Source: Akkermansiaceae bacterium (lineage in GTDB: Bacteria; Verrucomicrobiota; Verrucomicrobiia; Verrucomicrobiales; Akkermansiaceae). Taken from it: DNA of 39,778 nt. The translations under genes were made by a program, and so were the position numbers. This document shows, one piece after another, positions 1 through 39,778 of this stretch. Numbering within the stretch: position 1 is the stretch's first letter; the number at the start of each line of letters is the position of its first letter. The stretch covers positions 1 through 39,778 of the forward strand of contig JAPKDJ010000034.1 in the NCBI GenBank assembly GCA_026421245.1, in the 5' to 3' direction. The notes below the pieces were generated by a model. It searched no databases and was not told the origin of the DNA. It worked only from the letters and a program-made list of their open reading frames with translations.

Positions 1-214
1 TATCGGGCTCGGCTTGGTTATCGGGCTCGGGCTCCTCGTCGACCTGGAATTCCAAGTCAAGATCCAAGGAGAGAAAACGGGTGTCCATGTATGTCACGTT
101 AAAACCAAAATCATTCTTGAGGCGTTTCTGGACATCCGCCATCTGGGCACCCTCAGAAACCCACGCCTTGATGGTTTCAATCTGATCTTCACTCAAGTCA
201 CTCGCGCTAAACAT
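1..214 (-). CDS. Partial hypothetical protein, runs off the left edge
   Basis: An open frame starts at ATG 214 on the minus strand and continues past base 1, so only about 71 residues are visible. The first 45 residues read like a compact helical domain (DLSEDQIETIKAWVSEGAQM, then a helix with ADVQKRL) with a helix-turn-helix feel. The visible part then turns acidic and repetitive (EPEPDNQAEPD), like a disordered linker. It lies 43 bp downstream of the NahK-like gene on the same strand and may be the last gene of that operon. I do not recognise the family, and a DNA-binding role is only a guess from the helix pattern. Codon use matches the neighbours, so I believe it is real. Confidence 0.6.
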   Translation of the reverse strand, partial: MFSASDLSEDQIETIKAWVSEGAQMADVQKRLKNDFGFNVTYMDTRFLSLDLDLEFQVDEEPEPDNQAEPD

Positions 215-257
215 GGGGGAGAGTTAATGCGAGGTGTGGGGAAACAAAAGCCTCATT

Positions 258-1373
258 TCACGCCCGGGTCCACTTCGCAACAAAGGCGTTCATTTTTAAC
301 TCTTGGTCTTCAATCGATTTCACCAAGGCAAGCTGCGTCCGACATCGGTCGAGATTGTGACCTTTATGCTGAATTTTAAAGTATTGATCACCTTCCAGAT
401 GGTCGGTAAGGAATCTGATCCCAGTCTCCATCGTAATTACTTTGGCCGAGAAAGGAAGCAACTCAATCTCGAGAGGACTGAGGAAATTCTTGGCGGTTTC
501 GAGGTAGCCTTCAACGATCGCCTCGAACATAGGCAGACGCATTTCGACTTTGGAAACGTCTTTCTCATCCTCCGCAACAGGGCTGGTGGCACCGCGAATC
601 AAATCCCCAAAATCATAAATGGCCAATCCGGGCATGACGGTGTCGAGATCGATCACACAAACCGCTTCGTCGGTCTGAGCATCGATCATGACGTTATTGA
701 GCTTGGTGTCATTATGGGTTACGCGCTCGGAGAGGCGCCCCGCCTTAAGGTGATCCAGAAGCACCGTGGTGATTTCCTGCCGTGAGGTAATGAAGGTAAT
801 TTCATCCTGCACATGATCGACCCGACCGTGCGTGTCTTTTTTGATCGCTTCCATGAGACGCGCGTAGCGCGCCGGGGTGTCGTGGAAATCGGGGATAGTT
901 ACAGAGACTTTTTCCACCGGCAAATCACTCACAAGATCCTGGAAGGCACCAAACGCCTTGGCGGCTTGATAGGCCTGGCGGCTGTTTCCAACAACGTCGT
1001 ATGTACGACAACCCTCGATACAGTTATAGCAGCGCCAAACTCCACCTGCAGGACAGATCACACAGTTCTTCCCGTCCCGACCAGGATAGAGATTCAGGGT
1101 CTGCCCACCAAAGTCATGTTTGTGCCGATAAACCTTCCGATTGATGTGCCGGGTCACGAGCTCGATGTTCTTCATCACCACAAGTGGCTCGGGAAAAACA
1201 TTTTCGTTGATACGCTGGAGAATGTAGCGCTTCGCTTCCCCTTCGTCATCTTCATACGAAGCAAGATAGGTCGTATTGATATGACCACTTTCAATTTCTT
1301 CACCCGCGACAAAGGTGCCATCGATTGCAAACTGGGCCCCAATTTCAGCAATATTTCTAACAAGTTCCGTCAT
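258..1373 (-). CDS. NahK-like N-acetylhexosamine kinase (APH-fold phosphotransferase)
   Basis: 371 residues, close to the usual length of the NahK/'mucin desulfatase' branch of the aminoglycoside-phosphotransferase fold. Visible signatures are an N-terminal nucleotide-binding segment with SGHINTTY (about 29-36), EGCRTYDVV (about 120-128), the catalytic loop THNDTKLNNV (219-228) and the metal-binding IDLDTVMPGL (241-250) followed by YDFGD. Family members phosphorylate GlcNAc or GalNAc at C1 with ATP in the cytoplasm. The start overlaps the stop of the upstream SenB-like gene by 4 bp (ATGA), so the two are translationally coupled. Odd point: four cysteines cluster at about 104-121 (C104, C107, C115, C118). 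The exact sugar substrate cannot be read from sequence; its coupling to a GlcNAc-using enzyme suggests salvage of that sugar (inference). Confidence 0.82.
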   Translation of the reverse strand: MTELVRNIAEIGAQFAIDGTFVAGEEIESGHINTTYLASYEDDEGEAKRYILQRINENVFPEPLVVMKNIELVTRHINRKVYRHKHDFGGQTLNLYPGRDGKNCVICPAGGVWRCYNCIEGCRTYDVVGNSRQAYQAAKAFGAFQDLVSDLPVEKVSVTIPDFHDTPARYARLMEAIKKDTHGRVDHVQDEITFITSRQEITTVLLDHLKAGRLSERVTHNDTKLNNVMIDAQTDEAVCVIDLDTVMPGLAIYDFGDLIRGATSPVAEDEKDVSKVEMRLPMFEAIVEGYLETAKNFLSPLEIELLPFSAKVITMETGIRFLTDHLEGDQYFKIQHKGHNLDRCRTQLALVKSIEDQELKMNAFVAKWTRA

Positions 1374-2332
1374 GAAGATTCATGCTGATAGTTTAGATCC
1401 TTTAACAACTCAAGCCAACATCCGGACTCCTTTTCTCGGGAAAAAAGCGGGAGCCTTTGAGTGGCAAGATGAGCCCAACCTTTCAAATCAACCCGCCTAT
1501 TAATAATCGCCTCGAGAACTTGTTCTAATTTCCCCTCATCAAAATACCCCGGATAACCTTCTCCCAAAAGCCCCTGATTCCCCTCAATTCGACTGGCCAA
1601 AACAGGAACCCCAATCGTCATCGCTTCCAAAATGGCATTTGCCCCTCCTTCAAGAACCGAACTGTTGACTGTGAGAGAACTCATCGCCATGAGCTGGAGA
1701 GCTTCCTCACGGGGCAGTCCGCCAAACCACCGAAAACGGGGATCCTTTTGAGCCCACTTTCCCGCAACTCTACGGGAACTTTCGTCCAAGGCCTCTCCGA
1801 TTTGCCAAACTTCCACGTCATTCCATGCGGGGTTCTTTGCGACGGCTTCAATGGTTAGAAACGGCCTTTTCACCGGGCGCGGATGCCCCACAACCGAGAT
1901 CGCAAACGGAGGCACCACGGGATTTGCCCTAATCCCCATGGGATCAAGGCTGTTTGGAACCACCACCGCCTTTTCCTGAAAAGCCTCGGGCAACCGTGCG
2001 ATTGCCGCTTCCTGAACCACCACAATTCGGTCTGCCTCCCTGAGCGCGCGGTTCCCCACTTCGGAACCTCTCGGAAGACTTTCGTAGAGATCCGTCCCCG
2101 TGATCAAAACAATTACGAGCCCATTCGCAACCTTGGCCCGGTAATCGAAGATTGCCGGTGCCCCCTTCACCGCATGAAGAGAGATCAACACATCTGCGGG
2201 ACAATCGTCATAGAGATGGGAAGCTCGGGCCTCAATCCCCCCCTCCCGAAGAATGCTCACGATCCGTCTGGTCGTGACACTATTCCCCTTTAGCTCGGAG
2301 AGCGGGTAAGGCGAAGCAACGCAAACCTTCAT
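1370..2332 (-). CDS. senB: SenB-like selenosugar glycosyltransferase (GT-B, group 1)
   Basis: 320 residues. It matches the SenB family rather than a generic glycosyltransferase: an N-terminal GNSVTTRRI loop, PADVLISLHA, the ITGTDLY signature (about 77-83), then a C-terminal GT-B half with EGGANAILEA (228-237), GVPVLAS and GNQGLLGEGYPGYF (251-264). SenB enzymes transfer N-acetylhexosamine from a UDP-sugar onto selenophosphate to make a selenosugar for selenoneine synthesis (established for proteobacterial SenABC). Four-base overlaps on both sides, with cysS upstream and the NahK-like kinase downstream, place it in the middle of an operon. No SelD/SenC selenophosphate synthetase is adjacent. 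If selenium specificity is wrong, a thiosugar-forming glycosyltransferase is the nearest alternative. Confidence 0.78.
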   Translation of the reverse strand: MKVCVASPYPLSELKGNSVTTRRIVSILREGGIEARASHLYDDCPADVLISLHAVKGAPAIFDYRAKVANGLVIVLITGTDLYESLPRGSEVGNRALREADRIVVVQEAAIARLPEAFQEKAVVVPNSLDPMGIRANPVVPPFAISVVGHPRPVKRPFLTIEAVAKNPAWNDVEVWQIGEALDESSRRVAGKWAQKDPRFRWFGGLPREEALQLMAMSSLTVNSSVLEGGANAILEAMTIGVPVLASRIEGNQGLLGEGYPGYFDEGKLEQVLEAIINRRVDLKGWAHLATQRLPLFSREKESGCWLELLKDLNYQHESS

Positions 2333-3693
2333 GACGGCACAACTTCGTAGCCCTCTCGTCCATCCTTAACGACCCAGCCTTTTCCGGCCAACTCATCACG
2401 ATAACGGTCGGACGCCTCCCAGTCCTTACCTTGGCGCGCCTCCCATCGAAGCTTCGCCAGTTCGGCAATCTCGTCAGGCACTTCAACTCCCTCCGGTTCA
2501 GGCAAGGTCAATCCAAGAGCCGTAAGAACGGAAAAGAAACCCCGCCAATCAGCCTCGCTTGAGGCCTTCTTAAGATTTCCAAAAAGCTCCCCAAGTGCTG
2601 CAGCCGTATTGAGATCTTCATTGAGTTTCTCAAACGCTCCCGCAAAGATTCCCAAATCGCCACTTTTCGCGAGTTCACGATACCCCGGAGAAGCTTGCCC
2701 GGCGGCAGCTTTTGCCAACTTGGACAGTGCCTCCCTCGCTGCATGCAGCGACTCCATGGTAAAGTTCAGTTGCTTCCGGTAGTTCGCCCCGATCAGCACG
2801 TAGCGAACTTCCATCGCCGACCACCCCTCTTCAGCGAGGTCTCCGAGTGTGTAAAGAGTCCCACTCGACTTCGCCATCTTCTTCCCGTTCACGAGAAGGT
2901 GGGTCGAGTGAAACCAATGACGCGCAAACTCCCCTCCGCACGAGCACTTGGACTGCGCCAATTCATTCTCGTGGTGAGGAAAAACGAGATCCTCTCCCCC
3001 ACTGTGCAGGTCGAAAGTCGTTCCCAGATATTTCAGAATCATCGCCGAGCACTCGAGATGCCACCCGGGCCTTCCCTGCCCCCACGGACTCTCCCAATAA
3101 TTCTCTCCGTCCTCGTCCCGGCGGGCCTTCCACAGCACAAAATCCGCGACATTGTCTTTCTCATACTCGTCCGTGTTCGCGCGCTCATTCTGCGTCTTTC
3201 CAAGATCAAGTTCCCTCGTATCCAAACGCGACAACTTTCCATACTCCGGGAAAGATGAGATTTTAAAATAAACCGAGCCGTCCTCCGAGGCATAGGCATG
3301 CCCCTTTTCGAGCAATTCCTCAATCATCGAAATCTGCTCCGGCACATGTTTCACCGCACTCGGCTCAACGTGCGGTTCCAAGCAGTTCAGGGCCTCGCAA
3401 TCCTCGTGAAACTTGTCCCGCCACTGTGCGGTAAAATCCTCGAGCGTCCGTCCTGCCGCCACTGAGTCACGGATCGTTTTGTCATCAACATCCGTGATAT
3501 TACGCACATGCTTAGTCTTCATCCCACCCAACTCGAGAACCCGACGCAAAACATCCTGAATCACAAACGTCCGGAAATTTCCGATATGGGCGGGGCCGTA
3601 AACCGTGGGCCCGCAGCAGTAAAACCGGAAAGATTTCCCATCAACCGGTTCCAGCGCAACAACCTCACGTCTCAGTGTGTCAAACAACCTCAC
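2329..3693 (-). CDS. cysS: Cysteinyl-tRNA synthetase
   Basis: Class I aminoacyl-tRNA synthetase that charges tRNA-Cys in the cytoplasm. Signatures: CCGPTVYGPAHIGN carrying the HIGH-type motif near the N-terminus, RNITDVDDK, GRPGWHLECSAM, FPHHENE (zinc and cysteine site) and KMAKSSG (KMSKS-type) about 275 residues in. The C-terminal DALR-like and anticodon-binding part is complete, giving 454 residues, normal for CysS. I use GTG 3693 because VRLFDTLRR is where the family normally begins. The frame stays open to GTG 3768, but that start would leave only 9 bp before the divergent gene at 3778, too little for a promoter. It is first in the minus-strand group with senB and the kinase. Full length argues against the MshC paralogue of mycothiol synthesis. 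Confidence 0.95.
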   Translation of the reverse strand: MRLFDTLRREVVALEPVDGKSFRFYCCGPTVYGPAHIGNFRTFVIQDVLRRVLELGGMKTKHVRNITDVDDKTIRDSVAAGRTLEDFTAQWRDKFHEDCEALNCLEPHVEPSAVKHVPEQISMIEELLEKGHAYASEDGSVYFKISSFPEYGKLSRLDTRELDLGKTQNERANTDEYEKDNVADFVLWKARRDEDGENYWESPWGQGRPGWHLECSAMILKYLGTTFDLHSGGEDLVFPHHENELAQSKCSCGGEFARHWFHSTHLLVNGKKMAKSSGTLYTLGDLAEEGWSAMEVRYVLIGANYRKQLNFTMESLHAAREALSKLAKAAAGQASPGYRELAKSGDLGIFAGAFEKLNEDLNTAAALGELFGNLKKASSEADWRGFFSVLTALGLTLPEPEGVEVPDEIAELAKLRWEARQGKDWEASDRYRDELAGKGWVVKDGREGYEVVPS

Positions 3694-3777
3694 GCGCGCA
3701 GCATTACCAGCCTCACCGCTGCGGGCAAACGAATTTCCCAAGATTGCGTTAACGGCCTTTTCTGGCACAATACTCCC

Positions 3778-4059
3778 ATGAGCAAACGCACCCGAATGAT
3801 CCTCACCGGCTTCATTCCCATCCTCGGTGTCTCAGCCGTCTTGGTCGGCGTCGGACTCGGCGGAAAACTGCCCGGTTTCACAGGCGAGTTTTTCCGAAAA
3901 CTCACGGGCTTCATGTTCACCCCAGTCTTTCTCGAACTTACCTTTGCTTTCCTTGGACTCCTCGCTGTTTTCTGGATCAACTCCATCCGGCTTCAACGTG
4001 AGGGCGACGAATACGTATCGCTTGAAATCGAAAACGATCAAGACGAACCCCAACCATGA
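3778..4059 (+). CDS. Small two-helix membrane protein
   Basis: 93 residues from ATG 3778. There are two hydrophobic segments, about residues 8-27 (ILTGFIPILGVSAVLVGVG) and 48-66 (FLELTFAFLGLLAVFWIN), then an acidic cytoplasmic-type tail (EIENDQDEPQP). Its stop overlaps the pdxH start by 4 bp (ATGA), so the two are co-translated. I do not recognise the family and assign no function. A longer in-frame reading from 3508 overlaps cysS antisense and is rejected because only the part after 3778 has the membrane-protein pattern. Confidence 0.75.
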   Translation: MSKRTRMILTGFIPILGVSAVLVGVGLGGKLPGFTGEFFRKLTGFMFTPVFLELTFAFLGLLAVFWINSIRLQREGDEYVSLEIENDQDEPQP

Positions 4060-4697
4060 ACCTCTCCGAACTTCGCGAAAATTATACCCAGGGAGGCATC
4101 AACAAAGCAGATGTTTCTCCAAATCCGTTTGAGCAGCTTGCGGCGTGGCTTCAATTGGCTCGCGACCAGAAGATCAAAGATTCAAACGCCATGATCGTCG
4201 GCACGGCCAACAAGAAAGGCGTTGTCACCTCCCGGACTCTTCTCCTCAAGGGAATCGTCGATGAAAAACTCCAGTTTTTCACCAACTACAATTCTCAAAA
4301 GGCCCGTGACCTCGCTGAGAATCCCCACGCTTCCATGACCATTCTCTGGAAAGAACTCGAACGCCAAATCTGCATCCACGGCACCGTTCAAAAGACCTCA
4401 CGTGAGATCTCCGAAGAATACTTTAAGACCCGCCCCTACGATTCTAAAATCGGCGCTTGGGTTTCTGAAAATCAATCGACCAGAATTGCAAAGCGCGCCG
4501 ACCTCGAATCCCGAAAGATGGAGTTCGAAGCCCGGTTCCCCAACAAGGACGAAGTCCCCTGCCCCGGCTTCTGGGGAGGTTACGAACTTACCCCCTCCCA
4601 CATTGAATTCTGGCAGGGCCGCGAAGGCCGGCTCCATGACCGCTTGTCCTACCACCTTGATGGCAACAATTGGATCCTCGAACGCCTGAGTCCCTGA
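4056..4697 (+). CDS. pdxH: Pyridoxamine/pyridoxine 5'-phosphate oxidase
   Basis: 213 residues, the standard PdxH length. FMN-dependent oxidase converting PNP or PMP to pyridoxal 5'-phosphate, the last step of vitamin B6 synthesis and salvage. Visible family motifs: NAMIVGTAN, SRTLLLKG (FMN phosphate site), FFTNYNSQKARDL, the segment SKIGAWVSENQS, and the C-terminal signature IEFWQGREGRLHDR, whose last residues contact FMN and substrate. It begins with a 4 bp overlap of the small membrane protein gene and has no Shine-Dalgarno sequence. Very secure. Confidence 0.97.
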   Translation: MNLSELRENYTQGGINKADVSPNPFEQLAAWLQLARDQKIKDSNAMIVGTANKKGVVTSRTLLLKGIVDEKLQFFTNYNSQKARDLAENPHASMTILWKELERQICIHGTVQKTSREISEEYFKTRPYDSKIGAWVSENQSTRIAKRADLESRKMEFEARFPNKDEVPCPGFWGGYELTPSHIEFWQGREGRLHDRLSYHLDGNNWILERLSP

Positions 4698-4702
4698 GCA
4701 AC

Positions 4703-4906
4703 GTGCAAGAAGCCTCGGCCGGCGCGCCCCTCGCCCTCTACTCATCTTCCGATCTTCAAACCTGGAAAAGGATCAGTGGTGTTGCTTTTGAAGACGGAAC
4801 TTTGCGTATTCATCAGGATCACCCCGACCTCGGCAAAAAAACCGCTATTTCCAGATCAGAATCACCTGCCCATAACTCTCCTCTCATTACCCAATCAGCT
4901 TTTTAA
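4703..4906 (+). pseudogene. Short coding remnant after pdxH
   Basis: The stretch keeps coding-like codon use (C-rich third positions) and reads ALYSSSDLQTWKRISGVAF then EDGTLRIHQDHPD. This resembles the C-terminal STDLQTW-type ending of large secreted verrucomicrobial proteins. It has no start codon of its own outside the pdxH 3' end and stops at 4906, overlapping the tail of the convergent DUF1501 gene. I read it as the decayed end of a once larger gene. It could also be a chance frame. Confidence 0.3.
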
Positions 4907-6344
4907 GCACACGCCCGTGCACATCGGTCAGTCTTCGATCGATGCTATCCTTCCGGAAAGTCAACGCTTCGTGATCAATTCCCAAAAGATGTAGTATCGT
5001 GGCATGAATATCATAGACCTCGGTGGGATTGTTCCGGTCGGCCGGCTTATAACCGAACTCGTCACTCTCTCCGTAAGTCACTCCTCCTTTGATTCCTCCT
5101 CCTGCAAGCCAGTTCGTAAAGACAAAGGGATTATGATCCCTCCCCTTCTTCCCCTGGGTCGACGGCATCCTCCCGAATTCCGTCGTCCAAAGAATGATGG
5201 TATCCTCCAACATTCCCCGTTGTTTCAAATCCTTGATCAACGCGGCCGCCCCGATCGCCATCCCTCGCGACAAGGGGCCATGGTCCCTCTCGATATCCTC
5301 GTGACTGTCCCAGTTTCTGCGAGGAAAACCGTTATCGTTCCCTGACCAAATTTGCACGAACTTCACCCCTCGCTCCAGCAAGCGGCGCGCCGACAAACAC
5401 TTCCGGCCAAAGTAGTCCGCTTCTTCCTTCCAGTTGATCGTCTTCGGCCATTTCGTTCCATCGGGCGAGAGCCCATACATCGTACGAATATAATCTGGCT
5501 CCCTCGATAAATTCAAGGCCTCAGGTGCCGCAATCTGCATTCGGGCCGCCATCTCATAACTCTCAATCCGGGCCTCCAATCGTGAATCCCCTTTGCGCCC
5601 TTCAGCATATCCGCCGTTCAGTTTTGCCAAAAGCTCACCGGCATCTCGCTCCGCCGCCGGAGTCAAATACCCCGCGCTTTTCGGTGGAAAAAGATGCGTC
5701 ACCGGTTCCGGAGTTCCGGGCCGAATGATCGTCCCTTGATTCATCGCGGGGAGAAAAGCCGAACTCCAGTTCTTCGGCCCGTTCGAGGCAAATCCCCGAC
5801 GGTCGGGCAGAACCACAAAGGTCGGAAGATTCTCGTTCATGCTGCCGAGTCCGTAACTCACCCATGATCCCATTCCCGGAAATCCAGGACGATCAAATCC
5901 CGTTGCCTGCAAGTAGGTTGCCTGGCTGTGGACCCCGGTCTTCCCCACCATGTTGTGCACAAACGCCATCTCATCTACGACCTCACCAAAAGGAGCCACC
6001 GTCTCTCCCAGGAGCTTTCCGCAACCACCGTGACGAGAAAACTCCCATACCGGTTTCATCCAAGGACCAAGCCCGTTTTGAAAGGTCTCAACATGCTCTC
6101 CGAAATCCGACTCCTCACCGTGCCGCTTCAACAACTCCGGTTTGAAGTCAAAGAGATCCAGATGGCTCGCCGCCCCTCCCATGAAGAGCTGCACAACCCG
6201 CTTGGCCTTGGGTCGGTGGTGTGGCTCTCCGAGAACACCTTCGGCCCTGAGATTTTCCCCGAGCATCGAGGCCAGAGCAATCCCTCCCAATCCTCCTCCG
6301 GAACCGCAAAGAAAATCCCGTCGCGATGGCATCTCAATCGACAT
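4887..6344 (-). CDS. DUF1501 family secreted protein (sulfatase-like fold, Tat signal)
   Basis: About 485 residues. The N-terminus MSIEMPSRRDFLCGSGGG is a twin-arginine (Tat) signal followed by a hydrophobic stretch. The C-terminal half carries DUF1501 hallmarks: ILWTTEFGRMPSTQG, GRDHNPFVFTNWLAGGGIKGG, YGESDEFG, and the terminal VYDIHATILHLLGIDHEALT and LTDVHGRVLKKLI. These proteins are abundant in Planctomycetes and Verrucomicrobia and are thought to act with DUF1549/DUF1553 partners in breakdown of complex polysaccharides; the biochemistry is not settled. The start at 6344 overlaps the upstream partner by 11 bp; ATG 6332 is equally possible. Longer upstream starts lie inside the partner and are rejected. 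Export would use the Tat system, of which tatA is in this window. Confidence 0.9.
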   Translation of the reverse strand: MSIEMPSRRDFLCGSGGGLGGIALASMLGENLRAEGVLGEPHHRPKAKRVVQLFMGGAASHLDLFDFKPELLKRHGEESDFGEHVETFQNGLGPWMKPVWEFSRHGGCGKLLGETVAPFGEVVDEMAFVHNMVGKTGVHSQATYLQATGFDRPGFPGMGSWVSYGLGSMNENLPTFVVLPDRRGFASNGPKNWSSAFLPAMNQGTIIRPGTPEPVTHLFPPKSAGYLTPAAERDAGELLAKLNGGYAEGRKGDSRLEARIESYEMAARMQIAAPEALNLSREPDYIRTMYGLSPDGTKWPKTINWKEEADYFGRKCLSARRLLERGVKFVQIWSGNDNGFPRRNWDSHEDIERDHGPLSRGMAIGAAALIKDLKQRGMLEDTIILWTTEFGRMPSTQGKKGRDHNPFVFTNWLAGGGIKGGVTYGESDEFGYKPADRNNPTEVYDIHATILHLLGIDHEALTFRKDSIDRRLTDVHGRVLKKLIG

Positions 6345-8946
6345 AACTAAACTCGCTGAGATTAAAGACCACCCGGCACATAGCCGCAACGCCGTGATCT
6401 GTTGCATACTTCCCCAATAGCTTTCGTTCCTCATCGGTCGCCGATCTCCCCAGCGCCAACCCGATCACTTTTCCAACCACATCTTCCTCACCCTCGACCC
6501 GTTTCGCAAAGTGCTCTGCCAAGCGAACCATGAATGTATTATTTAACATCGCGAGTGCCTGTAACGATGTCGTGGTCTCACCTCGTTTCTCCACCAAAAG
6601 CGACGGATCCGCACAATCCAATGCGTCCATAAAAGGCTGGGGCTGGGAACGAACCAGAAAACGATAAACCGACCTGCGATGGGTCGAGCGATCATCCGGA
6701 TCAGCCAGGTGATACTGGTAGTGCGGCGAGTGCTCGGGCCTTTCGATCACAAAGTCCCGAAACGAGGGGCCACCCATTTTAAAATCCATCATGCCTGAGA
6801 CCAATAACACGGTATCTCGAACTGCTTCCGCTTCCAAACGCCTGCGGCTCTGTCTCCAAAGAAACCGATTGGACGCATCGCTCTCTTCATTTCTCACATT
6901 GCCCGCCGTCCGCTGACGATACGTCTCGCTGTTGAGAATGAGGCGATGTAAATCCTTCATCGATCCCCCTCCATCTCGGAACTCCACCGCAAGCCAATCC
7001 AGCAACTCCGGATGGGATGGCTTTTCCCCGATCCGTCCAAAATCATTGGCCGTGATTACCAGGCCCAGTCCAAAATGCGTCTGCCAAACCCGGTTCACGA
7101 TACTCCGCCAGGTCAATTTGTTTTCCGGATGAACAATCCACTCCGCCAAGGCAGCGCGGCGGTCACCCTCGGCATGATCCTCATCCAAATCAAAATCTGA
7201 AATTCCAGAGACAATACCGGGCACCGCTCGCGGAACCACGAGCTCCCGTGGGAGCGTCACCTCTCCACGGTCGAGCACCCGGATCTCGCGAGGCTTGCCT
7301 CCAACACTTCCCCGCCCTTTAAAATTCCCGCTCCCGTGATGAACCATTCCCACAAATACTTTTCGGGGTTTGGGCAGATCCAAAATCAACCGGTCCACCT
7401 TCTCCAGTTTTCCTTCCAGAGCAGTCCGTAACTCCAGGGACTCACCGGCGACTTGCTTTAGAATTTTTTCAAAACGCACCCGAAGTTCTTCCTCCGATCC
7501 CGTCGCTCCTTTCCCCGAAACCCCATCAATAAGATTCGCGCTCCCCCATCGTGGCATCGCTTCAATCGAGTCAAGCGAGGTCACGCTCAAGGCCACCCTT
7601 TTCTCCCCGCCTGAAACCACTTCCATTTCCGACAGGGCAAAAATCCAGTCCCGACTCATGGCCTGCCCAGCCTGTCGACGGTTCCATAATTTGGTAGCCA
7701 CCACTCTCACATAACGCCCCTCCGCCCCGCCCCCCTTCACGACGAAGGCACCGGCTCCCGGACGTTTCACATCCGCTCCGGTAAAATCACCAATCACGAC
7801 TTTTGTCAAAAAACTGGCATCGTCGGAGGTCTCAATGCGAAGACGGTGTGGAAAACCAAAGTCGTCGAATCCGTATTCACTCGATCCAAAAAGTCTCACC
7901 TCATTCACCGGGACACTTTCCCCCAAATCCACTTGAACCCACTTTTCCATATTCTGGGAAACTGCCACCTCGCTATGAAATCCATAGTGATTCGACCTCC
8001 CGATCTCCGCCCTCTTCAATTCACTTTCCAATTCCCTGATTTCATCAGTCTTGGCCTCTTCAATGACCTTAGATTGCCCGCCGATCTTGCTCTCCAATTC
8101 CCCCCGTTCGTCCTTCAACGACTTCCTCTTCGCCGCCACTTCCAGATCGAGATCGTATTCCCGATCAGCCCGATCTAGGGCCGCGAAAACCGCCTGCAGG
8201 GAATAGTAATCTTCCATTGTCACTGGATCCACCTTGTGGTCATGACACTGGGCACACTGCACAGTGAGAGAGCAAAAGGTATTCATTGCCACTGTCACCA
8301 TGTCATCCCGGTCCAAATGACGGGCCACTTTGCCATCAATCTTCTCTTCGGGCAACTCGGCGTGACCGATAAAATCCCATGGCCCCGAAGATAAAAAGCC
8401 CAGCGCCACCATCCCGTCTTCCGTCCCGTGCCAGAGCACATCCCCCGCCAACTGCTCTCTCACAAAGCGGGCATACTCCTTATCCTGGTTAAAAGATCGG
8501 ATCAAATAATCCCGGTAAGGCCAGGCATTCTCCCTCAGTTTGTCTTTGTCATAGCCATGGGTCTCACCAAAGTGTGTCACATCCATCCAATGCCGGGCCC
8601 ATCGCTCGCCATATCTGGGTGACGCCAACAATTCATCGACCAGTTCACGATAGGCTTCCGGCCGCTCGTCCAACACGAAGGCCTCAACTCGCTCCAGCGT
8701 CAAAGGCATTCCCCACAAATTATAGGCCAACCGCCTTGCCAAAGTCCTGCGATCCGCTGGCGCTGAATTCTCAAGCCCCACCTCCCGCTGCGTCGCCCGC
8801 ACAAAACGATCCACAACATTCTCTTCTGCCCCGACAGGCAAAGGCGGCCGTTTCAGGTCCCTCATCGACCACCAAACCTCGTCATCAGCACCAGCCCACA
8901 ACAAGGCCAGCAACCAAATGAACCCCGTAATCTTCACAGAAGTCAT
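6334..8946 (-). CDS. DUF1549/DUF1553 secreted protein with discoidin-like insertion
   Basis: 870 residues from ATG 8946, which gives a clean signal peptide (SVKITGFIWLLALLWAGA). DUF1549 covers roughly 45-265 with RRLAYNLWGMP, SPRYGERWARHWMDV and the CAQCHDHKVDP motif (about 231-241), a c-type-heme-like CxxCH. A charged coiled coil (about 270-315) is followed by a beta-rich F5/8 type C-like region (about 320-447; WVQVDLGESVPVNEVRLFG ... GRYVRVVATKL). DUF1553 forms the C-terminal third (VNRVWQTHFGLGLV, SNRFLWRQSRRRLEAEAVRD, TTTSLQALAMLNN). The N-terminal planctomycete cytochrome c domain often found in this family is missing. It is co-transcribed with DUF1501. The frame extends to 9084, but that part covers the tRNA gene and its terminator. 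Confidence 0.9.
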   Translation of the reverse strand: MTSVKITGFIWLLALLWAGADDEVWWSMRDLKRPPLPVGAEENVVDRFVRATQREVGLENSAPADRRTLARRLAYNLWGMPLTLERVEAFVLDERPEAYRELVDELLASPRYGERWARHWMDVTHFGETHGYDKDKLRENAWPYRDYLIRSFNQDKEYARFVREQLAGDVLWHGTEDGMVALGFLSSGPWDFIGHAELPEEKIDGKVARHLDRDDMVTVAMNTFCSLTVQCAQCHDHKVDPVTMEDYYSLQAVFAALDRADREYDLDLEVAAKRKSLKDERGELESKIGGQSKVIEEAKTDEIRELESELKRAEIGRSNHYGFHSEVAVSQNMEKWVQVDLGESVPVNEVRLFGSSEYGFDDFGFPHRLRIETSDDASFLTKVVIGDFTGADVKRPGAGAFVVKGGGAEGRYVRVVATKLWNRRQAGQAMSRDWIFALSEMEVVSGGEKRVALSVTSLDSIEAMPRWGSANLIDGVSGKGATGSEEELRVRFEKILKQVAGESLELRTALEGKLEKVDRLILDLPKPRKVFVGMVHHGSGNFKGRGSVGGKPREIRVLDRGEVTLPRELVVPRAVPGIVSGISDFDLDEDHAEGDRRAALAEWIVHPENKLTWRSIVNRVWQTHFGLGLVITANDFGRIGEKPSHPELLDWLAVEFRDGGGSMKDLHRLILNSETYRQRTAGNVRNEESDASNRFLWRQSRRRLEAEAVRDTVLLVSGMMDFKMGGPSFRDFVIERPEHSPHYQYHLADPDDRSTHRRSVYRFLVRSQPQPFMDALDCADPSLLVEKRGETTTSLQALAMLNNTFMVRLAEHFAKRVEGEEDVVGKVIGLALGRSATDEERKLLGKYATDHGVAAMCRVVFNLSEFSYVD

Positions 8947-9003
8947 TCTATCGGTTATCGCCAACCAACCCAAGCCTTCAGATCTAAACTCCAAATCCCC
9001 CAG

Positions 9004-9030
9004 AAAAAAAGCCCCCCGACGCGGGGCTTT
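9004..9030 (-). terminator. Intrinsic terminator of tRNA-Phe
   Basis: Read on the minus strand, the inverted repeat AAAGCCCCG ... GGGGCTTT with a short loop is followed by a run of T residues. It starts about 10 bp after the tRNA 3' CCA end and lies before the DUF1549/DUF1553 start. Confidence 0.8.
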
Positions 9031-9039
9031 AAAAAGGTG

Positions 9040-9115
9040 TGGTGGCTCATCCCGGAATCGAACCAGGGACACAGGGATTTTCAATCCCCTGCTCTACCAA
9101 CTGAGCTAATGAGCC
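9040..9115 (-). tRNA. tRNA-Phe (anticodon GAA)
   Basis: 76 nt on the minus strand with all four arms. Acceptor stem GGCTCAT pairs with ATGAGCC; the D arm is GCTC ... GAGC; the anticodon stem GGGGA/TCCCT encloses loop TTGAAAA with anticodon GAA; the T arm is CCTGG-TTCGATT-CCGGG. Discriminator base A is followed by a genome-encoded CCA (9042-9040). It has its own promoter at 9138-9166 and a terminator directly downstream. No integrase or repeated tRNA fragment lies nearby, so there is no sign of use as an attachment site. Confidence 0.97.
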
Positions 9116-9137
9116 TCACAGCAATTGCTGCGGGCGG

Positions 9138-9166
9138 GTGATAAAGTCGGTGGCGGGACTTGGCAA
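9138..9166 (-). promoter_or_regulatory. Promoter of tRNA-Phe
   Basis: On the minus strand, TTGCCA (9166-9161) and TATCAC (9143-9138) are separated by exactly 17 bp. The -10 box ends 22 bp before the mature tRNA 5' end. The palindrome CAGCAATTGCTG (9119-9130) sits between it and the tRNA. Confidence 0.5.
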
Positions 9167-9195
9167 TAGAAAACAACTTCCTTTCCTCCACTTTT

Positions 9196-10257
9196 TTAGC
9201 CCCCCATCTCAAGTAATTCTCGAAACCGGGGCAGAACATGGAGGTAGAGCGAGTTTTTCCCCCCGCGCGAAAGTTGACTCGCCACCAACCCCTCGGGGTC
9301 ATCGGAATCCGCCGGACCGCTGAGGTCCACGCAATGACCATCGACACAAACCGATTGGCAAAGGTGGAGATTTTCCTTCTCCCGGCTGATCCGAACCTTG
9401 CATCCCGGAGCAGACATCGAAAGCTCTGCCAAGGGCGCGGCATCCTCATCCCATTCAAGGTTGATGGTGATCGGATTCCCTTCCTCCGAAGAAGCCGTCC
9501 ACTCATCTCCCTGACCCGATTCCACTTTCCAACCCGACCGTGTGATCACCCAGGAAAGAAGTAGAAGCGCCGCCATTCGATGGTCGGGGTGGGCCTTGAT
9601 CTTCACCTCTTCGAGCTTCGGAAAGGATTTTTGTGCTTTCGGGTCGTCAAACAATCTCGCCACCGCAAGACGGTAAAAATAACTCCGGGTCCACGATAAA
9701 TCCTGGGTAACTATCTCGCCCTTGGTCTCCTCCCGCGCTTCGACGAGACGTCGAAAACTTGCCTTCGGATCGCGCCAACTGGCACTATCAAAAATTAGCC
9801 GATCAAGCAGCCGGTAGAGCCGCTCTTCAAAGAGATCAGAAAAGTCCCCCTGCCACCAAAAGACCAGCGGCAGGTCGCTGTTGAGATGCGCGAAAACCGT
9901 ATTCCGCAGCCGTCCCATCGAGTAGCCGCTCAGTAAAAAAGAAATCTGCTCGGCACAGATCGATTTCTTCCCATGAGCCAAATGACAATGCGCGGTAATC
10001 CATGCTTGCAGCGATGACTTCTTCGCTTCCCGATCCATCGCGATCAGCACCGCACGGCAGGAATTCGCCCGTGTCAGTTTCTGAATCGTCTCCGAATTTT
10101 TGATCAGCTGCTTCGGATCCTCGGTGTAAACAAGGAAGTTCATCAACGAAGCATTCGTGCTCGCTTCGTCCGCCTCCCAAAGCTTCTTAAGTTCGCCATC
10201 AATCGCGCCAACCTCGACCGGCATGCCCAGCCCCTCTGTGGAAATCACGTCGCTCAT
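9196..10257 (-). CDS. opcA: Glucose-6-phosphate dehydrogenase assembly protein OpcA family
   Basis: 353 residues. Recognised by the OpcA-type central segment: CRAVLIAMDRE, a metal-free HCHLAHGKKSICAEQI stretch, and SDLPLVFWWQGDF followed by LFEERLYRLLDRLIFDS. A C-terminal part of mixed beta strands completes it. In cyanobacteria OpcA promotes assembly and redox control of G6PDH; a similar helper role is expected here. The start is directly next to the zwf stop (10258), so the pair is almost certainly one operon, and the partner match strengthens the call. Downstream lies the tRNA-Phe promoter. Confidence 0.85.
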   Translation of the reverse strand: MSDVISTEGLGMPVEVGAIDGELKKLWEADEASTNASLMNFLVYTEDPKQLIKNSETIQKLTRANSCRAVLIAMDREAKKSSLQAWITAHCHLAHGKKSICAEQISFLLSGYSMGRLRNTVFAHLNSDLPLVFWWQGDFSDLFEERLYRLLDRLIFDSASWRDPKASFRRLVEAREETKGEIVTQDLSWTRSYFYRLAVARLFDDPKAQKSFPKLEEVKIKAHPDHRMAALLLLSWVITRSGWKVESGQGDEWTASSEEGNPITINLEWDEDAAPLAELSMSAPGCKVRISREKENLHLCQSVCVDGHCVDLSGPADSDDPEGLVASQLSRGGKNSLYLHVLPRFRELLEMGG

Positions 10258-11799
10258 TTAAAGCCTCCTCCAGGTGCGTCCATCCTTCGCGAGCAATTCA
10301 TCGGCCTCCCGCGGACCCCACGAACCAGCCGGAAATTCAGCCATCGGCGGTGAATTGTCACTCTCGTGCCAGACATTCTCAATATTATCGATAAAGCGCC
10401 AGGCCTCCTCCACCTCATCGCGCCGGGCAAACAAAGTGGCATCACCCGCCATCGCATCAAGAAGCAGTCGTTCGTAGGCCTCTGGACTACTGGTTCCGAA
10501 ACTGCTCGCGTAATGAAAGTCCATCTTCACCGGCTCCATCCTCAGTGTTGTCCCGGGGAGCTTCGAGTTCATCCGCAGGGAAATTCCCTCGTCCGGCTGA
10601 ATTCGAATCACCAGCACATTCCCCGCCGGAACCCCACCGGGCATGGCATTAAAAAGAACGCTCGGTGTTTCTTTGAAGTGAATCGAAATCTCAGTTGCCT
10701 TCTTCGGCAGCCGCTTGCCCATCCGCACATAGAAAGGCACTCCGCTCCACCGCCAGGTATCGACCATGCAGCGCAAAGCCACGTAGGCTTCGGTCTCCGA
10801 CTCCGGGTTCACGCGATCCTCTGCACAGTATCCGGGGACTTCTTCACCATTGATGTTTCCAGCAAGGTATTGTCCACGGATGACATTTTCAGCAACCAAC
10901 TCGGGCGTGTCCCACTGACGTAGCGAACGGATCACCTTGACCTTTTCGTCCCTCACTCCGTCAGCAGTCAAATCGGTCGGCGGCTCCATTGCCACCAAAC
11001 TTAATAGCTGTAACAAGTGGTTTTGCACCATGTCGCGCAGAGCTCCTGCCTTGTCGTAGTATCCCCCGCGTCCGCCCTCCATGCCCAAATGTTCGGCACA
11101 CGTAATTTGGATATGATCAATGTGCTCCTTGTTCCACATGGGCTCAAAAATGGCGTTCGCAAACCGAAGAACCATGATGTTCTGCGCCGTCTCTTTACCC
11201 AGATAATGATCGATTCGATAAGTATCCTTCTCCTGAAAGGTGCCATTGACCACCTCGTTCAAATGTTGGGCCGTCGCCAGAGTTGTGCCAAAGGGCTTTT
11301 CGACAATCACCCGTGACCAGCACCCCTCGCCATCAGGCCTGTCCTGGCTCAATCCCGCCTTCTTAAGGTTCAGTAAAATGTCGTCAAAAAATTCCGGGGC
11401 GCTCGCAATGTAGAAAAGTCGATTCCCCTTTTCTCCCCGCTCTCGATCAATCTCATCAAGTCGCTCCGCCAATCGCCGGTAGCCATCTTCATCCTGAAAC
11501 TCACTTTGATGATAATGGATGCTCGCTGCCAAACATTCCCAAATCTCATCATCGTGTCCGGTCCGTGACACCTTGCGATTCTGTTTCTCGAGACCCTCGC
11601 GGAAAAATTCATCGCTCCAGTCCCGACGGGCAAAGCCCAAAATTTGCACTCCCGCCGGCAGTTCGCCGTCGCCCGCCAAATTATAAAGGGCAGGAATCAG
11701 CTTCCGATGCGTCAAATCACCGGTCGCTCCAAAAATAACAACGCTACACGCCTCGGCAAGATTACGAGACACGAGATCCTCGCGAAATGGATTACTCAC
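10258..11799 (-). CDS. zwf: Glucose-6-phosphate 1-dehydrogenase
   Basis: 513 residues, standard for bacterial Zwf. It oxidises glucose 6-phosphate to 6-phosphogluconolactone with NAD(P)+, the entry to the oxidative pentose phosphate pathway. Motifs: the dinucleotide loop FGATGDLTHRKL (23-34), VIVEKPFG (165-171), the active-site signature RIDHYLGKE (195-203), then NKEHIDHIQIT and GGYYDKAGALRDMVQNH. The C-terminal half has TRWSGVPFYVRMGKRLPKK-type residues of the substrate domain. It is followed without a gap by opcA and preceded by hrpB with 66 bp between. Confidence 0.97.
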   Translation of the reverse strand: MSNPFREDLVSRNLAEACSVVIFGATGDLTHRKLIPALYNLAGDGELPAGVQILGFARRDWSDEFFREGLEKQNRKVSRTGHDDEIWECLAASIHYHQSEFQDEDGYRRLAERLDEIDRERGEKGNRLFYIASAPEFFDDILLNLKKAGLSQDRPDGEGCWSRVIVEKPFGTTLATAQHLNEVVNGTFQEKDTYRIDHYLGKETAQNIMVLRFANAIFEPMWNKEHIDHIQITCAEHLGMEGGRGGYYDKAGALRDMVQNHLLQLLSLVAMEPPTDLTADGVRDEKVKVIRSLRQWDTPELVAENVIRGQYLAGNINGEEVPGYCAEDRVNPESETEAYVALRCMVDTWRWSGVPFYVRMGKRLPKKATEISIHFKETPSVLFNAMPGGVPAGNVLVIRIQPDEGISLRMNSKLPGTTLRMEPVKMDFHYASSFGTSSPEAYERLLLDAMAGDATLFARRDEVEEAWRFIDNIENVWHESDNSPPMAEFPAGSWGPREADELLAKDGRTWRRL

Positions 11800-11865
11800 A
11801 GACCCTTCTCACACAGGATCCACCCATTTTCAACCCCCGACGGGTCAGGCATTCAAAAATCGCAC

Positions 11866-14415
11866 TCATCTTCCATCCCAGTTGTGCTTCGGATACCGCC
11901 CCGCCAAATCTTTCTTCATCTGCGTAAACCCCCTTTCCCAAAAGCCTGGCATATCAGTTGTCACCTGCCACGGCCGCTGGTTCGGAGCCAAAATCTTCAC
12001 CACCAAAGGGTGACCATTGGCAATCACCGGGGTCTCTTCCACTCCATAGAGTCGCTGCACTTTCTCCTCACACCAAGGATCGCTCCCTGATTCATAAAGG
12101 ACTCGCGTATTGACCCCGTTCGCTAACGTGATCTTCTCTGGTGCAAACGACTCGAGCGCCTGTTTTTGTGGAGCCGAAAGCCACTGGTCCAAGGTCCGCC
12201 ACGGATCCCGGTCCCGGACCTCCTTGAATGTCGTCGCCCCCGCGCAAATCTGCGAAATGGCCGACTCGCGATCATCCTCATTAAATCCCGGAAGCTCCAA
12301 CTCAGGCCTCGCCTTACTCAAGAAATCCAGACGGGCAATCCATCGCTCCACTTTGTTGTCCCACTTTTTCAATATCAACTCCCCCGCAATCACCCGCTGC
12401 GCCAACAATCCCCCTGCCAAATCCGGATCAACTTCCCCTCCTCTTTTTTCCTCCAAAACCAGCCCGCGAAATGTCCGCTGTTTGACAGCGACCACCCGAC
12501 GGGCAATCTCGTCGAAGATCACATTTTCACTCTCCCTGATCTCATCGGAAGGAATCCAATCTTCATCAATCTCAACACAGCGCGAAAGCCTCACCGACCG
12601 CTCCCGCCCCTCCACTTCAATGATCTCCGTAGCCAGAAAAAGGGGCGAATGTTTCACCACCGACTTGGAATGCAGCTTCCCTTTGCGACCACCCACCACG
12701 TGGCACACCACACTCCCCTGATCCCGCCTCACCGCCAACCGGTCCCCAAACGCCAGCAGCATCGCCTTCGCGCAAGCTTCCCCGCGCTGGCGGAAATCCG
12801 GTTCCTTGATCCTCACTCCACGCTTCTGCATCAGGCGGCCAATCTGTTCAAAATTCTTCCACGTCTCCCTCGCCCCCCGTGCCAACACTCCCAGCGTATC
12901 GCAATCCCGGGGACGAAAGTCCGCCGCCTTCGCGGATCTCATCGCCAGCCACTCGGCCGCGAAATCATTCTTCCACCCCGGTTCTCCTTCCAAAAACTCC
13001 GCCCACTTCGTTCCCCGATCCCCCTTCTTAAAAAGCCCCTCCCCCTGCACCGCTGCCGCCACAAAAAGCACTTCGCCTAAACACTCACGCCCGTGAAGCA
13101 CGAGAGAAGCCAGACGTGGATGCATCGGCAATCGCGCCATCTCTCTCCCCATTTTCGTCAACCTCCCCTCGCGATCCAGAGCACCCAGCCACGTCAACAA
13201 GTCCTCCGCTTCATTCCGTCTTGTCACCTCGGGAGCATCGAGCCATCGAAAGTCATCCACCCGGACAACTCCGAGCCGTTTCAAAAAGAGCACCGCTTCC
13301 GCCAAATCCACCCGCCGGACCTCAGGCGTTTCAAATTCCAACCGCCCCCGATGATCACTCTCGCTCCACAACCTCACGCATCGCCCCGCCGCGGTCCGCC
13401 CCGCACGTCCCGCCCTCTGCTCAGCCGAGGCCCGCGCGATTTTTTCGATCCGCAGGGAATCAAATCCACGCGCCACATCGTAGCTCGCCTGCCGCACGAG
13501 GCCCGAATCCACCACCACCTTCACCCCCTCAATTGTGACCGAGGTCTCGGCCACATTGGTTGATAAAATTACGCGCTTCGACCCATCCAGACGAATCGCC
13601 GCTTGTTGGGCCGCCGGACTCAATGCCGAATAAAGTGGCAAAATCTCCCATCCGTTCATCGCCGAAGCATTTTCGAGCAAACTCTGTGATTTTCGGATCT
13701 CATGCATCCCCGGCAAAAACACCAGAATCCGATCACCCGCATCCAATTCCTTCGCCTCCGCTTTCACCGCCGTCGCAACCCGGTCCCATACCTCTTCGTG
13801 CCGGTTCATCCCCCTGCGGCCCACCGGTCGTTCCCCCCGATGCTCCACTTCAACCGGGAAAAGCCGCCCGCCTGCTTCGACCAACTCACAGGGGGCGAGA
13901 TAGTCCTTCAACCCACCCGTTTCCAGGGTTGCCGACATCACCACCACTCGCAGGTCCGGCCGGATGCTTTCCTGCAAATCCAACACCCTCGCCAACGACA
14001 AATCCGAGGAAAGCCTTCGCTCGTGAAATTCATCAAAAATCACCGCTCCCACACCCTTCAATTCGGGATCATCGAGCAACATTCTTTGCAAAACTCCATC
14101 CGTCACAAAAAGAATCTCCGTCTCCGGCCCCGATTTACTCTCAAACCGAATGGCATAGCCCACCCCTTTCCCCAGTGATGTCCCCGTCATCCGAGCTACA
14201 AAATCCGCCAACAATCGTGCCGCAATCCGACGTGGCTGAACCACAATCACCCGACCCTCAATCTCGGCCCGAACCATTGAAGGCACGGCAGTTGACTTCC
14301 CCGAACCCGTCGGAGCTTTTAGCAAAAGCCGCCCCTGCTGCGGTCTCACCGCCGCGCGGATTTTCTCCTCAACCTCATGCACCGGTAACTTCACAAACGC
14401 ACAAAAACACCCCAC
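11866..14415 (-). CDS. hrpB: ATP-dependent helicase HrpB
   Basis: 849 residues, a DEAH/RHA-type helicase of the HrpB family. Walker A is APTGSGKST (34-42), followed by VVQPRRIAARLLA (motif Ia), the DExH box IFDEFHERRLSSD near 135, MSATLE (motif III), FLPGMHEI, STNVAETSVTIEGV (motif V) and the arginine-finger helix SAEQRAGRAGRTAAGRCVR. The C-terminal HrpB domain ends with VTTDMPGFWERGF and RYPKHNWDG, diagnostic of HrpB. Its substrate in bacteria is poorly known. The N-terminus may begin at GTG 14394 rather than ATG 14415. It is divergent from tatA. Confidence 0.95.
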   Translation of the reverse strand: MGCFCAFVKLPVHEVEEKIRAAVRPQQGRLLLKAPTGSGKSTAVPSMVRAEIEGRVIVVQPRRIAARLLADFVARMTGTSLGKGVGYAIRFESKSGPETEILFVTDGVLQRMLLDDPELKGVGAVIFDEFHERRLSSDLSLARVLDLQESIRPDLRVVVMSATLETGGLKDYLAPCELVEAGGRLFPVEVEHRGERPVGRRGMNRHEEVWDRVATAVKAEAKELDAGDRILVFLPGMHEIRKSQSLLENASAMNGWEILPLYSALSPAAQQAAIRLDGSKRVILSTNVAETSVTIEGVKVVVDSGLVRQASYDVARGFDSLRIEKIARASAEQRAGRAGRTAAGRCVRLWSESDHRGRLEFETPEVRRVDLAEAVLFLKRLGVVRVDDFRWLDAPEVTRRNEAEDLLTWLGALDREGRLTKMGREMARLPMHPRLASLVLHGRECLGEVLFVAAAVQGEGLFKKGDRGTKWAEFLEGEPGWKNDFAAEWLAMRSAKAADFRPRDCDTLGVLARGARETWKNFEQIGRLMQKRGVRIKEPDFRQRGEACAKAMLLAFGDRLAVRRDQGSVVCHVVGGRKGKLHSKSVVKHSPLFLATEIIEVEGRERSVRLSRCVEIDEDWIPSDEIRESENVIFDEIARRVVAVKQRTFRGLVLEEKRGGEVDPDLAGGLLAQRVIAGELILKKWDNKVERWIARLDFLSKARPELELPGFNEDDRESAISQICAGATTFKEVRDRDPWRTLDQWLSAPQKQALESFAPEKITLANGVNTRVLYESGSDPWCEEKVQRLYGVEETPVIANGHPLVVKILAPNQRPWQVTTDMPGFWERGFTQMKKDLAGRYPKHNWDGR

Positions 14416-14474
14416 CTCCTATTTCGCACGTCAGATTTCCTGAAATGTCATCTTCATCCCCTACGTTTCATCAC

Positions 14475-14503
14475 TTGCTTACCGGGGATCTCCCCCATAT
14501 CTT
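14475..14503 (+). promoter_or_regulatory. Promoter of tatA, probably leaderless
   Basis: TTGCTT (14475-14480), a 17 bp spacer and TATCTT (14498-14503) form a good sigma-70-type promoter. The -10 box ends 6 bases before the tatA ATG at 14510, so transcription would start at or next to the start codon. Confidence 0.55.
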
Positions 14504-14509
14504 TTCGAC

Positions 14510-14779
14510 ATGAACCAAACAATCGCTTTTCTCGGAACTCTTGGAGCCCAAGAGATGATCCTTATTTTCCTCATCCTTCTTCTCCTTTTCGGAGCGAAGA
14601 AACTCCCCCAACTTGCCCGAGGAATCGGCAAGAGCGTCGGTGAGTTCCGTAAGGCCCGCGAAGAGTTTGAAGACGAAATCCGCAAAGGCGGAGAAGAGGC
14701 CGACATCGAGGACAGCAAGGCTAAAGACGAAAGCGCAACTATCAAAGCCGAAGGCACGCAGTCCAGAAAGGATTCATGA
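14510..14779 (+). CDS. tatA: Sec-independent translocase subunit TatA/TatE
   Basis: 89 residues. A short periplasmic N-terminus and one transmembrane helix (about 14-28, MILIFLILLLLFG) are followed by FGAKKLPQLARGIGKSVGEF, the standard amphipathic helix with the FG hinge. The tail is acidic and charged. TatA oligomers form the pore for folded Tat substrates; the DUF1501 protein in this window carries a twin-arginine signal. The stop overlaps the start of the next gene by 4 bp (ATGA). Confidence 0.93.
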   Translation: MNQTIAFLGTLGAQEMILIFLILLLLFGAKKLPQLARGIGKSVGEFRKAREEFEDEIRKGGEEADIEDSKAKDESATIKAEGTQSRKDS

Positions 14780-15795
14780 AGTCCCTCAAAAAACACTTTT
14801 TCAAAAACGCTCCGCGAATCCTTTTCGGAGCGTTTTTCCTGTGCACCTCCTGCAAGGACGAGCCAAAGCCCGTCTCCTCACCGGAGGAACCCAAAACTCC
14901 CGAAACGGCGGCTCCTGCCCCCAAGGACACGCCCAAGCCTCCCGAAGAAGAGCCAAAAGCCGCCCATTCAAACAGCATCCGCTTCATGGCTTACAACATC
15001 GAGAACTACCTCACCATGACGAGGTATAAGAAAGGGGGCGTTAAAGAACTTACTTCAAAGGACCCCGGGGAAATCAAGGCTCTCGTCGAAATCATCGTCG
15101 ACGAAAAGCCCGACATCCTCGGCATTTGCGAAATTGGCACTCCCGAAGATCTCAAAGACCTCCAAACCCGTCTCAAGGATGCGGGACTTGATCTCCCACA
15201 CACTGTCCACGCCGGCGGAAGCGATACAACACGCCGCCTTGCCATCCTTTCGGCCCTCCCCATCACCGCCAACAACTCCCAGGACAACCTCCCCTTTCAG
15301 ATCGAAGGTCGCGAGCGCCTCATGGGACGCGGTATCCTCGATGTCACCATTGCCCTCCCAAATGGACCCACCCACTTCGTCGGTCTCCACCTCAAGTCGA
15401 AACGCGAAGTGGAAGATCTCGATCAGGCCGAAATTCGCCTCAATGAAGCACGCCTTGCCCGCTCACATTGTGATGCCATCCTCGCCAAGGATCCCAACGC
15501 CCGCATCGTCGTTTACGGCGACATGAACGACACCCGCAAAACTCCTCCCCTCTCCGCCCTTATGGGGCAATATCGATCCAAGGACTATATCGGAGACGTC
15601 TTTGCCAAAGACTCCCGCGGCGACCTCTGGACCCATTTTTGGTCCTATCAGCAACAATACTCGCGCTTCGACTGGGTCCTCGTTTCCCCCTCCGTTTACC
15701 CTGAGGTCAGTAAGGAACACTCCTACATCGCCGACCCCGAAAACTGGAACGACGCCTCGGACCACCGCGCCGTCGTCGTGACCTTCGGAAAGTAA
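14776..15795 (+). CDS. Lipoprotein with endonuclease/exonuclease/phosphatase domain
   Basis: 339 residues. An N-terminal signal ends at lipobox-like LCTSC (Cys26), followed by a Pro/Glu-rich linker (about 27-65). The rest is an EEP (DNase I-like) domain: MAYNIENYLT (start motif), ILGICEIG (metal-binding Glu), VGLHLKSKRE, VYGDMNDTRK (catalytic Asp/Asn), FDWVLVS, and a final ASDHRAVVVTF with the catalytic Asp-His. All core residues are present, so it should be an active phosphodiesterase or nuclease anchored outside the cytoplasmic membrane. Substrate is unknown. It is translationally coupled to tatA and convergent with the next gene (6 bp between). Confidence 0.87.
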   Translation: MKSLKKHFFKNAPRILFGAFFLCTSCKDEPKPVSSPEEPKTPETAAPAPKDTPKPPEEEPKAAHSNSIRFMAYNIENYLTMTRYKKGGVKELTSKDPGEIKALVEIIVDEKPDILGICEIGTPEDLKDLQTRLKDAGLDLPHTVHAGGSDTTRRLAILSALPITANNSQDNLPFQIEGRERLMGRGILDVTIALPNGPTHFVGLHLKSKREVEDLDQAEIRLNEARLARSHCDAILAKDPNARIVVYGDMNDTRKTPPLSALMGQYRSKDYIGDVFAKDSRGDLWTHFWSYQQQYSRFDWVLVSPSVYPEVSKEHSYIADPENWNDASDHRAVVVTFGK

Positions 15796-15801
15796 AAATC
15801 A

Positions 15802-16443
15802 CTACTTCCCGCCGATCCAGGCAACCGCTCCCGGAACGATCTTTCGCCAAACACTCGCCCTCACCAGATTCGCCAGTTTCTCTCCTTCCGACTTTCTTGG
15901 AACCAGCGGAGTCTCTTCCAACATCTCCGAGACCGCGCTCGCGGCAGCCCGTTCCACCGGCAGCGTCAGCCATAAAAAGATCGTCGCCAGTCCCAACGAA
16001 GCCGCCACGAGTCCAATCGCCATCCCGGGTGTAATTGCCCGCACCGCAATTGCGAAGAACATCACAATCGTGGTGAATGCCGGCATCGCCGAGCCAAACT
16101 TCACCGCCCATGTTCGCCAACCCACCACCTTCTCCTGCCGCCGGGCCATCAACACCAGTCCTGCCAGAAGCCCCGCCTCCGCAACATCACGGGCCAGCTT
16201 CGATTCCGCCAACCTCGGAGGAAGGACCAATCTCTCAGGCCCTAGCACCATGAAGGGCCGCTTCTTCACCTGAAGATTCACCGATTCCGCCTTCCCCTTC
16301 TTGAGCACCCGCTCAACCAATTCCTGCCCGCTGAGCGAAACTTCCACATCTCCCTCCCTGCGTAGGATTCCGCTGCTCATGAACTTCCGGACAAGAAATG
16401 ATCCCAACACTGGTAGCAGACCTAAAAGGAGTAAAAATTTCAT
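15802..16443 (-). CDS. Degenerate YugP-like (Zn_peptidase_2) membrane protein lacking HEXXH
   Basis: 213 residues. The order of elements follows YugP-type zinc metallopeptidases: N-terminal membrane helix, SGQELVERVLKKG, a strand pair ending ERLVLPPRLAES, then a helix pair and LWLTLPVERAAASAV near the end (compare the family's LPVEFNAS). Where the family has the zinc motif (VASHEVGHA), this protein reads VAEAGLLAGLVLM, so no zinc ligands remain. It would then be a non-catalytic membrane homologue. The similarity was judged by eye and needs a profile search. It has its own upstream region and is divergent from the OmpA-domain gene. Confidence 0.55.
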   Translation of the reverse strand: MKFLLLLGLLPVLGSFLVRKFMSSGILRREGDVEVSLSGQELVERVLKKGKAESVNLQVKKRPFMVLGPERLVLPPRLAESKLARDVAEAGLLAGLVLMARRQEKVVGWRTWAVKFGSAMPAFTTIVMFFAIAVRAITPGMAIGLVAASLGLATIFLWLTLPVERAAASAVSEMLEETPLVPRKSEGEKLANLVRASVWRKIVPGAVAWIGGK

Positions 16444-16545
16444 TCGAATTGATTTCCAATACCCTCGCCTCTAATCCGTGACTTTTAAATTTCATTTTTC
16501 ACCTTTTCCTCCAAACTCCGCCTCCGCACCTAAGAACACCTCGTC

Positions 16546-17709
16546 ATGTCAGAAGAAAACGAAGACCGTCAGGCCCAGTCATCCACCGTCACTCCGGCAT
16601 CCAATCAAAACCTCATTATTGGAATTGTCATGGGAGCCGGCGTTCTCCTCCTGCTCCTTCTCGTGATCAGCCAGCAGCTGAACAAGGACCCGGAGCCAGC
16701 GGAAAACAAGGAGATCGCTGCCCTCAAAAAGGATCTCGAAGATCGCAAGAGCCGCAACGAAGCACTCCGCTATGCCAGCGTCCCCGGAGTAGGCCAAAGC
16801 CCCGACGCTCTCGTCACCCAGATCAAGTCGGACACCGAAGCCCTCGCCCGCCTCGTCAATGCCTCCGCCAGCGACGCCGCCATGCTTCAAACCGCCCAAG
16901 AAAACGCCCGCCTCCTCAGCAATCGCGTCACCGCCCTCGAAAATCAACTTCGTCAGACCCAGGCCGATGCCACCCGTGCCCACAGCTTGGAAAGCGAGCT
17001 CAATGCCGCCCGCCAGGCGGCCAACGGCATGGTCAGCAAATCCCAAGTCGATTCCCTTCGCGATCAACTCGCCCTCGCCAAGAACGACCGCGACGGCTTC
17101 CAAACCGAGATAAACCAACTCCGTGCCAAAGAAGGCACAATGGTCGACGCTAACGCGTATGCTTTGCTTAAGGCCGAGGTCGATCAGCTTCGCAAAGACA
17201 ATGCTCTCTCGAGTGATGGAATCCATCAGAATGAAAACGTGTTGGCCAAGCTCGCCGATGCCAAACTCTTCGTGACCAAGGACGCCCTTTCGCCACGGGC
17301 CATCGCTCTCTACCGCGAACTCACGCGAATTGAACCAGAAGATCACCGAGCACGCCTCCAAACCTACACCCGGATCGATACCCAGTTGAAAGCCGGCGTC
17401 GGTGAAGCCATCACTTTCAAAAGCGGAAGCGCAGACATCGCCCTTGAGCATGAAACCCACATTAAGGAAATGGCCTCCGCAGCGGCCCCAAATACCTTCT
17501 TCCTCGTCGTGGGTTACGCCTCCCCTTCCGGCGACTCCAAGACCAATGAAGAACTCTCCTCCCAACGCACCACTCGCGTTGCCTCCATGGTCAACCACCT
17601 CAAAAAAGAAGGACAAGCTGTCCAGGCCGTCTATCTCGGCGAAGGAAACCGCTTCGGTCCCGATGATGCGCCCAACCAGGTTTGCGAAATTTGGCAGATC
17701 CGCCCGTAA
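16546..17709 (+). CDS. Membrane-anchored coiled-coil protein with OmpA/MotB C-terminal domain
   Basis: 387 residues. A short cytoplasmic N-terminus is followed by one transmembrane helix (about 23-41, LIIGIVMGAGVLLLLLLV), a long predicted coiled coil (about 55-235, rich in Ala, Glu, Gln and Arg heptads) and an OmpA-like domain: AITFKSGSADIALEHE, FFLVVGYASPSGD, SSQRTTRVASMVNHLKKEG, VYLGEGNRFG. Such domains bind peptidoglycan, so the protein probably ties the inner membrane to the wall. A long open frame also exists on the opposite strand, but the plus frame has the domain matches and C-rich third positions. A terminator follows at 17729. Confidence 0.85.
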   Translation: MSEENEDRQAQSSTVTPASNQNLIIGIVMGAGVLLLLLLVISQQLNKDPEPAENKEIAALKKDLEDRKSRNEALRYASVPGVGQSPDALVTQIKSDTEALARLVNASASDAAMLQTAQENARLLSNRVTALENQLRQTQADATRAHSLESELNAARQAANGMVSKSQVDSLRDQLALAKNDRDGFQTEINQLRAKEGTMVDANAYALLKAEVDQLRKDNALSSDGIHQNENVLAKLADAKLFVTKDALSPRAIALYRELTRIEPEDHRARLQTYTRIDTQLKAGVGEAITFKSGSADIALEHETHIKEMASAAAPNTFFLVVGYASPSGDSKTNEELSSQRTTRVASMVNHLKKEGQAVQAVYLGEGNRFGPDDAPNQVCEIWQIRP

Positions 17710-17728
17710 GTTCTCATTCATCCCTTTC

Positions 17729-17758
17729 AAAAAGGCGGCCACCAAGGTCGCCTTTTTT
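17729..17758 (+). terminator. Intrinsic terminator after the OmpA-domain gene
   Basis: The inverted repeat AAAGGCGGCC ... GGTCGCCTTT (10 bp, one G-T pair) with a 5-base loop is followed by TTT. It starts 20 bp after the stop codon. Confidence 0.8.
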
Positions 17759-17822
17759 CGTGCCCCAAAGTCATTTCACGCTTTCTTCGATCCGATAAAT
17801 TTGCGGACATGAAAAAAACTTC

Positions 17823-17936
17823 CTAAATCACTGCCCTAAAACCGGACTCCTCATGCTTCGCGATCACGTCGGGCACAGATTCGATTTCAACATCGACCGC
17901 TCCCCGGCAGCGAGACGTGCTCCTCCAACAGGACAT
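17823..17936 (-). other. Short possible coding remnant in a 250 bp gap
   Basis: Between the two terminators in 17759-18008 I find no recognisable gene. One 37-codon minus-strand frame (ATG 17936 to a stop at 17823) contains GAVDVEIESVPDVIAKHEES, which looks protein-like, but it lies after a terminator and has no family match I know. It may be a leftover of a lost gene. Confidence 0.2.
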
Positions 17937-17950
17937 CGCAACCTCCCACA

Positions 17951-17986
17951 AAAAACCGCCTGATCCGTTTCCGAATCAGGCGGTTG
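17951..17986 (-). terminator. Intrinsic terminator of the lipoprotein pair
   Basis: On the minus strand, AACCGCCTGAT ... ATCAGGCGGTT forms an 11 bp perfect stem that can extend to a GAAA tetraloop and is followed by TTTT. It lies 22 bp after the 46-residue lipoprotein gene, which supports that tiny gene being transcribed. Confidence 0.88.
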
Positions 17987-18008
17987 GTCTATCGTCAGGT
18001 GAGATCTT

Positions 18009-18149
18009 TCACTTGGTGCCGCCAGGAATGACGATACCCGGATCCTGATACGAGACATCTGGATTTACGCTGGCTCCAGGATTGGATCCACAACTCGCAA
18101 GTCCGGCAAGGGTCGCTACGAGAGCGATCATTTTTAGTAGTGTTATCAT
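18009..18149 (-). CDS. 46-residue lipoprotein
   Basis: A small gene from ATG 18149 to TGA 18009. The signal MITLLKMIALVATLAGLASC ends at a lipobox Cys20, followed by GSNPGASVNP and a short tail ending IPGGTK. It begins 9 bp after the stop of the larger lipoprotein gene at 18159 and is followed by a strong terminator, so the pair is one transcript. Function unknown. The mature part is only 27 residues, so it may serve as a small envelope factor, or be a shortened relic of a larger protein. Confidence 0.65.
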   Translation of the reverse strand: MITLLKMIALVATLAGLASCGSNPGASVNPDVSYQDPGIVIPGGTK

Positions 18150-18158
18150 GAAAAAATT

Positions 18159-18980
18159 CTAATCCCGCGCACGCACGTTCGGCGCGTCCGCGAAAGCGCG
18201 GGCCCTGCCCCGTTGTCCCACCTCGGCCCATGGCTCACGACCTTTTTCGGTATAAAGAGCGAGACCCACCACACCCACATTTCGGGTATTGCCGTGACGC
18301 AGGTTCGCGTAGGAACTTGCCACCGAAGAAAACTTAAACGTCGCCACCGCTTCGTGACTGGTGCGAAATCCCTGCACTGTCAGAGTTTTCTTAGGATTAA
18401 TAATGTAACCCCGCTTCTTCGTCGAAGCCGGCTGGCCATCAATCACATCCAGTCCATCGACACTCATCACAACCTCAATACGAGCACTACTGATGTTCTT
18501 TACTTTCAATTGATACTCGCGCCCTTTTTTTCCAATCACAAATCGTCCACCACGCCACCAGTAATTGTCGAGCCCTCCCCAGCCACTGATCATGCCCCAC
18601 TCGATCAATCCGCCAGCGGCCTTTTGCATTCCCTTTCCCTTCGTTCGCCGATCCACTCCCATCTCCTTCGCTCCCTCGTTGTTATTGTAGCGAATGGTCG
18701 TGAGATACGCCGGCTTCGCACCTGCCCGCTCAAAGTTTGTGTAGGTCATTACCGAGCCGACCTCCCGCCCCCAGCCCGTCGCAATTCCCGTGCGGGATCT
18801 AGCCTTTTGCGTCTCGAGTTTTGCTGTCGCAGGTGCCCCAGCTTTCATCATCCCATCAGCCTCCATCATTGGAGAAGTTAACGGAATAGGAGTATCTCCA
18901 GGCAGGCTCGTACAACTGGCTAGAAACCATCCAAAGGTCCCTACCGTCACGCACATCCGTAAAAGGTTAGTCACTCTCAT
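18159..18980 (-). CDS. Lipoprotein of unknown function, 273 residues
   Basis: The signal peptide ends at FLASC (Cys23). The mature protein has a low-complexity N-terminal part, then a beta-rich region with NYWWRGGRFVIGKKGREYQ, ARIEVVMSVDGLDVIDGQ and KKTLTVQGFRTSHEAVATF. This resembles verrucomicrobial surface lipoproteins of undefined role. The IEVVMSVDGLDVIDG stretch suggests an Ig-like or jelly-roll fold (inference). It is divergent from the L,D-transpeptidase and co-transcribed with the 46-residue lipoprotein downstream. No enzymatic motif seen. Confidence 0.8.
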   Translation of the reverse strand: MRVTNLLRMCVTVGTFGWFLASCTSLPGDTPIPLTSPMMEADGMMKAGAPATAKLETQKARSRTGIATGWGREVGSVMTYTNFERAGAKPAYLTTIRYNNNEGAKEMGVDRRTKGKGMQKAAGGLIEWGMISGWGGLDNYWWRGGRFVIGKKGREYQLKVKNISSARIEVVMSVDGLDVIDGQPASTKKRGYIINPKKTLTVQGFRTSHEAVATFKFSSVASSYANLRHGNTRNVGVVGLALYTEKGREPWAEVGQRGRARAFADAPNVRARD

Positions 18981-19075
18981 GTCGATGCTAGAAAACTAGC
19001 ACTAAGGCTCCACGTCAACCTAAATGCTGTTTTTTTAACAGACATTCCTTCATGTTAGTTTACCTTCTTGTTTCC

Positions 19076-19103
19076 TTGACCTCTTCCGATCTACTGTTAA
19101 TAA
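19076..19103 (+). promoter_or_regulatory. Probable promoter of the L,D-transpeptidase gene
   Basis: TTGACC (19076-19081) is a near-perfect -35 element. The best -10 candidate is TAATAA (19098-19103) at a 16 bp spacing, a weak match. The expected start point lies about 8 bases before ATG 19118. Confidence 0.35.
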
Positions 19104-19117
19104 ACCAGACGCGGTAA

Positions 19118-19780
19118 ATGAAAGTAACATACGTTCTCCCCCTCCTCATCTCCGCAACTGCGGGTTTCTTTCTTGCCAGCTGTGGTAGCGACTCCACCAC
19201 GTTCCAGCCCAACCCCGATCAAAAAGTCATCGAGACAGCTACAAAGGTCATCAACCCATACCCTCAGGGCTCCTACGGGCATTTCAAATATGACTCTTAT
19301 CCCGGAACCACCCGCACTTGGAAAAACCACCAACTGATTGCTGACGCCAACTCCTCGAACACCAACCTGAAAATTAACCTTACCACCCAACGGGGCTTCC
19401 TCCTAGTCAATGATGATATTGCCATGGATTACCGGATTTCCACTGGTCGTTCGACCCATAAAACTCCAACCGGAAACTTCAGCATCACCGAAAAGCTCAA
19501 AGACAAACGCTCTAATCTCTACGGAAAGATCTTCGACTCCAATGGCGACGTCGTCAAAATCGAAGCCGATACCCGCATAGACATAGTCCCCCCCGGAGGC
19601 GAATTCCTGGGTGCAAGTATGTCCTATTGGATGCGACTCACCAAAACCGGCATCGGCATGCATCAAGGGAAAGTTAGCCATCGCTATGCCTCGCACGGCT
19701 GTATCCGCACCCACTCCTCCGCCGTTTCCGTTGTCTTTTCCAAGACCCAGATCGGCACTCCGGTCACCGTAACCGACTGA
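19118..19780 (+). CDS. L,D-transpeptidase lipoprotein (YkuD domain)
   Basis: 220 residues. The signal ends at FLASC (Cys22). The YkuD catalytic core is present: MDYRISTGRSTHKTPTGNF (typical of the fold), GMHQG (His182) and the catalytic SHGCIR motif with His193 and Cys195. These enzymes make 3-3 cross-links in peptidoglycan or attach proteins to it. The lipid anchor would hold it in the periplasm. Some 300 bp follow without a gene. The substrate type cannot be told from sequence. Confidence 0.92.
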   Translation: MKVTYVLPLLISATAGFFLASCGSDSTTFQPNPDQKVIETATKVINPYPQGSYGHFKYDSYPGTTRTWKNHQLIADANSSNTNLKINLTTQRGFLLVNDDIAMDYRISTGRSTHKTPTGNFSITEKLKDKRSNLYGKIFDSNGDVVKIEADTRIDIVPPGGEFLGASMSYWMRLTKTGIGMHQGKVSHRYASHGCIRTHSSAVSVVFSKTQIGTPVTVTD

Positions 19781-20060
19781 GCGCGGCCATCACCGAAAAG
19801 ATCGGTCAACAAACGCTCTGCCATCTTTGAAACCACCTGCCACAAAGAAAAACGTGTCCATAGAGCCGACCACCGCAAGGATAGGGGCCCACGTGACAAG
19901 TATCCCGGCGCTTCCTCCCCCCTTCTAGAGGGGCATGACCGAAGGCGGCATATGTTCTCCACACAAGGTGACTCCACAGATCTATGCCAAAGTCAAAAAG
20001 GTCACTCCGGTGGTCGTTGTTCCCTAGAACCAGCTAATCTCTTTAAACCAAAAACGCGGA
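19781..20060. other. Gene-free stretch
   Basis: With the terminator that follows, this gap is 323 bp between two convergent genes. I find no supported gene. Only short, weak inverted repeats are seen (ACCGA/TCGGT near 19792 and CCCCT/AGGGG near 19920). Confidence 0.4.
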
Positions 20061-20088
20061 CCCCAAAAGGAACTCATTCTTTTGTGGG
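20061..20088 (-). terminator. Possible terminator of leuA
   Basis: Fifteen bases past the leuA stop, an inverted repeat CCCACAAAAG/CTTTTGGGG (9 bp with one bulge) is followed, after a few bases, by TTTTT on the minus strand. The gap before the T-run makes it a weak example. Confidence 0.4.
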
Positions 20089-20103
20089 ATCTGTTTCCCC
20101 AAT

Positions 20104-21774
20104 TTATCGAAGGAGGTTCCAGGCACAAACAAGCGCTTTCACCCCAGCCATCTCAATCGAGGGATCGACACCCACACCCCAGAGAATGGTCCCGTCGTCC
20201 TTACGTAGCTGGACGTATGCAGCAGCGTCCGAACTGGATCCGCCACGAACGGCATGTGAACGGTAGTCGGTGAGTGTAAAATCCTTGAGCCCTGATTTTT
20301 CGAGTCCTTGGACAAAGGAATTGATGGGACCATTCCCCACGCCCTCCACCGACATTCCAACGCGATCTACTTCGATGATCACCTTACAGGCGACGTCGCC
20401 GCGGCCCGCACTGTGGTGATCAATCTCATAGTCGTTGAGCACCATATGGGAGGAAACGTTCACAAATTCCTCAAAGAAAACCTTCCCAACCTCCTCGGCC
20501 GAGAGTTCCTCACTCCGTTCGTCAGCGAGGTCATAGATCCGCTTTCCAACCTGCGGATGCATCGTCTTGGGCAGATCGTATCCGTGCTCCTGGTCGATGA
20601 TGTATGCCACTCCACCTTTCCCAGACTGGGAGTTGATTCGGACAATCGCCTCGTAGCTCCGCCCGATGTCATGCGGATCGATGGTCAGGTAGGGAACCCC
20701 CCACTTGCCACCCTCCTCCTTCATGCGACGGTCGAGGCCTTTCTTAATTGCATCCTGATGGCTTCCCGAAAATGCGGTGAAGACCAACTCGCCCGCGTAG
20801 GGCTGGCGATCGGGAACACTCATTCGTGTCGTCCGTTCGTAGACTTCACGCAAACTGGACAGATTGGAAAAATTCAAGCCCGTCTCAATTCCGTGGCTGT
20901 TCATGTTCAAAGCCACAATCACAATATCGAGATTACCGGTGCGTTCACCATTCCCGAAAAGCGTTCCTTCCACCCGGTCTGCCCCGGCCATCAAACCCAA
21001 CTCAGTCGCCGCGACCCCGGTCCCCCGGTCGTTATGCGTGTGGAGTGAAATGATCACCGAATCACGTTTGGAAATATTCCGGCACATCCACTCGATCTGG
21101 TCGGCGTGAATATTCGGCGTTGTCCACTCGACCGTCGCGGGGAGATTTAAAATAAGCTTCTTCTCCGGCGTTGGCTCCCAAACATCAATCACGGCCTCGC
21201 AGCACTCGAGGGCAAAATCCAATTCGGTATCAGAGAAACTCTCGGGCGAGTATTGCAGAACAATCTCGGTCTCCGGAATAGTTGGAACCAATTCCTTCAC
21301 CACTTCGGCGCCCGTCACCGCAATCGCCTTAATATCCTCGCGAGAGGCGTCACCAAAAGTCACACGACGCTGCAAGGTGCTCGTCGAATTGTAGATATGC
21401 ACCACCGCCCGGCGCGCACCCTTGATTGCTTCAAAGGTTCGCTCGATTAAATGACGACGCGTTTGCACCAGCACCTGCACCGTCACGTCTTCGGGAATGC
21501 GGTCCTCGTCAATCAGGCGGCGCATGAAGGCGAATTCGGTATCGCTCGCCGAAGGAAAGCCAATCTCAATTTCTTTGAAGCCCACACTTACGAGGAGGTC
21601 AAACATCTCCAGTTTCTCTTCCACGCTCATGGGAATGGGAAGAGCCTGATTGCCGTCGCGTAGGTCGACGGAGCACCAGATCGGAGCTTCGGCAATGACA
21701 CGGTCGGGCCACGTCCGGTCGGGCAAAGCGACAACCGGAAACGGGCGATATTTGGTAATGGAGTCGGATTTCAT
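20104..21774 (-). CDS. leuA: 2-isopropylmalate synthase, long form
   Basis: 556 residues, the length of the LeuA type found in actinobacteria and fungi rather than the shorter E. coli type. It condenses acetyl-CoA with 2-oxoisovalerate, the first step of leucine synthesis. Motifs: WCSVDLRDGNQAL near 33-45, GFKEIEIGFPSAS, the metal-binding SLHTHNDRGTGVA, and GNGERTGN. The C-terminal regulatory LeuA dimer part with GVGNGPINSFVQGLEK and DYRSHAVRGGSSSDA is intact, so leucine feedback inhibition is expected. No other leu genes lie nearby. A long structured leader lies upstream. Confidence 0.97.
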   Translation of the reverse strand: MKSDSITKYRPFPVVALPDRTWPDRVIAEAPIWCSVDLRDGNQALPIPMSVEEKLEMFDLLVSVGFKEIEIGFPSASDTEFAFMRRLIDEDRIPEDVTVQVLVQTRRHLIERTFEAIKGARRAVVHIYNSTSTLQRRVTFGDASREDIKAIAVTGAEVVKELVPTIPETEIVLQYSPESFSDTELDFALECCEAVIDVWEPTPEKKLILNLPATVEWTTPNIHADQIEWMCRNISKRDSVIISLHTHNDRGTGVAATELGLMAGADRVEGTLFGNGERTGNLDIVIVALNMNSHGIETGLNFSNLSSLREVYERTTRMSVPDRQPYAGELVFTAFSGSHQDAIKKGLDRRMKEEGGKWGVPYLTIDPHDIGRSYEAIVRINSQSGKGGVAYIIDQEHGYDLPKTMHPQVGKRIYDLADERSEELSAEEVGKVFFEEFVNVSSHMVLNDYEIDHHSAGRGDVACKVIIEVDRVGMSVEGVGNGPINSFVQGLEKSGLKDFTLTDYRSHAVRGGSSSDAAAYVQLRKDDGTILWGVGVDPSIEMAGVKALVCAWNLLR

Positions 21775-22255
21775 CGTCTCGGTTAGTTCTGTTTCAAACG
21801 AAACACACCGGCACTTCTGAAAGGAAACGTGTCCTCTTTGAAATTAAATCCGACCGATCAATCAACGGAGGTTGGAAAATGGCTCAAAGGAAACACAGCG
21901 ACTTCGAACTCTTGTTAGAGTCCGAGTCGCAATCCTAGAAGAAGAGCCAAAGTAAGCTTCACGGGGGCAAGACAAACCCAGCGGGCCAAGTTTGTCACCC
22001 CCAAAAGTGTCGATCTCTCCTCCTGACTCTTCGACCTCTTCACGGGAGAGCGCCTGCACCGATCCATCTGTGAATGGCACAATCCCTTTGCCCGGCGATC
22101 ACTTGTGGTATTTTTCACGTCTCACTGCTTCTGAAAAATTGCTGAATCAATCTCCTTAGCCACATACCTTTGAACCCTTGATGACAGGCTCGCGTTCAAA
22201 GCAACCTTCACAAATTCCTTCCCATTTCCCCGCCCCGATTTCATCTTCCCCGCAC
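21775..22255. other. About 480 bp gene-free leader between leuA and the YbjN-like gene
   Basis: The divergent intergenic region holds no gene I can support. Two overlapping minus-strand frames of 67 and 72 codons run through it but have no family match, and they cover the inverted repeats described separately. The rest looks like ordinary non-coding DNA. Confidence 0.5.
21880..22050. promoter_or_regulatory. Cluster of three inverted repeats upstream of leuA, candidate structured RNA
   Basis: First repeat, 21880-21949: outer arms TGGCTC/GAGCCA, then AGGA/TCCT pairing, then GCGACT/AGTCGC and ACTCT/AGAGT around a TGTT loop, giving a 70 nt long hairpin. Second, 21963-22002: GGGGG/CCCCC, GACAAA/TTTGTC and an inner CCC-AGC-GGG. 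Third, 22015-22050: CTCTCC/GGAGAG with a longer loop. The base lies about 105 bp upstream of the leuA start. It could be a leuA leader element or an independent RNA on either strand. It does not match any riboswitch, T-box, tmRNA or 6S layout I know. Confidence 0.4.
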
Positions 22256-22777
22256 ATGGCCATCTCCCGACAACTCCACTCCGTCATCGACGCCTTCGGC
22301 AAACAAGGCTGGCACTGCGAACCCGTCGAAAACCGCGAAGTCGTTACCACCGCCTTCGAGGCCCACCACACCCACATTCACCTCCACGCCCAGGCCTTCC
22401 CGAATCTAAATGCCCTCTCGATCGTCGCCGAGTCACCGATGAGCTTCGACGAGGATCGCCAACCCTTCGCGCTTGAACTCATTATGCGCGCCAACAAACA
22501 ACTCACCCTTGGAAGCTTTGAATATGACCTCGACCGTTCTCTCGTTGTCTTCCGCATCACCAACCTCTTCGAAAAGGAAGTCTACGACGCCGACATCATC
22601 TCCTCCATGGTCCACTGCGCCATCGCCGAGCTCGACCGTATCGTTCCCCTCGCCGGCGTGATCAACCGCACCTCCGATGACCTCCTCGAGGACATCTCCA
22701 TCCCCCTCCTCCTCGAACGCGAAGACCTCCTCCCCCCCGTCCCGGAAATGGACGAGAGTGAAGAAGAGGAACTTTGA
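22256..22777 (+). CDS. YbjN domain protein
   Basis: 173 residues from ATG 22256. The layout matches YbjN-type proteins: an N-terminal helix (VIDAFGKQGW), a strand-rich core (HIHLHAQAFPNLNALSIVAE), a helix with LELIMRANKQLTLGSFEYD, then strands SLVVFRITNLF and a helix with MVHCAIAELDRIVPLA. The C-terminus is acidic (PEMDESEEEEL). YbjN proteins act as type III secretion chaperone-like or sensory regulators in enterobacteria; here the role is unknown. Family assignment is by overall pattern, not a unique motif. A start at 22178 is possible but adds a low-complexity tail with no homology I recognise. Confidence 0.6.
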   Translation: MAISRQLHSVIDAFGKQGWHCEPVENREVVTTAFEAHHTHIHLHAQAFPNLNALSIVAESPMSFDEDRQPFALELIMRANKQLTLGSFEYDLDRSLVVFRITNLFEKEVYDADIISSMVHCAIAELDRIVPLAGVINRTSDDLLEDISIPLLLEREDLLPPVPEMDESEEEEL

Positions 22778-22894
22778 AACCCAAGAATTCACCATCCCAG
22801 AGAGATGCGACCTACGCAAACCCAACCCAACACGCAGGAGTAAGCTAACGGGCCCTGTTTCCCGTCAATTCTCCGCTCCCAGGACTCAACGTTT

Positions 22895-23053
22895 ATGAAA
22901 ATCGGAAAAACTTTCTCTCTTCTCATCACCGCCTCTATCCTTGCCATTATCACTGTCGGAGTGGGATTTTCACTAAGACTGGCCCGTTTTTCAAAACTCC
23001 GACTTTCTTCGGCGGATCGGAGTTTTTTGACTCCAGATCTCACACCGGTATGA
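22895..23053 (+). CDS. 52-residue single-helix membrane peptide
   Basis: ATG 22895 to TGA 23053. A hydrophobic helix (SLLITASILAIITVGVGFSL, about 8-27) is followed by a basic segment LRLARFSKLRL and a short tail. Codon use is acceptable. A terminator-like hairpin (22993-23028) lies inside the 3' third of the frame, which raises doubt about whether the full frame is translated; it may be a leader-type peptide. No family known to me. Confidence 0.4.
   Translation: MKIGKTFSLLITASILAIITVGVGFSLRLARFSKLRLSSADRSFLTPDLTPV
22993..23028 (+). terminator. Terminator-like hairpin inside a small reading frame
   Basis: AAAACTCCGA ... TCGGAGTTTT forms a 10 bp perfect stem with a 14-base loop, followed by a further TT. 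It has the form of a strong intrinsic terminator and would separate the YbjN-like gene from the small lipoprotein gene downstream. Confidence 0.65.
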
Positions 23054-23062
23054 TCCCTTGAA

Positions 23063-23173
23063 ATGAAGACCCTTTTTCTACTATCCCTCGTCGCTTTTGG
23101 TTTCGCCTCTTGTGGAGGGACTCCCCCCCCAAGTCCAAAAGTGGAATACGTCCATCCAACCGATTTGGACTAA
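23063..23173 (+). CDS. 36-residue lipoprotein
   Basis: ATG 23063 to TAA 23171-23173. The signal MKTLFLLSLVAFGFASC ends in a lipobox (Cys17), followed by GGTPPPSPKVEYVHPTDLD. The mature part is only 20 residues. The clean signal and lipobox support it being real. It resembles other verrucomicrobial mini-lipoproteins such as the one at 18009. Role unknown. Confidence 0.6.
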   Translation: MKTLFLLSLVAFGFASCGGTPPPSPKVEYVHPTDLD

Positions 23174-23239
23174 CCCCTAGGAAGCGAAAGGGCGGATAAG
23201 CTTTTGCCCTTTGCCACGTTAGGCTTTATCACTTCGCCC

Positions 23240-24481
23240 ATGACCGCGAAGAAGAAGACTGCCACCAAAAAACAAGGAGCTTGGGCCAAGTCGATGCCCG
23301 TCAAGCAATTCGACTTCATGCGCGAAATTCTCGCCGCCCCCAGCCCGATCGGGCTCGAAGGCGCGATGAGTTACGGAGTCCTCAAACCTGCCTTCGAAGA
23401 TTTCAAGCCCAAGCAGTGGGCGATTCATCAATTCAAAGGAAACGCCGGTATCGTTCTCGACACCCATCCCGGCGATGAAAAGCGCACCTCCGTCATGCTC
23501 ATCGGCCACGCCGACAAGATTCGCCTGCAGGTCCGCAGCATCGGTAAGGATGGAAAAATCTGGGTCAACAGCGACTCCTTCCTCCCTTGCACCCTCATCG
23601 GACACGAAGTCAAACTCTTCTCACAGCAACCGGATAAACCCGGCAACTACCGTGTGATCGAAGGAGGCACGATCGAAGCCATGGGCGCCATTCATTTCTC
23701 CGAACCCGCCCAGCGCACGGGCGCCAAGGGAATCAAACCTGAGATGCTTTTTCTCGAACTCCAGATGCACGGCGATAATTGCAAGGAGCGCGTCGAGGAA
23801 CTCGGCATCCGTGCGGGTGACCCCATCATTCTCGACCGCCCCATCCGCAAGGGGTTCACCAAAGACACCTTCTACGGGGCCTATCTCGACAACGGACTCG
23901 GCTGCTTCATGGTCGCCGAACTCGCCCGCCTTCTTGCCAAAAAGCCTCTCAAAAACATCCGCGTCCTTCACACCATCGCGACCCACGAAGAAATCGGCCG
24001 TATGGGAGCCACCGCTATTGCTGGCGAGATGAAGCCGGACGTTCTCATCGGCGCCGACGTCAACCACGACTACGATGCCGCCCCCGGACTCGGAGCAAAG
24101 CGCATGAACACCCTCACCATGGGCAAGGGCTTCTCCCTCACCAACGGCTCCATCACCAGCTCCTTCATCAATTGCTTAATCGAAAAATCCTGCCGCAAAG
24201 CCGGTATTCCCTATCAAATTGACTTCGCCGGCCGCGACACCGGCACCGACGCCATGGCCGCCTCCCTCGCCGGAATCGATAGCGCCGCCACCTCCGTCGG
24301 ATTTCCCATCCGTAACATGCACACCATCTCCGAAACCGGCCATACTTTGGACATCCTTGCCGCCATCCACGGAATGGAAGCCACCCTTCGCGAAATGGAC
24401 AATATGAACCGGGGCAAAGGACTCAGCCGGAACGACCTCCAAAACGAGCACCCCCGTCTTAATGAGGCCAAGAAGGCCTAA
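23240..24481 (+). CDS. M42 family metallopeptidase (glutamyl/tetrahedral aminopeptidase type)
   Basis: 413 residues from ATG 23240. A lysine-rich tail (MTAKKKTATKK) precedes the catalytic domain. All M42 metal and catalytic residues are visible: LIGHADKI (His90, Asp92), YLDNGLG (bridging Asp217), ATHEEIGRMG (catalytic Glu250 and metal Glu251), LIGADVNHD (Asp273) and the final RNMHTISETGH (His361). The inserted PDZ-like domain lies at about 95-165. M42 enzymes form large TET complexes that trim peptides in the cytoplasm. An upstream start (23204) adds 12 residues with no support. Monocistronic. Confidence 0.92.
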   Translation: MTAKKKTATKKQGAWAKSMPVKQFDFMREILAAPSPIGLEGAMSYGVLKPAFEDFKPKQWAIHQFKGNAGIVLDTHPGDEKRTSVMLIGHADKIRLQVRSIGKDGKIWVNSDSFLPCTLIGHEVKLFSQQPDKPGNYRVIEGGTIEAMGAIHFSEPAQRTGAKGIKPEMLFLELQMHGDNCKERVEELGIRAGDPIILDRPIRKGFTKDTFYGAYLDNGLGCFMVAELARLLAKKPLKNIRVLHTIATHEEIGRMGATAIAGEMKPDVLIGADVNHDYDAAPGLGAKRMNTLTMGKGFSLTNGSITSSFINCLIEKSCRKAGIPYQIDFAGRDTGTDAMAASLAGIDSAATSVGFPIRNMHTISETGHTLDILAAIHGMEATLREMDNMNRGKGLSRNDLQNEHPRLNEAKKA

Positions 24482-24509
24482 AAGCCCGGATACAGAAACA
24501 AATCCGAAG

Positions 24510-24887
24510 TCAGCTCGAGACTGTTAACCAATCCCCTGCTTCGACGATCTCATAGCTGTCGAGCCCCTTCAGCCACTCGTAGATCCAAACTGTCGTTGGC
24601 TTGTCGTTCAACGATACTTCAGCTCGGACCCGGTGGTATTCGCCATTCCGGTCATCCTCCAATCCGATGCCTTCAAATTCATCAAGTTCCTTGAGCATCT
24701 CCGACCCGATCTCGTAAATCTCCCCTTTGACAAGACCTCCGTCACCCAGCACCAATCCCGGATACCAATCAATCTTCACCAAGGTTCCCGCAACTTCCGC
24801 CGGACCCAGCCAGCGAGCATCCTTCATCCTCCACTCATTCGACGCCCCCTTGCGTAGTGCTCCGTATACAAACAGGAGATCACTCAT
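24510..24887 (-). CDS. Gamma-glutamylcyclotransferase-like (GGCT/YtfP fold) protein
   Basis: 125 residues. The N-terminal VYGALRKGASNEW is the glycine-rich substrate loop of the family (VYGTLRxG), and KGEIYEI plus LKELDEFEGI holds the probable catalytic Glu. Members cyclise gamma-glutamyl amines or amino acids to 5-oxoproline. Its start overlaps the end of obg by 8 bp, so it is the third gene of a holB-obg-GGCT operon. Exact substrate unknown. Confidence 0.83.
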   Translation of the reverse strand: MSDLLFVYGALRKGASNEWRMKDARWLGPAEVAGTLVKIDWYPGLVLGDGGLVKGEIYEIGSEMLKELDEFEGIGLEDDRNGEYHRVRAEVSLNDKPTTVWIYEWLKGLDSYEIVEAGDWLTVSS

Positions 24888-25944
24888 CGTTCGATTCCAG
24901 AATCCTGGAAATCTCTTCCTTCAACTCCTCCAATCCTTCCCCTTCCATAGCGGAAATCGGGATGATTGGAACCTTCGGAAAGCGACTTTTAAAGTAGCCC
25001 AAATTCTCCTCCGCCCCTTCAAGATCCATCTTGTTCGCCACGACCATCCAGGGGAATTTCGCCAAATCCTCGTCGTAGAGTTTGATCTCGGTCCGCAGGG
25101 TTTGAATGTCCTCGATGGGATCGCGCAATTCACTCCCCGCGATATCCACCACGAAAAGAAGCACCCGGCATCGTGTGATGTGGCGCAGAAATTCATGCCC
25201 CAACCCACGGTTGTCATGAGCTCCTTCAATGAGACCGGGAATATCCGCCACCGTGCAACGTTGCTGCCCCGCCAGCGTCACGACTCCGACTTGCGGCGTG
25301 AGCGTGGTAAACGGATAGGACGCCACCTTCGGCTGCTTTGCCGAAATCTTACCAAGGAGAGTCGACTTCCCAGCATTGGGGAAACCCACCAAACCAACAT
25401 CCGCGATGCGGCGCAGCTCAAAATAAAAGATCCCCTCGTCTCCCTCGGTTCCCAATTCCCGTTCCTGGGGAACCTGGTTGGTCGGGCTTCGGAAGTGAAA
25501 ATTACCTCGTCCCCCTTTTCCGGGTTCGAGCAGGACAAACTCCTGACCTTCCTCCGTCAAATCACAAACCGGAACCAGTTCAACCCCCTCGTCACTTCGC
25601 TCCATCGCAACCGCTTCGGTCACATCGACCGCCGGGCTACGATAAATCACCGTCCCGGGAGGAACACGACCGATCTTGGTCTTTCCGTCTTTCCCGTGGC
25701 GTTTCCAGCTTCGCCCGGGTGCGCCGTCTTCGGCGAGCAACTTGGGATCATAGTGAAAACTGCGAAGGTTGTCGGTATTCCTGTCCACAACGAGCATCAC
25801 CTTGCCACCATCCCCGCCATCACCGCCATCGGGACCTCCGCGTGGGACGTATTTTTCCTTTCGGAAGCTTAACGCTCCGTGTCCGCCGTCACCGGCGCGA
25901 CAATGGACCCGAATATGGTCGACGAATGACTTGTCTCTTTTCAT
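24880..25944 (-). CDS. obg: Obg family GTPase
   Basis: 354 residues. The glycine-rich Obg fold fills the first 160 residues (RAGDGGHGALSFRKEKYVPRGGPDGG, GDGGDGG). The G domain follows with G1 GFPNAGKST (187-195), G3 DIPGLIEGAH (234-243), G4 NKMD (304-307) and G5 SAMEG (331-335). It ends right after the G domain, so the variable C-terminal OCT domain is absent. Obg binds the large ribosomal subunit late in assembly and responds to starvation. It is translationally coupled to holB (4 bp overlap). Confidence 0.97.
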   Translation of the reverse strand: MKRDKSFVDHIRVHCRAGDGGHGALSFRKEKYVPRGGPDGGDGGDGGKVMLVVDRNTDNLRSFHYDPKLLAEDGAPGRSWKRHGKDGKTKIGRVPPGTVIYRSPAVDVTEAVAMERSDEGVELVPVCDLTEEGQEFVLLEPGKGGRGNFHFRSPTNQVPQERELGTEGDEGIFYFELRRIADVGLVGFPNAGKSTLLGKISAKQPKVASYPFTTLTPQVGVVTLAGQQRCTVADIPGLIEGAHDNRGLGHEFLRHITRCRVLLFVVDIAGSELRDPIEDIQTLRTEIKLYDEDLAKFPWMVVANKMDLEGAEENLGYFKSRFPKVPIIPISAMEGEGLEELKEEISRILESNDE

Positions 25945-26963
25945 GAGCTGATCTTTCCAAAGGTGTTCATTAATGAGACTTCAAGCGCGAGAGCCTCCAC
26001 GACATTTGTTTCCAACAAGCGCCGCAGCTCCTCCATGGCCGCAACCCGTCGTAATAGCACGTCTAAATCTTCATTCTCGACCGCTTCCGCCATCACTTCG
26101 GCATATTCGGGAAACTCAAGCCCCTCGCCCCCAGCTTTGAGACGCAGTAAATCCCCCACCCAAGCGTGAATCGTTTCGATCATTAGCGACCGCTCGCCCA
26201 GATAATCTGCCGAGGCCTGTGCTAAGTGGATTTTTTCACGATCGTCCATCCATCTGGCATCAACAATCTTCTGATACTTCACCTTCTCCTCTTTGAAAAT
26301 CGCGGCATAGTCTTTCTCAATTTCCGCTTTGCGTTCACGCAGGAGGTTTTCAAGACCAGCCTTAACCGCAAGTCCGGATTCCAGCTCACCGATTCCATCG
26401 CGGGTGACTTGCTCAAGCAATGGCAGGATCCGCTTCACCTGGTCCGGCTTTTCCGCACCCGGAGTGGCCGCAAGAGCGATATGAACGCACCTCGACCAGA
26501 TTGTGGGAAGTAGCTTCTCGGCCTCGCTTGAGAGAAGAAGAAGTAAACTTTCACGCGGAGGTTCTTCAAGCGTCTTGAGGAAGGCGTTCGCCGCCGAATC
26601 ACCCATCCGGTCGGCATCGACAATCACCCCGATTTTCCAAGTTCCATTGGGTGATGATTGATTCATCATCTTCTCCAGCGCGCGAATATCATCGACCGCG
26701 ATGAGCCGGGATTTCGAACGGGGCCGCACCACGCGGATATACTCCCCTTCCAGTTCGGCCAGCGATGGCACAACCGCCTCGACCGGCTCCCCCCATAAAT
26801 CTTCCCCCTCATCCTTTTCCCCATTCAAAAGGTGCCCCATTTTGGCTGCCAATTCCTCTTTGCCGCTCCCCTTGGGCCCGGTGATCAAAAAAGCATGCGC
26901 CAAGCGTGCCCGCTCGTGAGCAGCCGCGATCAATTCAAACGCCTTGGCCACCGTGAATGCCAT
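25941..26963 (-). CDS. holB: DNA polymerase III delta' subunit
   Basis: 340 residues. It has the AAA+ clamp-loader pattern: HAFLITGPKGSGKEELA with Walker A (29-36), VDDIRALEKMMN, DADRMGDSAANAFLKTLEEPP (Walker B and following helix) and TIWSRC. The usual four-cysteine zinc module is absent. Delta' is part of the clamp loader that places the sliding clamp. It overlaps obg by 4 bp, so replication and ribosome-assembly genes share an operon. DnaX is the alternative, but the short length and lack of a C-terminal tau part favour delta'. Confidence 0.88.
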   Translation of the reverse strand: MAFTVAKAFELIAAAHERARLAHAFLITGPKGSGKEELAAKMGHLLNGEKDEGEDLWGEPVEAVVPSLAELEGEYIRVVRPRSKSRLIAVDDIRALEKMMNQSSPNGTWKIGVIVDADRMGDSAANAFLKTLEEPPRESLLLLLSSEAEKLLPTIWSRCVHIALAATPGAEKPDQVKRILPLLEQVTRDGIGELESGLAVKAGLENLLRERKAEIEKDYAAIFKEEKVKYQKIVDARWMDDREKIHLAQASADYLGERSLMIETIHAWVGDLLRLKAGGEGLEFPEYAEVMAEAVENEDLDVLLRRVAAMEELRRLLETNVVEALALEVSLMNTFGKISS

Positions 26964-27059
26964 GCTTGGAAGCTACCGCGGCACAGCTGAACCGGCAAGA
27001 CTAGACCAATTCCCTCTGGCAGAGCCGGCCCAAAAGCGATACGGATGAGACCATTCAAA

Positions 27060-27410
27060 ATGAACTTCCATTTCCACTTCACTCGCCGATCCTTTCTGGG
27101 AGCCGGTTTCACCACCGCCTTCTCCCTCCCACTTCTTCATGCCAAAAAGAAAAAGGCTCCCTGGCTCCAGATCTCTCTCCAGCAATATTCCTTCAATGGA
27201 ATGTTCCACACCAAAAAACTCGACCCCTTGAATCACTCCAAATTCGCGGTGGCAAAAACCGGCATCAAGGCTCTCGAATACGACAACGGTTTCTTCAAAG
27301 ACAAAGGAGGGGGCGCCATCGGGATCGAGTTTGAAGAAAAAAACGATTCGGTCGCCGGGGGCCTCGGAACCCAAAACCTCATTGAAAACACCCTCAAAAA
27401 ACTCGCTTGA
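27060..27410 (+). pseudogene. Truncated sugar phosphate isomerase/epimerase-like protein
   Basis: 116 residues from ATG 27060. A Tat-type signal (TRRSFLGAG ... FSLPLL) leads into ISLQQYSFNGMFHTKKLDP and KTGIKALEYDNGFFKDKG, the first strands of a xylose isomerase-like TIM barrel. Intact members are about 300 residues. Here the barrel stops and the frame jumps to GGLGTQNLIENTLKKLA, which looks like the normal C-terminal end. This fits a large in-frame internal deletion. Signal and frame are intact, so a small exported product could still be made. It is followed 3 bp later by a secreted protease gene. Confidence 0.6.
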
Positions 27411-27413
27411 GCC

Positions 27414-28352
27414 ATGATCCGCTGCCACACGCTTTTCGTTCTTCTCTGCTCCCTCGCGTGCGCGCAAGGCGAACTCAAAACCACCAAAAGTAATCCCGCC
27501 CTCAAGGCTCGTGGAGACACCCTCTTGAAAGAGATCATCTCGCAAAAATGGGCCGCCGGCTGGAAAAATGCCACCTTGGACAAGATCCGCCTCGTGGCGC
27601 AAAAGCCGGACCTCGCCGAACCCACCGGACTTCCTCCCGTTTGGTCCGCCATCATCAATGGTCCCGCTGGCAAGAAAGGCCACCTCATGTGGGACAGCTC
27701 CGGCGAAGGCCGACTCGTAGAATTTTCACTCGATGACAAACTCGAGATCAAAGGCGGCGTCTTCGGTCTCCCGGCGCTCCAGCAATTCCCGATGAAAGAC
27801 GAAAAAGGCCAACTCGTCGCTTCGGGTTGCGTCCCAACTGCAGCCGCCAGCGTGGTCTCCTACTGGGTTGCCAAAGACTATCCCCAATGGAGTGGCGAAG
27901 ACGGAACGACCCCAAAAGATCTCGCCCTCCGGCTACGCAAGAAAATGAAAATGTCTCTTTTCCCGGACACCGATGGATTCTCCCCCAACCGCATGCCCCT
28001 TGCCGGAACCTATCCCAGTGAGCTCTACAAGGCGCTAAAACAAGACGCTCAATCCCACGGAGTTTCCATGTCGATCGGTTTGAAAAGATTCTCATTTGAA
28101 GAATTGCAAACAGAGATCAAGGCCTCTCGCCCAGCTCTCCTCTCGTGTGTCGTACGGGTCGCTCATCAACCGGAACTTTCCTGGGGGCACGAAGTCGCAG
28201 CCGTTGGCTTTTGCCAAATCGATGACGTCGAACTCGTCGGGATCCTCGACAACTTCTATCCCACCAAATATCCCGAAACCATTCGCTGGATTCGCAAGGA
28301 CGCCTTCAGCTCCATCGTTACTCTTCGTCCGGCTCTGGAGAATCAAAAGTGA
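27414..28352 (+). CDS. Secreted C39-like cysteine protease
   Basis: 312 residues with a signal peptide (about 1-18, HTLFVLLCSLACAQG). The Peptidase_C39_2 pattern is present: ASGCVPTAAASVVSYW with nucleophile Cys139, SWGHEVAAVGF with His259, and GILDNFYP with Asp279. A roughly 130-residue N-terminal domain precedes the catalytic core. No transporter gene accompanies it, so it is not a bacteriocin-maturation C39 but a free-standing periplasmic or secreted enzyme. Substrate unknown. The start lies 3 bp after the truncated isomerase, so they are likely co-transcribed. Confidence 0.75.
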   Translation: MIRCHTLFVLLCSLACAQGELKTTKSNPALKARGDTLLKEIISQKWAAGWKNATLDKIRLVAQKPDLAEPTGLPPVWSAIINGPAGKKGHLMWDSSGEGRLVEFSLDDKLEIKGGVFGLPALQQFPMKDEKGQLVASGCVPTAAASVVSYWVAKDYPQWSGEDGTTPKDLALRLRKKMKMSLFPDTDGFSPNRMPLAGTYPSELYKALKQDAQSHGVSMSIGLKRFSFEELQTEIKASRPALLSCVVRVAHQPELSWGHEVAAVGFCQIDDVELVGILDNFYPTKYPETIRWIRKDAFSSIVTLRPALENQK

Positions 28353-28401
28353 TGGCAAAGTGGGGCGGCAACTGTCAGGGCGTCGACTGTTGAGGAGAGA
28401 C

Positions 28402-28584
28402 TTAAGGAGACTCGATCCGACGAATCAGCTCCCGCTGATTAACGAGCGAAACCCGACAAACAAGGTCGTCCCCTTCCCTTTTGATCGCAGCAGAATCGAC
28501 TTCGATCCGATCGGGCGCCTTCTTCTGACACGACACTAGAAACAAAGCCGAAATAATCAGAGCCAAACGCCTCACACCACCCAA
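28402..28584 (-). CDS. Small lipoprotein downstream of bioD
   Basis: 60 residues. The signal RLALIISALFLVSC ends in a lipobox (Cys19), then QKKAPDRIEVDSAAIKREGD and a hydrophilic tail. The start overlaps the bioD end by 13 bp; it is on the same strand and probably co-transcribed. A GTG at 28575 is an alternative start. No family recognised. Confidence 0.55.
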   Translation of the reverse strand: MGGVRRLALIISALFLVSCQKKAPDRIEVDSAAIKREGDDLVCRVSLVNQRELIRRIESP

Positions 28585-29210
28585 TCAATCCAATCGGCAT
28601 CAGTCAAAACCTCACCCACAATCGCTACCGGACAAAGTTCTTCCAGCATCATTCGGTTCGTCGTGGCAGCGACATCCCGCTCGGCCTCGAGGTGGTTGAG
28701 CACCACACCGACGCACTCCAATCCCGACGCTTGAATCGCCTTCACCGTCAACAAAGTATGGTTCAGCGTTCCCAGCCAATTGGCCGCGACGACCAACACC
28801 GGAAAGCCCAACTCTTTCGCAAACTCCGGAAAGCCGAAGTCCTCGCCCATGGGCACTTCCCAGCCACCCACGCCTTCAACCAGAGTAAAGTCGTGGGCGT
28901 CCCGCACTTTGTGGATTTGTTCCACCATCAGGCCCAACTCCAACGGATTCCCTTCGATCCGCGACGCCACCAACGGGGCCACCGGAGTTCGATACCACCT
29001 GGGATTCACCACATCTAGATCGAGCGACCCTCCGTTGGCCTCCCACAGACGCTCCGCATCATCACGGGCTCCACTCAAGACCGGCTTCAAACCCACCGCC
29101 GCAGTGCCCGTTTTCCGAAGCTCTTCAACAATGAGCGCGGAAACCCAGGTCTTCCCGATCCCCGTGTCCGTGCCTGTGACCAGAAGACCGGGCCATTGCT
29201 CGAACTTCAT
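28572..29210 (-). CDS. bioD: Dethiobiotin synthetase
   Basis: 212 residues. P-loop enzyme that closes the ureido ring of biotin using ATP and CO2. Motifs: LVTGTDTGIGKTWVSALI (P-loop at about 12-21), GLKPVLSGARDD, VEGVGGWEVPM and VLVVAANWLGTLNHTLLT. The length is normal. No other bio genes lie in the window, so biotin synthesis genes are scattered. It lies 57 bp downstream of cdaA. Confidence 0.95.
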   Translation of the reverse strand: MKFEQWPGLLVTGTDTGIGKTWVSALIVEELRKTGTAAVGLKPVLSGARDDAERLWEANGGSLDLDVVNPRWYRTPVAPLVASRIEGNPLELGLMVEQIHKVRDAHDFTLVEGVGGWEVPMGEDFGFPEFAKELGFPVLVVAANWLGTLNHTLLTVKAIQASGLECVGVVLNHLEAERDVAATTNRMMLEELCPVAIVGEVLTDADWIDWVV

Positions 29211-29267
29211 GGTTCCAAATTCTCAATCTCGGATTCAGCGAACAGGTTGTTTCCCTCCAGATGGAGG

Positions 29268-30113
29268 TTAATCAGATACCATATCGCGATCGCGAGGGCC
29301 AGAGCGGCGATCTTCGCCGTCCAGTTCCTCAGGAACCACTTCTTTAATTGCTTCACCATGGGGTAGGAATATATCTTCTAGTTTTTTGCGGAATTCGTCT
29401 TCGGAAAGATTTCGGAAAATCTTGCCTTCGACCACAATCGAAATCGCTCCCGTCTCCTCGCTGACAATAATGGCAACGGCATCGGCCTCCTCGCTAATTC
29501 CAAATCCAGCCCGATGTCGCAGTCCCAGCGAGCGATCCGAAAGTTCTTTTTGACTGACCGGAAAAATACAGGAAGCCGAAGCAACCCGCTCTTTTTTTAG
29601 AATGAGCCCGCCGTCATGTAACGCCGTTTTGGGGTGGAAGATGGTGGCGACCAGCTCCACCGACAGAACGCTGTCAATCGTCACCCCGGTGCTTTCGTAG
29701 TCCTCCAGATCAATCCCACGCTCAATCGCAAAAAGAGCCCCAAACCGTTTCTTAGAGAGTTTCACCACCGATTCGGCGAGGGTTTCCAAAAAAACCTTCT
29801 GCGGAGTTGTCGAAAAGGAAAAGAGATTGGCGCTGCCCAAGCGCGCCAGACCATTGCGCAATTCCGGTTGGAAAATAATCAGAAGGGCGAAAGCCAAAAT
29901 AGCTGCGGCGCTCTTAATAATCCACTCAATGACCTTCAACTCGAGAATCTGGGAAGCAAGCGTCAGCAGGATCACCACCGCAGCCAGTCCCACCAGAATA
30001 CGCGCCCCCCTGGTCGCACGAAAAACTCGGTAAACCTGATAAATAAGGATCCAGAGCACCAAGATCTCCACACCGGCACGCCAGTGATCACGAAGGAGCT
30101 CAAACAGATTCAC
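29268..30113 (-). CDS. cdaA: Diadenylate cyclase CdaA (DisA_N domain)
   Basis: 281 residues. Three transmembrane helices occupy about 15-85 (LVLWILIYQVYRVF, ILVGLAAVVILLTLAS, AAAILAFALLIIF). The DAC domain follows with FQPELRNGLARLG, ALHDGGLIL (catalytic Asp167, DGG instead of the DGA of many homologues) and GLRHRAGFGI (RHR 199-201). It makes cyclic di-AMP from two ATP, a signal for osmolyte and wall control. The C-terminus is charged and disordered. The start is GTG 30113. No CdaR/YbbR partner is adjacent. Confidence 0.95.
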   Translation of the reverse strand: MNLFELLRDHWRAGVEILVLWILIYQVYRVFRATRGARILVGLAAVVILLTLASQILELKVIEWIIKSAAAILAFALLIIFQPELRNGLARLGSANLFSFSTTPQKVFLETLAESVVKLSKKRFGALFAIERGIDLEDYESTGVTIDSVLSVELVATIFHPKTALHDGGLILKKERVASASCIFPVSQKELSDRSLGLRHRAGFGISEEADAVAIIVSEETGAISIVVEGKIFRNLSEDEFRKKLEDIFLPHGEAIKEVVPEELDGEDRRSGPRDRDMVSD

Positions 30114-30136
30114 AATAATTACAGGATTGGTTAGAA

Positions 30137-31030
30137 CTAGCGCCCAATAAGCTTGCGACCCATTTCGGGAGTGACATTGAAACGCAGGGTATCCGACGCC
30201 TTGGGCTTGGATTCATCTTCAATTTGATATTGCACCGCCTTGGTCGGCTGGGTCCCCTGAACCTCGGACATCAGGTAAATCCGAAGAGTAATCGGAGCCT
30301 TGGGATCTCCGCCGGCAATATCCTTAATGGAGTATTGCATCTCATTCAACCCGTCGTGTGCCCCTCCAATCACCACATCGGAGCGCTTCGTGTTCTGGAA
30401 AAGATGGGATGACGTCTTGTTCACCAGAAGCTTCACTTCACGACCGGGGCAAAAAACGTAGGCTTTCGCAATGTATTTTGGCGGCCCGCGAATCGCCAAA
30501 GGCGCGGGAGGCACCACACCATTGGGCTGAAAGTCCACCGTATCCACGAACTTCAAATCCCCCGCAAGGAGCTGCTTCCGGACATCTGGAATGGCATCGA
30601 GTTTCACGAACTCCCCTCCGTCGTATTTCCAACCGGTTCCTTCCTGCACATACGAAATCACGAAAAGATTGTCCGTGGGCTTTCCTCCAACACCAAAGTC
30701 CACCTTCCCAAAATAGACAGCTTTACCAGTGCGCCCCTTCACCCGGACGCGCAAAGCCTTCAAATTTGAAACATCGGGTGGAGACCCCGGCGCACCAAAG
30801 ACGGCGTCGGGAAAGCGCCGTTTCTCGCTCCAGATTCGATTTCGGACATTGGTCTGCCGGACATTGGAAGTAAGGCGCTTCCAGGTTGCCGCATCCTTCT
30901 TAATCATCGCACCACGCCAACTTACATAGACTTGGCGTAAGTGTCCCGCCAACTGCTTGTCAGGCATCGCTTGGGAGTGCGCTGGAGTCACCATCGCCAG
31001 AAGGCTGAAAAGTAAAATCAGTCGTTTCAT
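30137..31030 (-). CDS. Secreted protein of unknown function
   Basis: 297 residues from ATG 31030, where a clean signal peptide begins (KRLILLFSLLAMVTPAHSQA). Longer starts add an arginine-rich tail and overlap the upstream promoter space. The mature part has an alpha-helical N-terminal module (LRQVYVSWRGAMIKKDAATW) resembling an NTF2-like or CHAD-type helix hairpin, and a beta-rich C-terminal half with YVFCPGREVKLLVNKTSS and ITLRIYLMSEV. I do not recognise the family. It lies 23 bp upstream of cdaA on the same strand, so a shared transcript is likely. Confidence 0.78.
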   Translation of the reverse strand: MKRLILLFSLLAMVTPAHSQAMPDKQLAGHLRQVYVSWRGAMIKKDAATWKRLTSNVRQTNVRNRIWSEKRRFPDAVFGAPGSPPDVSNLKALRVRVKGRTGKAVYFGKVDFGVGGKPTDNLFVISYVQEGTGWKYDGGEFVKLDAIPDVRKQLLAGDLKFVDTVDFQPNGVVPPAPLAIRGPPKYIAKAYVFCPGREVKLLVNKTSSHLFQNTKRSDVVIGGAHDGLNEMQYSIKDIAGGDPKAPITLRIYLMSEVQGTQPTKAVQYQIEDESKPKASDTLRFNVTPEMGRKLIGR

Positions 31031-31108
31031 GGAGAAACTATGGACAATTGCACCCACATTTGGAAAAGCTTTTCTACGCCAACGTAAGTTTGCGCCTCCC
31101 GACACCCG

Positions 31109-31957
31109 ATGAACAACCTCCCCAAGTCGCCCATGATTGGTGAAACCCGGACCCAGGAACTCCTGTCCTCCGCCACCTCATACATCTACAAACAGACTCC
31201 GGCTGGAGATTTGCAGGCGCACTTCTTCTTTCCTCCCGACTTCGACTACGAAGTCGACCGTCGCCCGGTGATCATCTTTTTCCATGGAGGGCTTTGGGAT
31301 ATCACAGCAGCCACCCAGTTTGTCCCCCACTGCCATCACTTCGCCTCCCGGGGCATGGTCGCGGCCACCGTGGAATATCGCACAAAGGCACTCCAGAACG
31401 GTACACCTGAAGACGCCATCACCGACGCCAAGGATGCCATCCTGTTCTTTAGAACCCACGCAGCCAGCCTAGGAATTGATCCCGAACGTATCGTGGCGGT
31501 CGGAGCCAGCGCCGGAGGAAATGCCGTCCTCAACGCCGCCCTGCTTCCCCACAAACCCGAGGACGGTCCATCTCCAAAACCCACTGCCATGATCCTTTTC
31601 GGCCCCATCAGCGACACCACAAGAAAGGGAATCGGCAACGAATTCTTCGCAAGCCCGAAGGACGGTAAACTTCTCAGTCCCAGCACCCAACTTCCTCAAA
31701 AAGACCTTCCTCCCTGCCTCATTTTCCATGGAAAATCCGACCGCGTCGTTCCTTTTGCACTCTCCCAGCGATTCGCGAAACGATACCGCCGCAAGCGTAA
31801 TCGCTGCGAGCTCATGGAATTCAAAAACGCGGGCCACACCTTCTTTAACTACAATTCTGACGAGAAAAACTACGAAATCACCCTTCGATCAGCGGACCAT
31901 TTCCTCGTCGAACTGGGTATCCTCGAGCCGGATCCCCTCGCCGACATCATGCACTGA
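31109..31957 (+). CDS. Alpha/beta hydrolase (esterase/lipase, BD-FAE-like)
   Basis: 282 residues. Core motifs: oxyanion loop FFHGGLWD (57-64), nucleophile elbow VGASAGGNA with Ser134, GKSDRVVP with Asp211, and NAGHTFFN with His243. This is the layout of dienelactone hydrolase/esterase families. No signal peptide, so it acts in the cytoplasm. Substrate unknown. It is followed 39 bp later by ribBA but need not be related to riboflavin. Confidence 0.88.
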   Translation: MNNLPKSPMIGETRTQELLSSATSYIYKQTPAGDLQAHFFFPPDFDYEVDRRPVIIFFHGGLWDITAATQFVPHCHHFASRGMVAATVEYRTKALQNGTPEDAITDAKDAILFFRTHAASLGIDPERIVAVGASAGGNAVLNAALLPHKPEDGPSPKPTAMILFGPISDTTRKGIGNEFFASPKDGKLLSPSTQLPQKDLPPCLIFHGKSDRVVPFALSQRFAKRYRRKRNRCELMEFKNAGHTFFNYNSDEKNYEITLRSADHFLVELGILEPDPLADIMH

Positions 31958-31996
31958 CCTTGCGCGGCAGAAAATTGCTGCCATCATTGGCTTCCC

Positions 31997-33196
31997 ATGA
32001 GCGAGTTGAAGTTTTCCCCCATCGCTGAGATCGTGGCCGAGATCAATGACGGACGCCTTGTCATCGTGGCCGACGATCCCAGCCGCGAAAACGAAGCCGA
32101 TCTGATCGGCGCGGCCTCCCTTATTACCCCGGAATCCATCGCCTTCATGGCAAACCATGCCCGGGGACTCATTTGCACTCCCATCACCTCCGAGCGAGCG
32201 CAAGCCCTGGAGCTTCCCCCCATGACCCAAAAAAACCGGGAAACTCACAAAACCGCCTTCACCATTTCCATCGATGCCGCCGAAGGCATCTCCACCGGCA
32301 TCTCCGCAGCCGACCGGGCTCACACCATTCGTCTTCTTGCTGATCCCAAAACCCAGGCCGACGCTTTCGTTCAACCCGGACACATCTTTCCCCTCGAGGG
32401 CAAAGAAGGCGGAGTTCTCCGACGAGCCGGCCACACCGAGGCCGCCGTTGACCTCGCCCGCATGGCCGGGCTGCCTCCTGCCGCCGTCATTTGTGAAATT
32501 ATGCACGAGGACGGCACCATGGGACGCGTGGGTGACCTTGGAGAATATCAGAAAAAACACGACCTCAAGTCCTGCACCATCGCCCAACTCATTGAATACC
32601 GCCGTCGCTCCGAGCGACTTATCACACGGGAAGAAGTCGTTTCCATGCCGACCGACTTTGGTGACTTCGATTGCTACCTCTACAAGGTCAACACTGACGA
32701 CTCGGAGCACCTGGCCCTTGTCCGTGGAGAAATCGATCCCAGCAAACCGATCAGCGTGCGCGTTCATTCCGAATGTCTCACCGGAGACGTCTTCGGATCC
32801 CGACGCTGCGATTGTGGAGGGCAACTTCATACCGCCCTCGAACATATTTCCAGAGAAGGTGGCGTCCTCCTCTACCTGCGTCAGGAAGGCCGGGGCATCG
32901 GACTTGCCGCAAAAATCCACGCCTACAAGCTTCAGGAACAAGGCTTTGACACCATCGAGGCCAATGAAAAACTGGGTTACGGCTCGGACCTCCGCGACTA
33001 CGGCATGGGAGCACAAATGCTCTTCGACCTAGGCGTTCGCAAGATCCGCCTCCTCACCAACAATCCCAAAAAAGTCATCGGACTCGAAGGCTACGGCCTT
33101 GAAATCGTACAAGAAGTCCCCGTTCGCCTCCCTTCCAATCCTCACAACGAGAAATACCTCGAGACGAAGCGAACCCGAATGGGCCATCACCTCTAA
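31997..33196 (+). CDS. ribBA: Bifunctional DHBP synthase / GTP cyclohydrolase II
   Basis: 399 residues, the full two-domain form. N-terminal RibB (1-205): DDPSRENEADL (26-36) binding the metal and phosphate, and GHTEAAVDLARMAG. C-terminal RibA (206-399): RVHSECLTGDVFGSRRCDCG with zinc ligands Cys260, Cys271 and Cys273, and RQEGRGIGL (295-303). It supplies both precursors for riboflavin. Followed by ribH and nusB. Confidence 0.97.
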   Translation: MSELKFSPIAEIVAEINDGRLVIVADDPSRENEADLIGAASLITPESIAFMANHARGLICTPITSERAQALELPPMTQKNRETHKTAFTISIDAAEGISTGISAADRAHTIRLLADPKTQADAFVQPGHIFPLEGKEGGVLRRAGHTEAAVDLARMAGLPPAAVICEIMHEDGTMGRVGDLGEYQKKHDLKSCTIAQLIEYRRRSERLITREEVVSMPTDFGDFDCYLYKVNTDDSEHLALVRGEIDPSKPISVRVHSECLTGDVFGSRRCDCGGQLHTALEHISREGGVLLYLRQEGRGIGLAAKIHAYKLQEQGFDTIEANEKLGYGSDLRDYGMGAQMLFDLGVRKIRLLTNNPKKVIGLEGYGLEIVQEVPVRLPSNPHNEKYLETKRTRMGHHL

Positions 33197-33225
33197 TTGA
33201 CAAAGCACCCGTATGGTTGCATATC
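33197..33225 (+). promoter_or_regulatory. Promoter of ribH, nearly leaderless
   Basis: A perfect -35 TTGACA (33197-33202) begins right after the ribBA stop. It is spaced 17 bp from CATATC (33220-33225). The expected start point is only a few bases before the ribH ATG at 33236. Confidence 0.5.
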
Positions 33226-33235
33226 CGCCTTTCAC

Positions 33236-33748
33236 ATGTCCGACATCATTCCACCGAAGCCACGTGTCCTATCCGGGAGCAAAGTTTGCATCTCCATCGT
33301 TGCTGCAAAATTCAACCAAGAATACACGGACGCTCTCGTCGAAAATGTTGTCGATGAGATCAATACCTACGCCACCAATGTTCGCGTGGACCTTGTGCGC
33401 GTCCCCGGAGCGTTCGAAATCCCCGTCATCACCAAGGCCCTCATCGAAGAAGAAGCCCCTGATTGTGTCATCGCTCTCGGTTGTATCATCCGGGGCGGCA
33501 CTGGACACGCCGATCTCGTTGCCACTTCCGTGACCGAAGCTCTTCAGCATCTCGCTCTCGAAAAATCTACCCCCATCATTCACGAGGTCCTCCTCGTTGA
33601 AGATGAGAAACAAGCCTATGCCCGCTGCATTGGCAAAAAGCTCAACCGGGGTCGCGAGGCTGCCCGCAGTGCGCTCGACATCATCGAAGTGATGAGCGAG
33701 GTGCGCCGTGAAAACAAATCCCTGCGCCTCCACCCAAGCAATGGCTAG
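33236..33748 (+). CDS. ribH: 6,7-dimethyl-8-ribityllumazine synthase
   Basis: 170 residues from ATG 33236. Joins the two riboflavin precursors to make lumazine. Motifs: SIVAAKFNQEYTDAL, RVPGAFEIPV and LGCIIRGGTGHADLV (the substrate loop, with His where the family catalytic His is expected), then VTEALQHLALE and LNRGREAARSAL. The middle segment PIIHEVLLVEDE differs from the common PVIFGVLTTD-type sequence. An upstream start at 33197 lies in the -35 box and is rejected. The stop overlaps nusB by 8 bp. Confidence 0.95.
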   Translation: MSDIIPPKPRVLSGSKVCISIVAAKFNQEYTDALVENVVDEINTYATNVRVDLVRVPGAFEIPVITKALIEEEAPDCVIALGCIIRGGTGHADLVATSVTEALQHLALEKSTPIIHEVLLVEDEKQAYARCIGKKLNRGREAARSALDIIEVMSEVRRENKSLRLHPSNG

Positions 33749-34595
33749 CCGCCGCCAAGTCCGCCAGGCGGCAGTCCAACTCCTTTACGCTCGATCCGCC
33801 TCCCCGAAAGACCAGGGAGGTCCCGAACTCTGGGACCTCATCAACGACAAGGCCGCGATCACCTACGATCGCGGACGCGTCAAAGTCCTCGCCCATTTTC
33901 AACAGGGTCGAGACGCTGCCGTCGCAAAACTCCAGGCCATTCTCATCGATTGCTCCGCCTCCATTCTCGCCGCAGACCCCGGCGAAAAACTCGCCAAAGA
34001 CCTCAAGGCCCATGCCGCGGTCGAGCACAAGTGGACCGAAAGCTGCGGTAATCTCTTCCGCCTGACGAAGGCTGACACCGGCGACTGGCGGAGGGATCTC
34101 TACAAGCTTCTCCCCAAATCAGCCAAGCTCAAGAATCACCGCGCCGCCATTCTCCCGCTCACCGACTCCTTTCCTCCGCAGCAATACAACGCCTTCAAAG
34201 GAGTTTTTGAAAAACTGGACAACTATGACGATCGCGCCCGCATGGTCCACTTCCCGGAAAACTACCCCGATCAGCGCGACCTCGACCACCTTCACCGCCT
34301 CACCAGCGAAATGAAGAACCTCGAAAAAGAGGCCGTCGAACGCGCCGACCAAGTCGAAGCGTCCCTTTCAGAATTGGACGAGGCCATCGACAAGGCCGCC
34401 GTCAACTTCGACATCAGCCGATTTTCAAAGGTCGACCTCGCCATCTTGAGACTCGCGAGTTGGGAAATCCTCAAAGTCCCCGAACTTGATGCCGCCGTGT
34501 CCATCAACGAAGCCATTGACCTTGCACGCTCATTCTCGGGTGAGGAAGCCGCTTCCTTTGTGAATGGCATCCTTGATCAGATCGCTAAAAACTAG
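33741..34595 (+). CDS. nusB: NusB transcription antitermination factor with large insertion
   Basis: 284 residues from ATG 33741. The N-terminal helix ASRRQVRQAAVQLLYA is the standard NusB start, and the last 70 residues are standard too (DISRFSKVDLAILRLASWEIL, AAVSINEAIDLARSFSGEEAASFVNGILD). Typical NusB is about 140-150 residues; here some 130 extra lie between the two halves, including helices and KLDNYDDRARMVHFPENYP. NusB pairs with NusE on boxA RNA to assist rRNA transcription. The gene is coupled to ribH, a common pairing across bacteria. Confidence 0.92.
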   Translation: MASRRQVRQAAVQLLYARSASPKDQGGPELWDLINDKAAITYDRGRVKVLAHFQQGRDAAVAKLQAILIDCSASILAADPGEKLAKDLKAHAAVEHKWTESCGNLFRLTKADTGDWRRDLYKLLPKSAKLKNHRAAILPLTDSFPPQQYNAFKGVFEKLDNYDDRARMVHFPENYPDQRDLDHLHRLTSEMKNLEKEAVERADQVEASLSELDEAIDKAAVNFDISRFSKVDLAILRLASWEILKVPELDAAVSINEAIDLARSFSGEEAASFVNGILDQIAKN

Positions 34596-34622
34596 CACCT
34601 CGAATACAAAGCCAGCGTTAGT

Positions 34623-36032
34623 TTGCTCTTCCCCCGCTGGGGATACTTCTTCAGTTTACCATCCGTGGAAGAAAAACCATCATTCCCCAGCGACTTTCAA
34701 AAACAAACGATGTGGAAGGCCGTCACGGGCTTAGCCATCCTCGTCCTCGGGTCACTTCTTGTGGGCTTGATTTGGCTCACTAGCTCGGTCCTTGGCTACC
34801 TCCAACCCGTTCTCGTCCCCCTTGCCGTTGCCGGCATCGTGGCCTACCTCCTCGATCCCGTCGTTCAATATCTCCAGCGCAATGGCTTCTCGCGTATGAA
34901 GGGGATCATCACTGTTTTCTCAGGATTCATACTCTTCTTTGGCATCATGTTTTTCTTCGTCGGAAACAAACTCTCCGGACAACTCAAAGACCTCCTCTCC
35001 GAAGAAGGTGGCACTTCGAGCTACTACATGGAGGCCGCAACTCTCGAGGGAGCCAAGGAGAACAGCTCCTACGGCTGGATCATGAGATCGTCCTTCCGGA
35101 AAGACGCGACAGCCGTGCGGACATATCTCAAAAACGGAGGTTCACTCATCGGCCCTCAGAAAACCAAATGGCGTCTCGATCCTGACACCGGCAAACTCAC
35201 CGACGGCAAAAGCCCACCATCGAGGGAAGTCGAAAACCTTCTCGAGTCCGATTGGGGGACGGAAATCTCTATCGCCAAAGTCGATCACCCCGAAGAACTT
35301 GTTACTCTCTACAACTTCGATCTTACCAAAGGAGGACAATGGCTTTCCGGTCTGGGCCGCTCCATCCTCAACTGGCTCTCCAATAGCTCTGGGAAAATCG
35401 TTGGCTTCTTTGGTATCATTCTCGGCTTCGCCATGGTTCCCATTTACCTCTACTACTTCCTCAAAGAGAGCGAAGGCATCAAAAATGGCTGGACCGATTA
35501 CGTCCCCCTCCGGGCCTCGCGCTTTAAAGATGAAGTTGTGGAAACCCTTCAGGAAATCAACGGCTATCTCATCTCGTTCTTCCGGGGGCAGGTGCTTGTC
35601 GCTTTTATCGACGGTATTCTCGTTGGCATCACCCTGACCATCTTCCAGCTCCCATACGGATTGTTGATTGGCGTATTCATGGCCTTCCTGGGAATCATTC
35701 CCTACATCGGCAACATCATCTGCCTCATCCCCGCCTGTATCATCGCCTACTTCCATGGCTTTTCCGAACCCTACGGTATCCCTCAATGGGGCTACGTCTT
35801 CGGAGTCATCGCCATCTTCATCGTGGTTCAACAGATCAACTCGCTCCTGACTGCTCCCAAGATCGTGGGCGACAGTGTCGGCCTTCACCCCATGTCCGTC
35901 ATCTTCTCAATGATCTTCTGGTCCCTCCTTCTCGGAGGCTTCCTCGGAGCCCTCCTCGCCGTCCCCCTTACCGCCGCCGTCAAGGTCCTCTTCCGCCGCT
36001 ACTTCTGGGACCGGCAATTACAGAAAGTCTGA
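34623..36032 (+). CDS. AI-2E family transporter (PerM/TqsA-like)
   Basis: 469 residues with eight or so membrane helices. Two helices at the N-terminus flank YLQPVLVPLAVAGIVAYLLDPVVQ, the signature start of the family. An extra-membrane insertion (about 110-230, charged) precedes the main bundle with IILGFAMVPIYLYYFLKE, ISFFRGQVLVAFIDGILVG and ALLAVPLTAAVKVL. Family members export AI-2, sodium or other small molecules; the substrate is not decidable. The start may be GTG 34665 or ATG 34710. Confidence 0.88.
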   Translation: MLFPRWGYFFSLPSVEEKPSFPSDFQKQTMWKAVTGLAILVLGSLLVGLIWLTSSVLGYLQPVLVPLAVAGIVAYLLDPVVQYLQRNGFSRMKGIITVFSGFILFFGIMFFFVGNKLSGQLKDLLSEEGGTSSYYMEAATLEGAKENSSYGWIMRSSFRKDATAVRTYLKNGGSLIGPQKTKWRLDPDTGKLTDGKSPPSREVENLLESDWGTEISIAKVDHPEELVTLYNFDLTKGGQWLSGLGRSILNWLSNSSGKIVGFFGIILGFAMVPIYLYYFLKESEGIKNGWTDYVPLRASRFKDEVVETLQEINGYLISFFRGQVLVAFIDGILVGITLTIFQLPYGLLIGVFMAFLGIIPYIGNIICLIPACIIAYFHGFSEPYGIPQWGYVFGVIAIFIVVQQINSLLTAPKIVGDSVGLHPMSVIFSMIFWSLLLGGFLGALLAVPLTAAVKVLFRRYFWDRQLQKV

Positions 36033-36196
36033 TTCTTCCGAGCCCCCCATAAACCAAGCGGTCGCCGAACCGTTTAAATGAAGAAGCAGGGGGCAAATTT
36101 CCGGCGAACAGTCTTCTCACTCTCACAGGGTCATGGCAGAATCAACCAGCGCCAATAAGGCAGACGGCCTCTCCCTCAATCATTACCCAAGAGCTC

Positions 36197-37339
36197 ATGA
36201 AGTTTCTCGTTCTCCACTTCAATCTAATCATCCTCACTTGCTTTACCGCTCTCGGAGTCACTCCACATATCGAAAAAGCATTTAGCGAAAAGTATCCCGA
36301 AATTAAAGTCTCTCGGTGGAAGTCGGAATCCAACGGAGCGTGGGAAGCACACTTCGAGAAGGATGGCATCAAGTATCGCTCGGACTTCGACGCCGAAGGG
36401 AATTGGGTCGAAACCGAGTACAACACGAGCTTCTCACAGCTTCCATCTGAAGTCCGTTCAGCGATAGAGCTCAAATACAATACGAGCGATATTCTTGATG
36501 TCGAAGGTGTCGAAAGCCCCACTCACGGCACCTTCTACGATGTCGAATTCCAACAGGGTGCTGAAAAAATGGACGTCATGTTCGACACTCAGGGCAAGGT
36601 CCTCGACCCGATCAGGCCCCCCACCGAAAAAGGCTTTTTTGAATACTGGGTCAACGAGACAAAGAGAGATTCCCCTCTCTCCCGAACCGGCTGGACCCTC
36701 GTCTACAAGGCTCTTTTCAACCTCCTGACGATCTTCATCTATGCCTACCTCATTTACTACCGCAGGCACCATGATCACAAAATGTTGTTCCTGCTGGTGG
36801 CGTTCAACCTCTTCCTCTTTCCCATCTTTCTTTCCAGCTCGCTGGTCACCGCCGGCTTTGGTTTCACCATCTTCGCCCTGCTCGCCCTCGTTCGCTTGAG
36901 AAGCGAAGCTTTCGACAAAGCCGAAATCGCCTATCTCCTCGGAGCAATTTCACTCACCTTTGTCAACACCATGATGCCGACCTATGTCGACGTCCCCTCA
37001 GCCGCCGCCATTCTCCTCACCGCCTACTTAACCGACAAACCCTCCATCTGGCGGGACAACTTCCAAAAAATCGAAATCGACTACCGCATCACCGAGAAGG
37101 AAAAAATGCTCAATCACGCGTACCTGAGAAAACAACTCTCCAACGAATTCGTCATTGAAGTTCGGGAACTCGCCATCAATCGCGTTTTTAAAAACGAGGT
37201 CAGACTCACCCTGATGTATCGGGATCTTCCCGAAGAAAAGAGATCCGGACTCACCGCCGCCAAGGAACAAGAGCGCGAAGAGGGAGTCCTTGAAAAACAA
37301 AGACTTGAAGAGAATAAACAAAAAGCTTTGCTCGAGTAG
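36197..37339 (+). CDS. PepSY-like periplasmic region fused to DUF4956 membrane domain
   Basis: 380 residues. A signal (about 1-20) leads to two PepSY_like repeats (about 22-145) with the form IEKAFSEKYPEIKVSRWKSE ... HFEKDGIKYRSDFDAEGNWV and LPSEVRSAIELKYNT ... YDVEFQQG ... VMFDTQGKVL. A membrane bundle follows (about 170-285) with LVTAGFGFTIFALLALVRLRSE and AEIAYLLGAISLTFVN, which matches DUF4956, a family often next to VTC polyphosphate polymerases. The C-terminal cytoplasmic part is charged and coiled (LTAAKEQEREEGVLEK). I find no VTC gene in the window. Function unknown. Confidence 0.72.
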   Translation: MKFLVLHFNLIILTCFTALGVTPHIEKAFSEKYPEIKVSRWKSESNGAWEAHFEKDGIKYRSDFDAEGNWVETEYNTSFSQLPSEVRSAIELKYNTSDILDVEGVESPTHGTFYDVEFQQGAEKMDVMFDTQGKVLDPIRPPTEKGFFEYWVNETKRDSPLSRTGWTLVYKALFNLLTIFIYAYLIYYRRHHDHKMLFLLVAFNLFLFPIFLSSSLVTAGFGFTIFALLALVRLRSEAFDKAEIAYLLGAISLTFVNTMMPTYVDVPSAAAILLTAYLTDKPSIWRDNFQKIEIDYRITEKEKMLNHAYLRKQLSNEFVIEVRELAINRVFKNEVRLTLMYRDLPEEKRSGLTAAKEQEREEGVLEKQRLEENKQKALLE

Positions 37340-37487
37340 CAATCCAAGACCAGCTCGCCCTCTTAAGATAGTCCTGCAAAGGCACCCCGGAAAAAACTTT
37401 GAACCTGCGTGCCTTAGCGGTTCAAAAACTGCCCTCACCCTCTGGCTTTCAAAAAATCATTAACAAAACATTCTAACAACTATCCCC

Positions 37488-38258
37488 ATGTCTGACCCAC
37501 TCAAACCACACGCCGGAAAAGTCGCCCTCATCACCGGAGCTGCCGGGGGAATCGGTCGTGCCACTGCTGAAAGACTTCGTAATGACGGAGCCACCGTTGT
37601 CGGACTCGATATCAATCCCGCCGTCGTCGAAAACCTCACCGGCGAACGCCTCTCCGGGGCCATCTGCGACATCACCGATGACGCCGCCCTCAAAGCCGCT
37701 GTCGACAAAACTGTCGCCGATCACGGCAGCCTCGACATTATCGTCGCCAATGCCGGCATCTTCAAATCCGGCGAATACATCGAAGATTTATTAGAAAGCT
37801 GGGACCTCCACCTCAAGATCAATCTCACCGCCACCCAACGCTTCCTCAAGTTTTCCATCCCGCATCTCAAGAGCGGGACCGACGCCTCGATCATCATCAT
37901 CGGTTCGCGGAACTACGCCGCCCCCGGCCCAGGCGCAGCCGCCTACTCCGTCACCAAAGCGGGAGTCACCCAGCTTGCCCGAGTCGCCGCCCTCGAGCTC
38001 GCGCCCCACGGCATTCGCGTCAATGTCCTCCACCCCGATGCCGTCTTCGACACCGAAATCTGGAGCGAGGAAGCCCTCGAGAACTCCGCCAAGCGCTACG
38101 GCATGACCGTGCAGGAATATAAGACTAAAAACCTGCTCAGTACCGAGATCACCTCCGCCGGAGTTGCTGCCATGATCAGCACCGTCGCCGGCCCCGTCTT
38201 CTCCGCCACCACTGGTGCCCAAATCCCCATCGACGGCGGTAACGACCGTGTGATTTAA
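37488..38258 (+). CDS. Short-chain dehydrogenase resembling the RhaD-type SDR domain
   Basis: 256 residues. Rossmann motif TGAAGGIG (16-23), NAG (88-90), catalytic Ser140, Tyr153 and Lys157 (YSVTKAG). The C-terminal part LHPDAVFDTEIWSEEALE, YGMTVQEYKTKNLL and GAQIPIDGGNDRVI resembles the SDR half of bifunctional rhamnulose-1-phosphate aldolase/dehydrogenase proteins, but the aldolase half is absent and it stands alone. A lactaldehyde- or sugar-related dehydrogenase is a fair guess. NAD(P) choice unknown. Confidence 0.9.
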   Translation: MSDPLKPHAGKVALITGAAGGIGRATAERLRNDGATVVGLDINPAVVENLTGERLSGAICDITDDAALKAAVDKTVADHGSLDIIVANAGIFKSGEYIEDLLESWDLHLKINLTATQRFLKFSIPHLKSGTDASIIIIGSRNYAAPGPGAAAYSVTKAGVTQLARVAALELAPHGIRVNVLHPDAVFDTEIWSEEALENSAKRYGMTVQEYKTKNLLSTEITSAGVAAMISTVAGPVFSATTGAQIPIDGGNDRVI

Positions 38259-38276
38259 TTTAAGCGCCCCAATTTC

Positions 38277-38307
38277 ATGGGACATCGCCGACGCGGGGAT
38301 GCCCCAT
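38277..38307. terminator. Possible bidirectional terminator
   Basis: Between two convergent genes, ATGGGACATC ... GATGCCCCAT forms a 10-position stem with one mismatch. No T-run follows on either side, so it would not be a strong intrinsic terminator. Confidence 0.35.
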
Positions 38308-39599
38308 TAACTTGCACAGGTTCTAAACCCCGTGAAGACATCCGTTCTTCCTGGGAGATAGGCCTGCCGATAGCTATTACGAATGAGGCTGGAGCAGGTC
38401 GCGCACGATCCTCCTTTTGTCACCCGGTGGTCACCGAACTGCAGGACCGACATATAATGATACATGTCGATCTCAAACCCGGCGTAGGGCAGAAACTGGC
38501 TACTCGTCCATTCCCAGGCGGTGCCTAACATTTGCAGGCAGCCTGTCGGACTGGCGCTCTCATCGAAGGCATCCGCCGGGGCCGTGCCAAAAAAGGTTCC
38601 ATCCATGTCCACCTGTGCGGTATCCATGACATCTCCCCCCCAAGGGAAACGGAGCGCTTCCGGGCCACGGGCTGCCGCTTCCCATTCCGCTTCGGTTGGC
38701 AACCGACGTCCGGCCCATCGACAAAAGGCCTCGGCTTCCCAGACACTGACGTGCAAGACTGGGGCATCCAGCGGAAGGTCTTCCCACACATCAAATTTGC
38801 GATGGCGCCACACGCCACTCTCATCACGGCGCCAGTATGCCGGCATCTCACGTTGCCCACCATTCCCCTCCAACAACCAACACTGCCCCCCAAAATCCCA
38901 CACCGATTGATCCCGATAGCCGCCGTCCTCCACAAACTCGAGAAACTCACGATTCGTCACCAGCGTCTTCGCGATTGAAAAAGATCTCAACGTCACCTGA
39001 TGCCCCGGACGTTCACTGTCAAAACTAAATTCTCCTGACGAAAGTGACGGCATCCCGAGGTCGTATTCTCCTCCCTCCACCAGCGCATCTCCCGAAATCC
39101 CGGCACCCTTTGGAAGATCGTCATTCAAGGTCGCGAACGAGGGAGCCGGATATCCCAGAGTCTGCCTCGCCCACAGCAGGGATTCGATGTGCATCTGATG
39201 GTGATGAATGACGTAACGCAGGAGATACCGTTCCTGATCGTTGAGTGACTTCCCGCCAAAACCGGCACGCACCTCATCGAGTACCCCTCGGTAGTAATCG
39301 AGCATCGTTCCCTTGTCAGGCACGACTCCGGGTCTCCAGCGATGCTTGTGTCCGATCTCAAAGGAATCCCAGACATCATCGTATCCGGGCATCCGGGCCT
39401 CTTTTTCGCCGAGCTTACGAAGTAGAAAATATTCATAGAAAAAGGCCGCATGTCCCAGTTCCCAAATCGGCGGATTGATTCCCCGTAAATATGGCGCCGC
39501 GAGCCGGGCATCATCGAGATCATCCAACAAGGCGCGGGACTTCCGGTCTACCACGTCGAGTTCAATCATCATCTCCTCTCCCGTATTCATCAGTGACAC
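38307..39599 (-). CDS. SenA/EgtB-like nonheme iron sulfoxide or selenoxide synthase
   Basis: 430 residues in two domains. The DinB-like N-terminal domain supplies iron ligands His50 (WELGHAAFF), His133 and His137 (IHHHQMHIES), the spacing known from EgtB. The C-terminal FGE-sulfatase-like domain has SFSIAKTLVTNREFLEFV, AFCRWAGRRLPTEAEWEAAA, GTAWEWTSSQFLPY, and the end HRVTKGGSCA...LIRNSYRQAYLP...GFRTCA. The WARQTLGYPAP segment and the C-terminal end resemble the SenA group (selenoneine synthase) more than classical EgtB, which uses gamma-Glu-Cys or Cys with hercynine. The substrate therefore may be a selenosugar. ATG 39599 is the annotated start; ATG 39590 is an alternative. Confidence 0.78.
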   Translation of the reverse strand: MSLMNTGEEMMIELDVVDRKSRALLDDLDDARLAAPYLRGINPPIWELGHAAFFYEYFLLRKLGEKEARMPGYDDVWDSFEIGHKHRWRPGVVPDKGTMLDYYRGVLDEVRAGFGGKSLNDQERYLLRYVIHHHQMHIESLLWARQTLGYPAPSFATLNDDLPKGAGISGDALVEGGEYDLGMPSLSSGEFSFDSERPGHQVTLRSFSIAKTLVTNREFLEFVEDGGYRDQSVWDFGGQCWLLEGNGGQREMPAYWRRDESGVWRHRKFDVWEDLPLDAPVLHVSVWEAEAFCRWAGRRLPTEAEWEAAARGPEALRFPWGGDVMDTAQVDMDGTFFGTAPADAFDESASPTGCLQMLGTAWEWTSSQFLPYAGFEIDMYHYMSVLQFGDHRVTKGGSCATCSSLIRNSYRQAYLPGRTDVFTGFRTCAS

Positions 39600-39641
39600 C
39601 TTTTCATTACCAGATTTTCAACCAAATTTCAAATTATTCGA

Positions 39642-39778
39642 ATGAGCCGTCCCCTTCAATCAGTTTGGCAGGAAGAAGCCAATGCCAAGAAACCGGCCGC
39701 GACCAAGCGCACGCCCAGATGGGCCTCGAGTTCCTTTCCAACACCGCCGAGACGGGTTGGATTCAGGGTGTCGACCTC
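39642..39778 (+). CDS. Partial gene with an apparent frameshift at the right edge
   Basis: ATG 39642 opens a frame with a sensible start (SRPLQSVWQEEANAK), but after about 39688 the coding-like sequence continues in another frame (ETGRDQAHAQMGLEFLSNTA then ETGWIQGVDL). One inserted base near 39688 would give a smooth protein. Either a real frameshift or a sequencing error. The combined helix pattern recalls the linker before FKBP-type peptidyl-prolyl isomerase domains, a weak guess. The gene runs off the window. Confidence 0.35.
   Translation, partial: MSRPLQSVWQEEANAKKPAATKRTPRWASSSFPTPPRRVGFRVST

Follow-up and report, generated by a model that had tools for sequence, protein, structure and literature searches.

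The window, a whole contig of 39778 nt, carries on its minus strand three genes in immediate succession. A senB-like open reading frame of 320 aa (1370-2332(-)), annotated as a Se-glycosyltransferase (selenosugar synthase) from its profile, predicted fold, active-site residues and co-occurrence, lies between an upstream gene for cysteine--tRNA ligase, cysS (2329-3768(-); TIGR00435, 404.4 bits, cut-off 340), and a downstream gene of the phosphotransferase family, nahK (258-1373(-)), whose product resembles N-acetylhexosamine 1-kinase. Both joints are 4-nt overlaps (ATGA), one of the cysS stop with the start of senB and the other of the senB stop with the start of nahK. At the other end, 36 kb from senB, an open reading frame encodes a 430-aa OvsA-like selenoxide synthase of the SenA/EgtB superfamily (38307-39599(-); best match PDB 8u41), beginning 179 nt from the contig end. 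The only Rfam match in the window at the gathering threshold is a tRNA-Phe (GAA) at 9040-9115(-). The original prediction, made from the sequence, had placed the senB-like frame at exactly these coordinates, and all three motifs that it quoted are present; it had also assumed a verrucomicrobial source, and the nearest named relatives are indeed Verrucomicrobiales and Akkermansiaceae MAGs. Overall, its observation was partly confirmed and its interpretation partly supported.

In profile searches, the best family for the senB-like frame was TIGR04348 (SenB; 233.8 bits, 2.4e-69), and the match was full length, spanning residues 3-311 of the frame and positions 1-309 of 310 in the profile, while the second-ranked family scored 116.8 bits. 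Because the score lies under the curated equivalog cut-off of 300 bits, in a group that spans 332-187 bits and in which 16 of 189 genomes of the order pass, we use the label SenB-like. Other TIGR04348 matches in the window's own genome had 31.8 bits or less, and the order-wide search separated a SenB group of at least 186.7 bits from other GT4 genes of at most 75.7 bits, counting the senB of genome G135, which is divided between two contigs (198 + 99 bits), as one gene. The top sequence matches in the PDB were the SenB entries 8k5u/8jjq (RsSenB 126.5 bits, VpSenB 120 bits). The AlphaFold2 model, based on an alignment of 26 sequences of the order, had a pLDDT of 93.3, and when it was compared with the PDB using Foldseek, ranks 1-15 were all SenB (E 8e-25 to 4e-21, TM ~0.80-0.90). 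The nearest non-SenB folds were BshA, which came next after the SenB chains at 1.6e-14, and MshA. A general GT4 enzyme was rejected by the profile score, the score gap within the genome and the Foldseek ranking.

Roles in catalysis, donor binding and the selenophosphate pocket are assigned to residues of VpSenB in PMC10891094. N20, T23, H58, T83, T85, R155, K158, E231 and E239 of VpSenB correspond to N17, T20, H53, T78, T80, R152, K155, E228 and E236 of the window SenB. The catalytic and donor residues (K158, N20, T23, E231 and E239) are thereby all retained, and so is the selenophosphate pocket, with the sole exception of R61, which is replaced by Lys. The equivalents of N20, D86, R155, K158, E231 and E239 were invariant in 121/121 aligned SenB-like sequences, these being the 124 sequences of the tree described below after removal of three outgroups; the Arg/Lys pair R155/K158 belongs to a motif common among other GT4 enzymes. 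Q131, which contacts the sugar C4', is Gln in all 22 examined SenB proteins adjoining SenA or OvsA, but is Asn in the window SenB and variable within its clade, and this variability may reflect a different sugar. H235, also a C4' contact, is Asn in the window SenB as well as in 11 of 12 SenA-adjacent SenB. The window gene is likely, with good confidence, to encode a SenB-like enzyme, and its product is predicted very probably to make a selenium-containing sugar. The original call of a SenB-type rather than a general GT4 protein is thus backed by profile, fold and active-site residues, at a score below the curated cut-off. Compared with the SenB of the sen cluster (Variovorax paradoxus; TIGR04348; PDB 8jjn/8fbx, RsSenB 8k5u), the window protein is alike in fold, length and the residues of the UDP-sugar and selenophosphate pockets, and co-occurs like it with selenophosphate synthetase, whereas it is 29-33% identical in structure alignment, has Asn at the Q131 and H235 equivalents, and is encoded beside cysS and nahK in place of senA and senC.

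The order cysS-senB-nahK was retained in 15/15 related loci (L104-L118; SenB 56-82% identical). The cysS/senB overlap was exactly 4 nt in 14 of them, and the difference in the remaining one, L110, stems from an earlier start taken by the ORF picker; the spacing between senB and nahK varied, the extremes being an overlap of 23 nt and a gap of 14 nt. The kinase aligned with NahK (PDB 4wh1/4ocj) over residues 6-367, nearly its full length, at 273.6 bits, and its activity is predicted from this similarity. Known NahK is encoded in a bifidobacterial lacto-N-biose operon, whereas the gene here overlaps a senB-like gene. The coupling of senB to cysS and a sugar kinase, as first described, therefore holds in its adjacency, with the kinase now specified as N-acetylhexosamine 1-kinase-like. 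The idea of a distinct genomic setting also holds insofar as the locus is unlike senABC, although SenB-like genes as such are not special to this genome, occurring in 52/189 genomes of the order in many settings.

A cysS gene beside a GT4 gene recalls MshC and MshA, and a CysS-like ligase, a GT4 enzyme and a sugar kinase could together make a cysteinyl-sugar, that is, a thiol cofactor similar to mycothiol or bacillithiol, with no part for selenium. While BshA and MshA are also the closest non-SenB folds, the ligase passes the cysS cut-off and fails that of MshC (256 vs 485), and the window SenB reaches 20.2 bits against the BshA profile, whose cut-off is 273.7. Furthermore, SenB relatives elsewhere adjoin other genes entirely, and a thiol cofactor would leave the correlation with SelD given below unexplained. 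We regard this explanation as extremely improbable.

The original prediction stated that neither SenA nor SenC accompanies senB, which is correct for the immediate neighbours, cysS and nahK, but not for the absence of a partner, because the gene at 38307-39599(-) belongs to the SenA superfamily. Elsewhere in the order, the genes that follow senB likewise encode SenA-superfamily proteins in the four cases tested. When the 189 genomes of the order were searched with an alignment of 10 of these senB-adjacent proteins, 15 genomes scored above 600 bits, the window included (match 38310-39590(-)). The window protein matched OvsA (8u41) at 412.3 bits, compared with 187.6 for EgtB and ~154.5 for SenA (8k5i). 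Its best NCBIfam model was NF041186 (SenA), at 407.4 bits and under the cut-off of 420. In alignments, OvsA 8u41 differs from the variant 8ux5 by Met to Tyr and by Gln-Ala to Asn-Phe, and the window protein shows YMS and RQA at its active site, which is the OvsA type and not the SenA-type RN[FY] (usually with YS). The verrucomicrobial proteins have Met in 15/15 and Gln-Ala in all 14 that reach that site, in contrast with 19 comparison proteins of other phyla, which all have RN[FY] and none of which has Met. Based on the best match together with the OvsA-type Met and Gln-Ala, we assigned the protein to the OvsA type rather than to SenA. An OvsA-type enzyme is said, from the work of Kayrouz and colleagues, to form the C-Se bond onto histidine, and ovoselenol is completed by an N-methyltransferase.

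The genome from which the window derives (G000; 4.3 Mb, 192 contigs, 93.5% complete) encodes SelD outside the window (387.8 bits), with an in-frame TGA at the position that Cys or Sec usually occupies in SelD, and it also carries selA and selU. The selenophosphate synthetase for which the original prediction had asked the genome to be checked is hence present, while the hercynine-forming EgtD named along with it gave no match to PF10017 at E 0.001, for which an assembly gap at this level of completeness is possible. At E 1e-20, EgtD was absent from 26/26 verrucomicrobial genomes among the 50 SenB genomes tested, and was found in 19 of the 24 non-verrucomicrobial ones at 197-379 bits. Across the order, 6/189 genomes exceeded the Pfam EgtD cut-off of 23 bits, at 23-68 bits, and one of these has SenB (G150, 28.7 bits). 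Since the SenA-superfamily enzyme of the window is OvsA-like and OvsA acts on histidine, the missing EgtD speaks against selenoneine and not against SenB.

An ordinary selenoneine pathway, in which SenB works with the SenA-superfamily protein and hercynine is imported or supplied by an unrecognised methyltransferase, would agree with the presence of SenB and SelD and with NF041186 as the best NCBIfam model of the putative partner. It does not agree with an OvsA-type active site, which the 19 proteins of other phyla do not share, nor with the lack of EgtD hits in this and the 26 verrucomicrobial genomes and the weakness of the six matches in the order, and we consider it very unlikely. Compared with selenoneine, an ovoselenol-type pathway encoded by scattered genes is the more probable reading. 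Selenoneine loci from Acidobacteria (L163), Nitrospinae (L155) and Planctomycetota (L166) share the SenB family with the window, but they have SenA-type residues and egtD, neither of which was found in the window's genome; SelD was found in the genomes of L163 and L166 and not for L155. A separate SenC was rejected as a candidate, as no genome of the order had more than one SelD match over the cut-off except G161 (two genes) and G178 (two fragments).

To see how far SenB follows selenium genes, we compared their distributions. Full-length SenB-like genes were present in 52/189 genomes of the order and SelD in 62/189, and SelD occurred in 52/52 genomes with SenB compared with 10/137 without it. 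SelA was found in 51/52 SenB genomes, a count that takes in a fragment under the cut-off (G124), and SelU in 49/52, including three fragments under the cut-off in G043. At the genus level, all 18 genera with SenB have SelD, which is found in 22 genera in total, and SenB was present in 0/21 genera lacking SelD. Within genus g11 (n=27), 18 genomes have both SenB and SelD, three have SelD only and six have neither. Fisher values for such counts disregard shared ancestry, and the genus counts and the pattern within g11 are the safer form. Among SenB genomes from several phyla, SelD was present in 47/50; the SelD and EgtD counts across phyla cover 50 of 79 fetched loci and the OvsA search 32 of 79. 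The fetched loci overlap with the order sample, in which L106 and L118 appear as G166 and G134. Two of the 15 MAGs of the window clade gave no SelD, one of which has OvsA. Each of the 15 genomes of the order with OvsA also has SenB, as would be expected if OvsA needs a selenosugar, and the two genes share a contig in 13 of these genomes and lie side by side in 12.

On the other hand, OvsA was not found in 37/52 SenB genomes of the order, 27 of which are at least 90% complete. In the window clade, three of 15 relatives have OvsA, and none was found in the other 12, which share the gene order and include the closest relative, L104 (SenB 82% identical); it was not found in G166, of the same genus as the window, either. 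The link between SenB and OvsA in the window clade is thus loose, and part of the absences may be assembly gaps. Rubritalea marina, Rubritalea profundi and Persicirhabdus sediminis also have senB and no OvsA that we could find. The five non-verrucomicrobial SenB genomes in which EgtD was not found are all Planctomycetota, and in G216, the sole one of them searched for SenA/OvsA, the best match had 97.5 bits.

In the tree, senB of the window fell in a different subclade from the senB genes beside ovsA, with bootstrap values not settled and the root unsure. The tree comprised 48 of 51 fetched neighbourhoods of the order, the window, 70 of 79 named loci, two plasmid genes and three outgroups; omitted were the senB genes of G005, G138 and G104, missed by the ORF picker, the split gene of G135, eight named loci without a called senB and one short piece. 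The outgroup consisted of three GT4 genes of the window's own genome. As its branches were very long (8.6-10 changes per column) and one outgroup fell inside SenB, the outgroup root was not used.

These distributions bear on the possibility that SenB never feeds OvsA, so that the end product, for storage, transport or detoxification, would be the selenosugar itself or a HexNAc derivative on which NahK acts, with OvsA sporadically acquired and drawing on another selenium source. The constant cysS-senB-nahK order in 15/15 relatives with OvsA in 3/15, the 27 SenB genomes of at least 90% completeness without OvsA and the separate subclade of the window senB are all consistent with it, yet it would not account for SenB in 15/15 OvsA genomes or for the shared contigs and adjoining genes just described, and we judge it rather unlikely. 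We favour, with reasonable though not strong confidence, the joint statement that this genome has a SenB-type enzyme and an ovoselenol-type route.

From the genes, overlaps, residues and co-occurrences observed, we infer substrates, products and a role for the kinase. SelD of the genome would make selenophosphate. SenB would attach this to a UDP-sugar at its anomeric carbon, and loss of the phosphate would give a 1-selenosugar; the likeliest UDP-sugar is a UDP-N-acetylhexosamine. From this selenosugar the OvsA-like enzyme, whose gene lies 36 kb away, could place selenium on histidine. Together these would be the initial committed steps of a pathway of the ovoselenol type, with dispersed genes rather than one cluster. 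For the OvsA/ovoselenol pathway (PDB 8u41, 8ux5; Kayrouz et al. 2024, Nat Chem 16:1868, cited as reference 21 in PMC13188914), the likeness lies in the best match and active-site residues of the window protein and in the EgtD that was not found, and the difference in the distance between ovsA and senB. Because 12/15 relatives keep cysS-senB-nahK with no OvsA found, SenB must have a use without OvsA. In such genomes the selenosugar may itself be the product or pass to another partner, and in the relatives concerned it could store or carry selenium or be the form in which selenium is exported. The adjacency of nahK to senB points to a HexNAc as the sugar, which the kinase would supply or recycle as HexNAc-1-phosphate, where GlcNAc-1-P or GalNAc-1-P feeds or recovers the UDP-sugar; this step is the least secure of the mechanism.

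SenB is characterised from betaproteobacterial selenoneine clusters only in the literature consulted (PMC10891094, in part). In a non-exhaustive literature search on SenB, selenosugars/selenoneine, ovoselenol and TIGR04348, we found no report of these verrucomicrobial genes. What appears new is an orphan SenB in Sec-decoding Verrucomicrobiota, which in one clade adjoins a gene for a HexNAc kinase. Its tie to SelD across an order without convincing EgtD suggests that a minority of genomes carry out ovoselenol-type chemistry and that the selenosugar has another fate in the majority. We propose, quite tentatively, that Verrucomicrobiota that decode Sec, and perhaps some Planctomycetota as well, use SenB and SelD without SenA, OvsA or EgtD to make a 1-seleno-N-acetylhexosamine as a store, carrier or excreted form of selenium, and that the HexNAc 1-kinase of the Akkermansiaceae clade closes a sugar cycle around this compound. 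If true, SenB would here serve a purpose other than the synthesis of antioxidants derived from histidine. Selenium leaves the animal body in the form of selenosugars, which would give a bacterial end product of this kind wider interest.

Several other arrangements were seen around senB. In several g11 genomes senB is divergent from selD/selA with a phosphonate-type ABC transporter beyond, and L038, L044, L045, L049, L056 and other g11 loci form a selenium island in which senB-ovsA is divergent from selD-selA, with the transporter and in some cases selB; the transporter binding protein of L038 belongs to TIGR04553 (putative 'selenate' type). SelD of G023, G043, G130, G098, G101, G152, G039 and G161 lies in open frames of 749-806 aa without TGA and is probably fused to another domain, and G161 additionally has an ordinary TGA-containing SelD. 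Of the two senB genes in G101 (L070, L053), one accompanies ovsA and the other lies behind a spermidine-synthase-like gene (the gene tested was that of the related locus L069). A rhodanese-like ORF, named by eye, is divergent to ovsA in L100 (5118-6206) and L206 (7095-8132). In G138 (L021, about 2520-2630), the ORF behind senB ends in an OvsA-like C-terminus only, as a remnant or through an assembly break. In the Rubritalea-type loci L119 (7823-8992), L123, L126, L131 and L133, senB lies behind metX (homoserine O-acetyltransferase; 365 bits in L119, where it was tested, cut-off 331). The distance between the two genes is about 830 nt in L131 and no more than about 75 nt in the other four loci. 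In the Poribacteria loci L137, L153 and L172, selD directly precedes senB and a SenA-type gene is located elsewhere in the genome, and in G211, the sole one of these Poribacteria genomes tested for EgtD, the SenA-type gene is beside egtD.
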